Below are positions 1 to 58,860 of a stretch of 58,860 bases of DNA, one piece after another. The translations under genes were made by a program, and so were the position numbers. The notes under the pieces are model-generated. The model saw only the letters and a program-made list of their open reading frames with translations, was not told the DNA's origin and ran no database searches. Each line of letters begins with the position of its first letter. Positions within the stretch are counted from its first letter, which is position 1. The DNA lies in IMG/VR virus record IMGVR_UViG_3300042308_001616, positions 1 through 58,860 of that record; one strand, given 5' to 3'. The stretch is from a virus.

Positions 1-358
1 TCGGAACTCCTTCGAGTTTTATCTTTTTCTCTACGTAGTATTTGTTCTTTTTAGATATGAGATCCTCGATACGGTACATCTTACCATAAGTCAGAGTTTT
101 GTGACCTTTTGAGTTACATATTAGTAAGTCACCAACTGAAAGTTCCTCGAACTTCGTAGAGATATATGTATCCTGATAATGTGCATTTATCGACGGAAGT
201 GCGTTACCCGATGTGTCAGTAAAATATGATACCATATGTGAACCACTGGTATCTACAAGTGTCACACGACCATTACCATTTATGTTGTATAGTGATGCAA
301 CCTCATAAAGGTGCCCTTTGATAAGACTACTGGTGTCTTTTATTGCTCTAATCTTCAT
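1..358 (-). CDS. Hypothetical protein, 3' end cut by window edge
   Basis: An open frame runs leftwards from an ATG at 358 to the window edge without a stop (119 codons visible, starting MKIRAIKDTSSLIKGHLYEV). I do not recognise the protein. Two similar stretches, GHLYEVASL near residue 16 and GKMYRIEDL near residue 92, with a VGDLLICN segment between them, suggest small SH3-like beta-barrels of the kind common in phage accessory proteins. A good Bacteroidota-type promoter lies directly upstream (372-403). It is divergent from the gene at 405. The frame is well supported by its length, start and promoter; function is unknown. Confidence 0.75.
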   Translation of the reverse strand, partial: MKIRAIKDTSSLIKGHLYEVASLYNINGNGRVTLVDTSGSHMVSYFTDTSGNALPSINAHYQDTYISTKFEELSVGDLLICNSKGHKTLTYGKMYRIEDLISKKNKYYVEKKIKLEGVP

Positions 359-371
359 ACAGTCTTTTCAA

Positions 372-403
372 CAAATATAACAAATGAAAATAATATATAC
401 AAA
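372..403 (-). promoter_or_regulatory. Bacteroidota-type promoter (TTTG-N20-TATATTTG)
   Basis: On the minus strand TTTG (403-400) is followed after 20 bases by TATATTTG (379-372). This matches the known Bacteroidota consensus (-33 TTTG, -7 TAnnTTTG). The expected transcription start lies about 5-10 bases before the ATG at 358, giving a very short leader. Confidence 0.65.
394..401 (+). promoter_or_regulatory. TATATACA motif upstream of the gene at 405
   Basis: AATAATATATACA precedes the ATG at 405 by only three bases. The same string occurs before the genes starting at 49463 and 26539 on the minus strand. It is a candidate phage promoter or start-site element. Confidence 0.4.
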
Positions 404-404
404 T

Positions 405-893
405 ATGAAAAAGATAAAAACATTCGAGAGTTTCGAAAAAGATACAGACACCAGGGGCCTGAGCAGGCAATACCTTTTTGAGACTTGTAATATACAAGAA
501 GTACTGGATATGCTACTCCGAGTTGCTTACGAAATTTATGAGAATCCTAAAAGTGATTTCGAGGAGGAAGAAGATGGACAGTTATTACTGATTGTTAATA
601 TAAGTTTTGGTGGTGGAAACTTTGCAAGTACACAGTTCGACACAAAGATACTTAGAAATATGTCAGTTGGATTTGAAGACCTCGCTTGGGAGTTCGAGGA
701 GCCGGTCGATAACGAGTTTTTCGAGCGAAATCAAAACGGTGATATTGAAATGGGTATGGACATAGGAGTGGTCTACAACGTAGGTGGTTGGGATCCTACA
801 CTACTAGACGAGGACACTTCCAACGCTTGCGGACTTATCTCCGAGAATCTTCCAGAATGGAACATCGACACGGTGAATTCCTGGGATTTATAG
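405..893 (+). CDS. Small acidic protein with capsid-targeting-like N-terminus
   Basis: 162 residues. An upstream in-frame ATG exists at 384, but the start at 405 (MKKIKTFESFEKD) is preferred because it puts a recognisable N-terminal motif at the very start and leaves the TATATACA motif outside the gene. The motif K-T-F-x-S-F-x-x-D resembles the capsid-targeting peptide of T4 internal proteins (MKTYQEFIAEA) and two other N-termini in this window (genes starting at 22179 and 49463), though here the terminal acidic residue is Asp rather than Glu. The rest is acidic, with no domain I recognise. It may be an internal head protein, but this is inference. Confidence 0.75.
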   Translation: MKKIKTFESFEKDTDTRGLSRQYLFETCNIQEVLDMLLRVAYEIYENPKSDFEEEEDGQLLLIVNISFGGGNFASTQFDTKILRNMSVGFEDLAWEFEEPVDNEFFERNQNGDIEMGMDIGVVYNVGGWDPTLLDEDTSNACGLISENLPEWNIDTVNSWDL

Positions 894-914
894 GACAGAA
901 CTTCTGCTTTTTAT

Positions 915-922
915 TATATAAA
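915..922 (+). promoter_or_regulatory. TATATAAA motif upstream of the M16 peptidase gene
   Basis: TATATAAATA at 915-924 contains the T4 late-promoter core TATAAATA and lies 17 bases before the ATG at 942. Confidence 0.45.
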
Positions 923-941
923 TAAAAAAAACCGAATAAAG

Positions 942-2048
942 ATGATAATAAATCTAAAATCAGAGACCGACTTATCCGGCTTCTACGTAGTATACGAAGG
1001 TTCGACAAACTTAGAAAAGAAAGGATGGTACGGCATATCGCACCTACTTGAGCACCTTATGTGTAAGAACTTCGACCACCTACAGGAGGACTTCGACAGG
1101 GACGGCATAGACTGGAATGCTTATACTTCTGGCAACGAAATCGTTTTTTACCTTACAGGACTTGAAGATAAAGTGAACAAATGGAAAGGTGAATTTATGG
1201 ATCTTCTCGGCGACTTCAACGTTACTAAGGCACAGTTTGAAAACGAAAGAAAGATTGTATTGGAAGAATATATGGACAGTTTTAATGACCAAACTTCTTT
1301 ACATATGCTCAATCTAAGTAGAAAACTTTTCAATGACTATGATCCAATTGGACTAAGAGAAGATCTTGAAAAATTGAAATTTATGGATTGTTTAAATTTC
1401 TATGAGTTACAATATGCAAAACCAACTAAAATAATAAATGTATCTAAAAAAGACTACAAAAACAACGAGTTAGATTTTGTAGACAGAAAAATTGTCAAAA
1501 GTACTGCATTTGGAAACCACAATGTGCCTCTCGAATTAGGAAATGAGTTCAAAGATAAAACATCGATAGTTATGTTGTCACCTATTATTGAGGAAGACTT
1601 TGCTTATGTACATTTCATAAACGCTATGTTGTCATTAGGTTTAAAATCACCTTTATATCAAGAGATAAGAGAAAACAGAGGACTTGTGTATTATATACAT
1701 TGTTACCAATCAAGAATGCACGAACAAGGTATAGTAACATTGGCAACACAAACATCTAACAAAAACTTTGATGCTGTTGTTGATGCAACCAAAAAAGTTC
1801 TTACAAATCCGAAGAAACACTTAACAAAAGATAGGTTCAACCTGGTGAAGGATTACTTCGAGGTTAGAAAGAAGAAAGATGAGATACTGAGATACAAAAA
1901 TGTAAATCAATGGATAAATCCAACTGGTTGGTCGGTTAATGAGATACTTGATGAAGTTAATCTTAAAAAGGTATTAGAGGTATACGATAAATACTTTGAT
2001 TTCGATAAGTTCTACATTTCTAGTGATAAAACTGAATTCAAAAAATAG
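942..2048 (+). CDS. M16-family zinc metallopeptidase (pitrilysin/processing-peptidase type)
   Basis: 368 residues. The inverted zinc motif HxxEH is present as H34-L-L-E37-H38, and the third ligand region, ERKIVLEEY, follows at residues 102-110 (E108 or E109), slightly closer than the usual 75-odd residues. The C-terminal half has the usual M16 signature RENRGLVYYIHCY near residue 240, so both halves of a single M16 domain pair are present. Such enzymes hydrolyse peptides within a closed chamber. Host versions trim peptides or process precursors. A phage role is unknown; processing of virion or host peptides is possible. It is a single-gene unit with a T4-late-like promoter motif upstream and an intrinsic terminator just after its TAG stop. 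Confidence 0.88.
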   Translation: MIINLKSETDLSGFYVVYEGSTNLEKKGWYGISHLLEHLMCKNFDHLQEDFDRDGIDWNAYTSGNEIVFYLTGLEDKVNKWKGEFMDLLGDFNVTKAQFENERKIVLEEYMDSFNDQTSLHMLNLSRKLFNDYDPIGLREDLEKLKFMDCLNFYELQYAKPTKIINVSKKDYKNNELDFVDRKIVKSTAFGNHNVPLELGNEFKDKTSIVMLSPIIEEDFAYVHFINAMLSLGLKSPLYQEIRENRGLVYYIHCYQSRMHEQGIVTLATQTSNKNFDAVVDATKKVLTNPKKHLTKDRFNLVKDYFEVRKKKDEILRYKNVNQWINPTGWSVNEILDEVNLKKVLEVYDKYFDFDKFYISSDKTEFKK

Positions 2049-2076
2049 AAAAAACCCACCAATCGGTGGGTTTTTT
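2049..2076. terminator. Bidirectional intrinsic terminator
   Basis: CCCACC (2055-2060), loop AATC, GGTGGG (2065-2070), flanked by an A-run on the left and six Ts on the right, so it can work on both strands. It separates the convergent M16 gene (+) and the tiny-gene/sirtuin unit (-). Confidence 0.85.
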
Positions 2077-2167
2077 ATTCCCATATTTCCTTTATTCTTT
2101 CTTTTCTTTTATCGTTCAGCATCTTCATCGCCATCGCCCGGTATATCATGTACGCTCGCCGGCACAT
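2075..2167 (-). CDS. Tiny basic protein, 30 residues
   Basis: ATG at 2167, reading MCRRAYMIYRAMAMKMLN and ending at TAA (2075-2077) exactly in the terminator T-run. A strong Shine-Dalgarno sequence, AAGGAG, lies five bases before the start, which is unusual in this window. It overlaps the end of the 27-residue frame just upstream, so the two may be translationally coupled. It is rich in Met, Arg and Lys and matches no family I know. Support is the ribosome site and its exact fit to the operon end, not homology. Confidence 0.45.
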   Translation of the reverse strand: MCRRAYMIYRAMAMKMLNDKRKERIKEIWE

Positions 2168-2229
2168 TCCTTCTCCTTTTCACTCTGGTGCTGTTCTTTA
2201 ATGTATTCTAAGCGAGACTTATTTCCCAT
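2146..2229 (-). CDS. Tiny charged protein, 27 residues
   Basis: ATG at 2229 overlaps the last codons of the sirtuin gene in another frame; it reads MGNKSRLEYIKEQHQSEKE and ends at TGA (2146-2148). It overlaps the next tiny gene by 22 bases. The composition is charged and helical. Evidence is limited to position and composition, so it could be fortuitous. Confidence 0.3.
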   Translation of the reverse strand: MGNKSRLEYIKEQHQSEKEKECAGERT

Positions 2230-2935
2230 CATATTTTAGTATTTCTGCGATTTTGGACATTCCAATAGTTGCTGGTTCTTTTATGTGTTTAAAAAATGGT
2301 TTTCTAAACTCTGGTACATAGAAGTCGCCATTACTTGGATCTACGTAGAATATCTCACAATCTTCTTTGGTGAGAAAAGGTATTTCATTTGCAGGAAAAA
2401 CCTGCATAGAAGTTCCTACAATTATACATACATCACACTCGGTAGCAGCATCAGTTGCATTCTTTATATCATTACCATCGAGGTTTTCACCAAACCAAAT
2501 GATATGTGGACGAAGTTGTGCACCACGTGGACATTTGTCTCCGAGTTTTATATCACCATCACAATCGTATACCTCTGTCGAACCGGGGAAAGTCGAACGA
2601 GATTTTTTCAACTCACCATGTAGGTGAACTATATTGGTCGAACCGGCACGTTCGTGTAAGTCGTCTACATTTTGCGTAACTACAATTACATCAAAATTTT
2701 TTTCAAGATCTGCTATTATTTCGTGTGCTATGTTTGGTAATACAGATAAGAGTTGTTTACGTCTTGCGTTATAAAAATCGAGAACTAACTCACGATTCTT
2801 ACACCAAGCATCAATAGTGGCAACATCTTCAATACGGTGATTGTTCCACAAAGAATCTACGGAGTCGCGGAATGTCTCAATTCCACTCTCTTTAGAGACT
2901 CCTGCACCCGTGAATAAAAGTATTTTCTTTTTCAT
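2219..2935 (-). CDS. cobB: CobB-type sirtuin, NAD-dependent protein deacylase
   Basis: 238 residues. NAD-binding motifs are G10-A-G-V-S-K-E-S-G-I and T22... F-R; TQNVDDLHERAG follows at 88-98; the catalytic histidine is H106 in HLHGEL; LRPHIIWFGE and VGTSMQVFPA come later. Y55 and R58 (FYNARR) match the Tyr/Arg pair that lets CobB and SIRT5 accept succinyl-lysine. The zinc-binding cysteines are reduced: the first CxxC is missing and only DCDGD and DKCPRG remain, similar to E. coli CobB. It consumes NAD to deacylate lysines. It lies downstream of the secreted nuclease with its own Bacteroidota promoter. Other large phages such as KVP40 carry sirtuins; the target here is unknown. Confidence 0.92.
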   Translation of the reverse strand: MKKKILLFTGAGVSKESGIETFRDSVDSLWNNHRIEDVATIDAWCKNRELVLDFYNARRKQLLSVLPNIAHEIIADLEKNFDVIVVTQNVDDLHERAGSTNIVHLHGELKKSRSTFPGSTEVYDCDGDIKLGDKCPRGAQLRPHIIWFGENLDGNDIKNATDAATECDVCIIVGTSMQVFPANEIPFLTKEDCEIFYVDPSNGDFYVPEFRKPFFKHIKEPATIGMSKIAEILKYDGK

Positions 2936-2939
2936 TCTA

Positions 2940-2970
2940 CAAATATAAACAAAAATATTATTTTTTGAAA
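2940..2970 (-). promoter_or_regulatory. Bacteroidota-type promoter for the sirtuin gene
   Basis: Minus strand TTTC (2970-2967), 19 bases, TATATTTG (2947-2940). The -7 element ends four bases before the ATG at 2935 (TATATTTGTAGAATG), so the message would be leaderless or nearly so. The same TATATTTGTAG-N-ATG arrangement occurs at 58130-58144. Confidence 0.6.
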
Positions 2971-3614
2971 TTTATTATGATACCAACTTCCGTTCCAGAT
3001 TGCTTAGTCAAATCGATTATTGTTTTAAGATTAGTCTTAACACAAACACCATTTACGTTGGAACCCACGTAACAAACCATGTTTGACTTAGTTGAAACAA
3101 TTTTGTAAAATGTTGTTGGTATCTTTACCCTCGTACCCTTTACTCTTTTGGCATTCTTATCGTATATAACACCAGTTATTATTACCGCATCCTGTTTATT
3201 TTTCAATAAATACTTTATTACGGACTTTTCTAATTTGGCCCATTTACCACGGTTGAAAGATTTAATCTGTGGTGCTTGATTGAATAAACTAAACGAATGG
3301 TAATTCAATGTATCATCATAGGATGTTATATTAGATGGTGTAAGATGTCCTAAATCGAATCCTGTTTTGTTCAATGAATTCTTTTGATAAGGACCACCGG
3401 GCCACTCTTTGTGCCATTTATCACTTCTGTGTCCGTCTATCTTAGTTAGTTCGTAATATGTTACAAAATGTACAGATATGAGTGATGAGGTATCTTCGTC
3501 CAAATAGAAGGAAATATCTCCGTGATTTATTCGGAAGGTGGTACCCGAAACATCAACCGTCTGACCCAGAAGGAAGATAGGTACTAAAAGTAGTGTAATT
3601 AGTAATATTCTCAT
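2958..3614 (-). CDS. Secreted DNA/RNA non-specific endonuclease (EndoG/NucA family)
   Basis: 218 residues. The N-terminus MRILLITLLLVPIFLLGQ is a Sec signal peptide with no lipobox Cys, so export to the periplasm is predicted. The catalytic motif of the family, DRGH, appears as F-D-L-G-H-L near residue 112, and the metal-binding Asn lies in SLFNQAPQ near residue 133. The family cuts single- and double-stranded DNA and RNA using a His base and an Asn-bound magnesium. Leu replaces Arg in DRGH, a change tolerated in some members. In a phage it could break down nucleic acid outside the cytoplasm, including competing phage DNA, or mature in the host envelope; this is inference. It is divergent from the giant gene at 3638 with only 23 bases between starts. 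Confidence 0.85.
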   Translation of the reverse strand: MRILLITLLLVPIFLLGQTVDVSGTTFRINHGDISFYLDEDTSSLISVHFVTYYELTKIDGHRSDKWHKEWPGGPYQKNSLNKTGFDLGHLTPSNITSYDDTLNYHSFSLFNQAPQIKSFNRGKWAKLEKSVIKYLLKNKQDAVIITGVIYDKNAKRVKGTRVKIPTTFYKIVSTKSNMVCYVGSNVNGVCVKTNLKTIIDLTKQSGTEVGIIINFKK

Positions 3615-3637
3615 ATTAGCTTATATGTGTGATTGAC

Positions 3638-6600
3638 ATGAAGGTCGGGTCTATATTAATATATAATTCAAAACACTACATACATAAAATGGGTATCGTC
3701 TCCTTAATGACATCTGCCAGCTTCAACTCGCTGGGAAACGACGTAAATGTCGTAGGTAATTTTGAAACAGACGTAGAGTCTGGTTCTATTGAGAAGTATG
3801 TTAGTACACCATTGGTGAACTATGTAGAACCTTACGTTTATAAAGGTGTCGAAAAAACTCTTTTCTACACAGAGGTTAACTCAAACCTAAAAGAAGGTGA
3901 GCGTGTATTTATAGTAAATGGTAATTATGATAGTGCCGAACGTATAAAGATTGACAAATATAAAAAAGGTAGTGACGGATACCGTGTACTTTACGTAGAT
4001 AGATGTCAAATAGTATTAGATATCGATTATACCGGAACACTTCCGGTACAGGGAGGTACGTCCGAAGACTATATGTCGGACTACGTAAAAATACAATACA
4101 TTGACTCATATGACACATTCTTAACTGCAAACAAACAATTGACCACCAGAGGTGGTTATATGGGTGGTAGATTCGACTACTATCAGAATTGGATAGCATA
4201 CATAGATTACGATTATCCGAGTATAGATGATGGATGGGTAAGTACGACAGGAGTTACTGCATCACCTGGGTTTTATGTAAGAGAACCTGCCTATGATCCA
4301 AATATGCTTTCCGGTACAAAAGGAGAAGGATGGGTATCAATAACAAAAGAATTTATTTCAGGTTCTTACTCTTTGGCATCACCTACTGCCAATCCAAAAG
4401 TCGGACTTAGACACTTAAGTAACAACAAATTGTTAGTGGTGGGAAAAAGCTTCACATATAAAGGTACCGAATTCAAATCTGGAAATGTCTATAAATTTGA
4501 AGCATCGAAAGGATGGATAGCAAATATAGAAGAACAGGGTAAGTATTCGAGTGCCATAATAACCAAAGGAAACTTCAGGAATGGAGATTTTTCCGGAAAG
4601 TTTAATAGTGGTTTATACGGAAGTAGAGAAAAAAAAATAACGTGGAGGGGAACAGGTATATGGAACGGTGGAACTTTATTCAATACACTTTGGTTGAGTG
4701 GTTCTATGTTCTCTAAAATAGAAATCTCGGAAAGTCATCAGACACTAATTAATAATAATAGAAAACCATATCAAAAAGTTAACACTTGGAACAATGGTGG
4801 TTATGGTTGGAACTATGTATTGGACTCTGAATTTGACAACACCAGTATATATAGTGCGATAGTTAGAAACACAAAGTTTGGAATGACACCTAGTTCGCCG
4901 GTCGTAGAAAGATATTTAACCTCTGCTACACAGAGTTTTGATAAAATTTTAGATGGTGGTCTTTATGAGTCATGTGAATTTATCAACACACAACTTCTCG
5001 GAGGTGCAATAAAAAACTCTAGGTCATGGAACTCTGTTTTAGATGGAGTAAAACATATAAACTCATTCACATATGATTCGGTGTTGGTTAACTCGACACT
5101 TTTTGCAGAACCTGCTATAAAAATAGACGGATATGACGAATGGAGTACCTCAGAAAGAAGAGGTTCTAATGTATTTGGAGAAACATTCAGTAACGACTTC
5201 GATTTCAAAGTATACAAATTATATGTAGGAGAAGCCGATTGGAAAAAGATGAGGTCTGGTGACTCTTTTTATGTAAAGGGAATTAGGATTAAAAATGATC
5301 CAGAACTTATGAACTTTTTTGATAAAAAGTTCACTATTGGGTCATGGACAGAATTTGTAGATGAATTCAACTCTACTGGAAATCAAATAGGTTCTGTGGA
5401 CCCAAATGTTTTCTACAAAAGTGGTATAAGTTGCGCAGCATTCCTTACAACACTCGAAGAGAATGAGTGGATTTACTCCAGTATTGAATACAGAGTTCCT
5501 GACGCAAACTTCCCAGGTGGAAAAGTAAGTGGTTATATAACTGATGTCGTAAAAGAAAATCCAAATCCTAGGTATTCAATAGACATATTCGTCTCAACAA
5601 AAGACACCGACTTTAGGACGATTGAAGGGTTAAACTTCAATTCAACAACACAATCTGTATCTAGTTTAAATTATATTCTACCAAAACAAAAAAGTGTAGT
5701 TGATTTCAGTAACGCATACATAATAGACTCAAACGTGGAGAGTGGTGTTGTTGACAACTGTAACTGGATAAGTGGATATGACATAGGCTATAACAAAGAC
5801 CTTATAATATCTGGTCTTACTAACTCTCAAGATATGACTATTTACAACGTTGATTACAACTCAAGTAACGGTGAAATAACAGTGACAACGTTGAAAGATC
5901 AAAAATTCTTTGAGATAGTAGATAGGTCTTCGTATAGTTATGAATCGGATGTTAAAACTGGAGACATTCTTTTCATAGCAGGATTTGACTACTATTCTAA
6001 AGGTAAAGTACTCGGATTTACTATATCGGATCCTGGTAGTAACTATGCACCACCGGTCGACTCGGTTAAGTTATATCAACCAGATTCTGTTAAAGGTTAT
6101 GGGCTTATGGTAGACTATATACCAAATTTGGTAAGTCCTTATGAAATACAATCAGTAAATGTTGTGGTATATGGGTTGGATTACAAAGTAGGTGACAGAT
6201 TATACTTAAAATTTGATAATCAGGGTTCATTGAACGGAGGAACTGATGCACACATCACAGTGACCAGTGTAAGTGAATTAGATACGGTTAGACTTCCAAA
6301 CTATTGGAAAGTTGTTACAACTACCCCAAACACTATAACACTCAGTTCTTTAAGCGATACTGATAAAATTATGGGATTAACTCAATCGGGTATATTCATA
6401 ACCGAAGGTGGAGAAAATAGATGGAACGGATTCAAAAAAATGATGATAATGAATTCGAATATAAAATCGGGTATTTTTAAACGTTCAACACTCGTAAATA
6501 ACGTAATAGAAGCGGAGAATTATCCAATTTCGGATAGAGACTTTATCAACATCGATGGTATAAAAGGACTTTTGTTATCAGAAACGATATTCGCAAATAA

Positions 6601-8824
6601 CGGAAACCAACTTGGTGCTGCAACTTATCACAACTCATCAATATTTGGTGGTAGTGATGTTTGGAAAGAAGGTATAGCTTATAGATCTATACTCAATGGT
6701 GTAAATTTCAATTCCGGAATTGTTAAAGACTCGACATGGATAGATGGAACTTTTAACGGTGGTCTATTCTACCAATCTAATAGTTACGATGGGAAACCAT
6801 CAAAAGGTTACGAGAAATACGATACAAACAGAATATTATCACATTATAAAAGTGGTTCTACTATAGGTACTACATCTAATGACAGACATTCCTGGAGAAA
6901 AGGAACCTTTAACGGAGGTGTATTCTATAAATCTGATTGGGAGGATGGAAACTTCAATGGTGGTGAGTTCTACGGATCGAAATGGTATGGTGGAGTTGCA
7001 AATGGTGGAAGTTTCGGTAATGAATCAACTGATACCAGAGAAACGGTTTTCTATGCAGGAACTATAAACTTCACCACAGTTCAAAACGCAACTTTTGTTG
7101 CGGATGATACTTCCGCGACAGGTATAACAAATTCAATAATTTGGAACAACGGTACTTTTAACGGAGGAGTTTTCGGTGCAAATCGAAACTACACATCTAC
7201 CGGTGGTGGTGAGATAAATGGTCCAAAAATATCAACGAATACACAAATAGATATACAGGATAGTAAGATTTATACAATAAATATAACGGATAATGAAACT
7301 TCTATAAATAAAATAGAGGTGACTATTACATACAGGCAGATTTCGAGTCCGGCGGTTCCACTTGAAGATATAGAGATACTTCTAACTTCACCAAACGGTG
7401 GTGAAGCAATTCTTAAAAAATATGGAATTGGTGTTGGATATGAGTTATTTTCAACAGTATTTTCAACGGACGTAACTAACAATCTTACGGTGGGTATGTC
7501 ACCATATACATCGACTTTCAATTTTGATTATGTAGAACCGATAACGAAAGTATTTAACGATATGATTGATCCGGTGAACGGAATTGCAGGTAATTGGTTA
7601 TTGAATATTAAAAACTCATCTACAATTAATAAAATAACGGCGAATATTGTTGTAGATATAAAATTTACAAAAAGTCCTATACTCACCACATCAATTGACA
7701 ATAGTGCAATATGGAAAGGTGGAAACTTCAATAGTGGTCAATTTATAGACTACGCTGTATGGGAGAACGGTGATTTCAACAACGGAAAATTTCTATCTAC
7801 ATATGGCTGGGAAAATAGTGGTGATTACCTTATTGCCGGTCCAGCAACTTCACACACATGGCAAAACGGAAGATTTAACGGTGGTGAGTTTGGAAATGGT
7901 GCTACCGGTCCTAATTCAACATGGGCCACCGGTGTTTTCAATGCAGGATATTTCAAAGGAAGAGTTTGGAGTGATGGTATATTCAAATATGGATTATTTG
8001 AAGGAAGTGGAACAAATGCAACGGGTAGATGGACATTAAAAACCGGTGCAACATCTTCGAATGCAATGGATTTTGTAAATACTTACTTAGATAAAGGATT
8101 TTATGGTCTTTGGAGAAAAGGATTGATAACAAACGACAAATACATATCTCTCTATGAGACAATGCCTAACAAAACCAAAGCATCTGATAACGAAATACAA
8201 TATCCGGATTCAAGATTCAAAAACGCACTCTGGATGGATGGAATTTTCGATCACGGAGAATCTACTTTCCAAAATTCGGTATGGATGTCAGGAACATTCA
8301 GTAAAGGTACTATGTTGAACTCATCATTCAATCCTTATGTAATGAGACCATCTGGATTAGTCGAGTTCTCGAGCAACACTATCTGGAAAGATGGGACTTT
8401 CAAAGAAGGAGACATCTTTTATACCGATTGGGAAATAGGAAATTTTATAAGTGGTACAGCTGCTGGAATATGGTTCAAAGATGGAGTTTCGAGATACATG
8501 AACGCATACAACGTAGTTTGGGGATCAACTTCTTCCTATCCGGTATGGAAGAATGGTAACTGGTATGGTTCTGAAATAGATTATAATGGGTCGATAGTAA
8601 ATGAAATGTATCAAAATATCATAAGAAAATGTAGAAATATCAACTTATTCAATACTGATTTACACGCATGGAACGTTTTCAAAGATGGGGAAATGGCACT
8701 TAGTGAATCTATTTTCGTTGGACTTACAGATGAAATAAATTTGAATTTCGATATAATTGATGATATATTTACCAATGATGATAAAGATCCACAAAAATAT
8801 TATCCAACAATATCCTGGAGATAG
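3638..8824 (+). CDS. Giant structural protein with Trp/Phe-x-x-Gly solenoid and P domain
   Basis: 1,728 residues. ATG at 3638 is preferred; an in-frame GTG at 3629 would add three residues. The protein is dominated by five-residue repeats of the form [WF]-x-x-G-x, for example WRKGTFNGGVFYKSDWEDG, in blocks near residues 334-354, 1031-1181, 1354-1461 and 1527-1644. They should form a stacked beta-solenoid. Between blocks (about 1206-1347) lies a P domain of proprotein-convertase type: LEDIEILLTSPNGG, then NWLLNIKNSS. There is no signal peptide or membrane segment. It is very probably a virion adhesin or tail-associated protein; it shares its repeat type with the next gene and with that at 49493-56044. 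It is the first gene of a two-gene plus-strand unit. Confidence 0.85.
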   Translation: MKVGSILIYNSKHYIHKMGIVSLMTSASFNSLGNDVNVVGNFETDVESGSIEKYVSTPLVNYVEPYVYKGVEKTLFYTEVNSNLKEGERVFIVNGNYDSAERIKIDKYKKGSDGYRVLYVDRCQIVLDIDYTGTLPVQGGTSEDYMSDYVKIQYIDSYDTFLTANKQLTTRGGYMGGRFDYYQNWIAYIDYDYPSIDDGWVSTTGVTASPGFYVREPAYDPNMLSGTKGEGWVSITKEFISGSYSLASPTANPKVGLRHLSNNKLLVVGKSFTYKGTEFKSGNVYKFEASKGWIANIEEQGKYSSAIITKGNFRNGDFSGKFNSGLYGSREKKITWRGTGIWNGGTLFNTLWLSGSMFSKIEISESHQTLINNNRKPYQKVNTWNNGGYGWNYVLDSEFDNTSIYSAIVRNTKFGMTPSSPVVERYLTSATQSFDKILDGGLYESCEFINTQLLGGAIKNSRSWNSVLDGVKHINSFTYDSVLVNSTLFAEPAIKIDGYDEWSTSERRGSNVFGETFSNDFDFKVYKLYVGEADWKKMRSGDSFYVKGIRIKNDPELMNFFDKKFTIGSWTEFVDEFNSTGNQIGSVDPNVFYKSGISCAAFLTTLEENEWIYSSIEYRVPDANFPGGKVSGYITDVVKENPNPRYSIDIFVSTKDTDFRTIEGLNFNSTTQSVSSLNYILPKQKSVVDFSNAYIIDSNVESGVVDNCNWISGYDIGYNKDLIISGLTNSQDMTIYNVDYNSSNGEITVTTLKDQKFFEIVDRSSYSYESDVKTGDILFIAGFDYYSKGKVLGFTISDPGSNYAPPVDSVKLYQPDSVKGYGLMVDYIPNLVSPYEIQSVNVVVYGLDYKVGDRLYLKFDNQGSLNGGTDAHITVTSVSELDTVRLPNYWKVVTTTPNTITLSSLSDTDKIMGLTQSGIFITEGGENRWNGFKKMMIMNSNIKSGIFKRSTLVNNVIEAENYPISDRDFINIDGIKGLLLSETIFANNGNQLGAATYHNSSIFGGSDVWKEGIAYRSILNGVNFNSGIVKDSTWIDGTFNGGLFYQSNSYDGKPSKGYEKYDTNRILSHYKSGSTIGTTSNDRHSWRKGTFNGGVFYKSDWEDGNFNGGEFYGSKWYGGVANGGSFGNESTDTRETVFYAGTINFTTVQNATFVADDTSATGITNSIIWNNGTFNGGVFGANRNYTSTGGGEINGPKISTNTQIDIQDSKIYTINITDNETSINKIEVTITYRQISSPAVPLEDIEILLTSPNGGEAILKKYGIGVGYELFSTVFSTDVTNNLTVGMSPYTSTFNFDYVEPITKVFNDMIDPVNGIAGNWLLNIKNSSTINKITANIVVDIKFTKSPILTTSIDNSAIWKGGNFNSGQFIDYAVWENGDFNNGKFLSTYGWENSGDYLIAGPATSHTWQNGRFNGGEFGNGATGPNSTWATGVFNAGYFKGRVWSDGIFKYGLFEGSGTNATGRWTLKTGATSSNAMDFVNTYLDKGFYGLWRKGLITNDKYISLYETMPNKTKASDNEIQYPDSRFKNALWMDGIFDHGESTFQNSVWMSGTFSKGTMLNSSFNPYVMRPSGLVEFSSNTIWKDGTFKEGDIFYTDWEIGNFISGTAAGIWFKDGVSRYMNAYNVVWGSTSSYPVWKNGNWYGSEIDYNGSIVNEMYQNIIRKCRNINLFNTDLHAWNVFKDGEMALSESIFVGLTDEINLNFDIIDDIFTNDDKDPQKYYPTISWR

Positions 8825-8834
8825 TTAAATTTTA

Positions 8835-8842
8835 TATATAAA
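8835..8842 (+). promoter_or_regulatory. TATATAAA motif before the second giant gene
   Basis: TTTATATATAAACTATG places the motif two bases before the ATG at 8845, in the short gap between two giant genes. Confidence 0.4.
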
Positions 8843-8844
8843 CT

Positions 8845-11800
8845 ATGGGTATGAAAGACTATTTATATCTCGAGGCCGACGGGACAGTTAAAAGTGAATT
8901 AGAAGATCTTTACGTAGGTGATCGTTATTTGTCATATGAGATTTATGACTACAAAGTTAGTTGGGGAGGGTTGGCGAATTTATCACATACTTGGTGGTTG
9001 GCTTACCAAACTGGAAGGACAAAGCTGAGTGGTGAGGCAAATGTAAAGGCAATACCAGGTAAGGTTATATATGAAAGAATAATTTCAGTAACGAGTAAAC
9101 CAGTAACTGACCCGGTGAAATATAAATCTTTTGATAATAACACCGTTAAAGTCGATACAATTGAGTTCAACTTTGGTATAGAGAGTATGGTTCCACCTAC
9201 CAAAAAAAAAGGTGCAGGATACAGGACATCATATCTAACGGAATATAAACCGGGACAACCAACTCCATATGGCGGTAGACTTATATACAATACCGAAGGT
9301 CTAACTTTAATTAATAATTCTTATGAGCAGATAAATAACACATCAACTTCTTTGGGTGGTTGGGCGTTATATGACGGACCATACATCGAAAACACAAAAT
9401 TTATAAGAGAGCGTAGTTATAATTACGATAATTATGTTGATCCTTTCTTCAAATACTATGACAATGACGTAATTGATAAAATAACCGTAAGTATTAGGTA
9501 CACAATAGATACTAACTATAACGCATGGGAAAAAAATAACTATGTAGAGTTAGGTACTATAGAAATACCGACAAATATTTTAAGTCCTGCACAAAGGGAG
9601 AACCTAAACGACACAAATAGACGAAAATGGGATATAGATCGTGATAGTTTCAAAGGGTACGGAGATAATACAATAAAGATAGTTTCGGACGGTTGTACAA
9701 AAGAGGGAACTTTTTGGTATCTAAATTCGGAAAGTGAGAGACGTCCAATAAAATGGGTGACTAATATACCAGAAGATAGTAGACAACGTATAATTTTTTC
9801 TCAGGGAATAAACCCCGACACACTTTTAAAAGGTTATATCTATGGTGAAGGAGTTTTACCTGTATATTATCTTACTATAGTACCAGAAGTAGATCCAATC
9901 GAATGGAATTCCAGTGGTGGATTGTCAAATAATACTAATTATCCTAGTGGATATATTGAACTCAATTTATGTGTTCCGATGTTTTCTGATGAGACTTGGA
10001 ATACTCCAAGTCTTAATGTAATATATAATGGTATTGGTGTTGGTGAAGAAGTAGAAAAAAATCTTGTGTCTAAATGGGTTTTTGCAAATAAGGTTAAAAG
10101 ATTCGGAAGGGAAAAATGGTGGGGTGCAACCAAAATACCTATGGAACATGATGGATCTATAAATTCGAATATACCTTCTTATAACGCAGATACAGATTTT
10201 ACTAATTATAAAAGTCCTGCATATTGGATACATATAGCACGTAAAAAATATCTTAAAGATTATGTAAATGATGGTAAGAAATATATTAATAATTCATTTT
10301 CTGATAAAGATAAACTTTTACCATCTTGGGTTTTTAGGACTTATGGTATAAACACAATACGTGATATAATACCATTTATGGATTTTGTAACCACCGTAGA
10401 AGGATATAAATTAAATAGACCAAATAAAGGTAATAAAATTGACTATACATCCTATGGTAGTCAAGAAAGTGGATACTTTGACGGGGTTATTAAGGTTAGT
10501 GCAAATGATGACATATGGAGATTACCCAAAGGTGTGTTGAAATGGATTGTAGCTGAGTTTCACGCATGGTTTAGACCTACAAATCAAAATTCAACATCAT
10601 CCGTTTCACTTGATACCATTTCAATATTATCAAAGGCTGTAAGTTATGAGCCAATAATGAAGAGACTTTATACACGGTTTCGTGATATACCAAATGATAC
10701 AAATAATAAAAAAGTTGAAATTAGCGGTGGATTCCACTATAAAAAGATTGACTTTTATCAGTTAGCCGACATCCAACCACAATTAGATAGTCTAATCTCA
10801 CAGGGGAAAAATACCGAGGCCGATGCAATAGGACAAGAGTTTATTACCAAATTCCGTGGTTATCCGAAAATCTGGACTGATATTCCAAAAAGCTATGGAA
10901 TAGTTTGGCGACGTTCTGATCAAAAAGATTGGACTAATGTTGTATTCTCCGACGTAAATAATCCTCTAGCATACTCAGATTATGTAAAAGATCTTACTAA
11001 TTACGAACCAATCGCAGGTGGTACCATAAAACAACCAACGAGGCAAGATCCTTATACTGTTACTCCACTAGGTTATACTGGACTTTTTCCAATTGTAGAA
11101 TTAATAGAGGATAGGAAACCAACTTCAACTGCAGGTAATTGGCGTATGTTCTCTTTTGAATATAATCTTCCTAATTTACCAAACGGATTATCATACGAGG
11201 TATATTTTTGGGTCGAAACATACAAATCTGCATCTTTAAGTTCGGATTCTTCGGAATTAGAAAAATTATATACAAAAAAAAATAAAATATTCTTCAAACG
11301 TGTTGGAACTATTGTATATGGATTACCGACATTTGATAAATTTACAAAACCAGAACCTGGATTAAAACCATTCTGGTTTCAGATGTATAATGGATGGAGA
11401 ATAAATGAAAAACCTATTTCGGGTCAATATGATCCTTATAACGATATTAATCCAGATACATATGGTCCATGGGATTCGAGTACAAATAAATACTTAGACG
11501 ATTTTGTGTATTACAGGTCAAGATATTCGATAATACCATTCTATTCACGTAATAATATATGGGATGGGAGAGGTCAATATAATTCAGCGAGTAATTATAC
11601 ATTTATGCGTTTGGTATATTTTTACACCCAATACTCAAACATTACAGAGGAGATACTTGATTTTTGGAAAAGATATAGACCATTCCACTACTATCATAAC
11701 AAAATTTATAAAGAGGGTAAAAACTACCAGTTTCGTATTGTGGTAGAAAACTACTTTGGTTCACTACAACTAAAAAATAAAGATGCTAAGACTAATAATG

Positions 11801-14800
11801 GAAGTAAACAACATTCGTGGCAGGGTATTGAGGCACTAGGATACCACACAGGTTATAAAAAAGATCCTACTAAAGATAATTTAACAGCCAATACGGATGT
11901 ACAAAGTCGAGCGTATTCGAATGACCCTAATGAACCTCATAAAATGATGTTCGATCTTTTTGACTTATGGTCAGATGAACCTATACTTCCAAATTTTTTA
12001 GGATTTTATAAATATTATAAACTCGACACAAACGGAAATATAACATATTCAGGGTCAGTGCAAGAAAATTATATTTTATCAGACAAAGACAAAAAATTTA
12101 AAACTGAGCAGAATGCTATAAATTATAAAAATGGTGTGGAATATGATGATACATCAATATTATACAAAACCACAAAGCCAATGAAATTAGTTACACCGTG
12201 GTCGGATTTCATAGATATGAATCCACCCATAGTGCCAGTTGAGGTTTTTAGAGGAGGAAATATTGTAGATAATGCTAACTACGAAGATATTAGAAAAATG
12301 AATCTATATGGTTATGCAAACATAAATAGTTTTAATGAAGATAATATACGTAAAAATTATATAGCGGTTAGTGCTAGTAACACATTCAGTTTGTCCGAAC
12401 TACCTACAAAACCACTAACCAGTTTCGAATCTTCATATTTAGATCCAAAGAATCCTCTAACAATAACAGCAGATATGTACTTCAATGGATTCTCAAAAGT
12501 AATAATAACAGAATGTGAATGGGAAATACAGGGGTATGCAACATTCAATATGATGACCGCTACCGATATTAACGATATAAATGATTCGCAGATTATAGAA
12601 TATAAAAATACAGGACTTGGTTTAGACTTCTTCACCGGAAGAGGTTGGCACTACATAGACGATACGTTAATATGGGTCGATTATGTCAATGACTATAATG
12701 ATAAAAAGAAAAATGATGTATCTATAAATACCAATTTTCCTATGGGTGGAAGTGTGTTTGATTATTATTCCGATAAAAAATCACACATAAAATATCTCTA
12801 TAACAACTTTGCAGCAAAGCTAATTACATACGAAAGATACAATCTAACCTTTGATTATGTAAACTCTTCGAATTTTGGACTAACAATGTATATTGGAACT
12901 GAATTACCCGAAGAATATATATATTATAACAATATAGATTCACTTATCGAAAGTGGTAAAATATACAAAGTTGGTACTTTGGCAAAGAGCGTTGGAACAC
13001 AATTGGGTCTAACACAATCATGTGAGTTTATAGGACTCAAAGGTAATCAATATTTATTTTTTGTAGCTGATACTATTGTTAATTTCAACAAAAAGATTGG
13101 GAAGGATGTTGTACCAGGCGATGATTGGAGATTCGCGCTTACCACAACTAACGCTGGGTACGGTTTCAAATCTGGTCAGAACTATGTTTATAAGTTCAGT
13201 AACGGAAATAAAGGTAAATCTGAAAAATGTATAATAAGTATAAGTAACTTCAAATTACAATATAGTTACGAAGAAAGTGTAAACAACAAACAAGTTAGTG
13301 TATCCGGAAATAATTACTCAGAAATGGGTAACAATATGAAGGGATTGACCTTCTCCGTAAAATTTGGGTTCGGTAACAATGTTTTCAAAAACTCACCTAA
13401 TGGTATAACTACTATAGGAACAAAAGTTGGAAATGGTTCATTTGTTTCTGGTATATGGGAAAGTGGTGTATGGAATAGTGGATGGAGAGATGACATAACT
13501 ATAATGGATTTCTTCGCAATAAAAGAGTTCTATGGTCAGGGTGGAAGTTGGTATATCAGAATATCAGGACCGAGTGAATCGGTTGATGCATTCTCTGTTG
13601 GTGATAAAGTAAGTATAGGAAACATAATCGCTATAAATGACAATGAGAAAAGAGTATTATTAAAAGAATATTACCAAATAAATGCGGTAGATAAAACTAT
13701 AGGATATGTAGAGGTTAAAGTAGATTATAACTTTCCCCTTATGAGATTTGAGATGGACTCGGATGAACATCGTATAAGAATATCAAAAAATATATGGTTG
13801 GATGGTGTTTTTCTAAACGGATATTTCAGAGGAATATGGAATGATGGACTTTTCAATGGACAACCTATGCAAACACTTATGGATAGGTCTAATTGGATAG
13901 ATGGCATATTCAACGGAGGACATTTTTATGCAGATAAAAAAAGTATTATTTTCTCATATGTTGAGAAAGTTATAAAAGACGACGTACCTAGGTTAAAACT
14001 AAAATTTGTAGAAAATCATAGACTTAATATAGACGATGTCATATCCATAGAATTTTACACAACAAAAGCGGTATTTGGTGGATTACCAGTAAATGATAGT
14101 TCTTTAGGTATAAAATTGAAAGATGATGAACCATACCACTTAGGAACTACGGTTATTATAGATATAGATGATAAGTCAATAACAACAGGTATAATATGGA
14201 ATAACGAATATTTAAATATAACTGCTGGTAAGATATACACTACAATCTCAACTGGTCTGATCCAAAACTTTGAATTCTATTCAAACAACGTATCTAATAT
14301 AACATCTTTACAGTCGTTGAAATCTGAAAGAGTCTTCCAATACAACTCATGGATAGATGTAAACTACTCTGATCAGAGTGCTGTAAATATAGGAAGACCT
14401 TTGACTTTTGTCGATCCGGTATCAGGAAGACAATATCCAGAAAATAACCTTTATGGATACCCAACAACCGATGTAATTACAAGTCTATCTATATTCAGAG
14501 ATAGCTATTCTAGTTATTCAAGGAGGTATGAACTTGGAAGTAGATATGAAATATTCTCAGATTTAGTTGGTTCGTCTTCAAATTTTGATGAACATTTTGA
14601 ATCAACAGATACACAACAAGGACGTGATATGTTCGGAAAACAAGGATGGGACTATAAAATTTCACCAAGTAGTACCAAATATCTAAAATCTGCAAACGCT
14701 AAGATAGACTATAATAATAACATACTCGAATTACGATTTGTAGGAACTGAAGGTGGTAATAATGAATATGCTTCTTCGTTCACTAACGGACAGATATTAA

Positions 14801-15957
14801 ATATAGAATCTTATGTACTTTTATTAAATGAATATAATACGAGATTACATCACTCACAAACTATTATAGTAGATTCTGCACTCGATACACCAAATTATGC
14901 AGTGGTCAATCTTATAGGAGCAACACCGAGTCTACCTAATAACGAAGTTGCAGTGTGGTCGATCAGTGATAAGTTCATAATATCATTCGATTCCAAACCA
15001 GGACTAACCTATTCGAGAACCATCGAACCGTTAAGTTCAGACTCAAAACAACAAGGAAAGGAATTAAGAATAGATGCCACTGAAGACGGAGGAACTCTTG
15101 ATTTAGTACCTGTAGATGATATACCGAAAAGAACTAACGGAACACAAGAAAGAACATTGACTAAAAATAGATACTCAATGGTAGAATTCAAAATAGTAGA
15201 CAAAAAAACAAAATATGACTACCATCAAAATTCAGAAGGATATATCTTACCATTAATAAACTTCGGTAACCTTAACTTTGTCAATAGAGATGTCACAGAC
15301 TACTATGGTATTAAAACAGAAAAATTACTAAAAACATTATATCTACCTGTGTATGATAATGTAAATCATATTAATACACACGGAAATAAAAAACAGGAGT
15401 TCTTCTTCAATAAACAAAATTTATCACTAAACATTAAAGGAAATGGAGTACTTGGTATAAACAAATCGGAAATTATGTTGGACGACCTTAAAATGTATGA
15501 GGTTAGTAGAGTTCCGTTCTTCCAATACTTTAAATCGATGTCAAAAAGTTCAATAGGAAACATAAACATCACAATACAGATGCCAAAAACAACGGAAAAT
15601 ATTGGAACTGCACCTTTTATAGAATTCTCGGATGTAAATGCAATAGACAACTCAAATTCGGTGAAAAACTTCTTCATATCAAAACTTGTTATAACAAACG
15701 TACCTGTACCTGAGAGTATAAACTGGGAAAAAGACTACATTATATACCGTAGACAAATAAGTGATTTATCAACACCAGAATATTACTACGATAGTAATCT
15801 AAGTTCGTTAAAAGATAGTTCTGGTTATATAATAATTAAAGATAATGACAATACAACGATTGTTTCGGAAGATGTTTTGGGATCGATAGATGCAGAGATT
15901 GCGGCCTCTCAGGGTAATACACCTACTGACCTTAATAATAATAATAAATCAGAGTGA
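8845..15957 (+). CDS. Giant structural protein, 2,370 residues, with short solenoid patches
   Basis: It starts MGMKDYLYLEADGTVKSEL twenty bases after the previous gene. Most of the chain is Tyr-, Asn- and Lys-rich beta-type sequence that I cannot assign. Two patches of the [WF]-x-x-G-x repeat occur, near residues 1532-1549 (GIWESGVWNSGW) and 1649-1695 (WLDGVFLNGYFRGIWNDG), linking it to its upstream neighbour and to the protein at 49493-56044. The C-terminus ends in a low-complexity NNNNKSE tail. No enzyme motif was found. A large virion component such as a fibre or baseplate-associated adhesin is the likeliest reading. Its stop is 21 bases from the convergent DnaJ-like gene with no clear terminator between. 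Confidence 0.83.
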   Translation: MGMKDYLYLEADGTVKSELEDLYVGDRYLSYEIYDYKVSWGGLANLSHTWWLAYQTGRTKLSGEANVKAIPGKVIYERIISVTSKPVTDPVKYKSFDNNTVKVDTIEFNFGIESMVPPTKKKGAGYRTSYLTEYKPGQPTPYGGRLIYNTEGLTLINNSYEQINNTSTSLGGWALYDGPYIENTKFIRERSYNYDNYVDPFFKYYDNDVIDKITVSIRYTIDTNYNAWEKNNYVELGTIEIPTNILSPAQRENLNDTNRRKWDIDRDSFKGYGDNTIKIVSDGCTKEGTFWYLNSESERRPIKWVTNIPEDSRQRIIFSQGINPDTLLKGYIYGEGVLPVYYLTIVPEVDPIEWNSSGGLSNNTNYPSGYIELNLCVPMFSDETWNTPSLNVIYNGIGVGEEVEKNLVSKWVFANKVKRFGREKWWGATKIPMEHDGSINSNIPSYNADTDFTNYKSPAYWIHIARKKYLKDYVNDGKKYINNSFSDKDKLLPSWVFRTYGINTIRDIIPFMDFVTTVEGYKLNRPNKGNKIDYTSYGSQESGYFDGVIKVSANDDIWRLPKGVLKWIVAEFHAWFRPTNQNSTSSVSLDTISILSKAVSYEPIMKRLYTRFRDIPNDTNNKKVEISGGFHYKKIDFYQLADIQPQLDSLISQGKNTEADAIGQEFITKFRGYPKIWTDIPKSYGIVWRRSDQKDWTNVVFSDVNNPLAYSDYVKDLTNYEPIAGGTIKQPTRQDPYTVTPLGYTGLFPIVELIEDRKPTSTAGNWRMFSFEYNLPNLPNGLSYEVYFWVETYKSASLSSDSSELEKLYTKKNKIFFKRVGTIVYGLPTFDKFTKPEPGLKPFWFQMYNGWRINEKPISGQYDPYNDINPDTYGPWDSSTNKYLDDFVYYRSRYSIIPFYSRNNIWDGRGQYNSASNYTFMRLVYFYTQYSNITEEILDFWKRYRPFHYYHNKIYKEGKNYQFRIVVENYFGSLQLKNKDAKTNNGSKQHSWQGIEALGYHTGYKKDPTKDNLTANTDVQSRAYSNDPNEPHKMMFDLFDLWSDEPILPNFLGFYKYYKLDTNGNITYSGSVQENYILSDKDKKFKTEQNAINYKNGVEYDDTSILYKTTKPMKLVTPWSDFIDMNPPIVPVEVFRGGNIVDNANYEDIRKMNLYGYANINSFNEDNIRKNYIAVSASNTFSLSELPTKPLTSFESSYLDPKNPLTITADMYFNGFSKVIITECEWEIQGYATFNMMTATDINDINDSQIIEYKNTGLGLDFFTGRGWHYIDDTLIWVDYVNDYNDKKKNDVSINTNFPMGGSVFDYYSDKKSHIKYLYNNFAAKLITYERYNLTFDYVNSSNFGLTMYIGTELPEEYIYYNNIDSLIESGKIYKVGTLAKSVGTQLGLTQSCEFIGLKGNQYLFFVADTIVNFNKKIGKDVVPGDDWRFALTTTNAGYGFKSGQNYVYKFSNGNKGKSEKCIISISNFKLQYSYEESVNNKQVSVSGNNYSEMGNNMKGLTFSVKFGFGNNVFKNSPNGITTIGTKVGNGSFVSGIWESGVWNSGWRDDITIMDFFAIKEFYGQGGSWYIRISGPSESVDAFSVGDKVSIGNIIAINDNEKRVLLKEYYQINAVDKTIGYVEVKVDYNFPLMRFEMDSDEHRIRISKNIWLDGVFLNGYFRGIWNDGLFNGQPMQTLMDRSNWIDGIFNGGHFYADKKSIIFSYVEKVIKDDVPRLKLKFVENHRLNIDDVISIEFYTTKAVFGGLPVNDSSLGIKLKDDEPYHLGTTVIIDIDDKSITTGIIWNNEYLNITAGKIYTTISTGLIQNFEFYSNNVSNITSLQSLKSERVFQYNSWIDVNYSDQSAVNIGRPLTFVDPVSGRQYPENNLYGYPTTDVITSLSIFRDSYSSYSRRYELGSRYEIFSDLVGSSSNFDEHFESTDTQQGRDMFGKQGWDYKISPSSTKYLKSANAKIDYNNNILELRFVGTEGGNNEYASSFTNGQILNIESYVLLLNEYNTRLHHSQTIIVDSALDTPNYAVVNLIGATPSLPNNEVAVWSISDKFIISFDSKPGLTYSRTIEPLSSDSKQQGKELRIDATEDGGTLDLVPVDDIPKRTNGTQERTLTKNRYSMVEFKIVDKKTKYDYHQNSEGYILPLINFGNLNFVNRDVTDYYGIKTEKLLKTLYLPVYDNVNHINTHGNKKQEFFFNKQNLSLNIKGNGVLGINKSEIMLDDLKMYEVSRVPFFQYFKSMSKSSIGNINITIQMPKTTENIGTAPFIEFSDVNAIDNSNSVKNFFISKLVITNVPVPESINWEKDYIIYRRQISDLSTPEYYYDSNLSSLKDSSGYIIIKDNDNTTIVSEDVLGSIDAEIAASQGNTPTDLNNNNKSE

Positions 15958-15978
15958 TAAAGAGATTTAGTTATTTAG

Positions 15979-16698
15979 TTATTTATACTTATTCTTAAGT
16001 ATTAGATGACCGACTTTACCAGCTTCATTTTTAGATACGTGACCCATAGCATCAACTTTTGTTTGCTCGCCAGTTAATTTTATCTTACTGAGTCGTTGTT
16101 TTCCAAGTATACGTTTATCTCCCTTACAAGACATACATTGATTTAGTCCAACCTTACCCTTTCCGTCACAGAAAGTACAATCAGAACCCATATACTTACC
16201 AGAACCCTCACAGAAGTCACATCCGTCTTCACCATCAAATACCTTCAAAACATTACCATCGTTATCACGTATTACTATTTTAGAAGACATATCCTTACCA
16301 GTACCGTCACAAGACTTACAACGTACCCATCTTTCATACTCAATAGTTCCATCAAAATCTTCATCTACAATAATATAGATATCCAACATCTCATTCTTTT
16401 TAAAACGCTCAAGTCTATCCTTTTCAGTTTGATAATCAACATCAATATTTATATCAAAAAATTCATAATACTCATTATAATTATTACCAAATTTAGACTT
16501 CATATCATAATCCTTTCTTTGTTCAGAACAAAGAACATCATATGCCTCTGTGATTGAATTAAATTTAACAGGATCAACATCTTTGTTTTTATCTGGATGA
16601 TATTCAAATGATAGTTTATAGTATGCTTTTTTAATTTCTTTATCAGTAGATGTATTAGAAATACCTAATATTTGGTAATAGTTTATATTTAAATTCAT
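15979..16698 (-). CDS. dnaJ: DnaJ-like co-chaperone with J domain and zinc repeats
   Basis: 239 residues against about 375 for full DnaJ. A J domain fills residues 5-68 with the Hsp70-activating H34-P-D motif. A cysteine-rich region carries four CxxC pairs: C127-C130 (CKSCDGTG), C160-C163 (CDFCEGSG), C174-C177 (CTFCDGKG) and C188-C191 (CMSCKG), the usual CxxCxGxG zinc centres except that the last is degenerate. The Gly/Phe linker and most of the C-terminal substrate-binding domain are missing. It should recruit host DnaK, perhaps to help fold or assemble the giant virion proteins. It is the last gene of a minus-strand block that includes S21; about 50 bases separate it from rpsU. Confidence 0.93.
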
Positions 16699-16750
16699 AT
16701 TTTATTTGATTTTGATAGTGTCAAATGCACAAAGTGCTTGAAAATTAGTA

Positions 16751-16939
16751 CTAGTCTTCTAATCTATACTTTTTATTGATATATTCCGCACGACCCTGTT
16801 CGGTTCTTCTTTTGTCGGTTGGTTTGATGAACTCTTTTCTCGAACGTAACTCTTTTATCATTTTGGTTTTATCAACCTTTCTTTTTAGTTTCTTCAAAGC
16901 AGCATCAATACCACCTTTTCCTACCTCTACCTGTAACAT
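16751..16939 (-). CDS. rpsU: Ribosomal protein S21 (bS21)
   Basis: 62 residues, close to the usual 60-70. It begins MLQVEVGKGGIDAALKKLKR, with the family pattern V-x-V, D-x-AL, KR and then RSRKEFIKPTDKRR at 32-45, matching the F-x-KPT-x-x-R signature. The Met-Leu start and overall form resemble the Bacteroidota version. S21 binds the 30S platform next to the 3' end of 16S rRNA and affects initiation; phage copies are known in some large and pelagic phages and probably exchange into host ribosomes. Its ATG lies one base after the stop of the upstream gene, so it is in an operon with the 89-residue protein and the oxygenase. Confidence 0.92.
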   Translation of the reverse strand: MLQVEVGKGGIDAALKKLKRKVDKTKMIKELRSRKEFIKPTDKRRTEQGRAEYINKKYRLED

Positions 16940-16940
16940 A

Positions 16941-17210
16941 TTAGTCTATTATTTTGTTTATTTTCATTTCCCTTATCATTGCCTTCTTCTCGTCAGTAGT
17001 CATCTTGGAAAACTTCTGGAAGTCCAAATCAATACCCATAAGTTCGAGTGCAAAGTCAATGTAGTCCTTCACGTCGTCGATGTGACCTCGATCCGTCCAG
17101 GCACCACCATTTGCATAACTTACCAAACAACCACCGGTCGTACTGGTCAATACATTACCACTATGAATGTTGATTCCGTTTAATGTACTCGTTGTGTTCG
17201 TATTTGCCAT
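16941..17210 (-). CDS. Hypothetical protein, 89 residues
   Basis: It starts MANTNTTSTLNGINIHSGN. The first 45 residues are Thr/Gly/Asn-rich and the second half is helical (VKDYIDFALELMGIDLDF, then KMTTDEKKAMIREMKI). No known family. It ends one base before rpsU and begins three bases after the oxygenase stop, so it is co-transcribed with both. Its role is unknown. Confidence 0.8.
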   Translation of the reverse strand: MANTNTTSTLNGINIHSGNVLTSTTGGCLVSYANGGAWTDRGHIDDVKDYIDFALELMGIDLDFQKFSKMTTDEKKAMIREMKINKIID

Positions 17211-17213
17211 AAT

Positions 17214-17825
17214 CTATTTATCTATCTTTGCGTAAAGCCATCCGGTACAAATGTATTTGTTTCCTGACAATGGTGCGTTTCCTCTGTGTACGAAATTCCA
17301 GTTAGAGGGAAATAATACTATCTTGCCCTTCTGTGGTAATATCTTTGTGCCATCTATAAATTCGGTCTCACCGCCCAATTCAACATCATTCAAATACCAA
17401 ATAAATGTCAAAATTCTAGTACCATGTTCGGAAATCGTAAAGTCGTTGTGCCAATTATAGAATCCTGTTCCAATCTCATACTTCTGTATTTGGTAACCAG
17501 TATCCATAAAGTTGAACTTTTTACGAAAAAAATTCATATGAGTATGTATTGACATCAGATGTTTATAATATTCGTCGATGGCAGTACTTAGTTTTTTTTG
17601 TAATATTGAATCCTCATATGACCATTCAGAAAATCTATCTATTGAAAGATCAGTAGTTATCTTCATTTCTGGTTGAAATCCACCACTAGTAACTCCGTCA
17701 TATCGATTTGTGTCCTTTTCGAACTTCTCAATCATATTATCACAAAAATCACTACTAAGAGATTCTTTTTTGGACCAAATAAGTTCCGTATAGTCTAAGT
17801 TTATCTTATTCTGAAAATTCATCAC
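17214..17825 (-). CDS. 2OG-Fe(II) oxygenase, prolyl-4-hydroxylase-like
   Basis: 203 residues. The facial triad is H126-x-D128 (FYNWHNDFT) and H180 (FVHRGN), with K190 a candidate for binding the 2-oxoglutarate carboxylate. The stretch ILTFIWYLNDVELGGETEF is typical of the P4H-like fold. Such enzymes hydroxylate proteins, nucleic acids or small molecules and are frequent in large marine phages. It overlaps the end of the gp46-like gene by 20 bases and precedes a small unknown gene and rpsU; a ribosomal or structural protein substrate is conceivable, but nothing in the sequence shows it. Confidence 0.9.
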   Translation of the reverse strand: MMNFQNKINLDYTELIWSKKESLSSDFCDNMIEKFEKDTNRYDGVTSGGFQPEMKITTDLSIDRFSEWSYEDSILQKKLSTAIDEYYKHLMSIHTHMNFFRKKFNFMDTGYQIQKYEIGTGFYNWHNDFTISEHGTRILTFIWYLNDVELGGETEFIDGTKILPQKGKIVLFPSNWNFVHRGNAPLSGNKYICTGWLYAKIDK

Positions 17826-19542
17826 TAAACTCTAAATTTTGTATAGTATCATAATCAACCTCTTCAATAGAAGAGAACACCTCTTTGTTTATCTTCAATA
17901 TTCTATCGAACATTTCCTGGTTCAGAATAGCATGATGTACTACAAATATATTTATGTTATACTCATTGGCGAATGACTTCAAAAGTGTAAGTATAGAATC
18001 AATACCTTCGATATCAATCGATGAAAACACCTCGTCTAGGAAAAGTATGTTTATGTGTCTCTTCGTGCGTATAAGCTTCAAATAAGCAATAAGTATTGCA
18101 ATGTTAACACGTTTGTTCTCACCAGTCGAAAGAGAATCGCTCTCAATCACCGAACCGAATTGCCTAATCTCTGCGGTGAATGTTTCGTCAAGTCTTACAT
18201 CAAAAGGTATTCCCATCTTACCAATATTCTCTGCGATAAATGCGTTGATTGGTTTGATTATACCGGCAATTATGGATTTCTTTACACCATCCTCTCCAAA
18301 TATCTTATTCAATTCTTTGTAGTATAGTTCTTTATCTTTAGAGTGTGCCATATTGTCCTGACCAGACGAACGTTTCTCTTCTAACTCATCGATGGTCTTC
18401 CTAAATTCTTCTACTTTAGAATCACCAGCACCATCCTGTGCCTGCTTCTTCCTGTTTAAGTCTTCAATCTGTGATTTACAATTTTTCAAAAAGTAGTTCA
18501 TATCATTGAAAGATGTTTGTGTTCCATCTGCAATTTCTCTCAATTTAGTCTGTCTCTCTTTCACCGCTTTGATATTAGACTCAATCTCGGACTTTATACT
18601 TTCGAATCCGGTTCTCTTCTCTACAAGAGACTCTCTCAGAGCATCAAAGTGATCAGAATCAAAATCTGTTCCACAAGTGGGACATTTACCAGAATCGTAG
18701 AGGTCAATCTCACGCTGAACGTTCTTAATGTCGCCCTGAACGATGATATATTGTTTTTTCTCATTCTCTATCTCTTTTGTTAGTATTTCTTCTTTTTCCT
18801 TTATCTTTTCCATTTTCTCTTTAAGAGACTTGTAGTCGTCTTTCTTCGCAGACATCTCTGTCATAAGTCGATCAATTTCGGATTGTATATCCTGTCTGCC
18901 CCTTTCGAGTGCCTTTTCTATGGATCTGTTTATAGAGGCGATTGATTCATCAAGTGTCTTTATCTCTGCATCAAGTGATGCCAATCTTAGTTTGTTACCA
19001 CGATTCAGTTCCTTCAATATATTATTCAATATATTTATTACCTCAAGATTGAAAAGCTTATCTAATAACAATTGTTTCTCTTCATTTGAAAGTGAAATAA
19101 AGTTTTTAAAGTCATTGATTGACATACTGATGAAAGACTTGAAAGTCTCTATATCCATCCCAACATAAGATTCTATTGTTGTATCTATGTTAGCTTTTCC
19201 TGCACGTTCATTGAGTATTCCATTTTCCCAAAGTTCTAGTTTATTTGGTGATATACCCCTTTTAACCTCAACATCAACTCCTCCGGATTTGAACGAAATT
19301 CTATTCAATAATTCTCCATTGATTCGGTTAGGTAGTGTGGAGAGTGTACTCCACTTCTTCTGACGACCACCTCTAACTTTACCGTAGAGTGTATATTCAA
19401 ATGAACTTAAAAAAGAACTCTTACCATTCCCATTGTTTCCGACTAACAATATCAATTCACCTTTCTCGGTGTTTAATTTCACGACTTGTTCGTTATTACC
19501 AAACGATTTGAAGCCTCTTATTCCTATCTCGCTTATTAACAT
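17806..19542 (-). CDS. 46: T4 gp46-like recombination/repair ATPase (SbcC/Rad50 family)
   Basis: 578 residues, close to T4 gp46 (560). Walker A is GNNGNGKSS near residues 36-44; a central coiled coil carries a zinc-hook CPTCG near residue 290; the ABC signature LSTGE and Walker B ILFLDEVF lie near the C-terminus, followed by the switch His in VVHHA. With its nuclease partner gp47 (not in this window) it would resect DNA ends and degrade host DNA to drive recombination-dependent replication. A hairpin with a T-run lies just upstream of its start, so it either has its own promoter or depends on readthrough. Downstream it overlaps the oxygenase gene. Confidence 0.95.
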   Translation of the reverse strand: MLISEIGIRGFKSFGNNEQVVKLNTEKGELILLVGNNGNGKSSFLSSFEYTLYGKVRGGRQKKWSTLSTLPNRINGELLNRISFKSGGVDVEVKRGISPNKLELWENGILNERAGKANIDTTIESYVGMDIETFKSFISMSINDFKNFISLSNEEKQLLLDKLFNLEVINILNNILKELNRGNKLRLASLDAEIKTLDESIASINRSIEKALERGRQDIQSEIDRLMTEMSAKKDDYKSLKEKMEKIKEKEEILTKEIENEKKQYIIVQGDIKNVQREIDLYDSGKCPTCGTDFDSDHFDALRESLVEKRTGFESIKSEIESNIKAVKERQTKLREIADGTQTSFNDMNYFLKNCKSQIEDLNRKKQAQDGAGDSKVEEFRKTIDELEEKRSSGQDNMAHSKDKELYYKELNKIFGEDGVKKSIIAGIIKPINAFIAENIGKMGIPFDVRLDETFTAEIRQFGSVIESDSLSTGENKRVNIAILIAYLKLIRTKRHINILFLDEVFSSIDIEGIDSILTLLKSFANEYNINIFVVHHAILNQEMFDRILKINKEVFSSIEEVDYDTIQNLEFSDEFSE

Positions 19543-19547
19543 AAAAT

Positions 19548-19580
19548 AAAAAAACCTTTTCGATTTATAATCGAAAAGGT
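19548..19580 (-). terminator. Intrinsic terminator between the 127-residue gene and the gp46-like gene
   Basis: A perfect 12-bp stem (19554-19565 with 19569-19580, loop of 3) is followed on the minus strand by a run of seven Ts. It ends the transcript from the upstream block six bases before the gp46-like start codon, so the latter may be fed by readthrough. Confidence 0.85.
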
Positions 19581-19581
19581 C

Positions 19582-19965
19582 TTATAAGTTTGATTGTGTG
19601 CCATAAACTATATTAGACTCGTCTATCCTACCATCAATAAATTTAGACTTTGGTGGTGATAGATATCTCTCAAGGTCGAACTCATCTAAACTATTATATA
19701 GTTCACTGGACGGAACAAGTCTCGAAAATAAGAACTCAAGCATTTCACGATAACCTTCCCACTCCTCGATAGTTGATCCGAGTGCATCCTCTACAGACTC
19801 AGAAACTGTAAGTGCTATAGTATCATTATTGTAAAATAGTACGGCCTCACTATATTCATCATCAATTGAAATATTCAAAAGTACTATAATACCATTACCG
19901 AATCTACCTAAGTAGTCTATTATATCTGCAGTAACCTCCACTTCTAAATTATAGTTTTTCTCCAA
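19582..19965 (-). CDS. Hypothetical protein ending in YGTQSN-L
   Basis: 127 residues, acidic, starting MEKNYNLEVEVTADIIDYLG. No family recognised. Its last residues, VYGTQSNL, repeat the end of the 142-residue protein one kilobase upstream (TYGTQSNE), with different codons for several of the shared residues, so the match is kept at protein level. Its start overlaps the stop of the upstream gene by 17 bases, implying translational coupling, and a strong terminator follows. Confidence 0.8.
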   Translation of the reverse strand: MEKNYNLEVEVTADIIDYLGRFGNGIIVLLNISIDDEYSEAVLFYNNDTIALTVSESVEDALGSTIEEWEGYREMLEFLFSRLVPSSELYNSLDEFDLERYLSPPKSKFIDGRIDESNIVYGTQSNL

Positions 19966-20227
19966 CTAAAAACTCTAGTTTTTTGTATTTATCATTAGTG
20001 TCGGTAAATATAACAAGCACTTTGTGTATATCTTTAAACTCATAAGCTTCACCTGTAGTTTCGTTTACCATGACGTCTTTTTTATAAACCACGTCTATTC
20101 CTGGCTCTTCACCAAGAAACTTCCTGAGATCCTCTTTTATTCTAGTGAGAGACCAGTCGTCTGCTCTAAAATTTATACCCGAGATATATTCTCGAATTGA
20201 GTGTTCCTTCAATGATGTCATTTTCAA
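19949..20227 (-). CDS. Hypothetical protein, 92 residues
   Basis: It starts MKMTSLKEHSIREYISGINF; a second ATG two codons on is also possible. It looks like a small alpha/beta protein (IREYISGINFRADDWSLTR, then HKVLVIFTDTNDKYKKLEF). No family recognised. It is in a minus-strand run between the GIY-YIG gene and the 127-residue gene, which it overlaps by 17 bases. Confidence 0.75.
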   Translation of the reverse strand: MKMTSLKEHSIREYISGINFRADDWSLTRIKEDLRKFLGEEPGIDVVYKKDVMVNETTGEAYEFKDIHKVLVIFTDTNDKYKKLEFLVGEKL

Positions 20228-20239
20228 TTTGTATTTTTG

Positions 20240-20575
20240 TCAGAACCTTTCACCTCTATCGATGTAGTAGGTATTGTTCTCTTCTATTATACTAAGATTA
20301 TCATGTACTTGTTGACAAAGTGTTCTGAAATCGAGTAGGTCTTTCTCTTCTAAGTCAAACCATTCACCACCAATTCTTTTGATACGAAAGTGTCTGTGTA
20401 AATGTGCCTCGATTTTGGTTCCCCATTTTGAGTTGAAAACATCAACAACCTCAAATACAGAAGAATTACCAGTTCTGAATTCAGATATCCTCTTCTCCAC
20501 ATCTCTACGAGTGTGACCTATTTTATAGACTGATTTTCCATTTGTCTCGGATGATATAAGATACACGTTAACCAT
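20240..20575 (-). CDS. T5orf172/GIY-YIG-type nuclease domain protein
   Basis: 111 residues. The opening VYLISSETNGKSVYKIGHT followed by VEKRISEFRTGN matches the T5orf172 branch of the GIY-YIG superfamily; KIEAHLHRHF and GGEWFDL near residues 54-77 supply the later conserved positions. Members are found as stand-alone phage proteins and in homing-type nucleases. There is no separate DNA-binding domain, so it may be stand-alone. It lies directly downstream of two short genes that look like broken pieces of a capsid gene, which makes a past homing or recombination event worth considering. A TATATAAG variant of the recurrent promoter-like motif sits three bases upstream of its ATG. Confidence 0.82.
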   Translation of the reverse strand: MVNVYLISSETNGKSVYKIGHTRRDVEKRISEFRTGNSSVFEVVDVFNSKWGTKIEAHLHRHFRIKRIGGEWFDLEEKDLLDFRTLCQQVHDNLSIIEENNTYYIDRGERF

Positions 20576-20578
20576 GTA

Positions 20579-20586
20579 CTTATATA
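20579..20586 (-). promoter_or_regulatory. TATATAAG variant of the recurrent motif
   Basis: Minus strand GAATATATAAGTACATG, three bases before the start of the GIY-YIG gene. Confidence 0.3.
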
Positions 20587-20609
20587 TTCATACCAATGTG
20601 TCTCGTACG

Positions 20610-21038
20610 TTATTCGTTAGATTGTGTTCCGTAAGTGTAATCGAGATAGAATAAATCACCACGGGGTCCAGTATTGAAGTCTGGATGTTCGGTGATTTTC
20701 ATCTCTTCATATTCATTCCCTTCTATCAAAGAATCAATCTTTCGGTTTCGGTTCTCTGCTGCAACCTCTGCTTTTATCGATTCTAGTTCATCAGTCGTGT
20801 TACTATTCATAGGCACGACACTGACAAGGTCCATACCAATAGTCTGTGCTACAACTTTCATTGTCATAGGAAAAACCGATGGAAATGTGGTTTGTTCCAC
20901 CAAGTTGTCTGAAATAGTGGCCTCGTTGTCTGCGTGCATCTGTGCGTATTGTGACATCCAGGCGGCCTTTGATCCGGTCATACCCATTCCGGATATCACG
21001 GATGACCACTTATCAATCATCTTATCTCGTTCTTCCAT
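20610..21038 (-). CDS. Protein resembling the N-terminal arm of the T4-type major capsid protein (gp23)
   Basis: 142 residues. MIDKWSSVI (7-15) resembles the gp23 opening LLNKWKPLL; FPSVFPMTMKVVAQTI and GMDLVSVVPMN (52-78) resemble the gp23 stretch with MVRRAIPNLI and FDICGVQPMN; GPRGDLFYLDYTYG (124-137) resembles SPTGQVFALRAVYG. In gp23 the last two pieces are contiguous; here about 45 charged residues (79-123) separate them. The chain stops at YGTQSNE, where gp23 would continue for several hundred residues. So it cannot be a complete capsid subunit. It may be a remnant, a decoy or an adapted minor head protein. Comparison with gp23 is from memory. It overlaps the preceding 54-residue gene by 22 bases. 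Confidence 0.75.
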   Translation of the reverse strand: MEERDKMIDKWSSVISGMGMTGSKAAWMSQYAQMHADNEATISDNLVEQTTFPSVFPMTMKVVAQTIGMDLVSVVPMNSNTTDELESIKAEVAAENRNRKIDSLIEGNEYEEMKITEHPDFNTGPRGDLFYLDYTYGTQSNE

Positions 21039-21181
21039 AACTCCTCTATTGCGTTTCTACGGTGAACTTTTTTTTCTACTACACCCAACATACTTAGTAT
21101 GTCTGCGTCGATTTGCTTGGCTATTTCCTCTGACAGAAGACGGGATAGCTCGTGTTCGGCATCGATGTGTTCGTTTTCCAT
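21017..21181 (-). CDS. 54-residue protein resembling a middle segment of gp23-type capsid protein
   Basis: ATG at 21181, TGA at 21017-21019. Residues 5-20, HIDAEHELSRLLSEEI, followed by DADIL, closely resemble the gp23 helix HGMDADAELSGILATEI followed by NREVV. Upstream and downstream gp23 sequence is absent. It overlaps the start of the 142-residue gene, which resembles an earlier part of gp23, so the two pieces lie in reversed order relative to the intact capsid gene. The rest (VEKKVHRRNAIEELWKNEIR) is a basic helix. A short helical protein could also match by chance. Confidence 0.65.
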   Translation of the reverse strand: MENEHIDAEHELSRLLSEEIAKQIDADILSMLGVVEKKVHRRNAIEELWKNEIR

Positions 21182-21225
21182 AAAACTATTTTATTAGTTG
21201 TATGGTATCTTATAAGTTATGTTTT

Positions 21226-22179
21226 CTATTTTAGCTTTACGTGAATATAGAGCCATTGTGATAAAGCCTTGACACTTATCAGAACTTTATCAGACCATTT
21301 CTTAGTAGATACCCAAGAAACAAAGTTTGATTTAAGGTTTTCAAACTCACCAGAATCCAAACTTCCGTTGTCCCATTTACCAACACCTTGATATCCAAAA
21401 CTTAGTATCTTATCGGTCAATGTAATTGGCATAGTTGTGTCATATTGACCAGGTGAATATTCTATCATATCATTCTTTATAGAACAAAGTGTAGATATAT
21501 CAGTATTAGTGAGATTCACTAATTCCTTTTTTAGTGAGAATGCAGATTTCAAATCAAGAGTAGTTATCCACTTTATTGCCGAAGTATTTACTTTAAAACT
21601 ACCAAATGATGTAAGTACGTCCTCGGACATAGTTCCAAATTCGATACTCGAGTCACACTTCAATCCAAAGTAAAGTATTGTTTCGTTGTTTGTATAATCT
21701 ACATTATCTACAAACCTAGATAGTGAAGAATAGCGAGCAATAACTGCCTTCACTGTATTAGTCTCAATATGTGAAGAACGATAAAAAAGTAAAAAGTCCT
21801 TAGGAGAAATAGAAAAGTCTGGAACAACGTCTTTCTGACCAAGTGCGGTCATAACTTTTAGAAAACTTGTAAATGCACCTTTTCCACCAGGTGTAAGATC
21901 TACGGCTTCTGTTATTGGTTCTGTCTCGGTAGAGAATTTAACAACCGGTTCTTTCTCACGCACACCATTAGTCTGGTAATCTTTAACCAATTTCTCTATC
22001 TCTCTTTTATCCCAGTCACCTAGAAGACCTACCGCATTTGAAAGACTTATATCTGGTGGTGTTTCACCGATAAACCTATCGACTATGTTTCTTACATACT
22101 CATCGTCTTTGTAGAGTGGTAGTAGCCAGTCACCTAATTTATCTTCGAATATGAACTGATTGTATTTCTTTATTATCAT
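21226..22179 (-). CDS. Hypothetical protein with capsid-targeting-like N-terminus, 317 residues
   Basis: The N-terminus MIIKKYNQFIFED carries Y-x-Q-F-I-x-E at the same spacing as the T4 internal-protein targeting peptide (Y-Q-E-F-I-A-E, cut after Glu by the prohead protease gp21). If the same rule holds, cutting would fall after E12. The remaining chain has no fold I recognise; GKWDNGSLDSGEFENL near residue 272 looks like one isolated copy of the Trp-x-x-Gly repeat. It is upstream of the gp23-like fragments and downstream of the collagen-bearing structural gene. An injected or head-packaged protein is inferred. Confidence 0.8.
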   Translation of the reverse strand: MIIKKYNQFIFEDKLGDWLLPLYKDDEYVRNIVDRFIGETPPDISLSNAVGLLGDWDKREIEKLVKDYQTNGVREKEPVVKFSTETEPITEAVDLTPGGKGAFTSFLKVMTALGQKDVVPDFSISPKDFLLFYRSSHIETNTVKAVIARYSSLSRFVDNVDYTNNETILYFGLKCDSSIEFGTMSEDVLTSFGSFKVNTSAIKWITTLDLKSAFSLKKELVNLTNTDISTLCSIKNDMIEYSPGQYDTTMPITLTDKILSFGYQGVGKWDNGSLDSGEFENLKSNFVSWVSTKKWSDKVLISVKALSQWLYIHVKLK

Positions 22180-22195
22180 TATAACTTTCTTGTTT

Positions 22196-25100
22196 TTATT
22201 CGAATGAACTTATTTGTCCGAGAACCTGTGTCCAAACACCTTCACTCCTAAGGAACGTGAATCCAACAATATCAACACCGTTTGGTGTCACAGAATATGT
22301 ACCGTTTGCCCACTTCACAGTTTGTGTAGTACCATCTACTTTGACTACGTTTGGTGCATAAGCATTATTACCCTGACTTATTAATATATTAGTAGTTATA
22401 GCTCTATTATTCGTAATCGGCATATTTACAAAGTTTGCAGTATAATCATTAGATGCCGTACCGTGGTACCAAACAGACCCAGTTGTGAAATCGTAAATTA
22501 CATCTGCTGCAGTTGCACCAAAAGATGTAGTAACTACCTCAGAAGTTTGTTGTAATAGTGTATGTCCTTGTAAATTGGTATTTCCATTGACCGTAAGTGA
22601 AGATCCATCAAAAGTAATATTGGATTCTGCATTGGCAGTGTTGGAAGTACCATCTGATGTTAATATTCTATTATTAGAGTAATTAGATATTGAGTTGAAA
22701 CCAGTTCCAATAGATCCGGTAGGATATAATCGGAATTCAGAGAAATTGTAATCGCGTGATAAAATACCTAAGTAATCATTATATTCAAAGAATATAGAGA
22801 AATTTATTAGATTACCTGTGTCACCACCATAATAGTCCTCTATCACTAAATGCCAATCTCCGGTTGTTGGTAGTCCTGCTAACAAATCAGTCAAATTAGA
22901 TACCGTAGATACGTTAGGTGCATCTCCTAATCCTATTCCAGCATTCCAATAGAATGTACCGGTGTGTGGTGAGGATGCACCATTTATATTTGGATATGTA
23001 TTTTTGGATGTAAATACCGTATTGGTCATATTATCAGAACCACCATTCTGTAGATTGTAAAGGTTAATTATTTGTCCGGAAGGTGATACTAAGTTAATTA
23101 ATAAATCTCCTAAGTATGTGTGTGTAAGGTTTATCTCAACAAAAATATCCGTTGGTGAACTAACCAATGGGACGCTTACGGTTCCACCAGTATAAATAGG
23201 TAATCCATCAGTATTATCTATTATTGGATTATTAAGAGTACCAGAAGAATATTTAGTAGATACTACATTGGTAGGGATTGGTCCTGGTTGAACAACCGTT
23301 TCGGATACAAATCTATATGCTAGTGAAGTATTACTAAATGGACAGGTGTGTAAAGTGACACCATTTATACTATAAAATACGGTTTGTGTATCGCTATAAA
23401 TTGATAGTACATCACCTTCTTGGTATATTTGTGTATATGTAACAACACCACCAGTGGTATTGTAAATAATCATATTACCATCCGTTAGTGTATTATATGT
23501 GAGTTCAACGTGTGCCGACCATGCACCAACACTATTCTTAAATCCAAGTTTTATTCTATCAGTATCATCAATCATAATTGGTATGGTGACTTGTACGAAT
23601 AAACCTTGACTACCTGGAAACAATTCTTTCGTTTTTAGAAACTGATCTTTTCCTTTCTCTATTCCAGAGTGGAAAGTATAATCCGAATCATTATTTATAG
23701 TGATAAGGCTTCCAGTACTACCAAATGTTGTAAATGAAGATGATGATGAATTATTGTCGAACTCCAAAGAAACTAAACTTTGTCCCGGAAATAAAGGATC
23801 TACCTCTATAGAGTAAGAAAGTCCTTTTATGTTATTATAATTTAATCTACTAGCAATAGTAGAGTTTACACCATAACCTTTATTTATCCAAAAAGAGCTA
23901 GCAGTTGCGGTTTCAATCTCTCTGGTTATAGTATCGGATGTTTTTAGAAAAGAGAATCCCTTTCCATATTCGTAATTCCTCTCAATACTGGTTATCATCT
24001 TACCATTAGGAAAAAGATTGACCTCCCATATAATCTCAGATTGTCCAGGAACTGAAGGTCCTGTAGATGAGGTTGCACCCTCATATCTTATGGTAAACTG
24101 ATCACCACTGGTTTTGGTATATAATTTCTGTATGGATCTATCACCTGCCTCTATAAAAATACCTGGTAAAGGTGGATTTTTCTCAGTATATCCTGCAAAC
24201 GCGGAGTATCCAGCACCAAAAGTTATAAAACTATTAGATCCAACATATGCCGTTGAGTAAGTATTTCCCATAAAAGAAACAACAAATGGTAGATTGATAG
24301 TAAAGAAAGCATCATCGAAATTTCCACTGACTGTTCCATGTATAGGATCTACATATATTCCCATTGATGCACTACCAATTATAGAATATTCCATTGTCTC
24401 ATAATCATTGAAACTTATATTAAGTGTCTGATTTCTCCACTCTAATACGTCGGTTCCCTCTTTATAAGTAAGAACTTGTCCAACCTGACCTGCCTTTCTT
24501 GGTAAAATATAGTTATCATCAATATTTATAATACCCTTTACGAATAATTCTGTATTAGGTGAAAATAATGTAACTTCGGAAAATTTATTTATTGAAGAGA
24601 ATGTATGACCACTCACGGTAATAATTGAATGTGCGGTCAAATCAAGTAACGTATTTTGTATAGTTACACCAGAAACGTTATAAGTCTCTAGTGAGTATGC
24701 AAAATCTGAGTTAGTCATATTGAACGATGCGTTCTGTATAGACCAATTTCCGTATGTTGAAACAGGTAATGATAACTGGTCAAAAGACATAAGGAATGCA
24801 TTATGAACCGGTGTATCACCTTCTTTAGTTAGACCTGCTATGTATATGTTTTTATTATCGGATGAAGAAGTAATAACTTTATGACCTGATGCAAACATTG
24901 TAGGTATATTGGCCCAAACGCTATCTCTAAATTGTGTACCAACATATTGTTGCCAAACTATATCACCACTTGGCGTAAGTTTGAATATGACTAAATCTGT
25001 AGATGGTCTAGGTGGTGTACTACTTGTAGATTGTGTAGATATGGCAAATATAGAACCAACACTATTCACAATAACTGCTACTATACCTCTATTAAAAGAA

Positions 25101-26539
25101 TCAACTGATTTAGTCCAGATTTGATTTCCTGAAAAGTCTAACTTAGTTATAAAGTTATTGTAAGGTCCAGTCGGTGGATTGCCTGGTATAGGATCGAAAT
25201 TTATATATCCACCAATATAAACATTTGAGTTATCATCGATGGCAATTGATAAACCTTCTTGATAGGTATTATCATTTCCTATCAATCTGGCCCATATCTT
25301 ATTACCAGATTTGTCATATTTTGAAACAAAGACATCTCCTCTTGGATTAGTTGAGTTACCTAAATTTATTACGGAACCAACGACATAGATATAACCCTCT
25401 TTGTACTCACATTGGAATCCTCTATCTGTGAATCCAACACCACCATCAACGAATTTATTCCATTCAACGGTGTTAGTAGTTGTGTTTATCTTTCCGAAGA
25501 TAAGGTCATAATAATTTCCAAAATTCTTCTGAATACCTACATAATAAACATTATCATCTTCATCGACTGCTATATCGGAACCATAAGGTATATTATAAAG
25601 TGGTGCATCAATTGACGTAGTATAATCTATCACCCACAATTTTTTGATGTATCCATCTTTGTGTAGTTTTGCAATTGCTATATTACCAAAACTATCAGGA
25701 TCCGATTGGTCGGACATCAACACATAAAGATGGTCGTTTTTATAAACAATAGATTCGCCTTGCGAATATCTGTCAATTTGACGTTGCCATATTATATTTC
25801 CGTTAGGTTCTGATTTGGTAACGAATGTATAAAAAGAAGTATAATCACCACCAGTGGTGTATATATTTCCATCAGTATCAATTGTAACTCCTGAATTCCA
25901 TATCTCATCAGTGGTATTATTCTTAGGACCATAGTTCTGAAGCCAACCATCTCTGTCTATTTTAAAGAGTAAGTTTCCACTTCCCTTAGTAATTATTTCA
26001 ATGTCTTTGTTATCTACGGTTGCATATATTGTCTGACCAGAAACTAAAAGTTCATCTGTATCACCGAATGCCAAAGGACCTGTAGGTCCAATTGGACCAA
26101 TTAACGAATTCAAATAATCTTGTTGAGTACCAACGTTATATTGTAACCAAACCTGATATGCACTAAGTCCGGTATTTCCCTGTACTCCTTGTGGTCCATC
26201 AGGACCTGTTAATCCAATTGATCCGGTAGGACCTTTTGTGTAGAATTGTGCCTCTAACTCAACTGCTTGTTGTATCCAAGAAGGAACGTTTGTGTTCTTT
26301 ATGGTGTCTATATAGTCCTGAAGTTTTTTAGCAGCAAGTACTGCTTCATTACCTGTACTAAATTCTAGTATCGTTTGTGATGACTCAAGTGAGACGTAAA
26401 CAATGTTATTCTTTAGATATACGGTCTTTACCACAAACGGGTTAAGTATGTATCTAAGCACCTCCGAGTTGTCGTAGATTCTTATGGTTTTCTCACCCGC
26501 AACAAGCGGCTTTAGGAATTTTTCGTAGCTGAAGTTCAT
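22196..26539 (-). CDS. Giant modular virion protein: collagen, beta-propeller, SPRY-like and P domains
   Basis: 1,447 residues. In order: an N-terminal module with FLKPL and a beta/alpha unit (1-84) shared with the protein at 43397-44251; collagen-like G-x-y triplets (103-123 and 148-154) around GLSAYQVW...NSLIGP, a motif seen in many phage tail proteins; a propeller of the bacterial SBBP type (about 200-560, repeats such as AIDDNSNVYIGGY and KLDFSGNQIW); a concanavalin/SPRY-like stretch (GDVLSIYSDTQTVFYSING); a P domain (about 1127-1253, TYLGDLLINLVSPSG); and a C-terminal domain (VWYHGTASNDYTANF, NNRAITTNI, GVDIVGFTFLRSEGVW) of a type common at the ends of marine T4-like structural proteins. 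It is likely a receptor-binding or whisker-type virion protein. Confidence 0.88.
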   Translation of the reverse strand: MNFSYEKFLKPLVAGEKTIRIYDNSEVLRYILNPFVVKTVYLKNNIVYVSLESSQTILEFSTGNEAVLAAKKLQDYIDTIKNTNVPSWIQQAVELEAQFYTKGPTGSIGLTGPDGPQGVQGNTGLSAYQVWLQYNVGTQQDYLNSLIGPIGPTGPLAFGDTDELLVSGQTIYATVDNKDIEIITKGSGNLLFKIDRDGWLQNYGPKNNTTDEIWNSGVTIDTDGNIYTTGGDYTSFYTFVTKSEPNGNIIWQRQIDRYSQGESIVYKNDHLYVLMSDQSDPDSFGNIAIAKLHKDGYIKKLWVIDYTTSIDAPLYNIPYGSDIAVDEDDNVYYVGIQKNFGNYYDLIFGKINTTTNTVEWNKFVDGGVGFTDRGFQCEYKEGYIYVVGSVINLGNSTNPRGDVFVSKYDKSGNKIWARLIGNDNTYQEGLSIAIDDNSNVYIGGYINFDPIPGNPPTGPYNNFITKLDFSGNQIWTKSVDSFNRGIVAVIVNSVGSIFAISTQSTSSTPPRPSTDLVIFKLTPSGDIVWQQYVGTQFRDSVWANIPTMFASGHKVITSSSDNKNIYIAGLTKEGDTPVHNAFLMSFDQLSLPVSTYGNWSIQNASFNMTNSDFAYSLETYNVSGVTIQNTLLDLTAHSIITVSGHTFSSINKFSEVTLFSPNTELFVKGIINIDDNYILPRKAGQVGQVLTYKEGTDVLEWRNQTLNISFNDYETMEYSIIGSASMGIYVDPIHGTVSGNFDDAFFTINLPFVVSFMGNTYSTAYVGSNSFITFGAGYSAFAGYTEKNPPLPGIFIEAGDRSIQKLYTKTSGDQFTIRYEGATSSTGPSVPGQSEIIWEVNLFPNGKMITSIERNYEYGKGFSFLKTSDTITREIETATASSFWINKGYGVNSTIASRLNYNNIKGLSYSIEVDPLFPGQSLVSLEFDNNSSSSSFTTFGSTGSLITINNDSDYTFHSGIEKGKDQFLKTKELFPGSQGLFVQVTIPIMIDDTDRIKLGFKNSVGAWSAHVELTYNTLTDGNMIIYNTTGGVVTYTQIYQEGDVLSIYSDTQTVFYSINGVTLHTCPFSNTSLAYRFVSETVVQPGPIPTNVVSTKYSSGTLNNPIIDNTDGLPIYTGGTVSVPLVSSPTDIFVEINLTHTYLGDLLINLVSPSGQIINLYNLQNGGSDNMTNTVFTSKNTYPNINGASSPHTGTFYWNAGIGLGDAPNVSTVSNLTDLLAGLPTTGDWHLVIEDYYGGDTGNLINFSIFFEYNDYLGILSRDYNFSEFRLYPTGSIGTGFNSISNYSNNRILTSDGTSNTANAESNITFDGSSLTVNGNTNLQGHTLLQQTSEVVTTSFGATAADVIYDFTTGSVWYHGTASNDYTANFVNMPITNNRAITTNILISQGNNAYAPNVVKVDGTTQTVKWANGTYSVTPNGVDIVGFTFLRSEGVWTQVLGQISSFE

Positions 26540-26558
26540 CTTTGTTATTATGGCTTTG

Positions 26559-26566
26559 TGTATATA
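26559..26566 (-). promoter_or_regulatory. TATATACA motif upstream of the collagen/P-domain gene
   Basis: Minus strand AATAATATATACACAAAG, 19 bases before the ATG at 26539, the same string as before the genes starting at 405 and 49463. Confidence 0.45.
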
Positions 26567-26602
26567 TTATTTTCTGAAATACACATGCCGATAAAAAGGC
26601 AA

Positions 26603-27118
26603 CTATCTTGCTCTTCTGAGTATTATACCGTTTATTGCATCAATATCATCAACATTTTCTTGTTGAATCTCGTGTCTAAGTGAAACAAGATAGTCCTCGA
26701 AGTATGCTTTATTGGTACATCCATAATATCTATATTCAGGAACTTTGTCACCACCGATTACGTATCTCAAAGATAACATCGCAAGTCTATCTGCAATTGA
26801 TTCGACCCAAAGAAGTTCATCAACAGCTTCTTCGATTGGAAGTTCAGTGTAAGCTTTCATCATAAGGTCTTTACCGTGTTTACGGTATTGATATTGGTGT
26901 GCAACTTCGTGGAAGAGTATGTAAAGTAATACTTCTTTTGGAAATTCGAGTATTATATCAGATACGATACATTCGCCTGGTATGGATACACCACCGGTTT
27001 TTGGGTTGAGAGACTCAAAACTTAGTTTGGTACATCCTGACCTTTCTATAAAGGTTTCAATTTGTTCTTTGTATTCGACTAGGTCTTGTCTAGTCATAAG
27101 TTTTTCAATAAATTCCAT
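26603..27118 (-). CDS. Small HExxH zinc metallopeptidase
   Basis: 171 residues. The zinc motif H70-E-V-A-H74 sits in a hydrophobic helix (VLLYILFHEVAHQYQYRKHG), and E107 in VESIADRLA, 33 residues on, is a plausible third ligand, a gluzincin-like layout as in SprT- or IrrE-type proteins. There is no signal peptide, so it acts in the cytoplasm or virion. The family within the gluzincins is uncertain. It lies between the two giant structural genes and behind a strong terminator, so it is a separate unit. Confidence 0.8.
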   Translation of the reverse strand: MEFIEKLMTRQDLVEYKEQIETFIERSGCTKLSFESLNPKTGGVSIPGECIVSDIILEFPKEVLLYILFHEVAHQYQYRKHGKDLMMKAYTELPIEEAVDELLWVESIADRLAMLSLRYVIGGDKVPEYRYYGCTNKAYFEDYLVSLRHEIQQENVDDIDAINGIILRRAR

Positions 27119-27120
27119 AG

Positions 27121-27128
27121 GTTATATA
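27121..27128 (-). promoter_or_regulatory. TATATAAC variant upstream of the HExxH gene
   Basis: Minus strand GTATATATAACCTATG lies between the terminator and the ATG at 27118; it is the only candidate signal there. Confidence 0.3.
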
Positions 27129-27131
27129 TAC

Positions 27132-27165
27132 AAAAAAAGAGAGTCCTTTCGGGCTCTCTTTTTTA
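27132..27165. terminator. Bidirectional intrinsic terminator
   Basis: Stem AGAGAGTCC/GGGCTCTCT (27138-27146 with 27151-27159, one G-U pair), loop TTTC, with an A-run on the left and a T-run on the right. It ends the minus-strand transcript coming from the leucine-rich-repeat gene and the 78-residue gene. Confidence 0.9.
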
Positions 27166-27179
27166 TTTAAGTTAGGATT

Positions 27180-27416
27180 TTATCTCTTCACTCTTCCTTC
27201 TTTTGGTACTTTCACAGTTTTATTCTGTGGTTTCTCAAATTCAAAAGGATCAATAACACCTAATTTTTGTTTGGCGTCAATCCACTCCTGTTCTGTTTCA
27301 TATACCAAATATTCATTTGGTGTAGTAAGATCAGAACCGATATCGAGTTTGAACCCATGTAGAATATCACCTTTTGTTATAATCCAAACATCTTTTTTAA
27401 ACTTTATCTTTTCCAT
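27180..27416 (-). CDS. Hypothetical protein, 78 residues
   Basis: ATG at 27416 (MEKIKFKKDVWIITKGDIL) is chosen: a longer frame from 27458 would overlap the end of the giant gene for no benefit. The chain looks like a small beta domain (VWIITKGDILHGFKLDIG) with a Lys/Arg-rich tail. I do not recognise it. It starts eight bases after the stop of the 2,364-residue gene and is followed by a strong terminator, so it closes that transcript and may be a partner or chaperone of the giant protein. Confidence 0.72.
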   Translation of the reverse strand: MEKIKFKKDVWIITKGDILHGFKLDIGSDLTTPNEYLVYETEQEWIDAKQKLGVIDPFEFEKPQNKTVKVPKEGRVKR

Positions 27417-27423
27417 ATTATTT

Positions 27424-30400
27424 TTAATTATTTTGAATATTCCAGTTTTTACTAACAATTCTGTTGTATCCAGTCGCTGGTGCTCCAGTAGTACTTCTAA
27501 GATTAAGGTTTGTCATTCTAAGATATCCACCAAATCTATTATTATTTGATAATGAACTTAATATATTATCAACCGTTGTAGCGGTAAAAGATGGATTATT
27601 ATATAATGATAAATTATAAAGTCCATTAGGTTCATTTGCAAATATAACACTATTCAATACTGGGTTATCGTGTGCACTTACTCCAAAACCACTATCGGTA
27701 GATCCAATAGTAAGTGTAGTTAGTAATGTGTTGTAATGACATGATAATCCAAGAAGATTTACCAATGTACTTAAATCTATATTAGTGATTTTAGCTAATC
27801 TAAATAATGTCAAACTATATATAGAAGATGAATTATTTAAATTGATTGTCTGTAAATTTGGTAAATCCCACAATACTAATTGTAATGAATCGCCCACCAC
27901 CGGTCTATTCAATGAAAAGGAAGTCATTGCACTAGAATGTCTTACATCAAGTAAATTTAACATAGATTTGTTGTTAAGTCCCGTTATCGATGAAATGTTA
28001 TTTCTATCACCAGACCAAACACTCTGTATTCCATTTCCATAATCACTATAAATACGAATTGCACGTATGTTATTACATCCAGTAAAGTCTAATGACTGTA
28101 ACGAATTAATACCACCATAAATATTGAAATTCATTAGATAAGTCGCATTAGAAAAATCTATGTTAGTCAAATCTGAATTTTTCCAAGACTCGTTCGTCAT
28201 ATTAAGAACAGCTGTCGAATTTGGTACAGTGAGTGATTGTAAGTTAGATATATTATATAAATAAATAAACATTACATCTTGAAGATTAATTGAATTCAAT
28301 TTAGTACGAGATAAGTTAAGGTCATTTACTTTTATACCCGATAAATCTAAATTAAGGAATCCATAACCAAAGTTTTGAGAAATATCCACACGTACGCGAT
28401 TATTATTCGTAGAACTTATATTCAAATTACAAATAGAACTTGAAAATCTCGTAAGTGATATAACACTGATTCTGTTTCCAAAATTATAATCAATATTAGA
28501 CTCTAACTGACTATTAGAATTTAGAGAATAAGGTAATGCATAGTTATCTGTATAGAAGTTTACACAATCAATAACATCACCATAAATAAGTTCACATTGA
28601 GTTCCCCAACTAGAATCTGCACCAGTTCCTAAGGCATTAATGTTAATTTCATCTATTGACAAACCAGTTATATCAATACTAGAAATTGTGTAACAATTGC
28701 TAATTTGTAAAAATCTCAATAATGTAAATGATGTTAAGTCATAATCCACAAAAGCAGCATCCGCAGGTAAACCACTAATTGATAGACTAATCAATTTAGG
28801 TAATTGTGGTAATGTGCCTAATTTGACAGAATTTATTGTTAAGTTCTCAAGATTAGGTAACGAAGGTAATTGTAATTCTAATCCGTTAGACATATTACTA
28901 GAATAAATTTGTAACTTTTTAAGACTAACAGGTAAATTACTTATAAATGATGTGTCAAAAGAAAAATTAGATATAGATAACTCTATAACCGTGTCTGGAA
29001 GAATAAAATTACTATTACCTCCGTCAATTTGCACATAGGTCAGATCAATGTTTGACAAATCATATGTTCCTGACAACCAACCAGAACTATTACCAGATAA
29101 ATAGATTCCTTTGATGGCTATGTTGTTGATTATATAGTTGAAAGATTGCAGAGCAGTCTGTGTAGAATAACTATTAAAACAATCAGTATTAATGAATTTG
29201 ATTTTATCCAATTGAACCGGATTTATGTAAAGACCACCATTGACATTACTATAGAAATTTATATATCTAACCTCACCACTAGGAGTACCATCAGAAGTAC
29301 AACTATAAATATGCATTTTACCAATATAGTCTATATTTCTACTTTGATAACCAGAATTGTAATTTTCCGGACTAGTATACATCGAATTACCGATAACTTC
29401 CTGTGAATCACTATTTCCGTTAACAACGTTATGTAAAACTTTGAAGTATCCTGTACTTGTTGATGCATATAAAGATATATACTGGTTACTGCTATTAACG
29501 TCAATCTCTAATGTCTTACCTGCAGGTACAACAACTCTCAGAATAAATCCTTTAGATTCTAAAGATTCCGCAGCAATATCAGATAAACTAGTCCTAGCTG
29601 GAGTAAATCCATATCCAGTATTCTGGTCGGCATATACACCGGCACTACCAATCCAGTTAACACCTGGTAAAGATCCTGTTTGATCTAATTGTATAAGGAA
29701 TGCATCAATATCAAGCTGTGGGCAACTATTTATGTTGATAGCATTTTTAGATGCGGTACATCCAATTATACTAATTGTTTCAAGAACAGGACATGAGTTA
29801 GCAAATATATTTACTAAACTAACAAGTCCGTCCAAATCCAATGAAGTAATCCTTTCATTTTGTTCAATTTGAATCTCCTCGAGATGCTTAAGTGCACTAA
29901 CATCAACTGATGAACATTTATTTAATTGACCAAGGTTATATATGCAGTCGGTTGGTCTTCCGAATTGGTCAGCACCATATATTTCAAATACTCTTTCGGA
30001 TGCAGGAATATCGCTATTGAAATCGTAGTATATCCATCCACTATTTCTTGTCTCAGTTGATCCATTAGGATACTTTATGACGAAATAGTTAGTGTGAGTA
30101 TAAACAACAAAACTAACAGATTCGTTTACAGAAGTTCCCTCAAAATTTAGATACGCGATAGTTGGATCTTCGTTAGGTCCTATAAAGTAAGAACCAATTC
30201 CTAAGTTCCAACCTTTACTTTGTAAGTTGTTGAAAGCGACATCAGATGCCTCAGTTCTAGCAACATAACCAACAGCGAGCTGACCATTAGATTGACCATT
30301 TGCATCAAGTTCTGCAAGTAACGTATCAAGATCTGCAGATGTAAACGTTCTGAAATAGTTATAGTTTATCTCATTAATGTTCGCATGTATATCTAGGTGC

Positions 30401-33400
30401 TTAGGTGTCTCAAAACTTTGGTTGTATATTGTCAACGAAGTTAATGAACTAAATGTAGATCCAATTACAGATATATCAATATCCGTGAGTGATGAGTTAC
30501 CATCCAAATATAATCGTGTAAGAGATTCTAATCCTGATGTATCAACACTCGTCAATCTAGTACACTCTGTTAACCTCAATGATATCAACTTATCAAGTAA
30601 GTTCAAACCTGTTATTGAAGTTATTTTACTATTGAATTCACATTCAAACCATTCTAAGTTAGTAAGATTAGAAACATCAATAGTAGTAATTTGTGTATAT
30701 TTGAAAGATAAAGATGTAAGTGAAGTAAGATTATCAAAATCAACTGAAGTTACATATTCATTATCGAATCCTAATGCGGTGAAATCTCCACCTGCTCTTC
30801 CGAATTGATCGGTTGACCAAAATTCTAATACACCCGTTTGAGCGTAGAAATTGGCACTATTACCACTGTTACTATAAATATTACCAGTAGAATCTTTGAA
30901 TGTATAATATCCAGTACTTGTTACTAAAGATCTGAAATTTAAGTATATTTGACCATTTCCACCAAGAGTGATGTATCCTTTTACAGGTAATGTGTAAGGT
31001 GCAAAAAATTCTGATCCTATTTGAAGATTCCAACCATATGTAACTAATGAATCGTAGTCAGCATCAGATGCAGAAGTTCTGGCCATATAACCAGTATTGA
31101 ACTCACAACCAGAAAATGTATTACTAATCTGTGAGTTCAAATCAGAAATCTCAGAGTCGAGAGCCACAAGTTGATCATCTATCACTTTTCTATTATCTTT
31201 CTTAGCTGTAATTTCAGCACCTTTTGCATCAATTAATAATTGTTTTGCATCAATCAATGATTGATCCGCACCATCAGAGATAAGCTGGTCCAATTCCACA
31301 TACATTGCTTCTTTTTCAGCGTCCAATGTAAAAACTGTCGGTTCTTGTGCATCAAATGCAGAAAGTTCTGCCAATTTAACATCACGTTCCGACTGTTTGT
31401 TAGCAAGTAGTGTGTTCAAAGCTGATACTCTATCATCAGAAATTAACTTCAATTCAGAAAGCATAGTATCTACGTGTGTAGAATCGTATTTGAAAACATT
31501 AAATAAATCGATTGCTCTAAGTGACGTCAATGTACTAAGGCTTACGAAGTCAAGTTCCGGACAATCAGAAATATAAATATAATCGAGTCCTGTTAAAGTC
31601 TCTATACCATCTATGGTTGTGATAGAACCCATAGTTTCAATATTCAGATTGTTTAGAGAAACTAAACCACCTACATAGATTGTCTCAATTTTACCAGATT
31701 CTATAATTGATAAATTATCCAACATAACGTTCAAAGTTAGGTCCAAAGAAGTTAAACCCAACTTTTTAATTTGTAAAGATGTAAGTTCTGTTGCCTGAGT
31801 TAAGTCAATATCAACAATATTTTTGAAATCTTCGTAACTGTTGTTAAAATCAATTCCGGTAATTGAACCAGATGGTCTTCCATATTGGTCAGTACTATAT
31901 ATCTCGATAGGTCTTGATTCAAAAGTATCATCGAACTCAACATTGATTTCTCTATTGAATTGTCCTTGGTATATCTGGTAGTTCTTTGGATATCCATTAT
32001 CGTACCAAGCGTTTAATCTAAAATATCCAGTTGTTGTGGTAACATTACCATTTAAAGATATTGTTTTTTGAGAATTATTAGAATCTGGTCCAAAAGAAGG
32101 ATCTACATACATAACAACACTTTTCTTAACCTCATTAGATTCAAAGTATTCTGAACCAAAATTTAAGTTAGAATTCCTATTGATAAGTGTATCATATGCA
32201 GCATCGCTATCTGATGATCTAGCTTTATCCGTATATAAATCTACACGTTTACCAGAATCAACAAATTGTTGTAGTAAAGAATCTACATCGTCGACTAAAA
32301 GTTGTTTACAACCATATAATTGTGTATAAAAGCCATAATCACCAGTATGTCCAACAAATCCAAGATTTATAGATTCGAGTGATTCTAATCCATTAATACT
32401 AATTTGAATATTACCATTAATACAACTTTTCTTACCATTTGTACTTAAATCTAAAGATGAAACCATTGGTAGATTTGTAAATTCATATGAATGAATCCAA
32501 TCTTTATTAACAAATGGAAGTGATGTAAGACGTTGATTATTAAATATTATAACTTCTGACAAATACTTAGAATCCTCTAAACCAGATATTGTCTCCAAAT
32601 ATTTAGAATCTGATAATCGAAGTTTATAAAGTTTACTTAATCCGGATAGGTCAATGTCTGATGCGTATAATCCCGGAATATCCAATTTCGCAAGATTTTC
32701 TGTCTCAGAAAAGTCGATATTAGAAATGTTTGAAAACTCAGTATCACTTAAATCAACTTTTGTTATATAACCAGAAGCTCTTCCTTCGGAATCACAAGAA
32801 TATACGTAAAACTCCTCAGAAAACATAGTAGTATCATATCCGTAATTAGAATGTGAGAAATCAAACCATCCACTTTTTACCTCAGAAACTCCGTTAGAGA
32901 ATACAAACTTACAATAACCGGAAGTCGATTCGATATATCCAGAGATATTTCTAGAACCTGGTGTACAAGTCATCTTGATTTTGTCGGCCATAACTTCATT
33001 ACCAACAGCAGGTACAACATCAACGTTGAAAACATTATTTTGACCCATCACAATGTCTCTCCAATAAAATTGGTTAGTGACATTAGAAAGTGCATATTCA
33101 AACCTAGATGCAACATAGTCATTACTATCGTAAATAGCAGTTCCATCACCCCAATTCATAGAAGTTGAATTTACATCTTGTTTGTAAGGCATAAGATATA
33201 CAACAAACTCGTTAGACATCATCCATCTGTTCATCGACTCATTTACCCTTGCAGGATTAGTCAATATTGTAGTTGGTATACCATATTCTACAAATCCGTG
33301 TTTGTTAAACCACTCACCAACCATCTGTGATGTATATTCATAGAAACCATTCTCATCTGTAAGTATAGTTCTATCAACACCAAAGTCGTTGTATTTGTAA

Positions 33401-34518
33401 TTAATTGCATCGTCTCCGTTAGGTTTTCTATATTGACCAATTCCATAACCACTATTAGAATCTTTTATAAAAACGAGTGCATCTTTGATAGGATTTCCAG
33501 CAGCATCTTTTACATAACCACTGAAAGAAGGGAAGTTACTGTAATTAGGAATAAACTCAATTTTAAAGTTTCTTCTGTTGTTTCTACCCATTTTCACATA
33601 AACTGGCCAAGTCATAGACCTGTTGTTCTCAGCACCAAAGAAAGAGTTCTCAAACTTCGAAGTCTTATTATAAAGAGACGCAGTAGAACCGTTTTTGTGA
33701 TCCAAAAGGAACATATTGAAAGAACCATCGATAAAAGAGTTTGTAGCTCCAGCCGCAGTAAGTGCCACATTGTTGTATACATACTCATTACTAAACTTAT
33801 AGTATCCTTTATCATCAGTTATAACCTCGTGTGAAACACCATCAGCATCAACTAATCTTACAATCGCATCTTTGATAGGCAAACTGTTTGTACCTCTAAC
33901 ATATCCTGTTACTTCAGGGTATGTTTCGAATGGCATAACCTCTGGTGTAACCCAATCAGTTAAGTTTTCAGGTTTTCCTTCAGCGGTAACCAAAATATCC
34001 TTAACGGTTGCCATAAAACTGGCGAAAGAATATTTATGTTCCGCAATTATTTCACCTGTTAATGTTGTAAAGGTGTAGGGACCATCAGGATTAATTATCG
34101 CAATAGTTCTATAATTATCCATCCACCATGTGTTTGTTGGACTTGTGGCAGGATACTCTATATAGTTAGGATTCTGTTCATTTTTAGCAACTTCGTAAAC
34201 ATCAAACTTTACACCATCAGTCAAACCTTCTGTTTCTGACAAAGGGAAAGAAACCATTGCATTCCAAAAAGCGTTGTATTTAGGTCCAAAATCAACAAAT
34301 GCGTCCAAAAATGCAACGTGTTTAACTTTTAATGCCTGAAATTCAACAGGTGTAGACATTGCCTGTGCTGCCAAAATGTGATCATTTACCGTTTTTAGGT
34401 AAGCATCTCGAGTATATCTGGATGTATTGTAGGCTTCTGACCAGTTAATAAGTTTAGGGTGTTTGGAATTCGGGCCGATAATTCCCAAATTCACATATTC
34501 TTCTAAATCAAATAACAT
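27424..34518 (-). CDS. Giant leucine-rich-repeat virion adhesin, 2,364 residues
   Basis: The N-terminal domain (about 1-190) shares RDAYLKT and MPFE-x-x-P-x-VT with the 434-residue protein upstream. Two carboxypeptidase-regulatory-like beta-sandwiches follow (near 199-270, TGYVRGTNSLPIKDAIVRL; near 330-420, SGYVKDAAGNPIKDALVFI). From about 575 to the end it is built of leucine-rich repeats (SLDLDGLVSLVNI and similar), arranged in about five large modules, several containing a TGYY/QFGR-type beta domain and ending in a boundary segment like ARTSASD...GWNLQIGS. One boundary holds a charged coiled coil of about 100 residues (near 1020-1126). Such repeats bind proteins or glycans on cell surfaces. 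Signal peptide and membrane anchor are absent, as expected for a virion protein. Confidence 0.87.
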   Translation of the reverse strand: MLFDLEEYVNLGIIGPNSKHPKLINWSEAYNTSRYTRDAYLKTVNDHILAAQAMSTPVEFQALKVKHVAFLDAFVDFGPKYNAFWNAMVSFPLSETEGLTDGVKFDVYEVAKNEQNPNYIEYPATSPTNTWWMDNYRTIAIINPDGPYTFTTLTGEIIAEHKYSFASFMATVKDILVTAEGKPENLTDWVTPEVMPFETYPEVTGYVRGTNSLPIKDAIVRLVDADGVSHEVITDDKGYYKFSNEYVYNNVALTAAGATNSFIDGSFNMFLLDHKNGSTASLYNKTSKFENSFFGAENNRSMTWPVYVKMGRNNRRNFKIEFIPNYSNFPSFSGYVKDAAGNPIKDALVFIKDSNSGYGIGQYRKPNGDDAINYKYNDFGVDRTILTDENGFYEYTSQMVGEWFNKHGFVEYGIPTTILTNPARVNESMNRWMMSNEFVVYLMPYKQDVNSTSMNWGDGTAIYDSNDYVASRFEYALSNVTNQFYWRDIVMGQNNVFNVDVVPAVGNEVMADKIKMTCTPGSRNISGYIESTSGYCKFVFSNGVSEVKSGWFDFSHSNYGYDTTMFSEEFYVYSCDSEGRASGYITKVDLSDTEFSNISNIDFSETENLAKLDIPGLYASDIDLSGLSKLYKLRLSDSKYLETISGLEDSKYLSEVIIFNNQRLTSLPFVNKDWIHSYEFTNLPMVSSLDLSTNGKKSCINGNIQISINGLESLESINLGFVGHTGDYGFYTQLYGCKQLLVDDVDSLLQQFVDSGKRVDLYTDKARSSDSDAAYDTLINRNSNLNFGSEYFESNEVKKSVVMYVDPSFGPDSNNSQKTISLNGNVTTTTGYFRLNAWYDNGYPKNYQIYQGQFNREINVEFDDTFESRPIEIYSTDQYGRPSGSITGIDFNNSYEDFKNIVDIDLTQATELTSLQIKKLGLTSLDLTLNVMLDNLSIIESGKIETIYVGGLVSLNNLNIETMGSITTIDGIETLTGLDYIYISDCPELDFVSLSTLTSLRAIDLFNVFKYDSTHVDTMLSELKLISDDRVSALNTLLANKQSERDVKLAELSAFDAQEPTVFTLDAEKEAMYVELDQLISDGADQSLIDAKQLLIDAKGAEITAKKDNRKVIDDQLVALDSEISDLNSQISNTFSGCEFNTGYMARTSASDADYDSLVTYGWNLQIGSEFFAPYTLPVKGYITLGGNGQIYLNFRSLVTSTGYYTFKDSTGNIYSNSGNSANFYAQTGVLEFWSTDQFGRAGGDFTALGFDNEYVTSVDFDNLTSLTSLSFKYTQITTIDVSNLTNLEWFECEFNSKITSITGLNLLDKLISLRLTECTRLTSVDTSGLESLTRLYLDGNSSLTDIDISVIGSTFSSLTSLTIYNQSFETPKHLDIHANINEINYNYFRTFTSADLDTLLAELDANGQSNGQLAVGYVARTEASDVAFNNLQSKGWNLGIGSYFIGPNEDPTIAYLNFEGTSVNESVSFVVYTHTNYFVIKYPNGSTETRNSGWIYYDFNSDIPASERVFEIYGADQFGRPTDCIYNLGQLNKCSSVDVSALKHLEEIQIEQNERITSLDLDGLVSLVNIFANSCPVLETISIIGCTASKNAININSCPQLDIDAFLIQLDQTGSLPGVNWIGSAGVYADQNTGYGFTPARTSLSDIAAESLESKGFILRVVVPAGKTLEIDVNSSNQYISLYASTSTGYFKVLHNVVNGNSDSQEVIGNSMYTSPENYNSGYQSRNIDYIGKMHIYSCTSDGTPSGEVRYINFYSNVNGGLYINPVQLDKIKFINTDCFNSYSTQTALQSFNYIINNIAIKGIYLSGNSSGWLSGTYDLSNIDLTYVQIDGGNSNFILPDTVIELSISNFSFDTSFISNLPVSLKKLQIYSSNMSNGLELQLPSLPNLENLTINSVKLGTLPQLPKLISLSISGLPADAAFVDYDLTSFTLLRFLQISNCYTISSIDITGLSIDEININALGTGADSSWGTQCELIYGDVIDCVNFYTDNYALPYSLNSNSQLESNIDYNFGNRISVISLTRFSSSICNLNISSTNNNRVRVDISQNFGYGFLNLDLSGIKVNDLNLSRTKLNSINLQDVMFIYLYNISNLQSLTVPNSTAVLNMTNESWKNSDLTNIDFSNATYLMNFNIYGGINSLQSLDFTGCNNIRAIRIYSDYGNGIQSVWSGDRNNISSITGLNNKSMLNLLDVRHSSAMTSFSLNRPVVGDSLQLVLWDLPNLQTINLNNSSSIYSLTLFRLAKITNIDLSTLVNLLGLSCHYNTLLTTLTIGSTDSGFGVSAHDNPVLNSVIFANEPNGLYNLSLYNNPSFTATTVDNILSSLSNNNRFGGYLRMTNLNLRSTTGAPATGYNRIVSKNWNIQNN

Positions 34519-34557
34519 ATTTTATTATTTTTTTTTTATTTATTTAGGCGAACCTAA

Positions 34558-35862
34558 TTAGTAACTATCGTAATCACAATTTGGAAAATTGGGATCATTC
34601 ACACATTTCATTATCAATTCCCATTCTTGCACCCAGAGAATAAATTCCAAAGGAGAACCCCAAGGCCAAGGCGGAAAATTAGAACTACGTCCACTTTTTG
34701 AATGTATACTTCCAATTGGTGCGTATATCCCGGCATATAAGAAAGGACTTGTTGCCAATATATTTTCATTAACTGCTTTTAATTTAGCATCAACAGTCAT
34801 TTGTAAATGTGTTGTGAACGGACTTAAAAATCTAAGGTAGAAACCTCTACTCCATTCACCATTTTGTGGATCCCATGCGAAATCTTCACCATCAACCATC
34901 ACAATGTCACCAGCAGATCCAGTAGCACCCAATAAAGATATATTAGATACAGCAGGAAGTCTATTTAAAGAAGTTACACCAGGTAGAACCTCGAAAGGCA
35001 TAGTACCTAATGGATGGTTTGTCAAATCGTTAGCACCATAACCACCAGTTCCTATCATATTGTGAATAGTTGCATTAGGTAAACCCTCTACCGGATTCTG
35101 ACCGTCACCCCAAGCAAACCTGAACCTTTCGTCACTCCATGGATTAGGATTTGTTTCACCTGCATCAAAATCAAGATAAGCTTGTCTCATTGCGACCAAA
35201 TCTTCTTCTGTTAAAGAGTCTTTGAAAACGCCTAAGACCATACCACTCTGTTCACTTAAAGGAGTTCCCAAAGCCAATGCATCCATAGTCTTCAAATAAG
35301 CATCACGGTTTGTACGAAATTCTGTGTTTAAAAATTCCATACTACCTTCACCCGATCCAAGATAATAGTTACAACCTGATGTGTAAGCACAACTAAATGC
35401 CATATCTTCAACTGGTAAATCTACTCTTAAGTAAAGGTGTTTCAATGGTCTTTCAGAATTATAAAAGAAACTCTGTGTAGAACCAACTGGATTTGGATAA
35501 GGAACGTTAAAATCACCATTTGGTGAAGGTGTTACAGTTCGAATCCACTCGAATGCGTTAGAACCATCGGCAGAAGGATCTATTACGAAATTTTGATAAG
35601 TGAAAGGTGTTCTAAACTTTCTAGCATTCCAGTAATTTATTTCCATCGTAAACCTTTGATCTCTCCATTCGCGGTATAAAGTATCATCGTTTGTAGAAGA
35701 TGGAACAGTAAAAGATTCAATGGATGGAGAAACACGTAAATCGTCTAAAAAGTCTAACTCCTTAGTAAGGTAATCGACATATATACCACCGATAAGACCA
35801 GGTGTAACTCTGGATTCACCAGGAACATGTGCCAAAATACCAACTCTTTCATTAATTGCCAT
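34558..35862 (-). CDS. Structural protein, 434 residues, related to the N-terminus of the LRR giant
   Basis: It starts MAINERVGILAHVPGESRV. NRDAYLKTMDALALG near residue 185 and MPFEVLPGVTSLNRLP near residue 295 parallel TRDAYLKTVNDHILA and MPFETYPEVTGYVRG in the protein encoded just downstream, so the two share a domain or are paralogues, one carrying the repeats and one without them. This suggests a base or adaptor that co-assembles with the LRR protein. No enzyme motif seen. It has its own upstream TATATAAA motif and follows a terminator. Confidence 0.82.
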   Translation of the reverse strand: MAINERVGILAHVPGESRVTPGLIGGIYVDYLTKELDFLDDLRVSPSIESFTVPSSTNDDTLYREWRDQRFTMEINYWNARKFRTPFTYQNFVIDPSADGSNAFEWIRTVTPSPNGDFNVPYPNPVGSTQSFFYNSERPLKHLYLRVDLPVEDMAFSCAYTSGCNYYLGSGEGSMEFLNTEFRTNRDAYLKTMDALALGTPLSEQSGMVLGVFKDSLTEEDLVAMRQAYLDFDAGETNPNPWSDERFRFAWGDGQNPVEGLPNATIHNMIGTGGYGANDLTNHPLGTMPFEVLPGVTSLNRLPAVSNISLLGATGSAGDIVMVDGEDFAWDPQNGEWSRGFYLRFLSPFTTHLQMTVDAKLKAVNENILATSPFLYAGIYAPIGSIHSKSGRSSNFPPWPWGSPLEFILWVQEWELIMKCVNDPNFPNCDYDSY

Positions 35863-35876
35863 TTTATTTATTTATT

Positions 35877-35884
35877 TTTATATA
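35877..35884 (-). promoter_or_regulatory. TATATAAA motif upstream of the 434-residue gene
   Basis: Minus strand TTATTATATAAAAATAAATA, 14 bases before the ATG at 35862 and directly after the terminator hairpin of the preceding gene. Confidence 0.45.
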
Positions 35885-35886
35885 AT

Positions 35887-35911
35887 AAAGGGGCGGCAGA
35901 ACCGCCCTTTT
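35887..35911. terminator. Intrinsic terminator after the coiled-coil fibre gene
   Basis: Ten-pair stem (35887-35896 with 35902-35911, GC-rich centre GGGCGG/CCGCCC, one G-U pair), loop CAGAA. On the minus strand it is followed by CTTTATTATA, a modest T-run; the plus-strand T-run is better. It separates the fibre gene from the next minus-strand gene. Confidence 0.78.
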
Positions 35912-35924
35912 ATTTTATTATTTT

Positions 35925-38900
35925 TTAGTATACACCATATGCAACTACTTTCATAGCAGAAGTAGGAGCACTGCTGAATGTTACAGAAGTAACTTTACCA
36001 GATGTAAGAACTGTTGTGTAATCCTCACCTTCTTCCATAAGAAGACCGTTAAGGTATATCATCTCAGATCCAAGTCTTACTGGGGATGTGAGAGAGAACG
36101 AAGTCAATACACCGTTAGGAGTTCCAGAAACTGAAACTTTCTTACAATAGATGTTAGCAAAGTCCGCAGCTAAAGCAGCCTCAGCAGCTAAAGCTCTTGT
36201 CTCCTCAGCATCAACGTCAGCAATTCTTGCAGAAACTTCCGCAGAAATAGCAGCTGAGAAAGTTGCAGATAATGCAGCCTCAGCAGCAAGTGCTCTCGAA
36301 ACCTCAGATGTCAAAGCAGCATCGTTAGAAAGAACGTAAGAAGCAAATGCGGTATCGTTTGTAGTATCAACAGAGTTGATTAAAGAAACGATTTCAGCGA
36401 ATGAATCTTTGTCAGCGTCAGATGCTAATAAGATAGCGTCTATTCTTCCTTTCTCAACATCGATGTTTGATTGAAGAAGTGTATCTGCGTCAATTCTATA
36501 AGAAGTCTCATCAGATAGTTCATTTTGTAATTGAACCTCAGCAGCTTGTGCTCTGAAAGTTTCTGCAGATAATGCAGCAGAGAAAGTTGCTGATAATGTA
36601 GCCTCAGCAGCCAATGCTCTTGAAACCTCAGATGCTAAATCAGATGTTAATACACCCTCAGCAGCGATAGCTCTAGCAGTCTCTGAAGATAATGCAGCAG
36701 AGAAAGTTGCTGATAATGTAGCCTCAGCAGCAATTGCTCTTGAAACCTCAGATGCTAAATCAGATGTTAATACACCCTCAGCCGCAATAGCTCTTGCAGT
36801 CTCTGAATCCAATGCAGATTGTGCAGATTGACCAGCAGCGATTCTATCAGCAATCTCATTGTTAAGTGATGATTGAAGTGTAGAATCACCTGCAATCCTA
36901 GAAGCTTCTTCAGCGGCAAGTGCAGAAGTCAATACTCCTTCAGCAGCAGTTGCTCTTGAAACCTCAGTAGCTAAATCATTTGTAAGAACTAATTCAGCAG
37001 CAGTTGCTCTTGAAACCTCAGAAGATATTGCAGCAGAGAAAGTTGCAGATAATGTAGCTTCAGAAGTTTCTGCTCTTAGAACCTCAGCAGCAAGTGCAGC
37101 ATCGTTAGAAAGAACATAAGAAGCAAATGCAGTATCATTTGTTGTATCAACAGAGTTAATCAATTGAACAATCTCAGCAAATGAATCTTTGTCAGCGTCA
37201 GATGCCAATAAAATTGAATCAATCCTTCCTTTCTCAACATCAATGTTAGATTGAAGAACTCCTTCAGCAGCGATAGCTCTTGTTTCTTCAGAAGAAATAG
37301 CAGCAGAGAAAGTTGCAGATAATGCAGCCTCAGCTAACATAGCTCTTGTTTCTTCAGAAGAAACTGCAGCAATTCTGTCTGCGATTTCAGTTGCTAAATC
37401 TGTGGCAATTGCAGTCTCAGCAGCTTGTGCCCTAGCAGCCTCAATATCGATATTTCCTTGAAGGGTAATATCCTCTGCCATTCTTTCGTTAGCCTCTGTA
37501 TTTATGTTTGTTTGTAATAAAGCTTCGGCTGTAGTAGCACGAGTAACTTCGGCATTAATATTAGATTGAAGAACTGCTTCTGCATCATATGCTCTTGCGA
37601 TTTCTGTACTTAACGCGGCATTTAAGACATTTTCTTGGATAGTAGCTCTAAGTATTTCATCAGCTAAATCATTTGTAAGAACTAATTCGGCAGCAAGTGC
37701 TCTAGCCTCTTCCGCATCAACGTCAGCAATTCTAGCAGCTTCCTCAGCAGAAAGTGCAGAAGAGAAAGTTGCAGATAATGAAGACAATGCAGCGTTGTTA
37801 GAAAGAACGTAAGATGCGAAAGCTTGGTCATTCTCAGTATCAACAGAATTGATTAAAGTAACAATCTCAGCGAAATTATCTTTATCTGCATCAGATGCCA
37901 ATAGGATAGCGTCTATTCTTCCTTTCTCTACATCAATGTTTGATTGAAGAGCTGTATCAGCAGCAATTCTGTATGATGTCTCATCAGAAAGGTCGTTAGA
38001 TAGTTGAACCTCGGCAGCTTGTGCTCTGAAAGTCTCAGCAGCTAAAGCTGTGGAGAAAGTTGCAGATAATGCAGCTTCGGCAGCAAGTGCTCTAGCCTCT
38101 TCGGCATCAACGTCAGCAATTCTAGCAGCTGTTTCGTCAGCTAAGTCTGAAGTCAATGTAGCGATAGCAGAATCAACAGTTGTATCAACATATGATTGTA
38201 AGTCAGCTAAGTCTGAAGATAGTTGTGCGTCTCCTGCAATTCTAGCAACTTCTTCAGCAGATAATGCCGCAGAGAAAGTCGCAGATAAAGCAGCTTCGGA
38301 AGTTTCTGCTCTTAGAACCTCAGCAGCAAGTGCAGCGTTGTTAGAAAGAACGTATGACGCAAATGCTTGGTCATTCTCAGTATCAACTGAATTGATTAAA
38401 GTAACAATCTCCGCGAAATTATCTTTATCCGCATCAGATGCTAATAAAATTGCGTCGATCCTTCCTTTCTCTACATCAATGTTCGATTGAAGAAGTGTTT
38501 CGGCAGTAGTTGCTCTATTTGTTTCTGTAACTAAGTTTGTAGAAATTGCAGTCTCAGCAATCTGTGCTCTCGAAGTCTCACTATCGATATTTCCTTGAAG
38601 GGTAATATCTGCAGCGATTCTTGCAGATTCCTCTGTATTTATGTTTGTTTGTAATACACCCTCAGCAGCAAGTGCTCTAGCCTCTTCGGCATCAACGTCA
38701 GCGATTCTAGCAGCTGTTTCGTCGGCCAAGTCGGAAGTCAATGTAGCGATAGCTGAATCAACTGTAGTGTCTACGTAAGTTTGTAAGTCAGCTAAGTCTG
38801 AAGATAATGCAGCCTCAGCAGCAAGTGCTCTAGCCTCTTCGGCATCAACATCAGCGATTCTAGCAGCTTCCTCAGCAGAAAGTGCAGCAGAGAAAGTTGT

Positions 38901-41900
38901 AGATAATGAAGACAATGCGGCGTTGTTAGAAAGAACGTATGACGCAAATGCTTGGTCATTCTCAGTATCAACTGAATTGATTAAAGTAACAATCTCTGCG
39001 AAATTATCTTTATCCGCATCAGATGCTAATAAAATTGCGTCGATCCTTCCTTTCTCTACATCAATGTTTGATTGAAGAATTGTATCAACGGAAATTCTTG
39101 CAGCTGTTTCGTCAGATAAATCATTAGATAATGTAAGTTCTGCAAAAGTTGCTCTTGTAATTTCATCAGATAATGCGGCAGAGAAAGTTGCAGATAATGC
39201 AGCCTCAGCAGCCAATGCTCTAGCCTCTTCTGCATCAACATCAGCGATTCTAGCAGCTTCCTCAGCATCTAAAAGACCTGTTACATATCCTTTTGTAACC
39301 AATGAAAGGTCAACAAAGTTTTCGTCTAAAGATGGTTCTGAACCAACGTTCACAAGACCACCAAATGTACGAACACCTGAAGCAGGAGCTGAAACGATTT
39401 CCTTCAATGATATATTGTTTTCAGAATCGATTATGATAGAAGATTCGTCAACACCTGGCATTGCCTCCATCTGTGTAACAACTTCTGCGAATGAGTCGAT
39501 TAATGATGAGTTACTATTAGAGATAATATCGTTTATTCTAATATCTAAATCAGCGTCTGCTGCCAATCTAGCTGAAGCCTCTGCATCAATTGCAGCTTGT
39601 AATGCTTCTTCGGCGGCAATCGCTCTCGTCTCTTCTGCGGTAATATCAGCAATCCTTGCACTTTCTTCTAAATTGATAAGATCGGATACATATCCGTTTG
39701 TTACCAATGAAAAGTCTGTAAAGTTTGCATCTAAAGATGGTTCTGAAGAAACGTTTACCAAACCTTCGAATGTACGAACACCAGAAGTAGGTGCGGAAAC
39801 CGTATCTTTCAAAGATATGTTATTTTCAGAATCGATTATGATAGAAGATTCGTCAACACCTGGCATAGACTCCATCTGTGCAACAACTTCTGCGAATGAG
39901 TCAATGATTGGTGCATTAGTATTAGAGATAATATCGTTTATTCTAATATCTAAGTCAGCATCTGCTGCCAATCTAGCTGAAGCCTCTGCATCAATTGCTG
40001 CTTGTAAAGAAGCCTCAGCACTTTGTGCTCTTTGAACCTCAGAATTTAAATCAGCCAAAAGACCAGCGTCTGCTGCAATTCTATCTGCCTCCTCTTGTTC
40101 AATAGCACTTGTTAAGTCTGTACTAACTTTATTATCAACATAATACTTAGTAATCAATGAAAGGTCATTGAAGTTAGGATCTGTTTCAGGTTGTGCATTT
40201 AGTTTCAAATCACCTTCGAATACACGGTATCCAGATGCAGGTGCTGCAACTATGTCTCTAAGTTTGATTGTATTATCTGCATAATTTACGTCAATTGTTT
40301 CACCATCTGTCATTGGAAGGTTATCAAGTTCGTAATGTATAGCAGCATCTGCATCCTCTCTCGCGATTTGTTCAGTAACAAGACCCTCACCTAATATGTT
40401 AGTAAGTCTTAATCTTTCTTGTTCTTCTGCAGCAACTCTTGCGTCATTTGAAAGAACATAAGAAGCGAATGCTTGGTCATTATCAGTATCAACAGAGTTA
40501 ATCAATTGAACAATTTCTGCGAAATTATCTTTATCTGCATCTGAAGCTAATAAAATTGCATCAATTCTTTCTCTTTCAGTATCAATGTTTAATTGTAATT
40601 GTGCTTCTGCGTCCTGTGCTCTCGAAACCTCATCAGATATAGAAGTGTTTATGTTACCTACCTCCTCAGAAAGTCTAGTATCCATAATACCTTTAGTAAT
40701 CAAAGATAAGTCATTGTAAGAAGGAAGTGAATTTGGTTGATTACCAACTTTGATATCACCTTCGAAAGTTCTTACTCCAGAATCTGGTGCAGCAACAACT
40801 TCTTTAAGTCTGATTGTGTTGGCAGCGTAATTAACGTCAATTGTCTCACCATCTGTAAGTGCCAAAGCATCAATCTCTGATTGTAAATAACCTTCTACAG
40901 AACTAGCTCTTTGTGTCTCTACATCAGTGTATTCGTTAGATATTGCAATAGCTTCACCTTTCTTAACATCGATAAGTTCTGTAAGTGCTGCATCAGCCGC
41001 AATTCTTTCGGCCATCTCCTGTGCAACTGCATCAGAAAGATCGTTTGTAACTTTGTTATCAACATAATTCTTAGTAACATATGACAATTCGTTGAAAGTT
41101 CCTCTGTTCTCTGGTTGAGAATCTGCTTTTAAATCTCCCTCAAAAACACGAACTCCAGAATCTGGCATATTCACAAACTCTTTAAGTCTGATTGTGTTGT
41201 CAGTATAGTTAAGTTCTATTGTCTCACCATCTGTCATTGGAAGAATATCGAACTCGTGTTGTAAAGCAGCGTCACCATCTTCTCTAGCGATTTGCTCATC
41301 AATCAATCCTTGTCCTAATAAGTCAGTAAGTCTTAATCTTTCTTGTTCTTCTGTAGCAACTCTTGCGTCATTTGATAGAACATAAGAAGCAAAGGCTTGG
41401 TCATTTGTTGTATCAACAGAGTTAATCAATTGAACAATCTCCGCGAAATTATCTTTATCTGCCTCAGATGCGTCTAAAATTGCATCAATTCTTCCTTTCT
41501 CAACGTCAATGTTAGATTGTAATTGTGCTTCTGCACTTTGTGCTCTCGAAACCTCATCAGATATAGAAGTGTTTATTGTACTTACTTCACTAGATACTCT
41601 TGCATCTAAGATACCCTTAGTAATCAAAGAGCGATCGTTATATGAAGGTAATGTATCTGGTTGTTGACCAACTTTGATATCACCTTCAAAAGTTCTTACT
41701 CCAGAATCTGGTGCAGAAACAACTTCTTTAAGTCTGATTGTGTTAGCAACATAATTAACGTCAATTGTCTCACCATCAGTCAATGCCAAAGCATCAATCT
41801 CTGATTGTAAGTATGCGTCTCCTGCAATTCTAGCAGCACTCTCGTTATTTACCGTCCCTGTGATGTCAGTGTTGATTGCATCGATGTTAGCTTGTAACTG

Positions 41901-43043
41901 ATTATCAGCAGCAATTCTAGCAGCCTCTTCATTGTCAATATCACTAGTCAATGTTGCAATTGCAGAATCAACAGTAGTATTAACATATGTTTGAAGGTTA
42001 TTGAGGTTCGTAGAGATACCATCTGCAACTCCAGTAACATATCCTTTAGTAACAAGTGAAAGGTCTGCGAAGTTTGCATCTAAAGATGGTTCTGAACCAA
42101 CATTTACAAGACCTTCGAAAGTTCTAACACCTTGACTACCAGCAGCAACCGTATCTTTCAAAGATATGTTATTTTCAGAATCAACAACGATAGATGATTC
42201 ATCAACACCTGGCATTGCCTCCATTTGTGCAACAACTTCCGAGAAAGAGTCGATAATTGGAGCATTTGTGTTAGAGATAATATCAACAATTCTACCATCT
42301 AAGTCAGCATCGGCTGAGATTCTAGCAGCAGCTTCTGCGTCGATTGCAGCTTGTAAAGAAGCCTCAGCAGCAAGTGCTCTTGTTTCCTCTGCGTCAATTG
42401 ATGCGTTGATGTCATTTACTGCACTGATAAGACTATTGTCGTTTGCAAGATCGATACCTTCAACGAACTCAACAACCTCTCTGAACTGGTCAAGATTGAT
42501 AGTTGAACCATCTAATATGGCATCAATTCTTCCTTTCTCAACGTCAATGTTAGATTGAAGAACTCCTTCAGCAGCTTGTGCTCTTGTTTCCTCTGCATCA
42601 ACGTCAGCGATTCTAGCAGCTGTTTCGTCAGCCAAGTCGGAAGTCAATGTAGCGATAGCTGAATCAACCGTAGTGTCTACGTAAGTTTGTAAGTCAGCTA
42701 AATCTGAAGACAAAGCAGCCTCAGCAGCAAGTGCTCTTGTTTCCTCTGCGTCAACGTCAGCGATTCTTGCAGCTGTTTCGTCGGCCAAGTCGGAAGTCAA
42801 TGTAGCGATAGCTGAATCAACCGTAGTGTCTACGTAATTCTGTAAATCCGAAAGGTCATTTGAGAGTTGTTGATCAGCCGCAGCTCTGGCAGAAGCTTCA
42901 CCGGCAATCGACATCGTAAGCCCATTTATATCATCGACCAATCCAGGTAAGTCAGATTTGACGATACCGGAAGGACGTACGATAAGGGCGTTGTTAAGTA
43001 TTAGATCCGATTGTAAATCTAATACGATTTTAGTATTTCCCAT
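35925..43043 (-). CDS. Giant coiled-coil tail-fibre protein, 2,372 residues
   Basis: It begins MGNTKIVLDLQSDLILNNA. The chain is Ala/Glu/Ser-rich heptad sequence such as AEEARALAAEAALSATF, typical of long trimeric phage fibres. Seven copies of a globular insert, IDAILLASDADKDNFAEIV then INSVDTENDQAFASYVLSN, alternate with the coil. In the N-terminal half, modules with SENNISLKDTV or ETIDVNYAANTIRLKEVV, then GVRTFEG and LSLVTKGYV, recur about nine times. The last 75 residues (NGVLTSFSLTSPVRLGSEMI, YLNGLLMEEGEDY) match the C-terminus of the protein at 43397-44251. DNA-level direct repeats are long enough to recombine. It is likely the long distal fibre shaft. Confidence 0.9.
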   Translation of the reverse strand: MGNTKIVLDLQSDLILNNALIVRPSGIVKSDLPGLVDDINGLTMSIAGEASARAAADQQLSNDLSDLQNYVDTTVDSAIATLTSDLADETAARIADVDAEETRALAAEAALSSDLADLQTYVDTTVDSAIATLTSDLADETAARIADVDAEETRAQAAEGVLQSNIDVEKGRIDAILDGSTINLDQFREVVEFVEGIDLANDNSLISAVNDINASIDAEETRALAAEASLQAAIDAEAAARISADADLDGRIVDIISNTNAPIIDSFSEVVAQMEAMPGVDESSIVVDSENNISLKDTVAAGSQGVRTFEGLVNVGSEPSLDANFADLSLVTKGYVTGVADGISTNLNNLQTYVNTTVDSAIATLTSDIDNEEAARIAADNQLQANIDAINTDITGTVNNESAARIAGDAYLQSEIDALALTDGETIDVNYVANTIRLKEVVSAPDSGVRTFEGDIKVGQQPDTLPSYNDRSLITKGILDARVSSEVSTINTSISDEVSRAQSAEAQLQSNIDVEKGRIDAILDASEADKDNFAEIVQLINSVDTTNDQAFASYVLSNDARVATEEQERLRLTDLLGQGLIDEQIAREDGDAALQHEFDILPMTDGETIELNYTDNTIRLKEFVNMPDSGVRVFEGDLKADSQPENRGTFNELSYVTKNYVDNKVTNDLSDAVAQEMAERIAADAALTELIDVKKGEAIAISNEYTDVETQRASSVEGYLQSEIDALALTDGETIDVNYAANTIRLKEVVAAPDSGVRTFEGDIKVGNQPNSLPSYNDLSLITKGIMDTRLSEEVGNINTSISDEVSRAQDAEAQLQLNIDTERERIDAILLASDADKDNFAEIVQLINSVDTDNDQAFASYVLSNDARVAAEEQERLRLTNILGEGLVTEQIAREDADAAIHYELDNLPMTDGETIDVNYADNTIKLRDIVAAPASGYRVFEGDLKLNAQPETDPNFNDLSLITKYYVDNKVSTDLTSAIEQEEADRIAADAGLLADLNSEVQRAQSAEASLQAAIDAEASARLAADADLDIRINDIISNTNAPIIDSFAEVVAQMESMPGVDESSIIIDSENNISLKDTVSAPTSGVRTFEGLVNVSSEPSLDANFTDFSLVTNGYVSDLINLEESARIADITAEETRAIAAEEALQAAIDAEASARLAADADLDIRINDIISNSNSSLIDSFAEVVTQMEAMPGVDESSIIIDSENNISLKEIVSAPASGVRTFGGLVNVGSEPSLDENFVDLSLVTKGYVTGLLDAEEAARIADVDAEEARALAAEAALSATFSAALSDEITRATFAELTLSNDLSDETAARISVDTILQSNIDVEKGRIDAILLASDADKDNFAEIVTLINSVDTENDQAFASYVLSNNAALSSLSTTFSAALSAEEAARIADVDAEEARALAAEAALSSDLADLQTYVDTTVDSAIATLTSDLADETAARIADVDAEEARALAAEGVLQTNINTEESARIAADITLQGNIDSETSRAQIAETAISTNLVTETNRATTAETLLQSNIDVEKGRIDAILLASDADKDNFAEIVTLINSVDTENDQAFASYVLSNNAALAAEVLRAETSEAALSATFSAALSAEEVARIAGDAQLSSDLADLQSYVDTTVDSAIATLTSDLADETAARIADVDAEEARALAAEAALSATFSTALAAETFRAQAAEVQLSNDLSDETSYRIAADTALQSNIDVEKGRIDAILLASDADKDNFAEIVTLINSVDTENDQAFASYVLSNNAALSSLSATFSSALSAEEAARIADVDAEEARALAAELVLTNDLADEILRATIQENVLNAALSTEIARAYDAEAVLQSNINAEVTRATTAEALLQTNINTEANERMAEDITLQGNIDIEAARAQAAETAIATDLATEIADRIAAVSSEETRAMLAEAALSATFSAAISSEETRAIAAEGVLQSNIDVEKGRIDSILLASDADKDSFAEIVQLINSVDTTNDTAFASYVLSNDAALAAEVLRAETSEATLSATFSAAISSEVSRATAAELVLTNDLATEVSRATAAEGVLTSALAAEEASRIAGDSTLQSSLNNEIADRIAAGQSAQSALDSETARAIAAEGVLTSDLASEVSRAIAAEATLSATFSAALSSETARAIAAEGVLTSDLASEVSRALAAEATLSATFSAALSAETFRAQAAEVQLQNELSDETSYRIDADTLLQSNIDVEKGRIDAILLASDADKDSFAEIVSLINSVDTTNDTAFASYVLSNDAALTSEVSRALAAEAALSATFSAAISAEVSARIADVDAEETRALAAEAALAADFANIYCKKVSVSGTPNGVLTSFSLTSPVRLGSEMIYLNGLLMEEGEDYTTVLTSGKVTSVTFSSAPTSAMKVVAYGVY
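36571..36810. repeat. Tandem 120-bp direct repeat in the fibre gene
   Basis: 36571-36690 and 36691-36810 are two head-to-tail units differing at about eight positions, each encoding 40 residues of coiled coil. Being in phase, loss or gain of a unit would alter fibre length without a frameshift. Confidence 0.85.
42595..42860. repeat. Two of four copies of a ~115-bp dispersed repeat in the fibre gene
   Basis: The segment encoding the DVDAEETRA, ADETAARIA and TLTSDL stretches occurs near 42595-42710 and 42748-42860, and again near 38101-38220 and 38685-38815 with only scattered changes. The copies are in the same orientation and frame. Confidence 0.8.
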
Positions 43044-43055
43044 TATTTTAGTACC

Positions 43056-43286
43056 CTATTTATTGTTATGCAACAAAGTTTTTAGGTTCTTTATTGCATT
43101 AGTGAAGGCCAACGGTTCACATGTACCGTTTTCCGTTAAATATTCATCTACACGTGCAATTAGTGATAGTGAGCTGTCAAACACAAACTTTGATTTGTTA
43201 CCTTCTTTGATAACCCTGCATTTGAAGCCCTTTACTTTTAAATAGGCTGTTAAATATAAATCTGATGTTACATAAGTATCTGCCAT
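43056..43286 (-). CDS. DUF5659-like small protein
   Basis: 76 residues from ATG at 43286; a longer frame from 43340 lacks support, and the TATATAAA motif at 43305-43312 lies inside that extension. TSDLYLTAYLKVKGFKCR (7-24), KFVFDSSLSL and LAFTNAIKNLKTLL match the pattern of DUF5659, a small domain common in phage and bacterial genomes whose function is unknown. It sits between two fibre-type genes, 12 bases before the giant coiled-coil gene. Confidence 0.78.
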   Translation of the reverse strand: MADTYVTSDLYLTAYLKVKGFKCRVIKEGNKSKFVFDSSLSLIARVDEYLTENGTCEPLAFTNAIKNLKTLLHNNK

Positions 43287-43304
43287 TGTTGGATACCGTT
43301 TTAT

Positions 43305-43312
43305 TTTATATA
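43305..43312 (-). promoter_or_regulatory. TATATAAA motif upstream of the DUF5659-like gene
   Basis: Minus strand TTTATATATAAAATAAAAC, 18 bases before the ATG at 43286. Confidence 0.45.
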
Positions 43313-43396
43313 TAAAGTAAAATAAGTCAGAATCTGCCAAATACTCGATTTTGTTATAATTTCGAACTATTCAGTGAAAAAAAAAATTTAAAAATA

Positions 43397-44251
43397 TTAG
43401 ATTTGTTCTGCACGTAAATAATCCACACAATATGAGCAAATTATTTTCATACCCACACGTGGGGCATAGCTAAAAACTATGTTATTATCAACCATCATAT
43501 AGTCATTGTCTTCACCTTCCATTTGAAGTATACCATTCAAAAAAACATGCTCACTACCAACAACCGGTATTTTTGATATACCAAATGTACGATTGTTTCC
43601 GTCTATTTCTCCAGAAACAACCTCTTTTGAAGTTATCGATGATATAACATTGATTATATGTGATGCAGTCCAAACATCGTTTGATGAAGTACCTTCACCA
43701 ACCGAATAACCAGAAGATATCAATTTATCACCGTCAGATATTAGTAGTTCATTCTGATTGAATCCTGCCTCATTGTTTGTTCCGCCCTTATCCAAAGGAA
43801 CTAAACCAGTAAGTGACACACTGATATTATGTGTGTCCATTTTAGAATTAATATTTGCACTTACAATTGAATCACCGTGTGCCTCTATTCTCTGTACCGA
43901 AGCGGTCAGACCATTTATACCGGATAGATTTTTTGTTGATGATTTTGTAACTACACTCTCGACAAACTGTTCTGTCTCTTGATCGACTAAGACGGGAACC
44001 TTTTGCTTTAGTTGGTCTATGTATGCTTGTAGTTTGACGAGTGCCTCCCTAGAAACGTTTTCATTCTCAAAGTCGAGTACAATATTTTTGTTTCCAGTGA
44101 GAGATACATTCAGGTTCGACATATTTACAAATATCCTGAGTACCGAAAAGGGATTTATGGCGTAGGTAGATATACCCCTACGGTCAAAGACTCTTACAGT
44201 CTTATCCGTCTCCTTAAGCGGTTTCAGAAAATTATCTAAATTATATGCCAT
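43397..44251 (-). CDS. Fibre-associated structural protein with shared N- and C-terminal modules
   Basis: 284 residues. Residues 1-84 (NFLKPLKETDKTVRVFD, INPFSVLRIFVN, VKLQAYIDQLKQ) match the N-terminus of the collagen/P-domain giant at 22196-26539. The last 75 residues (RTFGISKIPVVGSEHVFLNG, LQMEGEDNDY) match the C-terminus of the coiled-coil fibre. The middle (ASVQRIEAHGDSI onward) looks like fibre-type sequence including NEAGFNQNELLISDGDKL. It thus bridges two giant proteins by common attachment modules and may be a connector or short fibre. An AAAGGAG ribosome site lies upstream of its ATG. Confidence 0.82.
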   Translation of the reverse strand: MAYNLDNFLKPLKETDKTVRVFDRRGISTYAINPFSVLRIFVNMSNLNVSLTGNKNIVLDFENENVSREALVKLQAYIDQLKQKVPVLVDQETEQFVESVVTKSSTKNLSGINGLTASVQRIEAHGDSIVSANINSKMDTHNISVSLTGLVPLDKGGTNNEAGFNQNELLISDGDKLISSGYSVGEGTSSNDVWTASHIINVISSITSKEVVSGEIDGNNRTFGISKIPVVGSEHVFLNGILQMEGEDNDYMMVDNNIVFSYAPRVGMKIICSYCVDYLRAEQI

Positions 44252-44274
44252 GTCCTATCTCCACTCCTTTCAAA

Positions 44275-45084
44275 TTATAAAATAACAAACGAGAAAATCA
44301 AAGTCTTTTCGTTTTGACTCAAATCAATCGCACTGAGTCTGACAACATAATATCCGGCCTGGTTGATACTATCAACTAAATTGGATGTGTCCGCTACATC
44401 TTTATATATCTTAACACTATCTTCTGTAAGTGACATACTATCATCCCTATTATCTATTACATCATAAACCAAACCGTTAAGAATTGCCTGTTTACTAAGT
44501 GGTAAAGGTCCTGCAAAGCTATGTTTATTAAAAGTAACGGTGAAATAATCAGCATCGTTAGATGTGAATAATCCTACTTCTCCAGATGATGTTGTAAGTA
44601 TAGAAGTTCCATAAAAGTTCTCATTTAAGAAAATCTGTGGTGGAACCTCATCTAAACCAAGTGTACTGATATCCAACATTGGATTCTGTAAAAGTTGGTT
44701 TAGACGTGAATATGCTTGGTTAGAATCATAAGGTGATATAAACTCAAGTGTAACAGGATCTGACTGTGTGTCTAATATTTTTAGTCGTATGTCACTCTCA
44801 ACCTGTATACTCTGTATACTGGATATAGAGATGTATAAAAGTGGTATAAGTTGTGAATCATTTATTACTATAGACTCACCAAGCACGTGTGTCTTTATAG
44901 AGTCAAAAGTTAGGTTAGTAAAACGGAAGTTCTGACCTGTGTAACCATCTCTTACCTCACCGTGGTATCTTTCTACAAAGAAGTCAATACCGTTATTTGC
45001 ATAATATATTATGCGTTGACGATCAACATTTTGACCGTTTATCTCTACACGGTAGGTCTCTATTTCATATCTTCCCAGGTTCAT
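44275..45084 (-). CDS. Structural protein with shared beta/alpha module and Ig-like C-terminus
   Basis: 269 residues. Residues 58-140 (SIVIND, PLLYISISSIQSIQV, VTLEFISPYDSNQAYSRL) align along their length with residues 168-250 of the next gene upstream (45099-46295), and the beta/alpha part also resembles residues 36-84 of the FLKPL proteins. The remainder (EVPPQIFLN ... YYVVRLSAIDLSQNEKTLIF) has the look of an Ig-like beta-sandwich of DUF5011/HYR type often found in surface proteins. It lies 14 bases from its upstream neighbour, so the two are co-transcribed. Confidence 0.8.
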   Translation of the reverse strand: MNLGRYEIETYRVEINGQNVDRQRIIYYANNGIDFFVERYHGEVRDGYTGQNFRFTNLTFDSIKTHVLGESIVINDSQLIPLLYISISSIQSIQVESDIRLKILDTQSDPVTLEFISPYDSNQAYSRLNQLLQNPMLDISTLGLDEVPPQIFLNENFYGTSILTTSSGEVGLFTSNDADYFTVTFNKHSFAGPLPLSKQAILNGLVYDVIDNRDDSMSLTEDSVKIYKDVADTSNLVDSINQAGYYVVRLSAIDLSQNEKTLIFSFVIL

Positions 45085-45098
45085 CCTATTTTAGTTTT

Positions 45099-46295
45099 TT
45101 AATATTCGATGTAAACGATGAAATTGTGGCTAACCATTGTCGGCTCAATGTCAAACGTAGGTGTCTGCCATATTATCTCCAACTCATCGTTCTTATTAAC
45201 TGGTAATAAGACAGAAAGTGTGAAGTTATCATTTTGACTATTCGTCTCGTGTTTGTAAGTACTCGTTATAGAAGATGACAAACCTGCCGTTACATTGTGT
45301 AGTAAAAATGTTTGTGATTGTGAACTTCCTAATGTACCATTTATGTGTGTTGAAAGTGTTACTTCTTTTGCCATTCCAGTAACGACAGACTTTATCCTAT
45401 AAGAAGGAGTAGAATTATTCTGTGCAGGTTGGCTAGGATTGTTACCTATGTAGTAATTGTTCGAATCTGCAGGGTTCATATATCCGTGTGCAAACTGATA
45501 CATAATAACACTATCAACATTTGGTGTTGGTGGTTCTGGATTTGCCGGTGAAATTTCAACACATGGGTGTTCCATTATATAATTTAGAAGATTGATAGCA
45601 AGTATTGCCTCATTTTCATCAATGAATTTAAGAACAACATCTTTGATTGAATCCTCAATAGTTATAACAAGTCCATTTATCTGAACAGATGCAATTTCAG
45701 ATATTGTAAAATATGTAAGTGGTTGTGGTGGTGTAGATTTGTCGTATATAACAATACTCTGACATACGACAAATGATTGTATATCGGTATGACTAAGACC
45801 TGTGAAGGTAGTGGCCGTCTGATTTACAAAGTCATTAAAGAACTGATAAGTGTCATCAATCACTGCAACCATAACATCTATAAAAACAGGATAAGTTGCA
45901 TTTGGATTTGTAAGATACATCTGTTTTATACGGTTCGTTGAATTACCAGTCAATGTCATTACCTGCGAGAATGCATAAACTTTATTAAGATCGTCGTAAA
46001 AACTATATTGTACATAGTTATCCTCCTCCATTTTAGACTTCGGATCGTAAGATGCTCTTAGTGTTAGAAATGTGGCATTATCACCTAATCCAAGATGGTT
46101 CAGAAGGTAATCTATCTGTCCCGGTTTCATGATAACCCTACTCTTCAAAATTTGTTTATAGGGAATCCTCATGTCTGAGAGTATCAGTTTTTCCCTGATG
46201 TTTGCTCCGTCCGTGGCAATTATATCACCCGCGTTCGTTTTTATATACTGGCTACTCGCACCGAATAGGTTGGAGCTGCATCCTGGACATGACAT
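45099..46295 (-). CDS. Structural protein with shared beta/alpha module, 398 residues
   Basis: It starts MSCPGCSSNLFGASSQYIKT; the two N-terminal cysteines are unusual. Residues 168-250 (SIVIYD, YFTISEIASVQINGLV, VVLKFIDENEAILAINLL) repeat the module of the downstream gene. The C-terminal 140 residues (TFLLHNVTAGLSSSI, NKNDELEIIWQTPTFD) read as a beta-sandwich of the sort found at fibre or baseplate tips. No enzymatic motif. Part of the fibre/baseplate cluster by context. Confidence 0.8.
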   Translation of the reverse strand: MSCPGCSSNLFGASSQYIKTNAGDIIATDGANIREKLILSDMRIPYKQILKSRVIMKPGQIDYLLNHLGLGDNATFLTLRASYDPKSKMEEDNYVQYSFYDDLNKVYAFSQVMTLTGNSTNRIKQMYLTNPNATYPVFIDVMVAVIDDTYQFFNDFVNQTATTFTGLSHTDIQSFVVCQSIVIYDKSTPPQPLTYFTISEIASVQINGLVITIEDSIKDVVLKFIDENEAILAINLLNYIMEHPCVEISPANPEPPTPNVDSVIMYQFAHGYMNPADSNNYYIGNNPSQPAQNNSTPSYRIKSVVTGMAKEVTLSTHINGTLGSSQSQTFLLHNVTAGLSSSITSTYKHETNSQNDNFTLSVLLPVNKNDELEIIWQTPTFDIEPTMVSHNFIVYIEY

Positions 46296-46313
46296 ATTAT
46301 CTCTTTTTATTTT

Positions 46314-46321
46314 TTTATATA
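46314..46321 (-). promoter_or_regulatory. TATATAAA motif upstream of the 398-residue gene
   Basis: Minus strand TTTAATATATAAAAAAATAA, 18 bases before the ATG at 46295. Confidence 0.45.
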
Positions 46322-46340
46322 TTAAACCTACATTCTAATT

Positions 46341-49025
46341 TTATAGCTCCGTCACCTCAATCATATACCTCTCGGACGGGGTTGTGGCTTCTGTACTCAC
46401 TTTAGTAACACGTATTCTCTTACCTTTATTGAATCCTATTTTAGGAACTGCGGAAAGCATTGATGTAGAAGAAGAGTGAATTGTCTTAGGAAGTTCGGAT
46501 GATATTTTAGTAACCTCGTTTACAACCGTAGGATTGTTTGATAAATCGAGAGTTATTTCGGGTGTAGTCTGATTAACAGAAACAACAGGATACTGACCCG
46601 AAAAATCTATTATAGATGCTGTTCCATAAAGTAAGTCACTAACATAAAGTGTGTCTCCAACTTTTACAGAGTTTTTTAATAATTGTAGGTTAGCATCCAT
46701 CGGTAAAGTCATCAATGAACCTGAGGACAGAATGATATTACCTGATAAATTGATGTTGAAACCGAAGTCCTTATTTCGTTTAGCGGAGTTTGTAGTCTTA
46801 GTATCTTTGTTGTAAAATACAGGAAAATCTAAGTTACCAATTAGAAGAGTAGGATTATTTGCATCGTTTATGACATAGAAATCTAATTTTTTGTTCTCTG
46901 TAGAAGTATTACTAGCACTTATGTTTATTTCCATAGTCTGTTTATAAGCTATATCTTTTGTCAATGTTATTAACAATCTATCCTCGTTAGGAAGTGTTAG
47001 TTGTGTCTCATCATTATTAATGATGTTCAAAAGAAAATCTTGGTAGTCTGGTGGTGTCATCCTGAATGGAAGTCTTCCCTGTGTATTATATAAATTTGTT
47101 GTAGTTATACTATCAACACGTGTATAATTAGTAGCTATATTATTTAGACGTATCATCGGAGGAGCTCCTGGTATTGACGATACGGATACTGTTTCCGATG
47201 GTGATATCTGCATAGTCGAATAGAGTCTTATTATGTCCTCTAATGTCTTTATTTTTGCATTTATTGTGTTGATATCATTTTGTGAGTAAATCAATGACTT
47301 TATATTCATTATATCCTCACTTATCCTATTATGGTCGATAAGTATATTAGCGAATCCATCATTTACGAATGAAAGTCTTTTCATTGCATCGTTGAATAGA
47401 TCCATTCCAAAAGTAGAATTTATCGCCTGTGGATTGTAAGCTTGTTGTGGATTATCGTTAGATATATTGAAATTTATATTCAGATTGAATGCGTATGAAG
47501 TACCATCTTGGTTACCATTAGATACAAGTTTTGTGTATGTCGGAAACCTTAAGTTTTGCTCACCTGGTGTATTGTTATTACTAGGGTTATCGAGGAAAGA
47601 TATACCATATAAATTGTTTGTAGAATTTCCTTTATTATCCTCAACGGTATAATACCAAAGTATTGCATTGAACTCGAAATCATCCGGTGGCATATTATTT
47701 ATTTGTATGGCATTGAATTGATCGAAGTTAGTTGCTCTTCTTCCAGGTATGTTCATCTTAACATAGTGTGATGTATTGAAGTCAATACCGAGTCCATCCA
47801 ATCCTTTAGAACTAACAACAATATTATTGTTATCACCACCAATTCCGTAATATTGTCCACTTCTTCTGAGTATATCTCCACTGGAAGTCTCATATGTGAA
47901 ATCCAATGTGTCGAATTGACCAAAATAAGAACCTGGATAATTCTGTGGAGAATTTACTATAGGAGAGTTGAATAACTCAGATCCCATTATCTCTGGTTGT
48001 ATCTGTGATGGTATTATAGGAAAAGTTAGATTAGGTGAGTAATTCTCATCAAATGATGTCCTAAAAAGAACATCTGGTGTCATTCCGTTGTGATCTGGTA
48101 TATGTGCATAAACTTCAGTATAAGACCTGTTAGCTTCTTGTACGTTACTAACACCAGTAATCTCACCAATATACTGAATCAATCTATTGTAAACAAGTTC
48201 TGCTTGTCCATCTGTCTCTACTATTACGGTATTTCCTAAACCAGATGCATCAACATTGAATATAACTCTCTGACCCAGTATAGCAGTAGATGGTAGTAAT
48301 TTATCAACGTAAAAAGTAAGTCCTGCTTGTGTTTCCAATCCTATAAGATTTACTGTAGTGTAAATAGAAGAATTGGTTACGTTGTATATCACAACACTAT
48401 CACCAACTTTGAAATTGGTTTCACCGTTAAATTCTATCTCGAGTTTACCAATATGACCAACTTCCTCAGATGATTTGAATCCTACGGTATCCCAATTGAT
48501 AATTTCTCTCTCCTTCCAAAGATACTCTTTGAAGTAATTTATATCACTTGGCTTTAGTGAATTGAACTCTGATAAATCTGGAAAATACTCATCATCTGGT
48601 ATAGCAGCTTCAAAGTCAATTACATTGAGTTTACGACACCACTTCCAAAATATCTTTTCAGTTGCAGTAGATATAGAATTAACATTATAAAAATAATCTT
48701 TATTGTTCTTTCTACTCTCTCTCAACACAACCTCGTGGTTGGCTACATAATTCCTGAGCGATTCAACTATTGCCTCGGAGAATTTTGTAGTATCAACTGC
48801 GTTAACAGATTTCTGAAAAGCATTCTCGAAATCGAATTGTATCGGTTCGTGGTTCGCACCTTGTGTGGTGTTCTGCTTAGGAAAGTTTAATAATGCGAAC
48901 TTACTAAAATACATTTTGTAGTTCGAATTTTGATATGCTGCCGATATATCTTCGGCTGCCCCAGGAAAAGCGTAGAACGTTGTTCCGTTAGACTTTAGCG
49001 ATTTGTACAGTGGTGTGCTGGCCAT
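46341..49025 (-). CDS. Large structural protein, 894 residues
   Basis: Start taken at ATG 49025 (MASTPLYKSLKSNGTTFYAF); the TTG two codons upstream is less likely. No family recognised. KVGDSVVIYNVTNSSIY then TVIVETDGQAELVYNRLIQY near residues 215-290 weakly resembles the beta/alpha module of the neighbouring genes. The rest is Asn/Thr-rich beta sequence with one heptad-like stretch (INTIDTI-type, IKTLEDIIRLYSTM). Its position between the small targeting-motif protein and the fibre cluster, and its size, suggest a baseplate or tail component. Confidence 0.8.
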   Translation of the reverse strand: MASTPLYKSLKSNGTTFYAFPGAAEDISAAYQNSNYKMYFSKFALLNFPKQNTTQGANHEPIQFDFENAFQKSVNAVDTTKFSEAIVESLRNYVANHEVVLRESRKNNKDYFYNVNSISTATEKIFWKWCRKLNVIDFEAAIPDDEYFPDLSEFNSLKPSDINYFKEYLWKEREIINWDTVGFKSSEEVGHIGKLEIEFNGETNFKVGDSVVIYNVTNSSIYTTVNLIGLETQAGLTFYVDKLLPSTAILGQRVIFNVDASGLGNTVIVETDGQAELVYNRLIQYIGEITGVSNVQEANRSYTEVYAHIPDHNGMTPDVLFRTSFDENYSPNLTFPIIPSQIQPEIMGSELFNSPIVNSPQNYPGSYFGQFDTLDFTYETSSGDILRRSGQYYGIGGDNNNIVVSSKGLDGLGIDFNTSHYVKMNIPGRRATNFDQFNAIQINNMPPDDFEFNAILWYYTVEDNKGNSTNNLYGISFLDNPSNNNTPGEQNLRFPTYTKLVSNGNQDGTSYAFNLNINFNISNDNPQQAYNPQAINSTFGMDLFNDAMKRLSFVNDGFANILIDHNRISEDIMNIKSLIYSQNDINTINAKIKTLEDIIRLYSTMQISPSETVSVSSIPGAPPMIRLNNIATNYTRVDSITTTNLYNTQGRLPFRMTPPDYQDFLLNIINNDETQLTLPNEDRLLITLTKDIAYKQTMEINISASNTSTENKKLDFYVINDANNPTLLIGNLDFPVFYNKDTKTTNSAKRNKDFGFNINLSGNIILSSGSLMTLPMDANLQLLKNSVKVGDTLYVSDLLYGTASIIDFSGQYPVVSVNQTTPEITLDLSNNPTVVNEVTKISSELPKTIHSSSTSMLSAVPKIGFNKGKRIRVTKVSTEATTPSERYMIEVTEL

Positions 49026-49076
49026 GCTCAATTATAATTTTATAGACTATATATAATTAAGCGAGCACCCTGGGAT

Positions 49077-49463
49077 TTATTTAGCCAACATTCCAACTAT
49101 TTCCGTTATGGCACGTTTAGTTGACGCCATTATATATTTGTAAGTTCCTAATGAATTTAGTTCATCTGGTGATTCTGAAAAGAATTTTATTTTGTTAAGT
49201 AATTCGTCTATCTCGTTTTCATATTTTAGCCAAAAGTCGTAAACCTGGTCATCATTGACGAGACCCTCTATCTTCATATCAGGTGATTTTGGATATTTCT
49301 CTGCAAATTCTTTAACACTAAGTTCTTTTATTGTTGCATCATCAGAATTTTCAATAGTTGTCTCTATCATTTTCTGTATGTCACTACTAATACCTTCAAA
49401 GTCAGAAGGATCGATTACTTCTTGTGACTCATTAACAAATTGTTTGTATCTCTTTATTGCCAT
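49077..49463 (-). CDS. Small acidic protein with capsid-targeting-like N-terminus, 128 residues
   Basis: It starts MAIKRYKQFVNESQEVI. Y-x-Q-F-V-x-E matches the T4 internal-protein targeting peptide (Y-Q-E-F-I-A-E) in identity and spacing, predicting a prohead-protease cut after E12. The rest is acidic and helical (DIQKMIETTIENSDDATIKE, ENEIDELLNKIKFF) with no known fold. A TATATACA motif sits two bases before the ATG in the same string that precedes the gene at 405, which has a similar N-terminus. A packaged internal protein is the best guess. Confidence 0.78.
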   Translation of the reverse strand: MAIKRYKQFVNESQEVIDPSDFEGISSDIQKMIETTIENSDDATIKELSVKEFAEKYPKSPDMKIEGLVNDDQVYDFWLKYENEIDELLNKIKFFSESPDELNSLGTYKYIMASTKRAITEIVGMLAK

Positions 49464-49465
49464 AT

Positions 49466-49473
49466 TGTATATA
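49466..49473 (-). promoter_or_regulatory. TATATACA motif before the 128-residue gene
   Basis: Minus strand AATAATATATACAATATG, two bases before the ATG at 49463. Confidence 0.42.
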
Positions 49474-49492
49474 TTATTCTATAAGGTCATTT

Positions 49493-52400
49493 TTATCCCC
49501 AAACACCTTTAAAAATACCATCCATCCAGATACCGCCCTCGAATTTACCACTATCGTAGATACCATTAGTCCAAATACCACTTTTCCAGTTGGCATTACG
49601 GAACCTACTAACGACTCTTAAACCTGTGTCAAAACCATTTTCGCGTGGATATCCAATCTGTGCACCAACTTCATAGTCATTGACAAACTCTATATCCCAT
49701 GATATAACCTTATTTTCTGCGTTAGGGTTGGAGCTCGTAAGTATATTTGCCCACGTTTTTTTGTAAGACCCAACTGTGAAAAAGGATGTATTGTAAGAGC
49801 TAGATGCAGTAGCAGCAAGTACTATTTTTGTATTGTTACCATAACCATAAACAGTGTCTATTGTAGTATCAACAGAAAATGCGGTAGAAAGTGTATTACT
49901 ATTTGCAGAAATAGAACCTACAGGTAATGATGAAGGACCAATTTTTACATCTAATTTTAAATTGTCACCTTTTCTGAATTTCAACCATTGTGAACCAGGA
50001 CCAACTATATTTACAACCATAGGGTCACCAACATTAGTGTAAGTTACAAACACACTATTATTAGTGGAATGTTTGAGTTCAACATCTGCGTGTATATCTT
50101 TAATGAATAGTGTCCAGTCACCTTTTACTTTGTTTTCGGAGTCAGTAAGTGAATGGTACTCCATAGATGATGCAGTGTATATTCCCTGTCCAACACCAAG
50201 TTTCTTAGACATCTCATATATTCCAGTATAAGGTGAATATTCATCTTCAAATGCTGTATATGTCTCTGTAGAGAATACTGTCTCTACCATCTCATAATTT
50301 ACATTTGGTATGAAAGGTGTAATTATATCGGACTGAGGATAGGACATTGTTCCACCAGGACCGAATTCTTTGACGTTTATCACTTCACCGTTTGGTGATC
50401 TTAGGTTTATAAGAAGGTCACCGATATTATAGTTCTTAATATTCAACCGGACTCGTATCTCATTTGTTTTATCAATGTCATATGCAACACTCTGTGTAAG
50501 TGCGAGGAAAGTAGAATTATTAGGTATTTTCTCATTAATTACACCACTACTTTTTCTATAAGAAGTAAGGTTTTCAGTACTTATATCTGTCGATATAAAA
50601 ACCTCAGTGATCCTCTCTTCTTCATCTATAATAGTTTTGAGAACGGTATATAAGCCAGGATGTGAATTATTTCCAAAGTCTGAAAATTCATTTCCAATAT
50701 TTTTATCTATTACGTATATTTTATCACCCAATACAAACCGGAATATACCATTTAGTATAAGTGAATTATTCATAGAGTTCAATCCAATTATTTGTATATC
50801 TTCTAATATACCACCATGCCAAGTACCAGTACTAAGTGCCATATTATAAGCAATACCACCATACCAGTCACCCGACTGCCATTGTCCGGAATACCAGATT
50901 GAGTATTTATGTACCTCAGAAACTGCATTAGTTGTTCCAGGTAATCCACTGATTCCGGAATAGAAGCTACCAGATTTCCACTTACCACCATACCATATTG
51001 CGGTCCTACTATTATAAGCTTTAGTTCCAAATCTTGCTTGTCCTAAACTACCACTAAAGTTTCCATTATACCAAATTCCATTCTCAAAATCACCAGAATT
51101 CCAAGAACCATCTATCCAGAATGCTGGTTCATTATCACAATTGAATATACCTTCATTCCATGTACCACGTACCCAGATACCACCGATGAATTTACCAGAA
51201 TTCCAAGTACCATCGTTCCATATACCGTTATACCATTCACCTGCGTTCCAATTTCCGCCATACCATCTACCATTTGCCCAAGTACCGTCATTCCAGTTTC
51301 CGTCATACCATCTTCCGGTTTGCCATACAGAGTATGTTGTGCCAGAAGTGTTCTTCTCTATATCAACACTTATCTTTTTGTCGTTTACATTATGAGAATA
51401 CCAGTTTCCACCATACCAATCACCATATCTCCATATACCAGATATCCAATCACCACCAAACCACCTTCCAGATTCCCAGATACCTTTGTACCAGACAATA
51501 CCGTTAGAATTTGCACCTATAACCGCACCACTTATCTCCGCGTCGAGAATCCATGAGTAAGAATCACTTATAGTATCTAATGTAAGTCCATCAACTAGTC
51601 TATATCTATACCTATTCCAATCTACATTAGTAAGACTAAAAGTGGCACCAGTAAGCATAACATTATCTGGATCTAATTGTACTGCGACTTTTGGTTTCTT
51701 ATCAGAACCTATCTCTATGATATCAACAGGTTGATAGTTGAAAAATGGATCTTTCCTTAGGTATCTCAACGTTCCGGTATCATTACCAACAAAGACCTGT
51801 AAACCATAAGGTACATCTACAACGAAGTCGTATTCATTTATAATAAGGTAAACAGACTGATATCCAAAATATTGTTGGTTGATTATCTGTGATGAATATT
51901 CACCACCATCAAAATCTAATACGACTGCATCACCAATCTGTAACTCATGTTTCTCTGAACAATTTATAAAAAGTCTTCCATTATAATCTGAAGTATTCAA
52001 TATTCTTATATTATAAGCTCTATCGAGTCTGGTAATATTCATAGCCAACTCATTCTTATAATCTGTATACATAACAGCACTTATCTCTTTGACAGTTTCT
52101 GCATCAGAAAGAAGTATTTTTGTATAGGAATCTGTAGGTATCTTTCCATTCAATTCAGAACCATATGTAGAGAATGTGGCAGTCGTACCTATAACAGAAG
52201 ATATCTCATTTATTTTATGTTTTGGCTTACTTATGTTATCAAGTTCCATAAGGTCTTCACTTATTTGTGAAAGCTTTCTTCTGGATCTTATTTGTATTTT
52301 TGCACCAGTAATATTACCGGTAGAAACGCTATAATTGATTCTTTTATTGAATTCGACTACGAGTCCGGTAGAACCACTACCTTCGAAGTTTTGTTTCTCA

Positions 52401-55400
52401 TATTTGTCCATAACCAATAATCTGGTTGCAGAGTATGTAAGTCCGGTTGCTGGTTGATATATGTGAACATCTACAAATGTATTTATGAATAAACTTTGCC
52501 ACTCAAGTCTCAAATCAGTTCCAAAAACTAATTTGTTACCACCATCATTTATGTATTTAGATTGTGACATACCAGAAGCATCTATATAGACAGAATTAGG
52601 TGACCATGGGTTCGACATCATAAGATTGGTGTAGACAGGCATTGCCAAATATTCCTTATCAGGATAAAAGGTCGGATTTGTCTGACTTTTGTTTATAGAT
52701 GTAAGGTAATCTAATAGATTATATCCGGGTAAATATCCAAATTTTAAGAATCCATCGGTATAGGACATATGTGAATCAACACCGCTAAAATTTGCAACTG
52801 CTGCCAGATTGTAATATGCACTATCATTGGTAAACTTTGCAGAAATAGACATAGTCCTTCCTGAGTATTCCAAAGAATATGCATTAGAAATTTCATGTAT
52901 ATTAAAGTTTGTGACAAGTTCATCTATAGTTTGATAAGTATTCAAATTTCTAATAATAAGGTATGTACTGGAAAGTGAATTAACTATATTCTCATTGAAA
53001 CCTGTGTATGCATAAACATAAACCACGTTAGCAGAATTGGTAATTATCTTATTTACAATAACATTTGCATCTATGATGTTAGACTCTATCCTAAGCATAT
53101 CTCCTTTAGAGACTTTCCAATTTATATCTGTCTGTAATACCATCATATCATTCCAAAGATAAATACGACCGCCTGGAAAAGCGGTAGGGTAATTAGTCGT
53201 TAAATCTATATCTGGATTACTATACCTATAATATTTAGATTCCTCACCATATAATCTGGCCGGAAAGAGTAGATCGAGGTCACTAGCGTTTGTGGTGGCC
53301 ATCGTCATAAAAAGTTCATAAGGATTAGTAGTACTATACGAAGTGTGACTAACAAAATCTGTAGACATAAGTACTGTACTAGCATCACTTGGTGGTAGAC
53401 TCCAATATTCAAAGGTTTTGAGACTATCTGCTCTATAATCTATCCAGTTAACTTGACCGTTTTTAGGTACAATACTGAGGTAAGAGTTCTCCATAACAAA
53501 CTCAAGTGCCCAGTTTGTTATTGTTATCTGATTAGTAGATGGATCACCATAATTACTGACTAATAATTGCCATTTACCGGATATCATATCCAGGCCATCA
53601 GGCATATTATACATCTCTTGTATAGTATTAGAATTTATAATTGTATTGGTTCCAACTAACTGAAATGTAGGTGGAGTAAGATCCATACGTGCAGTCTTTC
53701 CGGTATATGGTGCATCTATATTAAATAATCTTTGTTCATAATCATTAGTGGTAAATGTGAAACCCTGTAAGTTTGGTGTTATCTTAGCCTGACCAAACTT
53801 CATTATTGATATTATTTGGTCTTTTCCAGGTCCATCTAATTTAATTAGAGAAAGTGCAACCTGTGACATATTCACACAACTAATATTGACTCTGAGACGC
53901 ACCTCTCTAACCTTTCCTCTAGTTCCGGTGACATTTGGTATAACGATATTGACCGTAGATTGTTTTGTAGTTAGTGTAGATGGTGCAGTTGATGATGTAA
54001 AAGTCATAAGTTTACCACCAGAATTAGCAACATCAAATGTTACAGATGAAGGAAGTCTATAATCTCCCTGGTCGGTGAAAAAATTTAGTTTCGATGCAAT
54101 ATCATAGTCCATAATAAGGAACTTTGATCTAAGTCTTCCTTCGAATGCGGCATCAGGTACAGACATAGGTGTTAGTGTACCACCGGTAGGTGTTGAATAT
54201 GTTGCATATCTGAGTAATGAGTTATTACCTGCAATATGCAAAGACTTACCTTTATAATCGAAAGTCTCATTTGCATATAAATTACTAATAAGTGTTGCAG
54301 GTAAAGTAGATGTTATTGTATTCGAATATGAATTATCTACTCCAATCTTATCGAATTGGTTTATATCAAATTGATAAAGTCCACTATTACTTGTAAAGTA
54401 GAAATTATCGGTAGATTCCCTCCTACTTATGTTTATTATGTCTCCGTATGAAGATGGAAATTCTAAGTATAAGAAGTTGTAAATAGTTGATCCAGAAACG
54501 TCATAAACAATTATATTTCCGTTATCGGTAACCATAATAAGTATCTTTTTATCATTACCCACCGTTTGTGTATGATAGTTGTAACTAAGTGACCATGTAG
54601 ATGTTGTGGTATAAAGTATATCGTTTATGTTATCTACAAGAATATATTCATCATCATCATCTATAAACTTACTAATTCTTCTTTTGTATGCGGACCATCC
54701 AGAAATACCTTCACTAAGTTCAATGAAAACACCAGATCTACCGGCGATGTATATGGTCTGACGTTGTGCGAAGACAACTTTATTGTACGTATATGGTGCA
54801 AAGTCTGTGATTTTCATTCTCTTCCATATCTGACCACCATCCAGTGTTATCAATATAGTGTTGAAATCACCAACTACACAACCTCTGTTTTCATCATAGA
54901 AAGAAATAGATTTCAGTGATTGAATACCATCTACCTTAATTCGTTCTATTTCAAAATCATGTTTGTTTATCTTTAGTAATGTAGAATCATCACCACAGAC
55001 CCAGTAGTATCTGGAAGTATGTGTTATGGCTCTAAGATTGACTTTATATTTATTAGGTACAACCGTAGATATACCGTATTGAGTATTGAGTATAACTCCA
55101 AATTCACCAACCGAAATTGTTCTTTCTGGTATACTATAAGTTACTGAAAGTGATTGATATTGTGATGCGGAGTGTCTTATCACATCGTAGTAATTTATCT
55201 CAAAAAGATTATTATAATCTACTCTATTTCTGAGTAACCAATTATTCTTCTGATTAAACTCCATAGGATCAGATTGTGATGCGGTAGGAAAGTACCCACT
55301 AAGTAATCTCTCAAGATTGAAATTTTTTCCTGAATTTATACTACCAGACTTTACATAAACAGATGACCTAGCACACTTCTCATAATCATTGAAAGTACTA

Positions 55401-56044
55401 TCTTTGATCAATTTTATACCATCATATGTATAAATACCATTATCATTATTATAATAAGAATATTCATTGTATGTTCCAACGGTTCTTATGAATTGATATT
55501 TGGACTTGAAATAAGTTGATGGGTCGATTGTTGAATCGATTGTCTCTATTGTAGTCTGATTTTTTACTAATATTCTATTTCCAGTTGTGAGTGTTACACC
55601 ATCTATACTAAGACTAGCATAATTAGAATTAACGTTGATTACATCTACTGTTGCAACATCAACCTCAACAATATTCTTCAAAGAGTCTCTTATTATTCTC
55701 TTCGGTGTGAAAAGGTTCTTAAGTGTTAATCCATATTCATAATTGAACCTTGTATAATAATCAAATGCGGTATTTGTGTCAATTGGTGTTGCAAACTTTG
55801 TTGGTGCGGCTGTCTCAGAATGTACAGAACCTAACGAACTAACAAACCATGATTTTGGTCTCCACTTACCAAGTATATCGTATATATCTTGTGTATCAGA
55901 AACAGGTACGTAAGTAGCACCACTTAGAAACTTAGAGTAAAACCGTGTCGCCTTAAGTTCCTGCTTCTGATATTCGAAGTCGGACCTGGACATTATATCG
56001 CTCTTCAATCCCCATTTGTTATTGTCGCTGTTGTAAACCCACAT
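49493..56044 (-). CDS. Giant virion protein: beta-propeller, two P domains and Trp-x-x-Gly solenoid
   Basis: 2,183 residues. Near 300-465 lies a propeller of YCF48/BNR type (SISFYDENRGCVVGDFNTIL, LDGGQIWKRM). A first P domain-like region spans about 711-851 (VRLRVNISCVN ... GKWQLLVSNYGD ... NWALEFV) and a second about 1861-1988 (YNIGDLLINLRSPNGEVINV ... GDWTLFIKDIH). Residues about 1513-1728 form the longest and most regular [WF]-x-x-G-x solenoid of the window (RWYDGNWNDGTWANGRWYGG), and the extreme C-terminus (2151-2183) returns to it, ending GIFKGVWG. No signal peptide or catalytic motif. It is probably a host-binding adhesin; repeats and P domains tie it to the plus-strand giant at 3638-8824. 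Confidence 0.87.
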   Translation of the reverse strand: MWVYNSDNNKWGLKSDIMSRSDFEYQKQELKATRFYSKFLSGATYVPVSDTQDIYDILGKWRPKSWFVSSLGSVHSETAAPTKFATPIDTNTAFDYYTRFNYEYGLTLKNLFTPKRIIRDSLKNIVEVDVATVDVINVNSNYASLSIDGVTLTTGNRILVKNQTTIETIDSTIDPSTYFKSKYQFIRTVGTYNEYSYYNNDNGIYTYDGIKLIKDSTFNDYEKCARSSVYVKSGSINSGKNFNLERLLSGYFPTASQSDPMEFNQKNNWLLRNRVDYNNLFEINYYDVIRHSASQYQSLSVTYSIPERTISVGEFGVILNTQYGISTVVPNKYKVNLRAITHTSRYYWVCGDDSTLLKINKHDFEIERIKVDGIQSLKSISFYDENRGCVVGDFNTILITLDGGQIWKRMKITDFAPYTYNKVVFAQRQTIYIAGRSGVFIELSEGISGWSAYKRRISKFIDDDDEYILVDNINDILYTTTSTWSLSYNYHTQTVGNDKKILIMVTDNGNIIVYDVSGSTIYNFLYLEFPSSYGDIINISRRESTDNFYFTSNSGLYQFDINQFDKIGVDNSYSNTITSTLPATLISNLYANETFDYKGKSLHIAGNNSLLRYATYSTPTGGTLTPMSVPDAAFEGRLRSKFLIMDYDIASKLNFFTDQGDYRLPSSVTFDVANSGGKLMTFTSSTAPSTLTTKQSTVNIVIPNVTGTRGKVREVRLRVNISCVNMSQVALSLIKLDGPGKDQIISIMKFGQAKITPNLQGFTFTTNDYEQRLFNIDAPYTGKTARMDLTPPTFQLVGTNTIINSNTIQEMYNMPDGLDMISGKWQLLVSNYGDPSTNQITITNWALEFVMENSYLSIVPKNGQVNWIDYRADSLKTFEYWSLPPSDASTVLMSTDFVSHTSYSTTNPYELFMTMATTNASDLDLLFPARLYGEESKYYRYSNPDIDLTTNYPTAFPGGRIYLWNDMMVLQTDINWKVSKGDMLRIESNIIDANVIVNKIITNSANVVYVYAYTGFNENIVNSLSSTYLIIRNLNTYQTIDELVTNFNIHEISNAYSLEYSGRTMSISAKFTNDSAYYNLAAVANFSGVDSHMSYTDGFLKFGYLPGYNLLDYLTSINKSQTNPTFYPDKEYLAMPVYTNLMMSNPWSPNSVYIDASGMSQSKYINDGGNKLVFGTDLRLEWQSLFINTFVDVHIYQPATGLTYSATRLLVMDKYEKQNFEGSGSTGLVVEFNKRINYSVSTGNITGAKIQIRSRRKLSQISEDLMELDNISKPKHKINEISSVIGTTATFSTYGSELNGKIPTDSYTKILLSDAETVKEISAVMYTDYKNELAMNITRLDRAYNIRILNTSDYNGRLFINCSEKHELQIGDAVVLDFDGGEYSSQIINQQYFGYQSVYLIINEYDFVVDVPYGLQVFVGNDTGTLRYLRKDPFFNYQPVDIIEIGSDKKPKVAVQLDPDNVMLTGATFSLTNVDWNRYRYRLVDGLTLDTISDSYSWILDAEISGAVIGANSNGIVWYKGIWESGRWFGGDWISGIWRYGDWYGGNWYSHNVNDKKISVDIEKNTSGTTYSVWQTGRWYDGNWNDGTWANGRWYGGNWNAGEWYNGIWNDGTWNSGKFIGGIWVRGTWNEGIFNCDNEPAFWIDGSWNSGDFENGIWYNGNFSGSLGQARFGTKAYNSRTAIWYGGKWKSGSFYSGISGLPGTTNAVSEVHKYSIWYSGQWQSGDWYGGIAYNMALSTGTWHGGILEDIQIIGLNSMNNSLILNGIFRFVLGDKIYVIDKNIGNEFSDFGNNSHPGLYTVLKTIIDEEERITEVFISTDISTENLTSYRKSSGVINEKIPNNSTFLALTQSVAYDIDKTNEIRVRLNIKNYNIGDLLINLRSPNGEVINVKEFGPGGTMSYPQSDIITPFIPNVNYEMVETVFSTETYTAFEDEYSPYTGIYEMSKKLGVGQGIYTASSMEYHSLTDSENKVKGDWTLFIKDIHADVELKHSTNNSVFVTYTNVGDPMVVNIVGPGSQWLKFRKGDNLKLDVKIGPSSLPVGSISANSNTLSTAFSVDTTIDTVYGYGNNTKIVLAATASSSYNTSFFTVGSYKKTWANILTSSNPNAENKVISWDIEFVNDYEVGAQIGYPRENGFDTGLRVVSRFRNANWKSGIWTNGIYDSGKFEGGIWMDGIFKGVWG

Positions 56045-56050
56045 ACTTAA

Positions 56051-56266
56051 CTATTTTTTTACCTTGAGCTCCCAGGTAGCAGTTTTACTATCAACCTTTA
56101 TACCGCTCTTGACGACCATCACCTTAGACCGACGTAAAATGTTCCTTATTTCGGTGACGAAGTCCTCGTAGTGGTATATATCATCAACGAACAGACCTAT
56201 GTCGATTTTGAAGTTCGTCTCATCTCCGAAAATCAATTTGAATATTAGTTTTTCTCTTTCGTCCAT
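56051..56266 (-). CDS. Hypothetical protein, 71 residues
   Basis: It starts MDEREKLIFKLIFGDETNF; alpha/beta pattern with IDIGLFVDDIYHYEDFVTEI and VKSGIKVDSKTATWELKV. No family known to me. It ends six bases before the start of the giant propeller/solenoid gene and heads the minus-strand cluster, with a TATATACA motif upstream. Divergent from phoH. Confidence 0.75.
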   Translation of the reverse strand: MDEREKLIFKLIFGDETNFKIDIGLFVDDIYHYEDFVTEIRNILRRSKVMVVKSGIKVDSKTATWELKVKK

Positions 56267-56290
56267 CTTCGTGATGTTATAGATATTTTA

Positions 56291-56298
56291 TGTATATA
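56291..56298 (-). promoter_or_regulatory. TATATACA motif heading the minus-strand fibre cluster
   Basis: Minus strand TTAATATATACATAAAATA, 24 bases before the ATG at 56266, in the divergent gap with phoH. Confidence 0.45.
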
Positions 56299-56350
56299 TT
56301 AAAAAACAAAAGTATACTAATCTAAATATAAGAGGTGGTAGCGTGCTCAA

Positions 56351-56358
56351 TATATAAA
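56351..56358 (+). promoter_or_regulatory. TATATAAA motif upstream of phoH
   Basis: CAATATATAAACC, 19 bases before the ATG at 56378. Confidence 0.42.
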
Positions 56359-56377
56359 CCAAGACACAAACCAAACT

Positions 56378-57127
56378 ATGGCCAAAAAAACGACACGTAG
56401 GAAAGTGGATATCCATGAGGCCTACGAAGAATATGAAAGCGTGAACAAAGAGTTCAGTAGCTACATCACGGTGAAACTATCCGAGAAACAATACGAATTA
56501 TTTAACAAAATAAAAGATTCGAGAATAATTAGTATAATAGGTCCTCCAGGTACATCAAAAACATTCACAGCATGTTATGCTGCAGTGAAAGCTTTACAGA
56601 AAGGTGAAGTAAAAAGGATAGTACTTGTAAAACCACTTGAGACTTCGGGTGAAGAACTTGGTTTCCTTCCAGGAACGGAGAAAGACAAAATTGCTCCATT
56701 TATGGAGTCATTTTTGGATAACTTAGTAGAAATGGTTGATGGTAAAACATTAAAGATGTGGGTTGAAAATGGTACTATAAAGTTCCAACCAATTGCATAT
56801 ATGAGAGGACGAACATTCAAAGACTCATTCATAATATGTGATGAGATGCAAAACGCAGACATCAAACAATTGATGACAACAATAACTCGTCTTGGTTCAA
56901 ACTCAAAAATTTGTATCATAGGTGACTCTAGGCAGAATGACATAAACGAAAAATATGTAGCATTGGAGTTCTTCATAAGTGAAATACTCGGAGAAGACGA
57001 ACAAATTTCACACTTTAGATTCGAAAGAGCTGACATAGTTAGGGATCCTTTACTGATTAAAATAATAGACAACTATGAAAAAGCAATTTCAGAAGGAAAA
57101 CTTCCGAATACGAAAAGAAAAAACTAG
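56378..57127 (+). CDS. phoH: PhoH-like P-loop ATPase
   Basis: 249 residues. Walker A is GPPGTSKT near residues 59-66, Walker B FIICDEMQN near 151-159, and VLVKPLETSGEELGFLPG and IGDSRQND are signatures of the PhoH family (related to superfamily-1 helicases and to the ATPase half of bacterial PhoH/YbeZ). PhoH proteins are very common in marine and T4-like phages; the phage role is unsettled, with RNA metabolism the leading idea from bacterial relatives. Alone on the plus strand, divergent from the structural cluster, followed by a hairpin. Confidence 0.95.
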   Translation: MAKKTTRRKVDIHEAYEEYESVNKEFSSYITVKLSEKQYELFNKIKDSRIISIIGPPGTSKTFTACYAAVKALQKGEVKRIVLVKPLETSGEELGFLPGTEKDKIAPFMESFLDNLVEMVDGKTLKMWVENGTIKFQPIAYMRGRTFKDSFIICDEMQNADIKQLMTTITRLGSNSKICIIGDSRQNDINEKYVALEFFISEILGEDEQISHFRFERADIVRDPLLIKIIDNYEKAISEGKLPNTKRKN

Positions 57128-57141
57128 CAAATAAAAATATT

Positions 57142-57174
57142 TTATCCGTGTTTTCTAAATGAAGGCACGGATAA
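57142..57174 (+). terminator. Possible terminator after phoH
   Basis: Nine-bp perfect stem TTATCCGTG/CACGGATAA with a 15-base loop, followed only by TTTATTTAAT, so termination may be weak. It could also be an RNA-protecting 3' hairpin. Confidence 0.5.
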
Positions 57175-57202
57175 TTTATTTAATGTCGAAAATAAGAATT
57201 TA

Positions 57203-57210
57203 TATATACT
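57203..57210 (+). promoter_or_regulatory. TATATACT variant before the 88-residue gene
   Basis: TTTATATATACTAAGTG, two bases before the GTG start at 57213. Confidence 0.32.
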
Positions 57211-57212
57211 AA

Positions 57213-57479
57213 GTGAAATTTATATTAGAATACAAATCATATAGACCTAAATACGAAGTCGGTGACGTAGTTTTAGTTACCTGGTGGTATCTTAGAGAGG
57301 AAGATTGTCCAAAAGAGCTCTGGAAGCAAATTCCTAACGTAAGGGCTCGTATAACAGAGGTTATTTCAAATAGACGATTACGTATATCATATGATATTGA
57401 AGGATCACCACTTTTCGGCGCACCAGAGAGTGTGATAACAAACAAACAGATAATATCTAAGAAAACTAATATAGGTTAA
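57213..57479 (+). CDS. Small SH3-like/KOW-like protein, 88 residues
   Basis: The start is GTG at 57213 (MKFILEYKSYRPKYEVGD); no ATG is available nearby. PKYEVGDVVLVTWWYL followed by RARITEVISNRRLRISYDI fits a small SH3-like beta-barrel as in KOW or PAZ-type nucleic-acid-binding modules, but the assignment is by pattern only. Its end overlaps the convergent Nudix gene by 14 bases, so no terminator separates them. Confidence 0.7.
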   Translation: MKFILEYKSYRPKYEVGDVVLVTWWYLREEDCPKELWKQIPNVRARITEVISNRRLRISYDIEGSPLFGAPESVITNKQIISKKTNIG

Positions 57480-58032
57480 GGTATTCTCTAACCTTCATCA
57501 ACATATAGTCTGTTACTAAATCAGAAGATTTTATCGATCCAATTTGTTTAATATCAACCTTCACAGACTTACTCATAGCCTCTGCTTTAGATCCATCGCC
57601 TTTTGCGGCGACCTCCTGATAATCTCTTTCGTTCAAAGGAAGTATAAAAGGGTATACCTTAGAACTAAGTCCTTTGCTGGTAAACAATGGTTTTAAATCC
57701 TCTGGTTTAACACCGTCACCAACAATTATTCCGGCCTCCTCTTCAAGTTCTCTAAACATTGCGTTCAGGGGAGTTTCACCTTGTTCTATCTTTCCTGCAA
57801 CCAAAGTAGCATGATACTCTTGACCATCAACATATTTGAAAGTCGGTATGTATTCATATCTAAGTATAATCTGATTACTCTCGATAAGTATAGGTATAAC
57901 AATTATATAGTCCGGAGACTTAACTATTGTCCAATCCTCATATTCAACAACAGACATCTCACCTTTTTTGAAAAGAACCTCATCTTTTGGTTCAACTGTG
58001 TTCTTAGGTCTCATTTTAGAAAACTTATCCAT
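57466..58032 (-). CDS. Nudix hydrolase, ADP-ribose-pyrophosphatase-like
   Basis: 188 residues. The Nudix box is complete and exact: G-x5-E-x7-REL-x-EE-x-G-I, present as GKIEQGETPLNAMF followed by RELEEEAGI near residues 83-105. The preceding beta-rich half (YIIVIPILIESNQIILRYEY) and the distance to the C-terminus resemble ADP-ribose pyrophosphatases, but no substrate-specific proline or other decisive residue can be named. Nudix enzymes cleave nucleoside diphosphates linked to another group. Together with the sirtuin in this window, an NAD/ADP-ribose role is plausible; mRNA decapping or nucleotide sanitation are alternatives. Confidence 0.92.
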   Translation of the reverse strand: MDKFSKMRPKNTVEPKDEVLFKKGEMSVVEYEDWTIVKSPDYIIVIPILIESNQIILRYEYIPTFKYVDGQEYHATLVAGKIEQGETPLNAMFRELEEEAGIIVGDGVKPEDLKPLFTSKGLSSKVYPFILPLNERDYQEVAAKGDGSKAEAMSKSVKVDIKQIGSIKSSDLVTDYMLMKVREYLNLY

Positions 58033-58106
58033 ACTAAAAAATCTTTATCTATATATAACTGATATTATGTCAATTTAATGCAACATCATGATATATACAA
58101 ACATAT

Positions 58107-58137
58107 ATTGCGTTTCTCTTGATTTTGTTTATATTTG
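58107..58137 (+). promoter_or_regulatory. Bacteroidota-type promoter (ATTG-N19-TATATTTG)
   Basis: ATTG (58107-58110), 19 bases, TATATTTG (58130-58137), then TAGT and the ATG at 58142. Transcription would begin at or within a few bases of the start codon. Confidence 0.65.
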
Positions 58138-58141
58138 TAGT

Positions 58142-58705
58142 ATGTTTTTAAAACCAATAAAGGATATAAATTTTCTTAATCGAGGTGATTTTCTCGACGG
58201 TCTTAGCGTGGAGAGAACTACCAAGTTTAATGTCTTTCTTTCGGACGGTACCAGAAGGTCTTGGAGACGTGTAATGAAAGAGATTAAATCTGGAGTTCCC
58301 GTATCTTACCGTAGCTCACCACAGGTACATATCGACTGGACGTGTCGAGAACACGCAGTGGCTTATCTTAAATTGTTTTTTAGATGGGGTACTTATCAGT
58401 CCGGTACCACTATGGAACGTCACAAAGTTGCTACGCTTAGTATGGTAGAGGTGGTTGATGGTGTTTTGTTTCACGATGGTGAGTGGTGGGTAGTTGGTCC
58501 CAGTGGTACTTACAATGATTGGGGTAGGAAGGTCGATTTCACAGACTGTCTCTATTCGGGAGACCTGTGTAAGGTTCCTAACAACTGGTGGGGAAACGTT
58601 AATGACGCCGACTCTGGAAACTCAATCTGGGTTAACGTATTTTTCGTGAGTAAGGATTATCCGGCCGAGTGGCGTGATATGAGGTTATCTATGTTAGGTG
58701 TTTAG
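58142..58705 (+). CDS. Hypothetical protein, 187 residues
   Basis: Start taken at ATG 58142 (MFLKPIKDINFLNRGDFL), right behind a strong Bacteroidota promoter; a longer frame from 58088 would include the promoter. The chain is Trp-, Arg- and Asp-rich (GTRRSWRRVMKEIKSG, DGEWWVVGPSGTYNDWGRKV, NNWWGNVNDADSGNSIWVNV) and looks like a compact globular protein, but no family is recognised. Host-type promoter suggests early expression. Convergent with the next, cut-off gene, two bases apart at the stops. Confidence 0.75.
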   Translation: MFLKPIKDINFLNRGDFLDGLSVERTTKFNVFLSDGTRRSWRRVMKEIKSGVPVSYRSSPQVHIDWTCREHAVAYLKLFFRWGTYQSGTTMERHKVATLSMVEVVDGVLFHDGEWWVVGPSGTYNDWGRKVDFTDCLYSGDLCKVPNNWWGNVNDADSGNSIWVNVFFVSKDYPAEWRDMRLSMLGV

Positions 58706-58706
58706 T

Positions 58707-58860
58707 TTATCTTTTTCTTATAAACCAACTACCAAACCATTCGTTTGTTACATCCGGAACGTATGAATTCTCTTTACAGAATTCTTCTACAGCAGGATTT
58801 ACACCAAAAATACCACAATAAGATCCAGCAGCATATATGTGTTTGTCTATTCCGTTTTCA
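58707..58860 (-). CDS. C-terminal end of a hypothetical protein, cut by the window edge
   Basis: An open frame enters from the right edge and reads ENGIDKHIYAAGSYCGIFGV through to FGSWFIRKR and TAA at 58707-58709 (50 residues visible). I do not recognise it. The frame is supported by its coding look and by its neat convergence with the preceding gene, whose stop is one base away. Confidence 0.55.
   Translation of the reverse strand, partial: ENGIDKHIYAAGSYCGIFGVNPAVEEFCKENSYVPDVTNEWFGSWFIRKR

Follow-up and report, generated by a model that had tools for sequence, protein, structure and literature searches.

Two overlapping small genes of a large phage, each predicted to correspond to a single element of the T4-type capsid fold, belong to separate conserved families

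Two overlapping small genes and their relationship to the T4-type capsid protein

The window analyzed here is the stretch of 58,860 nucleotides that forms the first part of the 248,751-base virus record IMGVR_UViG_3300042308_001616. On its minus strand lie two short, intact ORFs, which specify proteins of 54 and 142 amino acids (aa) and overlap as a preliminary description of the DNA had reported. The features of the locus, named after the sequence comparisons given below, are:

21226 to 22179, minus strand: 317-aa gene, conserved upstream neighbor of the 142-aa gene
21017 to 21181, minus strand: 54-aa gene, alpha element (spine helix) of a T4/HK97-type capsid protein, followed by a polar tail
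20610 to 21038, minus strand: 142-aa gene, N element of the capsid protein (pro-region, N-arm helix and first strands), with a 45-aa module within it
21017 to 21038, minus strand: overlap of the 54-aa and 142-aa genes, 22 nt, in different frames
20910 to 21029, minus strand: codons 4-43 of the 142-aa gene, matching positions 8-48 of the capsid profile
20793 to 20879, minus strand: codons 54-82 of the 142-aa gene, N-arm helix and strand, matching positions 89-117 of the capsid profile
20670 to 20804, minus strand: codons 79-123 of the 142-aa gene, 45-residue insert with the tag-like NRNRKIDSLI, delimited in a three-sequence alignment of the family
20613 to 20669, minus strand: codons 124-142 of the 142-aa gene, capsid N-element strand GPRGDLFYLDYTYG, which resumes past the insert
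20240 to 20575, minus strand: T5orf172/MUG113 (GIY-YIG-like) gene, conserved downstream neighbor of the 142-aa gene (PF13455, E=8.2e-18)

A ribosome-binding-like GAGGAG is situated 2 nt upstream of the start of the 142-aa gene; nothing similar to it precedes the start of the 54-aa gene, the polar tail of which contains a tag-like HRRNAIEELW. Elsewhere in the window, a terminator-like inverted repeat (23 nt, with a 3-nt loop) occupies the intergenic positions 19543-19591. No tRNA genes were found in the window; the sampled stretch L072 has an array of 18 such genes (15836-18549).

The 54-aa protein, previously described as a middle piece of gp23, matches the Pfam Gp23 family (PF07068) with E=2.9e-5 (24.1 bits, profile positions 162-197) and the PHROG 138 major head protein with E=3.9e-5. 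The 142-aa protein, previously described as an N-terminal piece of gp23, is weakly matched in these general libraries (Pfam Gp23, E=0.012, 15.5 bits; PHROG 138, E=0.0031) but strongly, with E=2e-13, by a seven-sequence profile built from six capsid proteins of the phage's clade and that of PAU. This match falls into two stretches, profile positions 8-48 and 89-117, the first of which presumably corresponds to the pro-domain that is removed in T4 gp23. The curated PF07068 cut-off of 24.4 bits is reached by neither protein; nevertheless, the homology of both to the gp23 family or its near relatives is significant, by the Pfam match for the shorter one and by the related-capsid profile for the longer one. 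The clade capsid proteins themselves recover the solved T4 gp23 with E=2.3e-10, and the gp23 segments that the preliminary description had cited (GMDADAELSGILATEI and KWKPLLE) are indeed present in the aligned gp23 sequence. Searched against solved structures, an alignment of the N-piece (as we term the 142-aa family) retrieved gp23 with just E=1.1, behind unrelated proteins of which the best was ATP synthase subunit d (E=0.0065), and the best match of the alignment of the spine piece (the 54-aa family) was gp24, with a non-significant E=0.033.

The intact capsid gene, expected elsewhere in the genome, lies at about 95.6-97.4 kb of the record and specifies 570 aa. Neither small ORF combines the N, alpha and beta elements in one chain; each has a single element. 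As compared to T4 gp23 and gp24 (PF07068), the small proteins share the pro-region and N-arm as well as the spine-helix sequence, with profile matches that are weak in the case of gp24. Unlike them, they are too short for a shell subunit, are encoded in the order alpha then N and include an extra module. PMC3863775 distinguishes N, alpha and beta elements within the HK97-like fold, and the pieces described here roughly follow these divisions.

AlphaFold2 models the 142-aa protein with a mean pLDDT of 61.5, with helices at residues 3-17, 23-45 and 55-66, a strand at 71-76, a helix at 81-106 (pLDDT 70-78 in 10-residue blocks) and a strand at 110-122 that belong to the insert, and a further strand at 128-139. 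In this weak model, the insert would be accommodated between strands. A model of an intact capsid protein from a relative (mean pLDDT 53.5) was too weak for a fold search.

Two other origins of the arrangement were considered and rejected. An intron- or intein-split capsid gene does not account for the reversed order, the 22-nt overlap and the different affinities of the pieces, and no Rfam family matched the window at gathering scores when an intron was sought. A flanking DNA repeat was suspected from a YGTQSN ending shared with a 127-aa ORF, but the pattern occurs once in the window.

Two families with separate genomic contexts

Relatives of the N-piece, insert included, stand alone in LR745206 (50% identity) and LR756502 (42%), megaphages of 635 and 642 kb in which they occupy the same neighborhood as in the window. 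The existence of these stand-alone relatives, aligned over 95-97% of the protein, indicates that the capsid match of the 142-aa protein is not due to chance. In the window, LR745206 and LR756502, the gene order runs from the 317-aa gene through one other gene, the N-piece and sometimes a small ORF to the T5orf172 gene, and continues with genes for about 90 aa and about 105-127 aa to an SbcC-like gene, before which other ORFs intervene in LR745206 and LR756502. Relatives of the 317-aa gene occupy the same place in the stretches L004 and L005 and in the ORF lists of L237 and L238, and in all four the T5orf172 relatives were recognized by eye in the ORF lists. Two IMG/VR contigs, G004 (insert present) and G013 (insert absent), likewise place the N-piece beside the 317-aa relative, T5orf172 and ~90-aa genes; the segments examined span 3.2-3.4 kb, so that an SbcC-like gene would be beyond view. 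The N-piece thereby retains an intact frame and its position in five phages. Scans of viral contigs with the 142-aa protein and with its alignment returned no relatives; those reported here come from tblastn and whole-record searches.

The spine piece also stands alone in LR745206 and LR756502, about 149 and 150 kb away from the N-piece, and again in the stretches L123, L124, L126, L220 and L221, in more than one type of neighborhood. Among the sequences compared, the two pieces are adjacent in the window record alone, the nearest counterpart being G032, where a spine piece adjoins a beta-plus-N piece. Among 39 larger contigs (37 picked for their capsid gene and two for the spine piece), loci outside the capsid gene at E<=0.001 were N-piece-like in four (G004, G013, G026 and G032) and of the spine region in nine (G008, G009, G012, G014, G016, G019, G036, G038 and G039), three of which (G036, G038 and G039) entered through the spine search itself, while G009 and G012 are one virus represented twice, identical across the compared locus. 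As these contigs are fragments, the absence of matches in the remainder says little. We conclude from these comparisons that each ORF represents a conserved family of its own, predicted to correspond to one structural element of the capsid protein. The preliminary description was accordingly sound in identifying gp23-type pieces, an insert and live-looking genes, but its suggestion that both could be relics of capsid-gene breakage mostly does not hold for families that are conserved so far apart. Its other suggestion, assembly modulators or decoys, may apply.

As to the placement of phages of this size, PMC7162821 assigns its largest genomes to the Mahaphage clade, for which Bacteroidetes hosts are predicted, and includes Lak phages there as well (see also PMC9723777).

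A clade-wide complement of capsid pieces

To count such pieces at E<=0.01, six whole clade records were searched with a 31-sequence capsid profile. This yielded 21 loci outside the capsid gene: one in the window record, four in LR745206, five in LR756502, six in LR756501, two in LR756500 and three in LR756504. The same profile and threshold gave none in the comparison phages Lak-B1, PTm1, PAU, Mel-JY01 and immuto. The Pfam Gp23 profile at E<=0.02 found 10 such loci in the five named clade records and again none in the five comparators. Four of the 21 loci read through a stop, two of these spanning two ORFs or an ORF end, and four match nothing of the capsid profile but its N-terminal to Gly-rich stretch. 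No second full-length gp23-family match emerged from the whole-record search, but longer partial ones exist, such as a 482-aa ORF in LR756501.

Portal pieces outside the portal gene were found at six loci of the whole clade records, at the following positions, one of them reading through three stops:

LR756501 (W03): 142170, 48184, 15187 and 668995
LR756502 (W02): 317086
W04: 256142

SbcC left no pieces in the same six records; the capsid profile, with 31 rows against three each for the portal and SbcC profiles, is the richer of these probes. In the sampled stretches there are 19 capsid pieces against a maximum of two for any of 21 other large families, a comparison that is biased because the stretches were partly chosen for capsid pieces; hence, the whole-record capsid, portal and SbcC searches are the fairer test. 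Sheath-like stretches were also noticed by eye (L005 8474-8671 and L061 4040-4180).

The pieces extend to the remainder of the fold, with further single-element genes covering the C-terminal (beta) strands, and in LR745206 and LR756502 the N, alpha and beta elements each exist as separate genes. These two phages share six piece families (157/165, 61/53, 67/70, 268/250, 243/261 and 75/61 aa), grouped by where they align to the profile or lie in the genome. The 61/53-aa family was assigned to the strand preceding the spine by inspection and because both members are flanked by two longer genes; its 61-aa member gave no meaningful BLAST match. Several loci combine elements. G032 repeats the alpha-before-N order of the window: its alpha piece, of 109 aa, shares 17 nt with a gene for 250 aa in which beta is followed by N. 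In G008 (L220 1468-2072), three ORFs that overlap or lie close together follow the native element order. The first (67 aa) is a spine piece, the second (59 aa) looks by eye like the strand that precedes the beta element, and the third (93 aa) covers the C-strand; all three have a tag-like RKxxIxxI. Finally, a 196-aa protein of LR756501 keeps the native succession of elements from pro-region through N-arm and spine to C-strand.

An insert module and a shared C-terminal tag

The reported splitting of two adjacent gp23 motifs by the insert is borne out by the 108-aa N-piece relative of G013 (L238 1396-1722), in which the insert is absent, both motifs are adjacent and the chain ends in the basic tag TRKRKINNIFKVNE. 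All three aligned N-piece sequences have NR(D/N)xKIDS in the insert. A 65-aa piece in W05 aligns through this module and stops there, and in G026 and G032 it is placed, as judged by eye, a few residues ahead of its position in the window protein. G032 has four open-frame copies in or beside its head-protein pieces (the fourth recognized by eye) and a fifth broken by stops. From these comparisons, the insert is a recurring module holding the core of a C-terminal tag common to many unrelated proteins; because this core is common to both, we infer that the long module and the short tag are of one origin. A peptide like SEYIAENLDKNIAY stands beside the tag module in G032, and about ten 42-bp repeats specifying SEYIAENLDKNIAY-like sequences occur in a 699-aa protein adjoining the capsid gene (L003 9445-11544, minus strand).

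The tag was defined as R-[D/E/N..]-x-K-[IL]-x-x-[ILV]-[LIF] within the last 25 residues, the script allowing more letters at positions 2, 4 and 6. As the pattern was drawn up after examples had been viewed, shuffles, internal positions, N-termini and other phages served as controls. The counted ORFs are mechanical picks of at least 40 aa, so some are not genes. The tag occurs in 72 of 607 sampled ORFs of LR745206 (shuffled mean 0.99, maximum 5; stretches L059-L061, L073 and L080-L091) and in 36 of 338 of LR756502 (shuffled mean 0.64, maximum 3; L074, L075 and L092-L099). It is less frequent in the sampled ORFs of LR756504 (9/164), the window record (4/191) and LR756501 (3/263), and was found in none of 165 from LR756500 nor in 50-kb samples of Lak (0/105), PTm1 (0/83) and PAU (0/80). 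At the N-terminus, it was matched by one of 542 LR745206 ORFs of at least 60 aa. A stricter DNA-level pattern gave 16 hits against 7 reversed in the whole LR745206 record and 3 against 4 in that of LR756502, and the strict form is therefore not enriched everywhere.

Outside the tag, the tagged proteins are largely unrelated, with no homologous pair at E<=1e-3 among the 72 of LR745206 and two within LR756502. The tag is kept in 9 of 12 detected orthologues between these phages. Searches with 68 tagged proteins produced five family-member matches to three Pfam families, three of them to Gp23, and single matches to 10 PHROGs. Counted anywhere in the chain, the pattern is present in 10 of 25 pieces against 168 of 1378 other short ORFs (one-sided Fisher p=5e-4), a figure that is indicative only, given the selection of the stretches. 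A DNA-level element behind the tag was rejected: some ATA/TTA excess is seen at positions 8 and 9, but at most positions codon use follows that of the genome, and we therefore read the tag as a peptide-level feature. LR756501 uses a different motif at the C-terminus, DPYGEE, which 17 of its 263 sampled ORFs share, 16 of them as DPYGEExW (stretches L076, L077, L078, L104, L105 and L109). These include two capsid pieces; several stand in tandem and some are perhaps paralogous.

Short peptides shared by many unrelated proteins are familiar from encapsulin cargo peptides and T4 capsid-targeting sequences. As in such capsid cargo and targeting systems, LR745206 and LR756502 have a terminal peptide common to non-homologous proteins; the tag differs from them in sequence and in standing also inside capsid pieces. 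Separately, many N-termini in the window record and its relatives read MKxIKKYxxFxNE (e.g., L003 3549-3788) in a rough pattern count, which we take to be reminiscent of the T4 capsid-targeting sequences. A 94-aa ORF at L072 9593-9877, on the minus strand, joins a capsid-targeting-like start to a stretch like capsid residues 45-86.

Possible functions of the capsid pieces

The reading that we favor, if tentatively and at somewhat less than even odds, is that these are accessory small proteins that mimic single capsid elements toward a partner. The pieces would dock where the intact element does, on the capsid protein, the scaffold or another capsid partner, and docking would alter assembly or load something at the capsid. 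The tag may bind a common partner. Since its pro-region is most like the capsid protein of its own clade, the N-piece most likely joins the phage's own growing head, a leaning that we hold with low confidence, whereas other capsids may be the target of the spine piece. The role may thus lie in the assembly of the own head, in action against rival capsids or at host capsid sensors. Speaking against this reading are the scarcity of tags in the window record (4 of 191 ORFs), the low confidence of the structure models, the broken-looking copies and the foreign affinity of the window's spine piece.

A broader version, which we regard as a good deal less probable, has the tag serve as a peptide address. 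Each lineage would use a tag of its own (RDxKIxxIL in LR745206 and LR756502, DPYGEExW in LR756501) to mark up to about one-tenth of the ORFs, mostly small ones, for one partner, and capsid mimics with the same tag would couple this partner to capsids, either to bring cargo into the own head or to disable rival heads or host sensors.

Of comparable, rather low, probability is interference, wherein dominant-negative capsid elements would be built into the lattices of T4-type phages or satellites infecting the same cell and stop these from assembling. This could explain why, among the nine capsid proteins compared, the spine piece of the window scores higher with those of Microcystis phage Mel-JY01 (33.5 bits) and Flavobacterium phage immuto (32.7) than with its own (18.9), a preference shared by the spine pieces of LR745206, LR756502, G039 and G019. 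In tblastn searches, too, the matches of the spine piece that follow its relatives include the capsid genes of Mel-JY01 and immuto. Being nearer to foreign capsid proteins, it does not fit a role in the own shell, and the presence of portal pieces is also consistent with interference. However, the spine piece of G032 leans the other way, with 36.2 bits for the W04 capsid protein and 32.7 for that of the window record against 27.3 for immuto, and a foreign-looking affinity of an old paralogue may have other causes. The N-piece likewise matches its own clade best in the pro-region and arm, its first half scoring 49.7 bits with the own capsid protein, while its last strand does best with immuto (25.4).

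Equally doubtful is the possibility that the pieces are decoys, occupying defense sensors of capsid or portal without switching them on. Portal proteins trigger bacterial defense. Capsid proteins are documented triggers of CapRel and Thoeris, and gp23 triggers Lit through its Gol peptide (PMC9712102 and PMC11312562). In keeping with decoys, the pieces found in searches that covered capsid, portal and SbcC derive from head proteins and none from SbcC. The core of the N-piece (profile 89-117) aligns near gp23 94-122, in one case with E=1.1, which presumably is about the position of Gol. The pieces thus resemble Gol in being short capsid segments, from an overlapping gp23 region, of a kind that can act alone on a host protein, but Gol is part of a full capsid protein, whereas the pieces are genes of their own. 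Against a decoy role, a mimic of a trigger could equally set the sensor off, and a decoy should resemble the own capsid protein, which the spine piece does not.

We consider it improbable that the pieces make up a split capsid protein, in which separate N, alpha and beta chains would jointly fold to give a vertex protein or a minor protein of the shell. The separate genes for all three elements in LR745206 and LR756502, the combined loci of G032 and G008, the 196-aa protein of LR756501 and the lack of a second full-length gp23-family match would fit such a protein. Against it, the A-domain and E-loop are inconsistently covered, most genes of the named phages lie at great distances from one another, the chains are broken up by tags, relatives differ in where the elements begin and end, and the longer partial matches make a second, diverged capsid protein possible. 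The permuted HK97-like fold of BPP-1 (PMC3863775) shows roughly the same N, alpha and beta divisions by our own comparison, but there a single N-beta-alpha chain forms the shell, in contrast to the separate genes described here and to the alpha then beta-N of G032. The same source argues that the N element cannot be moved, yet in G032 it stands last.

Selection appears to act on both families. Pairwise dN/dS values of the N-piece are 0.41/1.62 (LR745206-LR756502), 0.41/1.31 (LR745206-G004) and 0.36/1.00 (LR756502-G004), i.e., ratios of 0.26-0.36, and those of the spine piece are 0.37/0.88, 0.43/0.76 and 0.53/1.61; for both, these are the unsaturated pairs, those with the window record being saturated. 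The capsid gene has dN of 0.15-0.19 over dS of 0.80-1.01; the pieces change faster. The loss of frame and constraint expected of a decayed pseudogene is not seen in the relatives compared, which are intact, and the genes look alive, as had been supposed from their frames. That the pieces are chance leftovers of capsid-gene duplication and breakage is thus also improbable: their number, variable boundaries and faster change, the four loci with stops and the broken-looking copies (a stop before the G026 N-piece and the stop-bearing extra module of G032) favor it, but the intact frames, kept position, conserved insert, ribosome-binding-like site and dN/dS below 1, together with the absence of SbcC pieces and the at most two pieces left by other large families in the (biased) sampled stretches, speak against it.

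Among the papers listed by full-text literature searches of incomplete coverage, none describes sets of capsid-element genes in its title or in the opening of its abstract. If single-element mimicry is borne out, some of the largest known phages would maintain groups of small genes whose limits follow the elements of the HK97 fold. This would offer a starting point for the many uncharacterized small proteins of huge phages, and would allow capsid pieces to be tested as assembly modulators, weapons or immune decoys.

Follow-up and report, generated by a model that had tools for sequence, protein, structure and literature searches.

The capsid-targeting sequence of the T4 internal proteins IPI, IPII and IPIII was reportedly described by Mullaney and Black in 1996, and T4 Alt is an ejected ADP-ribosyltransferase (ART). 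The genes ipII and ipIII both start MKTYQEFIAEA; ipI starts MKTFKEF and reaches ITE/A only later (read from AF158101; a slash marks a cleavage point, known or predicted). Mutagenesis of the IPIII tag assigned residues 4 and 7 to targeting and residues 8 and 10 to processing (PMC9026906). In Sphingomonas phage PAU, N-terminal sequencing indicated that the major capsid protein (MCP) is trimmed from 585 to 520 residues (PMC5646251), which fits a cut at ALME64/N65 within one residue. PAU (JQ362498) also carries an N-terminal tag, MK[ST][LI]xxLYE, found on about 20 genes (18 of 300 N-termini, 0.04 expected), including the scaffold and four of the five proteins that the depositors named "internal capsid protein". 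The depositors do not state the basis of these names, which were probably not derived from the tag, because one named protein lacks it and many tagged proteins bear no such note. In the giant phages phiKZ and SPN3US, many inner-body or ejection proteins are internal, with propeptides of mostly 100–250 residues that are cut at x-x-E (motif S/A-x-E), often in several steps (PMC10052503, PMC5694885).

The stretch analyzed here (the window, 58,860 nucleotides) makes up the initial 58.9 kb of a viral contig of 248,751 bases, and the whole genome (~249 kb) is Mahaphage-like. Its capsid protein is closest to those of LR756502 and LR745206 (72–73% identity), followed by LR756504, LR756501, and LR756503 (53% identity). 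These relatives are uncultured phages of 634–735 kb (LR745206, 634 kb), which we take to be Mahaphage genomes. The five genomes above 634 kb described in PMC7162821 are all Mahaphages with predicted Bacteroidetes hosts. No description of a capsid-targeting motif in Mahaphages was found in the literature searched. No near-identical DNA to the window was present in the phage collection.

The first-pass annotation placed a motif Y-x-Q-F-I-x-E, in the spacing of T4 Y-Q-E-F-I-A-E, at positions 22141–22179. The motif is present on the minus strand, where the reverse complement of this segment (22179–22141) reads MIIKKYNQFIFED, the start of a 317-aa open reading frame (ORF), and its Y, F, I, and E align with those of T4. 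The forward strand of the same segment does not encode the peptide, and its reading from 22141 is full of stops. A single-sequence search of viral contigs returned no homologs of the 317-aa protein, but an alignment-based search gave nine from IMG/VR; together with two from the phage collection and the window copy, the family comprises 12 members, and searches of Pfam and PHROGs assigned it to no family. K4, Y6, F9, I10, and E12 (K-x-Y-x-x-F-I-x-E) are invariant in all 12, and their codons vary synonymously. The T4 targeting residues Y4 and F7 correspond to Y6 and F9 of MIIKKYNQFIFE, and the processing residues I8 and E10 to I10 and E12, at the same spacing; for the latter pair only the consensus is observed, and the cut itself is inferred. 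Residues 1–10 are unstructured in the AlphaFold model. Directly after E12 follows a junction that varies in length by up to seven residues among family members; the window copy has Asp and then Lys at this point, and Ala, Ser, or Asn is more usual at P1' in the homologs. The sequence case that this N-terminus is a T4-type capsid-targeting sequence is strong, and we hold the assignment to be highly probable.

Table 1. Features of the window that bear on the tagged 317-aa protein (coordinates refer to the window).
Feature	Position	Strand	Basis or remark
317-aa protein with capsid-targeting-like N-terminus, function unknown	21226–22179	-	ORF; 11 homologs, 45–54% identity; no Pfam or PHROG family
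Capsid-targeting-like sequence, residues 1–12 (MIIKKYNQFIFE), predicted cut after E12	22144–22179	-	Invariant residues in homologs; T4 spacing; AlphaFold
Residues 13–91, probably the second half of a propeptide, with a junction of variable length, a small helical domain, and a disordered linker	21907–22143	-	Junction length variation; pLDDT <50 at residues 74–96
Second predicted protease site, I89-T90-E91/A92	21904–21915	-	[LI]xE/[SANI] in linker of 12/12 homologs
Residues 92–317: predicted folded mature domain, function unknown	21229–21906	-	High-confidence AlphaFold fold
Second tag in the window, MAIKRYKQFVNE before S (gene 49077–49463)	49428–49463	-	Syntenic homologs MIKKYLQFIKEADE, MIKRYSQFIKEADE
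Weaker third N-terminus of the tag type, MKKIKTFESFEKD, provided that translation starts at the ATG at 405	405–893	+	Box AATATATAC just upstream
142-aa protein like the MCP N-arm, adjoining the 317-aa gene	20610–21038	-	Weak Pfam Gp23 match; short gene conserved in L006 and L007
ATATATAC box upstream of preceding gene 22196–26539 (16 nt from the 317-aa gene); putative late promoter of both	26560–26567	-	

A second candidate site, not previously noted, lies at about residue 91 in every homolog. Residues 74–96 form the only other low-confidence segment of the model, and although the sequence of this linker is variable, all 12 homologs keep [LI]xE followed by S, A, N, or I (PITE/A in the window copy). 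In 20,000 linker shuffles, the best result was 9 of 12 members with a site and none reached 12, an optimistic figure given that homologous sequences are related to one another. The propeptide may thus span 91 residues rather than 12. This modifies what the first-pass annotation had proposed: its capsid-targeting reading gained support from the 12 homologs, from some 30 other tagged proteins, and from a T4 control (both described below), but the mature N-terminus that it placed at residue 13 may instead be residue 92, given that the E91 consensus is kept throughout the family. We consider a propeptide of 91 residues, removed in two steps, most likely, with residues 92–317 as the mature domain, so a peptide starting at residue 13 may be only an intermediate. 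By our own estimate, inferred cleavage is likely at E12 and marginally favored at E91. The family does not show the phiKZ-type motif S/A-x-E, as every homolog has I or L in position P3 of both sites.

The tag is not confined to this protein. We counted pattern matches within the first 16 residues of every ORF and compared them with the counts in internal windows and in shuffled sequences. The strict T4-derived pattern [YFW]xx[FYL][ILVFM]x[ED] occurred in 12–13 genes of this genome against 2–3 expected (P = 2e-6); by shuffling, 12 matches compared with about 2 (maximum 8 in 1,000 shuffles), and a second count gave 13 against 2.5. The form [KR]x[FYW]xx[FYW] was found at 28 of 270 N-termini (3.9 expected, P = 8e-16), and the union of patterns of the capsid-targeting type at 34 of 270 (6.1 expected, P = 1e-15). 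In LR745206, this union matched 85 of 834 N-termini (21 expected, P = 2e-26). Past residue 16, the tagged proteins are unrelated to one another, falling into 33 clusters for 34 proteins here and 79 for 85 in LR745206. An unsupervised search for enriched N-terminal triplets in this phage returned KxYxxF and KxFxxF as its top signals. The comparison with other jumbo phages by motif search, which the first-pass annotation had proposed as a check, revealed the same excess in LR756501, LR756504, and LR756500 as well as LR745206, but none in pT24 and at most a weak one in PTm1 and MA9V-2. As a positive control, the same two patterns applied to a 49-kb stretch of T4 yielded four matches in 71 ORFs, namely IPI, IPII, IPIII, and one homing endonuclease (a false positive). 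In 80 short MCP loci, the K-x-aromatic form was enriched 7.7-fold and the strict T4 pattern only 1.5-fold, the latter owing to chance occurrences in internal windows. Individual calls remain uncertain, as about 6 of the 34 are expected by chance, and in many weaker copies (e.g. MKxLKTFES) there is no clean [IL]xE site.

The machinery that such a tag would require is encoded in the same genome. The capsid-targeting prediction was to be abandoned if the genome lacked a gp21-like protease; an S77/gp21-like protease (genome 97444–99543, minus strand; PF03420, E 2.7e-5) adjoins a gp23-like MCP (95645–97357, E 4e-27). The PF03420 match, at 20.8 bits, is under the Pfam cut-off of 27, and the LR756500 relative reaches E 2e-12 (44.8 bits). 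The MCP has a consensus site, SINE/N, at residues 41–44, where cleavage is predicted only. The protease continues into a scaffold-like region of ten near-perfect 14-residue repeats, YSEY[ILV]AE[NH]LDKNI[AS], with three further repeats that are weaker. The motif aromatic-x-x-aromatic-[ILV]-x-E is common to tag and repeat; binding between the two is inferred. Scored on all proteins, a profile built from the repeats alone enriched N-termini 6.8-fold in this genome and 10-fold in LR745206 (at the highest threshold), ranked the N-terminus of the 317-aa protein fourth in this genome, and gave no comparable N-terminal excess in PAU, PTm1, or MA9V-2. This suggests, without showing it, that the tag acts as a mimic of a single scaffold repeat. 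Fusion of the protease to a scaffold-like region with 14-aa tandem repeats was also seen in LR756501 and LR756504, and in degenerate form in LR756500. A further tagged protein (genome 219592–219876, minus strand) contains SGMGPVSNAVVGA, close to the MCP segment AGMGPVSNATVGS just after the predicted cleavage site.

We hypothesize that the Y-x-x-F face of the tag docks the protein onto the prohead core during head assembly, the core being made of YSEYIAENLDKNIA repeats, which stand in tandem in one protein with the gp21-like protease and one of which the tag would mimic. The protease would recognize [IL]-x-E and cut behind it, at E12 and probably a second time at E91, so that residues 92–317 are released inside the head, where the domain would be packaged with the DNA and would probably enter the host like the T4 internal proteins. 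About 30 unrelated proteins, including a putative ADP-ribosyltransferase, may use the same system. The resemblance to T4 extends to a tag of 10–19 N-terminal residues (K-x-[YF]-x-x-F-I-x-E), a gp21-family protease, a gp23-family MCP, and unrelated cargo behind a single tag, with an ART among the tagged proteins. In contrast to T4, which tags a few genes, about 30 to 85 are tagged per genome here, protease and scaffold-like repeats are fused into a single protein, in which the 14-aa repeats are similar to the tag, and residue 91 of the window protein marks a second conserved site. PAU (internal capsid proteins gp142, gp154, gp199, gp270) shares related gp23 and S77 head genes and a common short N-terminal tag ending in E on its roughly 20 genes, but its tag is of the MK[ST][LI]xxLYE type and its protease and scaffold are separate genes. 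The likeness to phiKZ and SPN3US lies in giant phages with many internal proteins and N-terminal propeptides cut at x-x-E; the difference lies in P3 (I/L/V here), the 12-residue tag, and the gp23-like MCP.

One rival is a chance or compositional likeness, on which lysine-rich aromatic N-termini would simply be common in these AT-rich Bacteroidetes phages; the patterns are short, with about 6 chance matches expected in this genome. We find it scarcely credible: internal windows, windows at internal methionines, and residue shuffles all scored far lower, other Bacteroidetes phages showed little or no excess, and the tag is invariant across 12 homologs. As an explanation of the whole group, chance is already refuted; for single weak copies it is still possible. 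The shared N-terminus could also sort proteins to a phage structure other than the capsid core, such as a replication compartment, the tail, or a membrane. The clustering of the gene with large tail/baseplate-type genes would fit such sorting, and packaging is inferred without measurement; we nevertheless judge it improbable, considering that the T4 match falls on residues of known function, that the tag resembles the phage's own scaffold repeats and ends at a protease consensus, and that the equivalent tag in PAU is carried by internal capsid proteins and by the scaffold.

Targeting to the core does not by itself make the protein an injected effector; it may be a core or scaffold component, or may keep its tag. 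T4 gp67 and gp68 are core proteins that are degraded at maturation, the PAU scaffold carries the PAU tag, and the second site at E91 makes more than one cut likely. The 225-residue C-terminal domain is nevertheless predicted to be well folded, is conserved, and contains few consensus sites, in contrast to a core protein that is shredded, which leaves the core-component explanation possible but, in our view, rather unlikely. Returning to capsid targeting with release of a mature protein, packaging of the 317-aa protein is strongly supported by sequence evidence but still inferred, as there is no Mahaphage virion proteomics, and delivery into the host, a further inference, we regard as evenly balanced. 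Foldseek with the mature domain found no PDB match below E = 0.01; the domain has one viral homolog. Membership in the T4 IPI–III or Alt families received no support from Pfam, PHROGs, or a significant PDB fold match. Several weak and partial Foldseek matches to histidine-kinase ATPase domains were not counted as evidence. A role in counter-defence or host takeover is a first guess, made by analogy with IPI and Alt and without direct evidence.

Among the other tagged proteins with a recognizable domain are the putative ADP-ribosyltransferase (genome 86038–86520, plus strand; ART-PolyVal, E 1.5e-5), which is of the class of T4 Alt, a DHH-like protein, and a GH108 endolysin-like protein. The GH108-like enzyme is not an obvious internal protein and counts against the packaging reading. 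The tagged gene 182625–184517 has an untagged homolog in LR745206, as expected for a module that is gained or lost. The ART-PolyVal protein is a possible functional counterpart of Alt. The 317-aa gene belongs to a cluster conserved in LR745206 and LR756502, in which it stands between a homolog of the 385/398-aa gene and the capsid-N-arm-like gene; the large genes beside it differ. The short N-arm-like protein perhaps represents a second route into the head or an assembly regulator. That the gp23-like pieces adjoining the 317-aa gene are a broken capsid gene is ruled out by an intact short gene in relatives (L006, 21237–21710; L007, 21344–21841). By eye, the window also encodes a GIY-YIG/T5orf172-type nuclease-like ORF downstream of the N-arm-like gene (20240–20575, minus strand; also in L006), an M16-like peptidase (942–2048, plus strand), a Sir2-like protein (2219–2935, minus strand), and a nuclease-like protein with a signal peptide (2958–3614, minus strand).

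A short promoter-like box accompanies many of these genes. In nine of the 11 homologs, the gene has a AATATATA box of its own, some 12 nt ahead of the ATG; for the window copy, the box instead lies at -28 of the preceding gene. Of 56 tag-like genes in this genome, 20 have a TATATA[ACG] box no more than 25 nt away, compared with 30 of 200 other genes (p = 9e-4). The capsid, protease, and sheath genes each have one within 60 nt, and the box also precedes many untagged genes. That it is a late promoter is an inference. Host-type early promoters did not separate tagged from untagged genes in this genome. The AATATATA[ACG] box was also observed 10–12 nt before the ATG of many genes (e.g. genome 86534, 182625, and 215514, and L171–L179), and, if it is a promoter, would imply leaderless late transcripts.

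What huge phages bring into a cell besides DNA is largely unknown, and a readable tag provides a list of candidates, about 30 in this genome and about 85 in LR745206. As nearly all of these are of unknown function, proteins of counter-defence and host takeover are likely to be found among them. We lean slightly towards the broader proposal that the Mahaphage clade, which includes the largest known phages, packages dozens of different proteins, up to about one-tenth of its genes, in the capsid, with a detached copy of its own scaffold repeat serving as the N-terminal tag. If this is true, tag and scaffold changed together in each lineage, and almost any gene could become an injected effector by the addition of about 12 codons. 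The likeness between tag and repeat also provides a mechanism of capsid targeting that can be put to the test, and it may open a route to loading foreign proteins into very large capsids. Our results suggest that huge phages may load their heads with dozens of proteins for delivery to the host, the majority of them without a known function.
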